From the IMG/VR virus record IMGVR_UViG_3300029286_000283, positions 1-21,150 of that record: a stretch of 21,150 bases of DNA, one strand, 5' to 3'. The notes under the pieces are model-generated. The model saw only the letters and a list, made by a program, of their open reading frames with translations. It was not told the origin of the DNA and did not search any database. Source of the stretch: a virus. Below are positions 1-21,150 of the stretch, piece after piece; position 1 is the stretch's first letter; each line of letters begins with the position of its first letter. A program made the translations under genes and the position numbers.

Positions 1-42
1 ATTTTTAATTTTAGAAACAAATTTAATCACAAAAACGAAATA

Positions 43-79
43 TGCGATATTTTAAATCGAATTGTAATAAAATATCGCA
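43..79. repeat. 12-bp perfect inverted repeat (AT-rich hairpin)
   Basis: The arms TGCGATATTTTA (43-54) and TAAAATATCGCA (68-79) are exact reverse complements around a 13-nt loop. It lies downstream of the last leftward gene, so it could end leftward transcription, although it has no clean T-run. It could also be an operator for a gene beyond the window. Bases 1-184 hold no supported gene; apart from this palindrome they contain one copy of the fibre-end direct repeat. Confidence 0.4.
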
Positions 80-98
80 CACTCACAGTGTTTTATAA

Positions 99-144
99 TT
101 AATCGGTGGCATCCAATTCATAGTTGGCTGTCAGTACTCCGTTT
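99..144. repeat. Fibre-end imperfect direct repeat, copy 1
   Basis: This roughly 46-bp segment resembles 650-696; both begin TTAATCGG, share CCAATTCATAGTTG and end CCGTTT. The two copies flank the gene at 185-583. On the minus strand each can be read as a short tail containing NYEL and ending in a stop, or as the start of a short peptide beginning MNW-PPI. The similarity is seen in the sequence; its origin is unknown. Confidence 0.6.
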
Positions 145-184
145 CAATTTCATCAAACGTCTTTAAAAGCAATTCTAATCTGCC

Positions 185-583
185 CTATTCCAGTGGTTTG
201 TTTTCAATGGTTAAAATTTCTTCCAGGTTGTTAACCAAAGCCTGATGTTCCGGCCTGATTACGTTCATGTACAGGTACAGCGTTGACCCATCTGCATTTG
301 GTTCAATTGGCAATTTGTTTATCCACATGTGGACGCCAATAGCAGGATAATCATATAATAACGCCGAAGGCGCAATAATTCGTTTAGAATATTCAGGATG
401 ATGCCACCCGGCCATTGCCGCATCGTAATCAATTTCTGACTGCGTTTTATTGATAACAGGATAGGTAAATACAAGATTAGCGGTATCGAAGAAAATTGAA
501 CCTAATTTATGTGTTTCCGGGTTAAAAACAGGTTCTACAACATCAAAAAAACCAACACTTTGAAGTAAGGCAACATCAGCCAT
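185..583 (-). CDS. Fibre-associated hypothetical protein
   Basis: This is the last gene of the leftward tail operon, about 132 aa from the ATG at 583. Starting there is preferred over the longer form from a TTG at 619, because MADVALLQSVGFFDVVEP looks like a proper N-terminus. I do not recognise a named family. The middle has a hydrophobic/aromatic alternation around 'GSIFFDTANLVFTYPVINK', and the C-terminal part contains YLYMNVIRPEHQALVNNL. There is no signal peptide or membrane segment. Its place directly after the tail fibre suggests a fibre-tip, fibre-chaperone or host-range accessory role, which is inference from position. It is flanked by imperfect 46-bp direct repeats, suggesting it was gained or exchanged as a cassette. 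Confidence 0.65.
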   Translation of the reverse strand: MADVALLQSVGFFDVVEPVFNPETHKLGSIFFDTANLVFTYPVINKTQSEIDYDAAMAGWHHPEYSKRIIAPSALLYDYPAIGVHMWINKLPIEPNADGSTLYLYMNVIRPEHQALVNNLEEILTIENKPLE

Positions 584-649
584 TTGAAAATTTAGAATAT
601 TTTTGAATGAAGAAGGCAATTGATAAAATATTTCAATTTGACCAGTCTT

Positions 650-696
650 TTAATCGGCGGACGCCAATTCATAGTTGAATGCCAATTCATCCGTTT
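650..696. repeat. Fibre-end imperfect direct repeat, copy 2
   Basis: This is the second copy of the segment at 99-144. It lies between the fibre stop codon (708) and the next gene (583). The minus-strand reading TDELAFNYELASAD-stop resembles the NGVLTANYELDATD-stop reading of copy 1, so it may be a remnant of an older gene end. Confidence 0.6.
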
Positions 697-707
697 ATGA
701 AACCATT

Positions 708-1526
708 TTATTCAATACCACCACCGCTTGGAAAACTATATCCCACATTGTCAGTATGAAGTTTATTGAAAGTGAACGATATGTAGTTTGTACCAGTAGT
801 GGATGCGCCTGACACCCATACTTCACCAGTAGAACTACTAATTCTTAAAATGCTGAGAACCCCATTTGCATAAAAATATCCAACCATATCAGCAGCAGGA
901 CGGGATGCTGTCGGAAGTGTGCATAATTTACCGGAAACCCCAACTGCAGTGAAGGCAGCAATAATCATTACATCTCCAAAAATGTTTTTACTAACTTGCA
1001 CATAGTCATAAGCAGTAACGGGTGCGAAACCCGCCAAACCTGAATCATATGCATGCCCACTTATCGTGTTTAAACTCATTGCTGAAATGATAACATCCCT
1101 GGTTTGATCGTCAGTAATGTCGTCCAATCGTTCACTGGTGGTTATTGGAATACCATCCTCTGGCATCGTTAAAGCATACCCAACTTCATATTGTCGCAAA
1201 ATATAGCAGTTGTAAGAGCTTTCGTTTGCAAAAGTTCTTTGTTCTGACGCTGTAAAATCCTCTATTATGTAAGGAATGTATGCTGCATGGTATGAACCTG
1301 AATAGGCAGGAACATAAAACAACTCCTGGCCATCCCAATAATAACCCTCCGTAACAGTAATCTCTGACCCTTCTATTGTTACCTGAAGGCCGCTAATGAT
1401 ACATCCCGGCACCCCTCTAAGCCCGTCAATAATAGCTTTAAAAGCCCCCTGATAAATATCGTGTATGTATCTGAAATCGCTTAATTCTAAAGGCATTCCG
1501 CCTGACTGTTCTGTTAGTCTGTTCAT
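708..1526 (-). CDS. Tail fibre / receptor-binding protein
   Basis: This 272-aa protein is the probable host-recognition fibre. The N-terminus (about 1-80, MNRLTEQSGGMPLELSDF... then ISGLQVTIEGSEITVTEGYYWDG) matches the adaptor pattern of Bacteroidota phage fibres, in which a short leader is followed by an 'ISG...V...G...YWDGE'-like beta segment that docks on the baseplate. The C-terminal third (LPTASRPAADMVGYFY... to GTNYISFTFNKLH) is a beta-rich tip like those in many phage fibre ends. There is no membrane segment or enzyme motif. Its ATG at 1526 touches the preceding gene's stop, so the two are probably translationally coupled. Its place at the end of the baseplate genes supports the role. 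The receptor cannot be read from the sequence. Confidence 0.75.
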   Translation of the reverse strand: MNRLTEQSGGMPLELSDFRYIHDIYQGAFKAIIDGLRGVPGCIISGLQVTIEGSEITVTEGYYWDGQELFYVPAYSGSYHAAYIPYIIEDFTASEQRTFANESSYNCYILRQYEVGYALTMPEDGIPITTSERLDDITDDQTRDVIISAMSLNTISGHAYDSGLAGFAPVTAYDYVQVSKNIFGDVMIIAAFTAVGVSGKLCTLPTASRPAADMVGYFYANGVLSILRISSSTGEVWVSGASTTGTNYISFTFNKLHTDNVGYSFPSGGGIE

Positions 1527-1993
1527 TATTCGCTGATTTTATTAATTATAAAATTTTTGCCTGGTAGTTTAAATTTACTAACTATTGCCGCAATTTGTGC
1601 TATTTCAACTTCGTCATCAAAACTATCGGGAACCCTTACCACAAAGGATGCCTGATCTTCATCATTCCAAACATACGAATCGGCTTGATCTAAATAAAAT
1701 TCGCTGCCGGCTGGCGAGGGCTGTGCTGCTGTAAACAACCACGGCCCCAAAAGCTCCCCGTCCACTATTTCGATGTCTTCGGTCTCGAATTTATCCTTTA
1801 AATATTTTTCGAGCATCGTTACCTGTGGTGTTAGGTAAGCCTGTCGGATTGCTTCTGTACGGTACAATTTCAGTAAATCAAACACATTGCTGATGTGACA
1901 TACAAAAGTTTTTATCCAGTGTATGTATTTGGCTTTTCGCTTCCGGTGAGGGATAGCTAACAAAAGCGTGTTATCCAGTTGTGACTCCCACAT
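1526..1993 (-). CDS. Baseplate-associated protein at the P2 gpI position
   Basis: This 155-aa protein lies between the gpJ-like baseplate protein and the fibre, where P2 and Mu carry gpI or gp48. It starts MWESQLDNTLLLAIPHRKRK and overlaps the end of the upstream gene by 23 bp. The first half is helical and basic with two Trp residues; the second half is acidic with a beta-like segment (ASFVVRVPDSFDDEVEIAQI). I do not see a sequence signature that proves gpI homology. The call as a wedge or fibre-attachment baseplate component is inferred from conserved gene order. Confidence 0.6.
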   Translation of the reverse strand: MWESQLDNTLLLAIPHRKRKAKYIHWIKTFVCHISNVFDLLKLYRTEAIRQAYLTPQVTMLEKYLKDKFETEDIEIVDGELLGPWLFTAAQPSPAGSEFYLDQADSYVWNDEDQASFVVRVPDSFDDEVEIAQIAAIVSKFKLPGKNFIINKISE

Positions 1994-2858
1994 TTATATT
2001 ATCGATATAGTTATAAACACTATCCACGTCAATTACAAAGTAACCCGCTGCGGGTATTACCATCATGTCAACCGACGTATAATTTCCCCCCGCCGGTTTG
2101 TGCAATGCGCTGTTTAGCTTCACATCAATTACACCCTCGGCTGCCTGAATGGCATCTACCAGCTTCGACAGCCTGAGTATCCCGTCAAATTCAAGACTTT
2201 TACAAAAAGCATCTAATGCGTTTTCAATAGGATAAACGGAGGTGTCGCGTATCAATTGATTCAAACTGTTGAGAACAAGCCGGTCGCGTACTATTGTAAT
2301 ATTAATTTTTAAATAATCGGGCGACAGGCTTACAATGTCAATCATTACCCCTGCATCTTTCCATCTGCTCCAAAATTCAGTAAACCTGCTTAACTCATCA
2401 CCGCTCAATGCTGCTATTTCAGATGCTCCCTGTGCTTTAGCCACTTTCAATACAACAGTGTTACCAACTTCGCTGGCTGCTGCATACTTAATTATTTGAT
2501 GGTCTAATTCTACAGGATTGTACTCATAATAATTGCCATTCCATTCCATCTCATCGCCATCCTGATATTTTTTACTTTCTTCGGCATACCATCGCAGTGT
2601 GTGTGGAGCTTTGGTAGCCAGAATGGTATTTACTTCCGATTTGTGCACATCAAACAACGATTCGATTATCCAACTGCCAAAGGCCATAATCCATAACCAT
2701 AAACGCCATGTTGCCACTTTTGAACCTGAATTAATATCAGCCAAAAGCAAACTCGAATTGTCCAACGTGCCATTCTCTGATTGAACCCATTGGTCGAGTT
2801 CGGCAAAACTTGCTTTTTCGGTTGCCAGAATATCGTAAATCTCAGATATTGTTCGCAT
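1971..2858 (-). CDS. Baseplate J-like wedge protein
   Basis: This 295-aa protein fits the Bacteroidota version of the baseplate J (P2 gpJ / Mu gp47) family. It begins MRTISEIYDILATEKASF, followed by a Trp-rich stretch around 55-75 (ATWRLWLWIMAFGSWIIESL) and a WYAEESKKYQDGD segment. The C-terminal half has the J-like pattern: VSLSPDYLKINITIVRDR, then a helical unit ending in FDGILRLSKLVDAIQAAEGV, typical of these proteins. J proteins build the baseplate wedges around the hub and join fibres to the spike. Relatives are, as I recall, sometimes mislabelled as nucleotidyltransferases; no such motif is visible. The gene overlaps the LysM-like gene upstream and the next gene downstream, consistent with one operon. 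Confidence 0.75.
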   Translation of the reverse strand: MRTISEIYDILATEKASFAELDQWVQSENGTLDNSSLLLADINSGSKVATWRLWLWIMAFGSWIIESLFDVHKSEVNTILATKAPHTLRWYAEESKKYQDGDEMEWNGNYYEYNPVELDHQIIKYAAASEVGNTVVLKVAKAQGASEIAALSGDELSRFTEFWSRWKDAGVMIDIVSLSPDYLKINITIVRDRLVLNSLNQLIRDTSVYPIENALDAFCKSLEFDGILRLSKLVDAIQAAEGVIDVKLNSALHKPAGGNYTSVDMMVIPAAGYFVIDVDSVYNYIDNINVGVTTG

Positions 2859-3408
2859 AGCTGTATTTTATGTTTTGAATTGAATTATTAACAGTGATTA
2901 ATGGCCTGAACATTAATTTAACATATTCGCCCTCGGCAAACGATATGGTGTAAGTATTAACGGTGCCTGCTGCCAGGTTTTGGGTCGAACCGGCTACAAT
3001 TGCCCATGTAACCCCATCCCATGATGTGTACATGCTAAATTCAATAGTGTTTACAAAAGTGGATGAGCCCGTAGTAATTTCAACATCGCAATACCCCGAC
3101 AACCCACTTACCAATATTGAATCGGAATATTTAGTCCCGTCTATTACAATATTCACATCCTGGTTAACCGATGCCACTTTCGCTTCATTAGCCGAAACCG
3201 GCACAATCAGCTTCTTTTTATAGTACTCTGCAATTTTTGGCTTTAATGGGGCATCGGGCAAATACAGCACGGTTCCTGTGGCAATGGCTTCGTCCATCTC
3301 AATACCAGTGTTCATGGTAAGGATGTTAATGACGCCTTCGATGCTGCCCATTTCCTGTATGGCAATATCAAATACCGTTTGGCCGCGCTGTGCTGTTACC
3401 TTTCTCAT
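2842..3408 (-). CDS. LysM-like baseplate protein with C-terminal beta domain
   Basis: The 188-aa protein starts with a LysM-like module (about 1-60): 'VTAQRGQTVFDIAIQEMGS' followed by 'NTGIEMDEAIATGTVLYLPD', then IAEYYKKK. LysM proteins such as P2 gpX or Mu gp46-neighbour proteins sit in the baseplate and may contact peptidoglycan or bind the hub. Bacteroidota relatives I recall usually stop soon after IADYY. Here a second segment (about 70-188) with alternating beta strands and a W-D-G-V-T-W motif looks like a discoidin/jelly-roll-type fold; this fold assignment is inference. It overlaps the gp25-like gene by 4 bp and the J-like gene by 17 bp. Confidence 0.7.
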   Translation of the reverse strand: MRKVTAQRGQTVFDIAIQEMGSIEGVINILTMNTGIEMDEAIATGTVLYLPDAPLKPKIAEYYKKKLIVPVSANEAKVASVNQDVNIVIDGTKYSDSILVSGLSGYCDVEITTGSSTFVNTIEFSMYTSWDGVTWAIVAGSTQNLAAGTVNTYTISFAEGEYVKLMFRPLITVNNSIQNIKYSYANNI

Positions 3409-3698
3409 TTGTATTGTGCATTTATGTTAAGCCCTTCCGGAGTAGCCTTAATAAGGTTTACTTCCATGCCGTCTTTAAGGAATTGGTCTTTAATTTCACG
3501 AATCATATCGCTGGGGTCTTCGCTGTTCAGAAATTCGTAAATACCCACGCCAACGGTAGGGCTTTCCTTGTATTCGCCTTTGCAGGCATCCAATAGGTCT
3601 TTCTGGTGCTGTAGTGTGGCATCGCCAACGGCAAAGTCGCCACCCATGCAAAGCACATCGCCAAATTCGTGCATTAATATGTCGTTTGTTTGTGCCAT
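3405..3698 (-). CDS. GPW/gp25-like baseplate wedge protein
   Basis: This 97-aa protein has the size and place of the gp25/gpW family, a lysozyme-like wedge subunit that starts sheath assembly on the baseplate. Visible features include an N-terminal DILMHEFGDVLCMGGDFAVGD segment and 'KGEYKESPTVGVGIYEFLNS' followed by IREIKDQFLKDGMEV, which fits the gp25 pattern of helix, loop with Gly-Val-Gly, then helix. The end (GLNINAQYK) is a short beta strand. It is immediately upstream of the LysM-like and J-like genes and overlaps the former by 4 bp. Family assignment is fairly secure by pattern and order; no active site is expected. Confidence 0.7.
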   Translation of the reverse strand: MAQTNDILMHEFGDVLCMGGDFAVGDATLQHQKDLLDACKGEYKESPTVGVGIYEFLNSEDPSDMIREIKDQFLKDGMEVNLIKATPEGLNINAQYK

Positions 3699-3702
3699 GT
3701 TA

Positions 3703-3933
3703 TCAACTTATTGTCCCCGTTCCAGTCGCCGTTGTAAAACCTGTTTGTGCTGTTGCGCTTCCGGTTGTAGCCACTGGTATTCCAACTGCTACAGTTACCG
3801 TTCCTGTTTTTACATAAGTATCAATCAGGTTGCTGAGGCCATCAGCAAAATCATCATACGACCCTTCTGTTTGCACCAGAGTTTCCAACAGTGTTTTTAT
3901 TCCCGATTTAAGTGCTGCTTTTTGTAATGCCAT
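3703..3933 (-). CDS. Small conserved phage structural protein
   Basis: This 76-aa protein has a helical, charged first half (ALKSGIKTLLETLVQTEGSYDDFADGLSNLIDTY, shortened here to its ends) and a Thr/Ala/Gly/Val-rich second half containing VAVGIPVATTGSATAQTG. The tail closely follows a pattern I recall from many Bacteroidota Mu-like phages, where a similar 75-80-aa protein sits between the spike and gp25. Its function is not known. The location suggests a spike-tip or hub accessory role, but this is only context. It starts at the ATG at 3933 and ends 5 bp before the gp25-like start. Confidence 0.65.
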   Translation of the reverse strand: MALQKAALKSGIKTLLETLVQTEGSYDDFADGLSNLIDTYVKTGTVTVAVGIPVATTGSATAQTGFTTATGTGTIS

Positions 3934-3940
3934 TTTACCC

Positions 3941-4006
3941 TCTACTCTCTGCGCTCTACTCTCTGCGCTCTGCGCTCTGCGCTCTGCTCTCTGCGCTCTG
4001 CGCTTT
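3941..4006. repeat. Intergenic CTCTGCG-type heptamer array
   Basis: This is a run of 7-bp units (CTCTGCG, with CTCTACT and CTCTGCT variants) filling the gap between the spike gene and the next gene on the minus strand. One plus-strand frame would read as a low-complexity SALCAL peptide, but it is not a gene. The same unit recurs at 5587, 9091, 9595, 13788, 15922 and 21118. Confidence 0.9.
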
Positions 4007-4010
4007 AAAC

Positions 4011-4609
4011 CTATTTTAAAATCTTTTTAAAGTCCGTTTCAAACTGTGTTACCAATTGAATGGTGGGAGGAAGTGGAGTGCCTGACGGCCCCGCCGGTGT
4101 GCTTACGGTGAGCGTTTTTAATATGTTCACCATTTCGGTAAATAGGTCAATAAGGCTCACCTGGTCGTTTTTAATCTGCACGGTTCCTGCCTCGCTGTCA
4201 ATCGAAATATTTACTTTGTTCACAATGTCGATTACTTTGCTTTGCGCATCAATGGTTATTTGCAGGTTGCCATTGGTGTATTTATTTTTTCGGTATCAAT
4301 GGTAAGTTGCAGGTCGCCATGTTTGTAGCTGATTATTTCGGGGTCGTCACATTTAACCACCATCATGTCGTTCATGGTACCAGGGTTTGCAACCAGAACC
4401 ACTTTCGAACCTACAGTTGGAATTACCAGCAGTTTATCTTCGGCACCATCATCGGTGGCTTTTAGCCTAACATCGGTAAGCTCCAGGTCGCCAACGGTAA
4501 CGGTGCACGTGTCGCCGGTTATCTCTTTTACAACGGCATAACTGAACACTTCGCCTTTGGGCTTGTTCATGCTTTTGAAATGCTCCGCTACTTTTGCAAT
4601 CTTATCCAT
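4011..4609 (-). CDS. Baseplate spike, gpV-like, split by a frameshift
   Basis: This is the tail-tip spike, P2 gpV / Mu gp45-like, which pierces the outer membrane. The first frame (4609 to 4256) has the OB-fold N-terminus: VFSYAVVKEITGDTCTVTVG, then VIPTVGSKVVLV and a strand repeat HGDLQLTID. That frame stops soon after. The -1 frame continues without a break as NGNLQITID, a direct repeat of the preceding strand unit, through VNKVNISIDSEAGTVQIKND to the terminus FKKILK at 4011. The second part has no ATG of its own, only a GTG inside the family sequence. The break lies at a run of six A on the coding strand (plus 4285-4290). One added A would give a single protein of 199 aa. Sequencing error, a real mutation, or programmed frameshifting all remain possible. 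Confidence 0.8.
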
Positions 4610-5574
4610 TATGCCAATTTCCTCCCCAATTGTACTTTGCGCACTATGCCACTTTCGCCTGCCGAGGTTGTTACCGCAGTAACGTAATATGTCCCTTCTT
4701 TGTCGGTATAGTCGGCATCTTTAATTTTTGCTGAATAGCCAGGATGAACCACCGGAATGTGCCAGGCTGTAATGCTTCCCTCAAAACCTGTAAAAACCAG
4801 ATATTTCAATTCTTCTTCGCCACGCTTGCGCAGGGTTGCCTCATCGGTTACACCGTTAATTTTAACACATCGTTTTTCGCCTCCGGTAGTTCCAACAGTC
4901 ACCATTACCCGCTGTCCGTCTTTTCCAAATCCCTCTACTTCTACCTGTACTCTCCGGTCTTCCTCCTTTTTGTAAACCAAATCGCTTTTTTCGATGTTTA
5001 CGGCAAAATCGTAGCTGGCATCGCCAAACTTCTCAAGGTATGCCGGATGGAAGTGTATCACCTGTCCTTTGGCGTATATGTTGCCTTTAGATTCTTCCTG
5101 CAATTTTTTAAACACATCGTATCCCATTGCCTTGCTTATTACGAATTTATCATACTTCATTTCGTAATCACACTCAAGGCTAAGTTTGTTTTTGGCTGTC
5201 TGATTGATTTCTGAAATCAGGTAGGCTGCCACATCTTTGCTGGTGCAGTTTTTCATCTCCACATCCTTAACCGGCACGCGGGTTTGAAAAATACCATCTT
5301 CACAGGTGAGCTTTATAGAGCCGTCATCGGTGGCGATAGATTCCAGGTAGCCTTCAAACTCAGTTACCAACTCGTCATCGTAGCCAAGTTGGATAAGCAC
5401 GGTGTCGCCACGTTTAATTTTACTTTCAATTTTCAGAGTTTCGTTAATGGCAGCGCCTGGCAAAACTATGGTAGCAGTATCGGCCAACAGGTCAACCGAT
5501 TCGTGTATTTCTACCGAATCCAGCAGCATTAGCTTGTAGCTCCCTATTTTGATATGCCAGTTAATATTTACCAT
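4609..5574 (-). CDS. Late control D-like baseplate hub
   Basis: This 321-aa protein matches the gpD / Mu gp44 / T4 gp27-like hub that holds the spike. It has the usual beta-rich N-terminal part (KLMLLDSVEIHESVDLLADTATIVLP), then KIKRGDTVLIQLGY and 'EFEGYLESI', the turn that is characteristic of the family. It continues with a central helical insert (TSKDVAAYLISEINQTA) and ends with a GYSAKIKDADYTDKEGTYYV segment typical of gpD C-termini. The TAA overlaps the spike start by one base, a common coupling in P2-like order gpD then gpV. Length fits the family. Confidence is high for the hub role. Confidence 0.85.
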   Translation of the reverse strand: MVNINWHIKIGSYKLMLLDSVEIHESVDLLADTATIVLPGAAINETLKIESKIKRGDTVLIQLGYDDELVTEFEGYLESIATDDGSIKLTCEDGIFQTRVPVKDVEMKNCTSKDVAAYLISEINQTAKNKLSLECDYEMKYDKFVISKAMGYDVFKKLQEESKGNIYAKGQVIHFHPAYLEKFGDASYDFAVNIEKSDLVYKKEEDRRVQVEVEGFGKDGQRVMVTVGTTGGEKRCVKINGVTDEATLRKRGEEELKYLVFTGFEGSITAWHIPVVHPGYSAKIKDADYTDKEGTYYVTAVTTSAGESGIVRKVQLGRKLA

Positions 5575-5586
5575 TTTCTTTTTTTT

Positions 5587-5617
5587 CGCTCTGCTCTCTG
5601 CGCTTTGCGCTTTGCTC
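5587..5617. repeat. Intergenic CTCTGCG-type heptamer array
   Basis: Short array of CTCTGCG and CTTTGCG units, which completely fills the gap between the DUF6046-like gene and the gpD-like gene. It is the same family as at 3941. Confidence 0.85.
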
Positions 5618-6112
5618 TTACTCTTCCACCAACAAATCTATTATGTCATCCGAAACTGCTTTTATCGAAAACGCCTGAGCATTTTCGCCTTTTGTAAATG
5701 GGAAATCGAAACTCTCGATAACCATCCTGGTAATGTCGAAATGCCCTAACAGGTCGCACTTAACCTCGATGGCTTCTTTGGCTTCGCAGAATGATTTTAA
5801 ACGGCGAACAGCCTCTTCTGGATATACCGATTCGTCATCGTGGTTTATTATGCTGCCCGCAATGGTTATGGAATAGTCGTCCTGGCTCCAGCGCTCTTTA
5901 ATGGTGCCACGTCCTTTGCTTTTGGCCACGGTACGTTTTGCAACCACGTTGCCTCCGCTCACCGTAATACTTGGCTCGTCGGGAAATACCCACCAATCGC
6001 CCGATTCGAGCCTGATGCTTACCGGAATAACCATTGGCAACCCAAGCGCATTGCTTTTGGCTGTGTTAAAAATAGTGCCCGGAGGCGTTGTATATTTAAA
6101 TGGCGTGTACAT
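5618..6112 (-). CDS. DUF6046-like tail protein
   Basis: This 164-aa protein resembles the DUF6046 family of Bacteroidota phage tails. Characteristic parts are LPMVIPVSIRLE near residues 25-37, WVFPDEPSITVSGG, 'VAKRTVAKSKGRGTIKERWS' around residues 57-76, and 'DDYSITIAGSII' followed by PEEAVRRLKSFCEAK. Its place between tape measure and gpD hub corresponds to P2 gpU or Mu gp43, proteins that seal the hub to the tube end. The exact role is inferred from order; the family match is by recalled pattern. No membrane segment or enzyme motif is seen. Confidence 0.75.
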   Translation of the reverse strand: MYTPFKYTTPPGTIFNTAKSNALGLPMVIPVSIRLESGDWWVFPDEPSITVSGGNVVAKRTVAKSKGRGTIKERWSQDDYSITIAGSIINHDDESVYPEEAVRRLKSFCEAKEAIEVKCDLLGHFDITRMVIESFDFPFTKGENAQAFSIKAVSDDIIDLLVEE

Positions 6113-6114
6113 AT

Positions 6115-6218
6115 TTCACTTTTCACTCTTCACTCTTCACTCTTCACTTTTCACTTTTCACTCTTCACTCTTCACTCTTCACTCTTCACTCTTCACTTTT
6201 CACTTTTCACTCTTCACT
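6115..6218. repeat. TTCACTC-type heptamer array (about 15 units)
   Basis: This is about 104 bp of tandem 7-bp units, TTCACTC alternating with TTCACTT, filling the whole gap between the tape-measure stop and the next start. Plus-strand readings such as FHSSLFTLH are artefacts of the repeat. The unit has the same length as the CTCTGCG arrays but a different sequence. Confidence 0.95.
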
Positions 6219-6221
6219 GCC

Positions 6222-8429
6222 TTACGCATTCGCCTGTGCCATACTCAGCACCCTGTTTAATTCGTCCAGAACAATATCGCGCAAATCCTCGGCAGTTTCT
6301 TTTATGTTGGCGGTAGTTACCGTAAAGGTTTCTACCATGTTGCCAATAGTAATGTTAAAAACATTGCTTTTGGTTCCACCGGTGGCAATGGCTTCGGTGG
6401 TGGCTTTTGTTTTATCTGTTTTTTTAGGCTTTACTTCGGGTGTTTTAATCCCTGGTATTTCGGGAGCTTTGATGCCTTGAATTTCTGGTGCTTCAATCCC
6501 TGGTATTTCGGGAGCTTTGATGCCTTGAATTTCTGGTGCTTCAATCCCTGATATTTCGGGAGCTTTGATGCCTGGTATTTCGGGAGCTTTAATCCCTGAT
6601 ATTTCGGGAACTTTGATGCTTAATACATTATCATCTATTTTTTCAAAAGCATTAAATCCACCGTACATGGGGGCATTGGGAGCCATCGGCAATACCTTAT
6701 TTTTAACCTCGAGACCCAGGTTTTCCCTAATCTCCCTTATAAAATCAGCGCCCTTACCAGCAAGCGATCCTAAACCAGGAATATTAGATAACAATTCTAA
6801 CAACTGCTGCACCGGGTATAGTATCGCATCCAGCAACACCACCCCAATTCTTTTAATTCCGGCTAATATTCCTCCATCTTTAAAAGCGCTTACAATACTA
6901 TCCCAATGCTTTTTAAACGACATAATTACATTTATGAGCAATCCAAACGGCCCCATCAGCAGAGTCAGTGCCGCTCCCCATTTATCATACTTTACAATAA
7001 TTGCTGTTACAAGCCCAATCAACGCCGCAATAGCGAGTATTGTCAGTCCAATTGGGTTAGCATCCATTGCAATATTAAGCAGCCACTGCGCTCCAGTCCA
7101 CAAGGCTGTTTTTGCAGCAATTACGCCCGCCCAGAATGCAACCAGTTTATCAGTAACAAGTTTTCGTTTCGCCCATGTATCCGAAATCCATGTCCATATT
7201 GCATTCAGTTTTACATTTTTAGCTAACCATCCTATGGTATCTTTCATCAATGTAAAAGCCGGAACCAGATCACTTACCGTGGACATGGTTTGTACCAAAA
7301 TATCAATGTACGGATAGGTTTCGCCTGCCAGGTTAAAAAAACCTATTTTCAGGTTATCAACAAAAGCGGTCATCCGCTTCATTTTTTCGGAGGTAGTTTC
7401 CATCACTATACCGGCCTGCTCCTGTGCCGTATTAGTACCCTGAATAGCTACTGTGTACTGATCCATCAGGGTAGTTCCCGAAATTAAACCAGTGGCGGCA
7501 TTCACGTTTTCCAGCGCAAAAATCTTACTCATCAGGGCGGTATCCTGCAGCACCGGTTTAAGCATATTTAAACGCTGCGACAGCGTTAAACTCTTATCGC
7601 CAAGCTGATTTACATCAATTCCTGCGGCATTCAAACCTTCAATGGCATCTTTCGACATAAACCTGCCTTCCGACATCTTCATCATAACGTTGCGAAGGGC
7701 AACTCCACCCTCAGCGCCTCTTTTGCCTGCTTTGTCAAGTACCTGAATTGCTGCATTGGTTTCGGCAAACGAAACACCAGCCATTTTTGCAGCCATGCCT
7801 GAGTTCTCCAAAGCCATTGCAATATCAGGCAACTCTGCCGAGCCTTCTTTGGCTGCGGCAGCCATAATGTTCATCATGTCGGCCATTGTTTTTGATGCCG
7901 AAGTAGGGTCGTCCAGCGAAACCTGGAACTGGTTCATGGCGGTAGTAAGAACGTTGGCAGCCGCCACGCTGTCGCCACCCATAGTTTTCGATAATGTCGA
8001 AACCGAATCGCCCATTGCTGCTAATGCTGTGGGAACGTTAGCAATGTCAGGACCTAATTTTGAAAGTATTAATTTGTATGCCTCAACACTTTGCGCCGCA
8101 CTGCCTCCGAAAGTTTTGGCAGCTTTGCGTGCATAGCCTTCTATTTCGTTTAATTTTTCACCAGTGGCTCCGGTAATTGCCGAAAGGTCGGCCAGTGATG
8201 TTTCTAACTCAATACCAGGCTTCATAATGTTGGCAAAACCCTGCCCAACGCCTTCTATGGCATGTTTTACAGCATCTAATTTTAAAAACGATGCCCCAAA
8301 TTTATCACACACACTTTGCGTGCGCGAAATAGTTTTTTGTAGTTTTGTCGCTGAATCAGTAACATTATCAATAATTGCGTTTCCGTTACTGTCAAATACA
8401 ATACTATAATTTATGCTTTGGGCGCTCAT
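6222..8429 (-). CDS. Tail tape measure protein
   Basis: This 735-aa protein is the longest gene of the tail arm and sets tail length. Residues about 60-330 match the TP901-type tape-measure core: 'ADLSAITGATGEKLNEIEGY', FGGSAAQSVEAYKLIL, 'SSTLSKTMGG'-like and MAGVSFAETNAAIQVLDKAG-type segments, ending in NLKIGFFNLAGE. The middle (about 430-520) carries hydrophobic helices (WLLNIAMDANPIGLTILAIA and VGIPFGLL-like stretches) that may act in membrane passage of DNA. Residues about 604-666 form eight tandem 8-aa units of the type KAPEIPGI. The C-terminus (VFNITIGNMVETFTV) is beta-like and contacts the tip. It lies just after the chaperone genes, as in most phages. Confidence 0.92.
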   Translation of the reverse strand: MSAQSINYSIVFDSNGNAIIDNVTDSATKLQKTISRTQSVCDKFGASFLKLDAVKHAIEGVGQGFANIMKPGIELETSLADLSAITGATGEKLNEIEGYARKAAKTFGGSAAQSVEAYKLILSKLGPDIANVPTALAAMGDSVSTLSKTMGGDSVAAANVLTTAMNQFQVSLDDPTSASKTMADMMNIMAAAAKEGSAELPDIAMALENSGMAAKMAGVSFAETNAAIQVLDKAGKRGAEGGVALRNVMMKMSEGRFMSKDAIEGLNAAGIDVNQLGDKSLTLSQRLNMLKPVLQDTALMSKIFALENVNAATGLISGTTLMDQYTVAIQGTNTAQEQAGIVMETTSEKMKRMTAFVDNLKIGFFNLAGETYPYIDILVQTMSTVSDLVPAFTLMKDTIGWLAKNVKLNAIWTWISDTWAKRKLVTDKLVAFWAGVIAAKTALWTGAQWLLNIAMDANPIGLTILAIAALIGLVTAIIVKYDKWGAALTLLMGPFGLLINVIMSFKKHWDSIVSAFKDGGILAGIKRIGVVLLDAILYPVQQLLELLSNIPGLGSLAGKGADFIREIRENLGLEVKNKVLPMAPNAPMYGGFNAFEKIDDNVLSIKVPEISGIKAPEIPGIKAPEISGIEAPEIQGIKAPEIPGIEAPEIQGIKAPEIPGIKTPEVKPKKTDKTKATTEAIATGGTKSNVFNITIGNMVETFTVTTANIKETAEDLRDIVLDELNRVLSMAQANA
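6432..6618 (-). repeat. 24-bp tandem repeat in tape measure (8 copies)
   Basis: About eight units of 24 bp encode KAPEIPGI with variants IEAPEIQG, IKAPEISG, IKVPEISG and IKTPEV. The copies are nearly identical in DNA, including alternation of PEIQ and PEIP units, so expansion is probably recent. Pro and Ile at fixed spacing suggest an extended linker. Copy number would change protein length in 8-aa steps. Confidence 0.9.
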
Positions 8430-8507
8430 CGGTTCGTTAATCTGCTTTTTTGGTATGTTTGGTTTTGGCCTTACTACTAATATTTATGGCGATTTTTTAA
8501 GAACTTC

Positions 8508-8569
8508 AAAAAAAAACAACGACATAATTTCGCTCATAACTGGCGTTTTGTTATCCGTTGTTGTTTTTT
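8508..8569. other. Possible hairpin upstream of tape measure
   Basis: The 8430-8580 gap has no gene. It contains A9-CAACG (8508-8521) and CGTTG-TTG-T6 (8556-8569), which can pair with a 3-nt bulge. On either strand it would resemble a weak terminator, placed between the chaperone genes and the tape measure, so it may tune expression. Pairing is imperfect and the loop is long. Confidence 0.25.
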
Positions 8570-8580
8570 GCGCTTCCTAA

Positions 8581-8760
8581 CTATTTATTTCCCCTTGCCT
8601 CTTCATTCCTTATCCACTCCAGTTCCTTAATGCGCATCGCCCAATCGTCATCCGTGAGGCTATCGGGGTCGGGGATGTGGAAATAATATCGTAGTTGGGC
8701 GTTTATCTTGCGTATCCACTCCCCTTCGCCTACCCCCGAAGCCTCTACAAGTTTACCAGT
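8581..8760 (-). CDS. Frameshift extension of tail chaperone (gpGT-like)
   Basis: A -1 frame relative to the chaperone stays open from just after a TGA (8761-8763) to a TAG at 8581. It reads VEASGVGEGEWIRKINAQLR, then YYFHIPDPDSLTDDDWAMRI and ends in NEEARGNK. It has no usable start except an internal ATG 18 codons from its end. Expression by -1 frameshifting from the upstream gene, giving a product of about 160 aa, fits the gpG/gpGT (lambda), E/E' (P2) and gp41-type arrangement upstream of tape measure. The overlap window is only about 15 nt (GAACTGGTAAACTTGTAG). No canonical slippery heptamer is present there. Confidence 0.65.
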   Translation of the reverse strand, partial: TGKLVEASGVGEGEWIRKINAQLRYYFHIPDPDSLTDDDWAMRIKELEWIRNEEARGNK

Positions 8761-9062
8761 TCAGCTTCTTTTATGTTGATGAGTCCGGCTAATTTACCGC
8801 TCACACTCAAAAACATGTCATCGTCTTTCTTAATCTCTTCCGAACCGCCCAACCAGCAATTCGCAAGCAGCACCTCGTTAAATTTAAGCGGGTCTTTAGT
8901 CCCTGCTATCGAGGCATACGACAACATTTTCCGGTTTGGCTTCCGCACATACCCAATGTGCCCGTCAACTATCAGCGCCCAAACCAGTCCGTATTTCTTC
9001 TTCCATATTTCAATCTGCTCAGGCGTTGCCTGTCCAATCAATTCCTCTTTTTCTTCTGACAT
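8745..9062 (-). CDS. Tail assembly chaperone (gpG-like)
   Basis: This protein is about 105 aa from the ATG at 9062 (MSEEKEELIGQATPEQIEIW). A longer form from 9101 is less likely because its first 13 residues are basic and unlike the rest. It contains KKKYGLVWALIVDGHIGYVRKP and FNEVLLANCWLGGSEEIKKD, a pattern of small tail proteins located directly before the tape measure in Bacteroidota phages. Such proteins coat the tape measure during tube assembly and are usually made in two forms by -1 frameshifting. The next reading frame at 8760-8581 fits the second form. Direct family proof is lacking; gene order and the frameshift support the call. Confidence 0.7.
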   Translation of the reverse strand: MSEEKEELIGQATPEQIEIWKKKYGLVWALIVDGHIGYVRKPNRKMLSYASIAGTKDPLKFNEVLLANCWLGGSEEIKKDDDMFLSVSGKLAGLINIKEAELVNL

Positions 9063-9090
9063 GATTTTTTTTACTTTTAAGTTAATAATT

Positions 9091-9153
9091 GCAGAGCGCA
9101 TAGTGCATAGCGCATAGCGGTTCGCTCTGCGCTCTGCGCTTTGCGCTTTGCGC
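9091..9153. repeat. Inverted pair of heptamer arrays
   Basis: The left part contains GCGCATAGTGCATAGCGCAT-like units; the right part contains CGCTCTGCGCTTTGCGC units. The two halves are partly complementary (for example GCAGAGCGCA against TGCGCTCTGC), so transcripts could form a hairpin. It fills the gap between the tube gene and the chaperone. Confidence 0.85.
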
Positions 9154-9564
9154 CTAAACCACCGCGTGCATCAGCCTGAGCGCGATAAATGGCAGCGTTA
9201 CTTCCATGTTTTTGTCGCCCTGTTTCATTTCTTTTGCGCTTTCGGTAAACATGCAGTGAGTAAGCCTGTCGGTAATCATTACATCGCCCAGGCTTGGGTT
9301 GCCGTAGCTAACCACAATATCCATTATGATGTTGAGCACCGAGCCTAAGCCCGTTGCTATCAGCGTCTCCAAATCGCTTTGGAGTATCGTAAGCTCCCCT
9401 TCAACCGTATGATTTCCGGTTTGAATGCTGTGCGGATAACGCCCCTTTGCGTGCAAGGCTTCGCGTTCAATTTTTTCGGAGTATTTTACTCCCCTCAGTC
9501 CCACCAGGTCAAGCCCTCCGGCTATCACCGTAATGTCTGCAAATTCATACTGTCTGCTATCCAT
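9154..9564 (-). CDS. Tail tube protein
   Basis: This 136-aa protein lies directly after the sheath, the usual order for contractile tails. It starts MDSRQYEFADITVIAGGLDL and has 'GLRGVKYSEKIEREALHAKG', the tube-family turn with a basic loop, then HTVEGELTILQSDLETLI and a C-terminal strand set with EMKQGDKNMEVTLPF. This resembles the P2 FII and Mu gp40-like tube folds found in Bacteroidota phages. Tube subunits form the inner channel and carry no enzyme activity. Size fits. Confidence is high because pattern and position agree. Confidence 0.82.
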   Translation of the reverse strand: MDSRQYEFADITVIAGGLDLVGLRGVKYSEKIEREALHAKGRYPHSIQTGNHTVEGELTILQSDLETLIATGLGSVLNIIMDIVVSYGNPSLGDVMITDRLTHCMFTESAKEMKQGDKNMEVTLPFIALRLMHAVV

Positions 9565-9594
9565 GATATTTTTGTTTTTGTTAGTTTAAAAATT

Positions 9595-9655
9595 GCAAAG
9601 TGCAGAGCGCACAGCGCAGAGCGAAACACTATGCGCTTTGCGCTATGCGCTATGC
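9595..9655. repeat. Inverted pair of heptamer arrays
   Basis: GCAGAGCGCACAGCGCAGAG on the left and CTATGCGCTTTGCGCTATGC on the right are partly complementary. It fills the gap between sheath and tube and has the same architecture as the array at 9091. Confidence 0.85.
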
Positions 9656-9657
9656 TT

Positions 9658-10869
9658 TTAAGTTGTTACCGTTTGAAATCCCAGGTTTACGTCAATCCAC
9701 CGTGCATAGCCAAACGGCCTCACACGTACCTGTACGATTACCTTCGATGTGGATACCACGTTTTGCGCCGGGTCGATGTAGCACCTTACGCCTCTGTCCG
9801 AAGGTTTGGCAATGTCTGCCGAAAGTTCGCCATTGGCAGTCATGCTCAGGGCAATGGCGTTTTCTACGTCGCCCTGCCAGGCTTTAATTACCGAAGCCTG
9901 CATGGTGCCGTCTTCGTTCACATAAATTTCGTCCAACAGCTTTTCAATCATCACGCCGTAGGCAATCCGGTAAACCTTGTCAATGGTGCGCCTGGCTGTA
10001 ATGTGAGCATAGTCATCGGTAGCCAAAGTCGCAAGCGGATCATCGCAAAAGAAGAAACCACCCTTGCCCGATATGGTGCGCAAGGTGATGTACCCTTTGG
10101 CGTGCCATCCTGAATAATCGGCTTGTTCGATGGATGTGTCTTTAATAAAAGCTGTAGTTGATGCAATGGCTCCGTCTTTTACACGGCCAATATTCCGGTG
10201 TACGGGAGAACCGGCAATTTTTCCGGCTAAAATACCCATTGCAGCATTTACCAGGGCTGTTCCTGCCGACACGGTATCGCCAACCATTACACCCACGCGG
10301 TTAAGGCTAAGTGTAGATAAATCGGTAGCATCCGAAGCTGTTCCCGTGCAGTCGCGTCCCTCGATAATACAAAATATAGGGGGCGTTTCGGCTCCGTTTT
10401 TTGCCATTACCTGTGCTGCCGTGTAGGCGGTCGGAACATCTGGGTCGAATCCGGCTGCCGGTGTACTGGCTGCCGTTGGGGTGCGACAAACAAACAATCC
10501 CCTTATTTCGCCGTTGGCATCCTTGCGGAGCTTGTGCGCGTAAGTTAATGTGCCATCAGTAACCATCTGTGTCATGGTTACCGTGTTGACTAATCCCATA
10601 AACCAAACCCGCGTACCCGATTGAGCGTGATTGTAAAAATCGGTAAAGAATTTTACAATAGGGGCATTATTTCCTACTTTAATCCCATATTTGGTTTCCA
10701 GGTCGGCAAACTTATCAATGTAGCACGATGTGCCGAGTGTAAACGCGGGGGGGGCTGTTACAGCTACACCGGTTAATATAACGCCCATGCAGCCATCGGC
10801 GCTCGGAACTACCGTACCCAATGCGCCGTTGCTGAATGCAATACTTACTTTTGGAAGTGTGAGTGCCAT
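9658..10869 (-). CDS. Contractile tail sheath protein (DUF2586-like)
   Basis: This 403-aa protein matches the sheath of Bacteroidota Mu-like phages. Recognisable features are the start MALTLPKVSIAFSNGALGTV, 'ADGCMGVILTGVAVTAPPAF', TKYGIKVGNNAPIVKFFTDF, a central PIFCIIEGRDCTGTASD region, and the conserved end 'GYITLRTISGKGGFFFCDDP' followed by YAHITARRTIDKVYRIAYGV. The C-terminal domain (QNVVSTSKVIVQVRVRPFGY) is the arm that links neighbouring subunits. It lies upstream of the tube gene. The ATG at 10869 overlaps the upstream stop. The leader contains ATTAATAAACAAAC, also found before the internal scaffold start at 13294. Confidence 0.9.
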   Translation of the reverse strand: MALTLPKVSIAFSNGALGTVVPSADGCMGVILTGVAVTAPPAFTLGTSCYIDKFADLETKYGIKVGNNAPIVKFFTDFYNHAQSGTRVWFMGLVNTVTMTQMVTDGTLTYAHKLRKDANGEIRGLFVCRTPTAASTPAAGFDPDVPTAYTAAQVMAKNGAETPPIFCIIEGRDCTGTASDATDLSTLSLNRVGVMVGDTVSAGTALVNAAMGILAGKIAGSPVHRNIGRVKDGAIASTTAFIKDTSIEQADYSGWHAKGYITLRTISGKGGFFFCDDPLATLATDDYAHITARRTIDKVYRIAYGVMIEKLLDEIYVNEDGTMQASVIKAWQGDVENAIALSMTANGELSADIAKPSDRGVRCYIDPAQNVVSTSKVIVQVRVRPFGYARWIDVNLGFQTVTT

Positions 10870-11123
10870 TATTCTGTTTGTTTATTAATGATTAATATTT
10901 CGTGATTTCCGAGGTTGTGAGCCTGGTTGGCTGCCCCCTCTTTTGTAATAAAAAGCATCCCATCGCTGGTGGCATAAAGCACATCAACGGTGTACCTGGT
11001 AAACACCTCGTTTGCCTTTTCGCGCAATTCGCTCCCCTCCTTATTCCCCTCCTTATTCCCCCCTTCCAGGGGGGCAGGGGGGTTAGGCCGGGGGTGGTCA
11101 TTCATTTCTTTATTCTTACTCAT
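10869..11123 (-). CDS. Small conserved phage protein with G-rich repeat insertion
   Basis: This 84-aa protein sits between the holin-like gene and the sheath. The conserved part (about 33-78) reads ANEVFTRYTVDVLYATSDG then FITKEGAANQAHN. This pattern is found in short proteins beside head-tail genes of Bacteroidota phages; the function is not known to me. Residues about 10-31 (PRPNPPAPLEGGNKEGNKEG) come from a G-run repeat inserted in frame (DNA 11033-11098), so the N-terminus is probably longer than in its relatives. It overlaps the holin gene by 8 bp and the sheath by 1 bp. Function unknown. Confidence 0.65.
   Translation of the reverse strand: MSKNKEMNDHPRPNPPAPLEGGNKEGNKEGSELREKANEVFTRYTVDVLYATSDGMLFITKEGAANQAHNLGNHEILIINKQTE
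11033..11098. repeat. G-run interspersed repeat inside a coding region
   Basis: Contains CTCCCCTCCTTATT repeated, then CCCCCCTTCCAGGGGGGCAG and a further G-run. Similar elements (CCCCTCC...GGAGGGGGCAGG) occur at 17625, 17781 and 17816. All lie near an end of a protein-coding gene and keep the frame open. Confidence 0.8.
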
Positions 11124-11613
11124 TATTCATTATTTGTTTGGTTATTTTGTCTTTTTCCTTGCTCCCGGTGGAGCTGCCAAAATAGAAGTTGTAAATAGTG
11201 CCAAATATGATGGAGATTACTACCCCAAGTATCGTATCGGCAAAACGTTGGTTCTGCGCCGGGATGGTTAAAAATGTGATAACAAAAATGTAAGCAAAGC
11301 CCAACAGCAGGCTGCCTGCCGTTAACCAGTAAATAAACCTTTTACTAAAAACATCTTCCTGCCCAAGAGCAGTCTTTTGCATGTCGCGGGCATCGGCAAC
11401 ATCGGCAAGGTAAAGCTTAAGTTCTTCGTTTTCGTATTGTGCAAGCAGCTCATCAAACCGTTTCTGGTCTTCTCCGCTCACCTGTAACTCGTGGTCGAAC
11501 AGCGATGCCAGTACTTTAACCGGTGGAAAAGCATCGCCAACCGTTTCCAGCACCGCCGGGGCTACCTTGCCCAGGAACCCGCCTATTTTAGTGTCTTTAA
11601 AAGCCTTTTTCAT
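11116..11613 (-). CDS. Holin-like membrane protein (3TM GTA-type)
   Basis: This 165-aa protein fits the 'holin of 3TMs, for gene-transfer release' type. The N-terminal half is soluble and helical (GGFLGKVAPAVLETVGDAFP, then EDQKRFDELLAQYENEELKL and DVADARDMQKTALGQ). The C-terminal half has two clear membrane helices: WLTAGSLLLGFAYIFVITFL and TILGVVISIIFGTIYNFYFG, followed by a charged tail GSSTGSKEKDKITKQ. The latter motif, with FYFGSS-G-S--K, is a hallmark of the family. Holins time lysis by opening the inner membrane, but in these phages the gene sits among structural genes. No endolysin is seen nearby, so the lysis role remains likely but unproved. Confidence 0.75.
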   Translation of the reverse strand: MKKAFKDTKIGGFLGKVAPAVLETVGDAFPPVKVLASLFDHELQVSGEDQKRFDELLAQYENEELKLYLADVADARDMQKTALGQEDVFSKRFIYWLTAGSLLLGFAYIFVITFLTIPAQNQRFADTILGVVISIIFGTIYNFYFGSSTGSKEKDKITKQIMNNE

Positions 11614-11655
11614 GTTCTTTCAATTAACTTTAAATACTCTAAGTACTCCTAACTC

Positions 11656-11823
11656 CTACCTTTTTTTAATCGCCTTCCTAATTTGACAAACCAGGTAAAC
11701 ACTGGTTAACAGCCCCACCATTATGGCAAGGCCTTCGTTTATACCGTGCATCGTCACTGTGGCATTTATAAATGTCACCACTCCGCCCATCGCTGTATTT
11801 ACTGCTGTTTTGAATATTTCCAT
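11656..11823 (-). CDS. Small membrane protein, holin-like (55 aa)
   Basis: A 55-aa ORF from ATG 11823 to TAG 11656, too short for the usual length cut-offs. It starts MEIFKTAVNTAMGGVVTFIN, followed by ATVTMHGINEGLAIMVGLLT and a C-terminal basic end QIRKAIKKR. One membrane helix (GLAIMVGLLTSVYLV) and perhaps a second weaker one (TAMGGVVTFINATVTM) with a positive C-tail resemble small phage holins. It lies just after the MCP terminator and before the 3TM holin-like gene, so the two could form a holin pair or holin/antiholin. This is inference; homologues with similar VTFMNATVTPH-like cores exist in Bacteroidota phages to my recollection. Confidence 0.6.
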   Translation of the reverse strand: MEIFKTAVNTAMGGVVTFINATVTMHGINEGLAIMVGLLTSVYLVCQIRKAIKKR

Positions 11824-11833
11824 TCTGGTTTTT

Positions 11834-11878
11834 TAAAAAAACGAAACCTGCCTCCGAGCCCGAAGGCAGGGTTTCGTT
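11834..11878 (-). terminator. Rho-independent terminator after major capsid gene
   Basis: On the minus strand ACGAAACCCTGCCT pairs with AGGCAGGTTTCGT (one bulged C) around a TCGGGCTCGG-like loop, followed by a run of seven T (plus 11835-11841). This is a classic terminator just beyond the capsid stop at 11902. It probably reduces read-through into the tail genes and boosts the capsid-to-tail mRNA ratio. Confidence 0.85.
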
Positions 11879-11901
11879 ATCCGATTATGAAAACTTACTT
11901 T

Positions 11902-12798
11902 TTACGCTGCTTTTACAGTTACAATTCCACCGGCAAATTTGTACTGTGCGCGCATGGTTTCTACCAAAGCCCTTACCTGGAAACCGATAACATCACCACG
12001 CTCGGTGGGTGAGTGCTCGTTAATGTACATGTCTGCCTCGCCAATGGCTTTGAATGCCTCTTGTTTGTGGAAAAACACCGAAGCCAGGCCATGCGATGCT
12101 GCTGCATACGCAGTAGTAAGTGCTATTTTTGCACCTATGGTTGCGATAACTGATGCAGCATAATAAGGAGTGCCGTTAAAACGGTACAATTTGAAATCAA
12201 AAACCTGTCCGCTTTGAATTACCATCTTGTAAAGCGCCAAATCTTCTAACATCAAATCGGCTAAGTGCTGTGGGTTAAATACCGCTACCCTGCCTTCGCG
12301 TGGAATATCCAGGGTGTCGAGTTCTTTCTGCATGTCAAGCACATCAGAAAATTTTAAGCGCTTTTTGGATATACCATCCGTGTAAGCCGATCCAGTGGTT
12401 GGCATTAAAATCTTTACGCCTGCCGAGTGTGCATCAGGACAAATGTTCCAGGCTGCCGTTGTCGAGATTTTCTTGCGCAACGCATTTTTATGATTAAGTA
12501 TAATGCTTTGACGTTTGTCGTAAGCAAGCTCCACAGCTTCGGCATTGCGCAAAATCTGATTTGCAGTATCGTATGTTTTCAGCGACTTTGCATTGTCTGT
12601 ATCAGTTCGCGTTGAACCCGTAGTGAGCGGCCATGAAATATTGTCTTCGATTACCGTTGGCATAGCTCCTGCTTCGCCAATGTGCAGTTTGTTGTTTTCT
12701 ACAAACGAACTCAAATCCCTCAGTTCGCTCATCCACGATTCGTCTGGAATCAAATTCTCCATCAAATCGCTAATCCATACTTCTTTATTTAAAGCCAT
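11902..12798 (-). CDS. Major capsid protein
   Basis: This 298-aa protein forms the head shell. It lies directly after the protease/scaffold gene, the expected order. Its N-terminus MALNKEVWISDLMENLIPDE and the 'SWMSELRDLSSFVENNKLHI' segment match the capsid type of Bacteroidota Mu-like phages. Further landmarks are GEAGAMPTVIEDNISWPL, KRQSIILNHKNALRKKI, the DIPREGRVAVFNPQHLADL region, and a conserved end with GDVIGFQVRALVETMRAQYKF. No processing site is obvious. It has an A-rich leader and a strong terminator downstream, consistent with high expression. I call the capsid with high confidence from context and pattern. Confidence 0.85.
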   Translation of the reverse strand: MALNKEVWISDLMENLIPDESWMSELRDLSSFVENNKLHIGEAGAMPTVIEDNISWPLTTGSTRTDTDNAKSLKTYDTANQILRNAEAVELAYDKRQSIILNHKNALRKKISTTAAWNICPDAHSAGVKILMPTTGSAYTDGISKKRLKFSDVLDMQKELDTLDIPREGRVAVFNPQHLADLMLEDLALYKMVIQSGQVFDFKLYRFNGTPYYAASVIATIGAKIALTTAYAAASHGLASVFFHKQEAFKAIGEADMYINEHSPTERGDVIGFQVRALVETMRAQYKFAGGIVTVKAA

Positions 12799-12817
12799 TG
12801 TTTTTTAGTTGTTTCGG

Positions 12818-13765
12818 TTAAACACTCATTTTTGTTTTCTTGGCTACCCTTGCTTTGTAATCGGCAAGCAGCGTTTCGTACTTTGCGGGGTCGTTTGCTT
12901 TAAGTTCGGCAATGGTTCCTGCTTTGTCGTAGGCTTCGTAGGTCTCGTTTTTGTCGCTGCCATCCAGTGGTTTCACTCCCGCACTAAAACTCCTCTTGGC
13001 AGGAATGCTCTCAATAATTTCTTTAGCCTGGTTAAAGTCGGCTTCGGCAAGTTTTACAAACGAGGCCTTTTTGTCAGCCGTAAGGCGTCCTTCTTTTATG
13101 GCGGCATCCACCAGGCCAATGGCTTGGTTTGTAAGGTAGGTTTTCAGTTCGGTTTCGGCCTTGTCCTTTTGCTCCTGCAAAAGGTCTTTGGCTGCTACCA
13201 ACTCCATCACAGCAGCATTAAGCGTGGTAATGTCCACCTCTTTGGCAACATCCAACGCTTTTGCCGCCTCGGCGGTCAGTTTAATTACATCCATGTTTGT
13301 TTCGGTTTGTTTATTAATATTCAAAATTTCGTTTATCGAAAGTTTAATATCTTCGGTTGCCATCAGTTCGCCCTTGCCATTGTACAGGCGCAGGCTGTTG
13401 GCATTGCTTGGCACGCTCACTATGCTGGCTTCCTGTAGTTCCCAATTGGTAACTACCGGAATACCATCGGTTCCCATTTCGGCTTTTAATATTTGTAAGC
13501 CCATCGAAACACCTTTTAAAAATCCTTTTTCTACCTTCTTTTGGATTTTAGAGGCGTTTTCGTCATCATCAAACACAGGGTCGGCCATTAGAAGTGCACC
13601 TTCAATTCTCAGGTTTTCCCACTTGCCTGTTACGTCATCGTGTTTGTGATTGTAAAGCATCACGGGGTTGGCCTTAAAACGGTCAAAACTCCCTCCGTCA
13701 TTCTTCACCCTGAACCCGTACGAGTTCGTTTTGTTTTCGTCATTCAGTACAAAAGCCTTTTCCAT
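12818..13765 (-). CDS. Prohead protease fused to scaffold
   Basis: A 315-aa fusion. Residues 1-130 are an HK97-type (S78) prohead serine protease: SYGFRVKNDGG, a NPVMLYNHKHD block holding the likely catalytic His40, DPVFDDDENASKIQKKVEKG with GFLKGVSMGL, and 'QEASIVSVPSNANS', in which Ser114 is the likely nucleophile. Residues about 158-315 are a helical scaffold (TAEAAKALDVAKEVD, LLQEQKDKAETELKTYL), ending in a small basic tail. Protease and scaffold are commonly fused in phages of this kind. An internal Met at 158 (13294) is preceded by a leader similar to that of the sheath gene, so a scaffold-only product is likely (inference). It leads the leftward arm and is followed by the capsid. Confidence 0.85.
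   Translation of the reverse strand: MEKAFVLNDENKTNSYGFRVKNDGGSFDRFKANPVMLYNHKHDDVTGKWENLRIEGALLMADPVFDDDENASKIQKKVEKGFLKGVSMGLQILKAEMGTDGIPVVTNWELQEASIVSVPSNANSLRLYNGKGELMATEDIKLSINEILNINKQTETNMDVIKLTAEAAKALDVAKEVDITTLNAAVMELVAAKDLLQEQKDKAETELKTYLTNQAIGLVDAAIKEGRLTADKKASFVKLAEADFNQAKEIIESIPAKRSFSAGVKPLDGSDKNETYEAYDKAGTIAELKANDPAKYETLLADYKARVAKKTKMSV
13292..13320 (-). promoter_or_regulatory. Possible internal translation start for scaffold
   Basis: ATTAATAAACAAACCGAAAC lies a few bases before the internal ATG at 13294 (Met158, MDVIKLTAEAAKALD). The sheath start at 10869 is preceded by ATTAATAAACAAACAGAA. Such A-rich leaders replace Shine-Dalgarno sequences in Bacteroidota. Separate scaffold initiation inside protease genes is known in other phages such as lambda and Mu. 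Confidence 0.45.
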
Positions 13766-13787
13766 AGTTTTACTTTTTTTTTCTTTT

Positions 13788-13824
13788 CGCTTTGCGCTCT
13801 GCCCTCTGCGCTCTGCGCTATGCT
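13788..13824. repeat. Heptamer array upstream of protease gene
   Basis: Units CTTTGCG, CTCTGCC, CTCTGCG and CTATGC lie in the leader region of the leftward arm. They belong to the same family as the array at 3941. Confidence 0.85.
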
Positions 13825-13869
13825 ATTTTAAGCGCCGCAAACATAACCCACCCCTTTCCATCTTGCAAA

Positions 13870-13917
13870 AAACCTCCCAACACTTGGGAGGTTTCACCCA
13901 AGTATTGGGAGGTTTCT
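13870..13917. promoter_or_regulatory. Tandem 21-bp repeats with nested palindromes, likely operator or attenuator
   Basis: Two near-identical 21-bp units (13876-13896 and 13897-13917) each have the form CCCAA-NNN-TTGGG followed by AGGTTTC. The repeat period of 21 bp equals two helical turns. An upstream AAACCTCCCAA (13870-13880) also pairs with either TTGGGAGGTTT (13884 or 13905), giving alternative hairpins. It lies between the two divergent late arms (13766-13962, otherwise without a gene), a natural place for shared control. The sites may bind a dimeric regulator or form an attenuator. Confidence 0.55.
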
Positions 13918-13962
13918 TTTATTTCGACCGGTTTAAATCCAACTTTGCGCAAAAAATAATTA

Positions 13963-14421
13963 ATGAAACAGCGAAAAACCGTTCCACGTAACCCCGAAAA
14001 GTTTGAATATGCCTACCTTCTTTTTATGCAGGGTGTGGCGCAGCAGGATATTTGCACCCGTGTGGGCATTGCAGCCCCTACCCTTAAAAACTGGAAAGAA
14101 ACAGGCGGTTGGGAAGAAAAACGGGCTGCCCGTACCATAAGCATTGACGATTTGATGCAAAAAACCCTTCGCAAAATAAGCCAGATGTTAGACGATAACG
14201 ACAACTTTTCGGCTGATGCCTTTGCCAAAGCCGTTAATCAGCTCAAAACCCTCAAAACCGGCAATACCATCGATGACGAAATAAATTGCTTTATGGCATT
14301 CCAGGACTACCTTATTAAACACCGTCCGCTCAACAAAACCATTACCGACGACCTTATTAAAACCATTATCCGTCTGCAGGACGATTACGTTCAAACCCGA
14401 TTAGGCCATGCCGGAAAGTAG
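13963..14421 (+). CDS. Terminase small subunit
   Basis: This 152-aa protein starts the rightward arm and recognises phage DNA for packaging. Residues about 20-60 form a helix-turn-helix: AYLLFMQGVAQQDICTRVGI followed by APTLKNWKETGGWEEKR, the typical small-terminase DNA-binding pattern (Q/ICxxVGIxxxTLxxW). The remaining part is helical and probably oligomerises (DDLMQKTLRKISQMLDD, AKAVNQLKTLKTG). It overlaps the large terminase start by 14 bp, which confirms the pairing. ATG at 13963 follows an A-rich leader. Confidence 0.85.
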   Translation: MKQRKTVPRNPEKFEYAYLLFMQGVAQQDICTRVGIAAPTLKNWKETGGWEEKRAARTISIDDLMQKTLRKISQMLDDNDNFSADAFAKAVNQLKTLKTGNTIDDEINCFMAFQDYLIKHRPLNKTITDDLIKTIIRLQDDYVQTRLGHAGK

Positions 14422-15919
14422 AAAATCGAAAGAAATCCAAAACCGTTGGAACGAGCGGGTGGCGCTGCTGCTTTCGCAGGAATATGTGCTGCCCGATTCA
14501 CAGGCCGAACGCGATGCCCGCATTGTAAGGGCACGTAAAGATTACGTCTTTTTTGTAGAAACCTACTTTGGCCATCTTGCCCGCAAAAAATGCGGCAAAT
14601 TCCAGATTGAAGCCGCCAACTGGCTGCTGCATCACCCCCACACCAGGGCGCTGTTCGAGTGGGCGCGTGGACATGCCAAAAGCTCGCACCTCTCGCTGCT
14701 TATTCCGCTCTGGCTCAAAATTCAGGACAAACGAACCCTGAATGTAATGGTTTTGGTAAGCAAAAGCGAAGACATGGCCACCCGTCTGCTGAGCGACCTG
14801 CAGGCCGAGCTCACCTATAATAAAGCCTTCATCCGCGATTTTGGACAACAGTTTTCGGCAGGCAACTGGAGCGATGGTGAATTCCGCACCGAAGACGGAT
14901 GCCTGTTTGTGGCCATCGGTCGCGGTCAATCGCCCCGTGGACTAAAAGACCGCGGACGCCGCCCCGACTACATTGTGGTTGACGACATTGACGATGACGA
15001 ACTGGTTCGCAACCCTTCACGCGTAAGCCAAACCTTAGACTGGATGCTTACCGCACTGGCCGGAAGTATGGAAATGGGACGCGGCAGATTTGTAATGGTT
15101 GGCAACCGCATTGGAAAAGACAGCGTACTATCGCGATACGCCGAAATTCAGAACATTCATCACACTGTGGTAAACGCCCTCGATAAAAAAGGCCTTCCAT
15201 CGTGGTGCGAAAACTACACCCTGGACGAAATAAACAAAATGCGCCTGTTTGTTGGCGAACGCCGCTTTCAGAAAGAGTACATGAACAACCCCATTAATGA
15301 AGGCGCCGTTTTTCAGAAAAAGCACATCCGCTATGGCAAAATGATTGACCTTAAACTATACCGCACACTGATGTGCTACACCGACCCATCGTTTAAGCAA
15401 TCCTCCACTGCCGACTACAAAGCCACCATATTAGCTGGCAAAACTCCCGAAGGGCAATACCACATCCTGCGCGCTTTTGTTAGCCAAACCAGCGTAAGCG
15501 AAATGGTAGCCTGGCACTACACTATTGACCACGATGTGGCCGGACGCGTGCCCGTGTTCTATTTTATGGAGAGCAACTTTTTGCAGGATTTGCTCCTTGA
15601 CGAATTCCGCAAGGTTGGAAATGCCACTGGTCACCAGATTCCTATCCGTGGCGATGCCCGCAAAAAACCCGATAAGTTTGCCCGCATCGAAGCCATGCAA
15701 CCCATTTTCGAGAGAGGTTTAATCCTCTTTAACGAAAAAGAACGCCAATCGCCCGGAATGATGCTCCTCGAAGAGCAGCTACTCATGTTCGAGAAAGGCA
15801 GCAAAACCCACGACGACGCCCCCGACGCCCTCGAAGGAGCCATCTGGCTACTGGCGCAGCGCACCCGTACATCCAACGCCCATTACCTGTCAGCACCACT
15901 CATAAACCGAAAATATTAA
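14408..15919 (+). CDS. Terminase large subunit (packaging ATPase/nuclease)
   Basis: This 503-aa motor cuts and pumps DNA into the prohead. The N-terminal ATPase has the Walker-A-like WARGHAKSSH at residues 85-94 and a Walker B at about 188-198 (YIVVDDIDDDE), the Asp/Glu pair for catalysis. The coupling motif lies around MVGNRIGKDS (230-239). The C-terminal nuclease (RNase H fold) has the first Asp in YTDPSFKQSS (D326) and the last acidic pair in HDDAPDALEGA (D470/D473). The length is usual for the family. It is followed by a heptamer array and the DUF1320 gene. Confidence 0.95.
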   Translation: MPESRKSKEIQNRWNERVALLLSQEYVLPDSQAERDARIVRARKDYVFFVETYFGHLARKKCGKFQIEAANWLLHHPHTRALFEWARGHAKSSHLSLLIPLWLKIQDKRTLNVMVLVSKSEDMATRLLSDLQAELTYNKAFIRDFGQQFSAGNWSDGEFRTEDGCLFVAIGRGQSPRGLKDRGRRPDYIVVDDIDDDELVRNPSRVSQTLDWMLTALAGSMEMGRGRFVMVGNRIGKDSVLSRYAEIQNIHHTVVNALDKKGLPSWCENYTLDEINKMRLFVGERRFQKEYMNNPINEGAVFQKKHIRYGKMIDLKLYRTLMCYTDPSFKQSSTADYKATILAGKTPEGQYHILRAFVSQTSVSEMVAWHYTIDHDVAGRVPVFYFMESNFLQDLLLDEFRKVGNATGHQIPIRGDARKKPDKFARIEAMQPIFERGLILFNEKERQSPGMMLLEEQLLMFEKGSKTHDDAPDALEGAIWLLAQRTRTSNAHYLSAPLINRKY

Positions 15920-15921
15920 CC

Positions 15922-15957
15922 CGCTCTGCGCTCTGCGCTATGCGCTCTGCGCTCTGC
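15922..15957. repeat. Heptamer array between terminase and DUF1320 gene
   Basis: Five units of CTCTGCG/CTATGCG type follow the large terminase stop. In this arm the CTC-rich strand is the coding strand, whereas in the left arm it is the antisense strand, so orientation does not follow transcription. Confidence 0.9.
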
Positions 15958-15978
15958 AATTAACAAAATAGAAAAACC

Positions 15979-16458
15979 ATGTTTATACTCCCCGATGAAT
16001 TAAACACAGCCCTCTACGCCTACCAGTTAAACGAAATAACTGAAGAAGACAGCGACATAGCCCAATTGGCTATTGATGCCGCCGTAGAGGAAATGAAAAG
16101 CTACCTAAGCCCCAACAGCCAGAGCCGTTGGCGCGATGGCCGCCCCCGTTACGATGTGGCCGCCATTTTTGAAGCCACCGGCACCGACCGCAACCCGCTT
16201 ATCCTCGAATTGTGCAAAAGCATTGCCGTGTGGTATGTGTGCCGACTGAGCAATGTGGACGTAATACACGAACACGTAAAAGAACGATACAACCGCGCCA
16301 TCGAATGGCTCGAAAAGGTTGCCGGAGTGGGCAAATATGCCGATGCACCGGCGCTCTCGCCCAACCTGCCACTTATTGCCGAAGACCCCGATAATCCCAT
16401 TCTACCCATCAGAAGTGGAAGTCACACCAAATTTATTCACGATTTTAACGAAGATTAA
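15979..16458 (+). CDS. Phage head protein gp36-like (DUF1320)
   Basis: This 159-aa protein fits Mu gp36/DUF1320, a head-completion or connector protein. The N-terminal FILPDELNTALYAYQLNEIT is followed by the helical core with SDIAQLAIDAAVEEMKSYLS and a basic loop, then NPLILELCKSIAVWYVCRLS and 'ERYNRAIEWLEKVAGVGKYA', a recognisable DUF1320 end. It lies between terminase and portal, as in Mu-like phages. The role as adaptor between portal and tail is inferred from family and order. Confidence 0.85.
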   Translation: MFILPDELNTALYAYQLNEITEEDSDIAQLAIDAAVEEMKSYLSPNSQSRWRDGRPRYDVAAIFEATGTDRNPLILELCKSIAVWYVCRLSNVDVIHEHVKERYNRAIEWLEKVAGVGKYADAPALSPNLPLIAEDPDNPILPIRSGSHTKFIHDFNED

Positions 16459-16460
16459 TC

Positions 16461-17681
16461 ATGGCTGCAAAAAAAACGTCTCAACCCAAAGCCCCCACCA
16501 TCAAACCACGTATGGATGGCTATGTTACCAAAATAGTACCCAAAAGCATCAGCCGGGCACGCCAGGACATTGCCGCCTGGAAGGCCGCCCTCCGGCAAGC
16601 CGAAGCTGCCGACAACCGCCGCCGAACCAAGCTGCAGCACATCTATAACGACATCACCTTAGATGCCCTCCTAAGCTCGCAGATTGCAAACCGCAAAATG
16701 CTCACAATGGGTGCGCCATTCAGCATTAAAACAGCCACCGGCGAAGTGGACGAGGCTTACACCGATTTGCTGCAAAAAAGCATCTGGATTAATAAGATTA
16801 TGGGGCACATTATCGACAGTATCTTTTACGGAACCACCCTGGTGGAACTCCTTGCCGAAAACGACACCCTGAAACCGGTACTCATCCCCAGGCAAAACAT
16901 AATACCCGAAACCGGAACCCTGGTGTTTGACGAAACCGAAACAAAAGGCATCGATTACCGCAAAGCCCGCGAATACGGAATCTGGCTGTTAGAGTTTGGC
17001 GAACCTACCAATTTTGGAATCCTCAACAACGCCGTCCCCCACGTACTTTTCAAGCGTTTTGCCCAAAGCTGTTGGAGCGAGTTAGCCGAAATTTACGGCA
17101 TCCCACCACGCGTACTCAAAACCAACACACAAGACCCCGTAATGCTTGGCCGCGCCGAAACCATGATGCGCGACATGGGCGCAGCTTCGTGGTTCATCAT
17201 TGACGAAACCGAACAGTTTGAATTTGCCAAAGACGCCACCAACCTTACAGGCGATGTCTATAACAACCTCATAAACCTGTGCAACAACGAGGTTTCGATG
17301 CTCATTTCGGGAGCAGTCATAGGCCAGGACACCGTTAACGGCAACCGCAGCAAAGAGGAATCGAGTATGAAAATGCTTTATACCCTCATGGAATCGGACA
17401 TGCGCCTGGTCGAAAGCTACATAAACAACCTGGTGATGAAAGCGCTGTTTCAGATTGGGCTTATTCCTGATGGCCTGCAGTTTACCTTCGACCCGCAGGA
17501 AGACATACCCCAACTCTGGACTATGACCAAAGAAGTACTACCCTTTATGGAAGTTGACCCCGAATGGATTAAACTCAAATTTGGCATCGAAGTTACCGGC
17601 ACCAAAACACAGGCGGCCACCAATTCCCCTCCTTCGGAGGGGGCAGGGGGTGGAAAAGGAGAACTTGGTTTTTTCGATTAA
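16461..17681 (+). CDS. Portal protein (DUF935, Mu gp29-like)
   Basis: This 406-aa protein forms the ring at the head vertex through which DNA enters. The core includes 'RKMLTMGAPFSIKTATGEVD', the VELLAENDTLKPVLIPRQNI stretch, PHVLFKRFAQSCWSELAEIY, 'GIPPRVLKTNTQDPVMLGRA' and MLISGAVIGQDTVNGNRSKE, all typical of DUF935. The C-terminal part PQEDIPQLWTMTKEVLPFME is also typical. The last 20 residues contain SPPSEGAGGGKGEL, encoded by a G-run repeat, before GFFD-stop. The stop lies within a strong -1 frameshift signal leading into the MuF frame. Confidence 0.92.
   Translation: MAAKKTSQPKAPTIKPRMDGYVTKIVPKSISRARQDIAAWKAALRQAEAADNRRRTKLQHIYNDITLDALLSSQIANRKMLTMGAPFSIKTATGEVDEAYTDLLQKSIWINKIMGHIIDSIFYGTTLVELLAENDTLKPVLIPRQNIIPETGTLVFDETETKGIDYRKAREYGIWLLEFGEPTNFGILNNAVPHVLFKRFAQSCWSELAEIYGIPPRVLKTNTQDPVMLGRAETMMRDMGAASWFIIDETEQFEFAKDATNLTGDVYNNLINLCNNEVSMLISGAVIGQDTVNGNRSKEESSMKMLYTLMESDMRLVESYINNLVMKALFQIGLIPDGLQFTFDPQEDIPQLWTMTKEVLPFMEVDPEWIKLKFGIEVTGTKTQAATNSPPSEGAGGGKGELGFFD
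17625..17653. repeat. G-run repeat in portal C-terminus
   Basis: CCCCTCCTTCGGAGGGGGCA followed by GGGGGTGG encodes SPPSEGAGGG near the portal C-terminus. It is a close copy of the element at 17781 in the MuF gene. Confidence 0.85.
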
Positions 17682-17698
17682 GCCACGCGGGGCGTGGC
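17669..17698 (+). promoter_or_regulatory. Predicted -1 ribosomal frameshift signal
   Basis: In portal phase the codons are GGT TTT TTC GAT TAA. T TTT TTC (17669-17675) is a canonical X XXY YYZ slippery site in the right phase. It is followed by a 6-nt spacer that includes the stop, then the stem GCCACG / CGTGGC (17682-17687 with 17693-17698, loop CGGGG). A -1 slip places ribosomes in the MuF frame. Seen in sequence; activity is inferred. Confidence 0.65.
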
Positions 17699-17780
17699 AG
17701 CCAGTACTTTAAAGCCTTTCATCAGACCACTCTTGCTCAATACCAGTTAACACCATCAGAATTAGCAACGGGTAGCACTT

Positions 17781-17839
17781 CCCCTCCTTTGGAGGGGGCA
17801 GGGGGTGGTAATTCACCCCTCAAAGGGGGGCAGGGGGGT
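17781..17839. repeat. Two G-run repeats at MuF N-terminus
   Basis: CCCCTCCTTTGGAGGGGGCA (17781-17800 with GGGGGTGG following) and CACCCCTCAAAGGGGGGCAG (17815 onward) are two repeat copies that encode SPPLEGAGGG and SPLKGGQGG in the MuF frame. The only in-frame start codon, a TTG, lies within the first copy. Confidence 0.85.
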
Positions 17840-19150
17840 ATTTTCTCCGCCGCCAGTAAAGCCTTCAAAAAGGTTTACCAGCACGGCTACAAGCCAGACG
17901 ACCTTTTTACAGTACCGGAATATACCAACCTGATAACCGAAACAAAAGCAGCCTTCGATCCGGCTATTGAATATGTGCAAAGCGATGTGCTCAAATCGTA
18001 TCTCGACCAGGATGCCTTTGTTTTTTCAGGACTTAAAGCACATAAAGAACTTACCAATGCCCGTGCATTGCTCAAAGACGAAAACGGAAACATCCGCCCC
18101 TGGAACCAGTTTGAGCAGGCAATACTAAAGCTCAACAACACCTACAACAGGCTGTACCTTGAAGCTGAATACGAATTTGCAGTTCACTCGGCGCAAAGCG
18201 CCGACCGGTGGAGCAGCCTCAACGATGATACCAACCGATACTGGCTGCAATACCGAACCGCACAGGATAAGCGGGTTCGTGAAAATCACCAGATACTGGC
18301 AGGTACAACCCTGCCCAAAGACGACCCCTTTTGGGACGAGTATTATCCGCCAAACGGATGGCGTTGCCGATGCGTGGCTGTGGAAGTATTGGCCCGCAAC
18401 AATACCAAAAGCAACAGCGCCGAAGCCATTAAAAAAGGAATGGAAGCCACCACCAGCCTCAGCAAGTCGGGAACCAACAAACTGGCTATGTTCCGCTTCA
18501 ATCCGGGTAAGGAACAAAAGCTATTTCCACCCAAAAACAGCTACATGCCCCGTGGCTGTGGTGGCACACTCAACATTACCGATTCCGTGTTCCTGGCTCT
18601 GGACGATGAAGCGTGCAGGGCTAAAAAACTGATTGAGGAGAAAGCTGAAAAATACTACAAGCCTTATGTAAAAAAAACTTTGAAGACATACAAAAATGGC
18701 GGTGTTATTTCCAGTTCAAACCTGGTCAATATAAAGTCTGGTGATTACGATAGAATCTATGCTTGTTGTAAGCATTTCGCAAAACAAGGAGAAGATACCG
18801 AGATACTTCCAAAATTCAGCGCCACTTTAAAGAATGAAAATTACAAAAAGATTTACAAAAACCTGAATGAGACACCGTTTTATGGAAAATGTCCTGATTT
18901 TAGAGTAGGTAACATATTCTATGAACATGAAGGTTTTGATTCAATAACTCACTCCATTTCAAATATGTTCAGAAGGGGGCTGAAACAATCAAGCCGTTTG
19001 ATAATTGATGATGATGGTTCAACTATGCGTCATGTTAAAAAGGTTATTCATCAACGAATTAAAGAAGGGCAAATTATAGATGAAGTATGGGTATTAAGAA
19101 ATGATATGACATTGAAGTTGGCCTATAAAAGCGAAAACCCCACTTACTAA
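17789..19150 (+). CDS. MuF head morphogenesis protein with C-terminal toxin-like nuclease domain
   Basis: The MuF core (residues 100-200 counted from 17789) has WNQFEQAILKLNNTYNRLYL then 'AQDKRVRENHQILAGTTLPK' and FWDEYYPPNGWRCRC, the Mu F signature. MuF proteins sit in the head and can deliver C-terminal toxins. Residues about 295-453 carry a separate domain: KTYKNGGVISSSNLVNIKSG, 'HFAKQGEDTEILPKFSATLK', PDFRVGNIFYEHEGF, FRRGLKQSSRLIIDDD and EGQIIDEVWVL, which fits CdiA-CT/PBECR-like (BECR-fold) RNases by pattern. This part is visibly more A+T-rich. The first residue given is a TTG inside a G-run repeat; coding potential in this frame extends back to 17675, with no ATG or GTG, so frameshifting from the portal is the favoured start. 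Confidence 0.85.
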   Translation: MEGAGGGNSPLKGGQGGIFSAASKAFKKVYQHGYKPDDLFTVPEYTNLITETKAAFDPAIEYVQSDVLKSYLDQDAFVFSGLKAHKELTNARALLKDENGNIRPWNQFEQAILKLNNTYNRLYLEAEYEFAVHSAQSADRWSSLNDDTNRYWLQYRTAQDKRVRENHQILAGTTLPKDDPFWDEYYPPNGWRCRCVAVEVLARNNTKSNSAEAIKKGMEATTSLSKSGTNKLAMFRFNPGKEQKLFPPKNSYMPRGCGGTLNITDSVFLALDDEACRAKKLIEEKAEKYYKPYVKKTLKTYKNGGVISSSNLVNIKSGDYDRIYACCKHFAKQGEDTEILPKFSATLKNENYKKIYKNLNETPFYGKCPDFRVGNIFYEHEGFDSITHSISNMFRRGLKQSSRLIIDDDGSTMRHVKKVIHQRIKEGQIIDEVWVLRNDMTLKLAYKSENPTY

Positions 19151-19221
19151 AGTGAGGCTACACCATCGTCGAATCCGCAGAATCGCCGACACAAAAATAC
19201 TATTAAACCAACGCAAAAAGC

Positions 19222-19248
19222 AAATTTTTTAATAAATATTTTATGAAA
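19222..19248. repeat. 27-bp leader repeat, copy 1 (copy 2 at 20022-20048)
   Basis: An exact 27-bp match (AAATTTTTTAATAAATATTT then TATGAAA) spans the start codons of the plus-strand ORFs at 19243 and 20043. It probably holds the promoter tail and ribosome-binding leader of both small genes, and suggests duplication. Confidence 0.9.
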
Positions 19249-19506
19249 CATACAGAAGAAATTTTAATCAGGCTTACTTATGATGACGTAACCGGGTCAC
19301 CGTTTAACAACAAAATGCAACAAACATTTAAAAATAATTTTAAAATGAACAGAAAAAAGAAAAAAAGAAACCGTATGGTGATAAGCATCGAAAGCCCCAC
19401 CATAAACTTAAACATGACCGAAACCGGCATTAAATCGGTTAAAAACCTAAATGAACAAATTGAAAAAGTGCTTATTCAGGCTCTTGAGGGTGCAAAGAAT
19501 AATTAA
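19243..19506 (+). CDS. Small basic accessory protein (87 aa), candidate immunity gene
   Basis: This 87-aa protein starts at the ATG at 19243. It contains a Lys/Arg-rich stretch KMNRKKKKRNRM near residues 34-45 and a C-terminal helix KSVKNLNEQIEKVLIQALEG. I do not recognise a family. It is the first gene after the MuF toxin-like domain, where an immunity gene would be placed, but it has its own leader and no clear resemblance to known immunity proteins. A DNA- or RNA-binding role is also possible because of the basic stretch. It lacks membrane segments. Function unknown. Confidence 0.55.
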   Translation: MKHTEEILIRLTYDDVTGSPFNNKMQQTFKNNFKMNRKKKKRNRMVISIESPTINLNMTETGIKSVKNLNEQIEKVLIQALEGAKNN

Positions 19507-19510
19507 ATCT

Positions 19511-19540
19511 TCCTCCGTGGCCTCCGTGCCTCCGTGGTAA
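19511..19540. repeat. CTCCGTG-type short tandem repeat
   Basis: Three units of CCTCCGTG/GCCTCCGTG type follow the stop of the 87-aa gene. This is a third heptamer-like family in the window. Such CTCCGTGGCCTCCGTG sequences are widespread in bacterial genomes of this phylum. Confidence 0.8.
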
Positions 19541-19567
19541 AATAACAACAAACTTTTAATAATAATT

Positions 19568-20008
19568 TTAAAATGAAAACGACAACAATACTGCATACCA
19601 TGCCAGCGCAACAATTGATGCGGCAAAGCAAACATAAGCTGCTGTTTGGCAAATTGAAAAGATTTTTAGGGGTTTCACAAAAACAGGTTCAGCCGCTCGA
19701 CCATCGCGAACCGCTTCTATGGACGATGATACATAACGCTCCTTCGCACGCTGTACATAATGTAGTTCAGCATATAGGCTTATTGCAGCAGTTAGGATGC
19801 TCAACGACAGTAAAACTGATATTGTCGCAAACACCCAACGTAATAGGATACTGGCATCGTTGTTTCCATGAAGAGAAACTAATATTCCAAGCAAAGATGA
19901 TGCTACAAGTAACAGATGATGAAGCAGCGTTGTTTTCAGTTTTTGGATATGAAGATTAATGCCTGTCAACTTTTTCGAATAGTTCTTAAAATTGTAATTA
20001 ATTTCCAT
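19568..20008 (-). CDS. Multi-pass membrane accessory protein (moron-like)
   Basis: About 146 aa from the ATG at 20008 (MEINYNFKNYSKKLTGINLH). Membrane helices are predicted at LLHHLLLVASSLLGILVSLH, LLRWVFATISVLLSLSILTA and IFSICQTAAYVCFAASIVAL-type segments, with a charged linker (AKERYVSSSIEAVRDGRAAE) between the second and third. I recall similar short membrane proteins (KLTALLHHLYLVSAS-like) in Bacteroidota phage and mobile regions, with no known function. Opposite strand to its neighbours, own leader, and a location between two head genes all suggest a moron, perhaps acting in superinfection exclusion or as a toxin-immunity partner (speculation). A rival plus-strand ORF over the same bases lacks such structure. 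Confidence 0.65.
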   Translation of the reverse strand: MEINYNFKNYSKKLTGINLHIQKLKTTLLHHLLLVASSLLGILVSLHGNNDASILLRWVFATISVLLSLSILTAAISLYAELHYVQRAKERYVSSSIEAVRDGRAAEPVFVKPLKIFSICQTAAYVCFAASIVALAWYAVLLSFSF

Positions 20009-20028
20009 ACTGTTGATTTTTAAATTTT
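19991..20028. repeat. 38-bp leader repeat of minus-strand accessory genes, copy 1
   Basis: It matches 20500-20537 with one mismatch. Each copy spans the start of a minus-strand gene (ATG at 20008 and 20517), so the genes begin MEINYNF and MKINYNY. The shared sequence includes the leader AAATTTAAAAATCAACAGT. Confidence 0.92.
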
Positions 20029-20042
20029 TTAATAAATATTTT

Positions 20043-20360
20043 ATGAAATTCATATTAGCCTTCGATTTTCAGGACGACAACGGCAAAAGCCTCATCCCCG
20101 CTAACGGTGTTAATGCCATCGAAATGCAAACGCCTGATGGCGATATTACCACCGAAGATGCTTTTTCGGTTTACTTAGAAATGGTTGATTTTATATCTTC
20201 CAGGTTACATCTGTCAGAGTTTACGGCTCATCTGTTTTATCAAACTCCGGGTACAGTTTCAATGGGACTCTGTAAAAATATGTCTCATAAAGTTGTTGAG
20301 CGGCCTTTTCAATATTGGGTTGGCCGCAAACAAATTCAAGAACCTGACAATAACCATTAA
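20043..20360 (+). CDS. Small accessory ORF, probably truncated
   Basis: This is 105 aa from ATG 20043, whose leader is identical to that of the 87-aa gene at 19243. The first 44 residues (MKFILAFDFQDDNGKSLIPA ... GDITTEDAFSVY) look like real coding sequence. From about 20221 the ORF runs antisense through the minus-strand gene at 20221-20517, so its second half is probably not a conserved domain. It may be a gene truncated by insertion of the neighbouring cassette, or a short true gene. Family unknown. Confidence 0.4.
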   Translation: MKFILAFDFQDDNGKSLIPANGVNAIEMQTPDGDITTEDAFSVYLEMVDFISSRLHLSEFTAHLFYQTPGTVSMGLCKNMSHKVVERPFQYWVGRKQIQEPDNNH

Positions 20361-20517
20361 AAAACCTTTCAACACTCATGTTAACCTCAATTGTATGTTC
20401 AGGATGTTTGTTTTGCAATTCCTGTAAGGCTATCCAGAAATTACGATTTTCCTGGTCGGCTTTTACTTGCGACTGCCCTGTAAACATCATTCGTTCATAA
20501 TTGTAATTAATTTTCAT
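20221..20517 (-). CDS. Hypothetical accessory protein (98 aa)
   Basis: From ATG 20517, the protein begins MKINYNYERMMFTGQSQVKA. It continues with ENRNFWIALQELQNKHPEHT, a mixed helix, then TIEVNMSVERFFNGYCQVLE and a C-terminal YETYFYRVPLKLYPEF. No membrane helix and no recognised domain is visible. Its start and leader are nearly the same as those of the membrane protein gene at 20008 (38-bp repeat), which suggests co-regulation or a cassette duplicated in its promoter. Coding strand choice is based on the conserved leader and sensible amino-acid composition. Function unknown. Confidence 0.55.
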   Translation of the reverse strand: MKINYNYERMMFTGQSQVKADQENRNFWIALQELQNKHPEHTIEVNMSVERFFNGYCQVLEFVCGQPNIEKAAQQLYETYFYRVPLKLYPEFDKTDEP

Positions 20518-20537
20518 ACTGTTGATTTTTAAATTTT
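20500..20537. repeat. 38-bp leader repeat of minus-strand accessory genes, copy 2
   Basis: This is the second copy of the 38-bp element at 19991-20028, with one mismatch inside it. It covers the start codon of the 98-aa minus-strand gene. Confidence 0.92.
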
Positions 20538-20550
20538 AAGCGGTAAAAAT

Positions 20551-21114
20551 ATGAATAATACCTTTTTTAAAGACTTTTTAAAAGACGTTTTAAACGACGT
20601 TAAAACGGAGTTGATGGACGAGTTCGACCGCAACTTTGAACGGAAGGTTTTTTTTGATAAACCCTGGAATGAAAAAACCAAATTTCCAAATAAACGCGGC
20701 TCACTTATGATGCGCACCGGCAAGCTCCGCCGAAGCCTCCGGGCAAGGGTGTCAGGCAACGCCATCAGCTTCACCAGTTCCATGCCTTACGCCGCCATAC
20801 ACAACGAAGGCGGAACCATTACCGTTACTGCTAAAATGAAACGATACTTTTGGGCTATGTACCGTCAGGCGGCAGGCGCAATTACCTACTCTGTTAAAAA
20901 TAAGGCAATGGCAAACACAAAACGCAACACCGCCCTTACTGCCGAAGCCGAACGATTTAAAGCAATGGCCTTAAAACCCGTTGGCAGCAAAATTAAAATC
21001 GAACAACGCCAATTCATCGGCCACCATCCACAGGTTGACACCATCGTCAAAACCGTAGTTGACGCCAACATGCGCGAAATAGAAAAACAAATAACCAGCA
21101 AATTCAAAAAATAA
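20551..21114 (+). CDS. Phage virion morphogenesis protein (Mu gpG-like)
   Basis: This 187-aa protein fits the virion-morphogenesis family, tail-completion proteins of the Mu gpG and P2 gpS type. Key features are the helical N-terminus, FFDKPWNEKTKFPNKRG, then 'LMMRTGKLRRSLRARVSGN' (the TG-LR-S family motif), and 'SSMPYAAIHNEGGTITVTAK' with YA--HN-GG, the strongest signature. The next segment has KMKRYFWAMYRQAAG. It would be adjacent to MuF in Mu; here an accessory cassette of about 1.3 kb separates them. ATG at 20551 follows the leader with AAATTTTAAGCGG. Confidence 0.88.
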   Translation: MNNTFFKDFLKDVLNDVKTELMDEFDRNFERKVFFDKPWNEKTKFPNKRGSLMMRTGKLRRSLRARVSGNAISFTSSMPYAAIHNEGGTITVTAKMKRYFWAMYRQAAGAITYSVKNKAMANTKRNTALTAEAERFKAMALKPVGSKIKIEQRQFIGHHPQVDTIVKTVVDANMREIEKQITSKFKK

Positions 21115-21117
21115 ACC

Positions 21118-21150
21118 CGCTCTGCGCTTTGCGCTCTGCACTATGCACTA
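21118..21150. repeat. Heptamer array at right edge
   Basis: CTCTGCG/CTTTGCG/CACTATG units follow the virion-morphogenesis gene and run off the window. They belong to the same family as the array at 3941. Confidence 0.85.

Follow-up and report, generated by a model that had tools for sequence, protein, structure and literature searches.

Candidate operators between predicted divergent late promoters of Mu-like Bacteroidota phages and a putative regulator that covaries with them

Introduction

In phage Mu, the middle and late genes are switched on by the activators Mor and C, which are encoded at the end of the preceding operon. The Mor dimer occupies a short dyad just 5' of its promoter, centred at -43.5, as described in PMC4390567. 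In phage T4, the late transcription factors gp55 and gp33 bear a C-terminal peptide that binds the sliding clamp gp45 (PMC2988020). For bacteria, QL[S/D]LF is given as the beta-clamp binding consensus (PMC9690074; PMC3919608), and the promoter consensus of Bacteroidota reads TAnnTTTG at -7 (PMC7366714). Late-gene timing in transposable phages outside the Mu group is little described in the literature that we searched, in which we found no account of the control site described here or, for these phages, of a late regulator with a clamp-type tail; such a search is not proof of absence.

Here we describe tandem dyads lying between two predicted late promoters that point away from each other, together with a candidate regulator, a family of small proteins that we call C-like. 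As with Mor and C, this would be the late switch of a Mu-like phage, with a gene that closes the preceding operon and perhaps also a dyad just 5' of the promoter. Unlike the Mu system, a single node faces two divergent arms, the dyads step by 21 bp, and the -33 box is kept and not replaced. With the -7 box taken to begin at -12 relative to the predicted start, the centre of the dyad, which is 37 bp away from that box, would fall near -49, compared with -43.5 for Mor. The Mor domain itself (PF08765) was found above the cut-off in 0/30 records, with two matches below it, one of which is the small terminase.

Results

Two dyads in the only divergent gap of the window

The window, a virus record of 21,150 bases, belongs to a Mu-like phage and carries Portal_Mu, Mu F-like and S78 protease domains. 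The control region is flanked by protease and tail genes on the left and by terminase and portal genes on the right. The leftward late arm begins with the prohead protease (12818..13765, - strand; Pfam Peptidase_S78, E 3.1e-07) and the rightward arm with the small terminase (13963..14421, + strand), which gave no Pfam match and was assigned from its position and its annotated hankyphage counterpart. The gap between these two genes is the sole divergent one in the window, as the earlier note on this DNA had said.

Two repeats of the form CCCAA-NNN-TTGGG had been reported in this gap, and both are exact: CCCAA-CAC-TTGGG at 13876-13888 and CCCAA-GTA-TTGGG at 13897-13909. AGGTTTC directly follows both of them, and they start 21 bp apart, in agreement with the claimed two helical turns; identity between them is 85% (20 nt). 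The dyads proved longer than first described, at 19 bp each. Dyad 1 (13873..13891, CCTCCCAA-CAC-TTGGGAGG), with arms of at least 8 bases, has its centre at 13882 and dyad 2 (13894..13912, TCACCCAA-GTA-TTGGGAGG) at 13903; the distance to the leftward -7 box from the first centre, and to the rightward one from the second, is 37 bp. The exact pattern of dyad 1 with its longer arms had no match in the viral contig collection, which means only that this arm sequence is rare, and an Rfam search of the window gave no match. When CCCAANNNTTGGG was searched at up to one mismatch, the window contained two occurrences versus 1.05 expected, a number reached in 32/100 shuffles; the chance argument from the window alone is weak, though both copies are exact and 21 bp apart. 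The strong argument for the dyads is a comparative one, drawn from the family geometry and the quantised box spacing.

On the leftward side, the predicted -7 box (13838..13845, - strand; CAAACATA on the + strand, TATGTTTG on the - strand) fits TAnnTTTG, and 20 bp from it lies a -33 box (13866..13869, - strand; CAAA on the + strand, TTTG on the - strand). On the rightward side, the -7 box (13940..13947, + strand; CAACTTTG) lies 102 bp from the leftward one, and the -33 region has a T-tract (13914..13919, + strand) that reads TTCTTT where the consensus of the family is TTTTTT; this element is weaker than its leftward counterpart TTTG. Compared with the Bacteroidota primary-sigma promoter (TAnnTTTG at -7, TTTG near -33), the left promoter fits both elements, and the right one has a single mismatch at -7, in its first base, and the T-tract at -33. 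The whole unit, including both promoters, spans approximately 13838-13947.

Other repeats occur in the window. Seven-base tandem repeats (CGCTCTG, TTCACTC and others) fill many intergenic gaps of both arms (3934-4010, 5575-5617, 6113-6221, 9102-9153, 9565-9657, 13783-13823, 15920-15978 and 21115-21150), and a 48-bp repeat of about 3.9 copies (6435-6619) lies within a tape-measure-like gene (6222-8429, - strand), where a PEIxGI-type peptide is repeated.

The dyads are locked to the promoter boxes across the family

Relatives were collected by a large-terminase search, from which we kept the best 80 of 229 viral loci and the best 80 of 205 loci from bacterial genomes, the latter labelled as Bacteroidota in all but a few cases, with hosts including Bacteroides mediterraneensis, Parabacteroides and Paraprevotella. 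With the window, this gave 161 loci, in 134 of which the protease (-) and the small terminase (+) are divergent. Of the remaining 27, the small terminase neighbours the protease on the - strand in 11 and both genes are on the + strand in 2; another 9 have no match to either query and 5 no small terminase match. In phages with an inverted small terminase, the element occupies the newly formed divergent gap, as in locus L029, whose dyad is at +44 (counted by eye). From the 134 control regions we removed 33 that were redundant or contained N, and one of the resulting 101 had no leftward box; the other 100 were aligned on the leftward -7 box, which was picked blind to palindromy. In five loci a tRNA-Met (CAT) gene on the - strand separates the late control region from the start of the protease (L137:9198-9270, L138:9168-9241, L139:4954-5027, L145:9168-9241 and L154:9291-9364), a position from which it is predicted to be transcribed by the leftward late promoter.

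In this alignment the CAAA of the leftward -7 box is conserved at 96-100% per column. Palindromicity at +44, which places the dyad centre 37 bp from that box, averaged 4.5/7 pairs (background 1.85, z 9.6), with at least 4/7 pairs in 75/100 nonredundant loci and a weak first dyad in the other 25; at +65 the mean was 3.09 (z 4.5). When the regions were compared with themselves, a shift of 21 gave a self-similarity of 8.53/17, versus 3.6 to 5.2 at every other lag between 10 and 44. The rightward box was matched 97 times in the 100 loci, 35 times at 102 bp from the leftward box, 32 times at 81 bp and 7 times at 123 bp, and these spacings of 81, 102 and 123 bp go with one, two and three dyads, respectively. 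Dyads of at least 4/7 pairs at +44, +65 and +86 were present in 28, 2 and 1 of 31 loci of the one-dyad class, in 27, 25 and 2 of 35 loci of the two-dyad class, and in 6, 4 and 4 of 7 loci of the three-dyad class. Read in their own directions, the two promoters share one consensus order in 73 loci, namely the dyad, a TTTG or T-tract at -24 to -21 and the -7 box, with frequencies of 0.81/0.95/0.96/0.70 for the leftward TTTG at -24..-21. In 27/100 loci no rightward box was found at 81, 102 or 123 bp, a few being off by 1-2 bases and others having no matching box; near relatives of the window (L003 and L007) are among these 27, yet each has two dyads, at +44 and +65. Three tandem operators at 21-bp intervals were seen in L134, L141, L143, L152 and L155 (L141 and L152 by eye), and the three dyads of L155 are nearly identical.

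The earlier note had suggested looking for recurrence of the motif. On the phage side, the window holds no further copies, and the related loci hold none above chance (11 extra copies versus 8 in shuffled DNA). In nine contigs scanned with their own operators, these were confined to the divergent gap, bar one match with two mismatches.

A small gene closing the early operon encodes the candidate regulator

Where a contig is long enough to include it, the early operon closes with a gene that points towards the right late arm and codes for a C-like protein of about 65-85 aa. The C-like HMM matched 94 ORFs at E < 1e-3, of which 92 were used (one was masked and one, a second match in the same locus, was dropped); 91/92 are on the - strand, and the median position is 6.2 kb to the right of the large terminase start. 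Of the 46 loci that include the operator region and extend 10.5 kb or more to the right of that start, 40 have a C-like gene by HMM. The six negatives are L120, which is masked; L119 and L128, whose genes in the C-like position end in QLKLF and QMSLF, respectively; L158, with none before the locus end; L122; and L148. In six further cases in which the locus stopped short of this position, the full record contains the gene; one of these is the record of L007, the nearest relative of the window by protease. The window itself contains no C-like gene, as expected, because in L007 the distance from the large terminase start rightward to the gene is about 9.4 kb and the window has only 6.7 kb there; we infer that its phage carries one just past the record end.

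Forty C-like members gave only weak matches in Pfam (best HTH_22, E 0.0012, in 2), and those in PHROGs and NCBIfam were likewise weak and limited to one or two members each. By sequence comparison C-like thus appears to be an undescribed family, with no entry in these three collections that describes it. The AlphaFold model of the L011 protein has four helices (mean pLDDT 86.8) and a loose, low-scoring tail; searches for solved structural relatives gave none convincing (Foldseek best E 3.2, VIA-align best Z 3.5). From the look of the sequence and the model, the protein seems helix-turn-helix-like, without a family match.

Many C-like proteins carry a tail resembling a beta-clamp binding peptide. 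The motif Q[LM]x[LIM][FL] occurs in the last 20 residues of 37/73 nonredundant members, versus 0.2/73 for shuffled C-like tails, and the narrower forms QLxLF and QL[SD]LF occur in 29/73 and 14/73; none of the three was found in 473 other ORFs of ten contigs and the window. A looser Q..LF was present in 34/73 C-like proteins versus 3/473 other ORFs. Among 15,234 other six-frame ORFs of 40-140 aa, 41 have the strict motif, mostly in frames without sign of being genes, and two of these are the L119 and L128 genes in the C-like position. About half of the family is without the strict motif, and L009, L015, L085 and L087 have nothing similar. The tail looks like a hook for the sliding clamp of DNA replication.

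Dyad sequences covary with C-like

Covariation was measured in 47 nonredundant loci, after 13/60 with an anchor and C-like had been dropped for no clear dyad. Operator distance correlated with C-like distance at a raw r of 0.44 and, with large terminase controlled, at a partial r of 0.43 (p ~0.0005; 0.001 in a second run), in Mantel tests that are lenient with related sequences and did not include early repressors. The small terminase gave a partial r of 0.26, which fell to 0.03 (p 0.25) with C-like controlled, and that of the capsid, 0.18 in 45 loci, vanished likewise; the protease, portal, MuF, gpG and a 159-aa protein gave values of -0.07 to 0.09. C-like stayed at 0.36 to 0.47 whichever of seven late proteins was controlled. 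Changes in dyad number in 45 loci required 4 steps on the C-like tree versus 9 on the large terminase tree. The dyad sequences, which vary among phages, covary with C-like better than with the seven late proteins.

Discussion

Taking these observations together, we consider it likely, with some confidence, that the repeats are operators of one DNA-binding protein, probably C-like, that would switch on both late arms together. Each of the predicted back-to-back late promoters has a putative operator centred 37 bp 5' of its -7 box and adjoining its -33 box; a C-like dimer would sit on each dyad and contact RNA polymerase beside the -33 box, turning on both arms, and C-like might use the clamp to tie the late switch to replication. 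This reading draws on the geometry, the 21-bp quantisation, the covariation and the tail motif, from which we infer binding by C-like, activation and a role for the clamp-like tail.

The regulator is probably an activator. The near-consensus -33 and -7 boxes of the leftward promoter may nevertheless not need one, which leaves room for repression: C-like, or a lysogenic repressor, could sit on the dyads and hold off two promoters whose default is on, and early repressors stood outside the covariation comparison. We regard this as unlikely, since the place of C-like at the end of the early operon would suit an activator, and since the confinement of the operators to the gap in the nine contigs means that no second operator was seen at the early end. 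Packaging starts often have tandem repeats next to the small terminase gene, and the dyads could be a pac or cos site to which the neighbouring small terminase binds; the distances of this protein do track those of the operator. This covariation, however, is lost once C-like is controlled, and the dyads are locked to promoter boxes on either side. Hankyphage, a distant relative, is moreover described as packaging by headful from the left end (PMC12135933), and we judge a packaging role to be improbable.

The earlier note also pointed to an extra arm able to form alternative hairpins. The arm is real, 13867-13888 being 91% complementary to 13897-13918, and this follows from two palindromes standing in tandem. 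Predicted folds are strong (-29.2 kcal/mol, z -4.3, on the + strand; -40.2, z -8.6, on the - strand) and a T-run lies 3' of the repeats on the - strand, as a terminator or attenuator would have. Yet the dyads are 5' of both predicted start sites and so would not be transcribed from those promoters, those of many relatives are imperfect and would fold poorly, and a terminator leaves the exact 21-bp steps tied to the promoter boxes unexplained; hairpins as the working part are not supported, and we think such a role very improbable. A site for a host regulator, of the kind that lies beside many promoters, is hardly credible for dyads that differ widely among phages and track a phage protein. On these grounds the hairpin, packaging and host-regulator readings were rejected as the main one. 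The late-gene control site proposed in the note is supported in outline, the RNA-hairpin readings excepted: throughout a large phage family the spacing between the dyads and either predicted promoter is fixed, the dyads covary with the candidate regulator, and they do not recur in the rest of the window or, in related loci, more often than by chance.

With regard to the T4 late factors, the likeness is a motif match, many C-like proteins ending in a QLxLF-type peptide; C-like differs in being a small, seemingly helix-turn-helix-like protein with its own putative operator, not a sigma-like or flap-binding factor, and the clamp would be the host's beta clamp. Hankyphage p00 of Bacteroides shares the divergent layout of the window family, with an annotated small terminase in the same place, and the gene that takes the place of C-like there has QLSLF followed by three final residues; the protein is distant from C-like (hhalign probability 61%), and no clear dyad was found at the expected offset. 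The isolated phage fF4 has the 81-bp box spacing but only 3/7 pairs, which is no clear dyad, and no C-like match among the four small genes tried.

The two-way late switch is likely common to many Mu-like phages of Bacteroidota. As a broader and tentative proposal, to which we give somewhat less than even weight, a family of transposable Bacteroidota phages may run its late genes from one symmetrical node, served by an activator of 65-85 aa whose loose tail would attach to the host beta clamp and thereby make late transcription depend on licensing by replicative transposition, and the node may grow only in whole two-turn operator steps. A precise control site and a candidate regulator are now available in phages of gut, rumen and lake Bacteroidota, and the phages that carry from one to three operators, spaced by exact helical steps and paired with matching regulators, form a ready set for the study of operator specificity. 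If the tail does bind the clamp, these phages would add to T4 a second example, unrelated to it, of late transcription coupled to the clamp.
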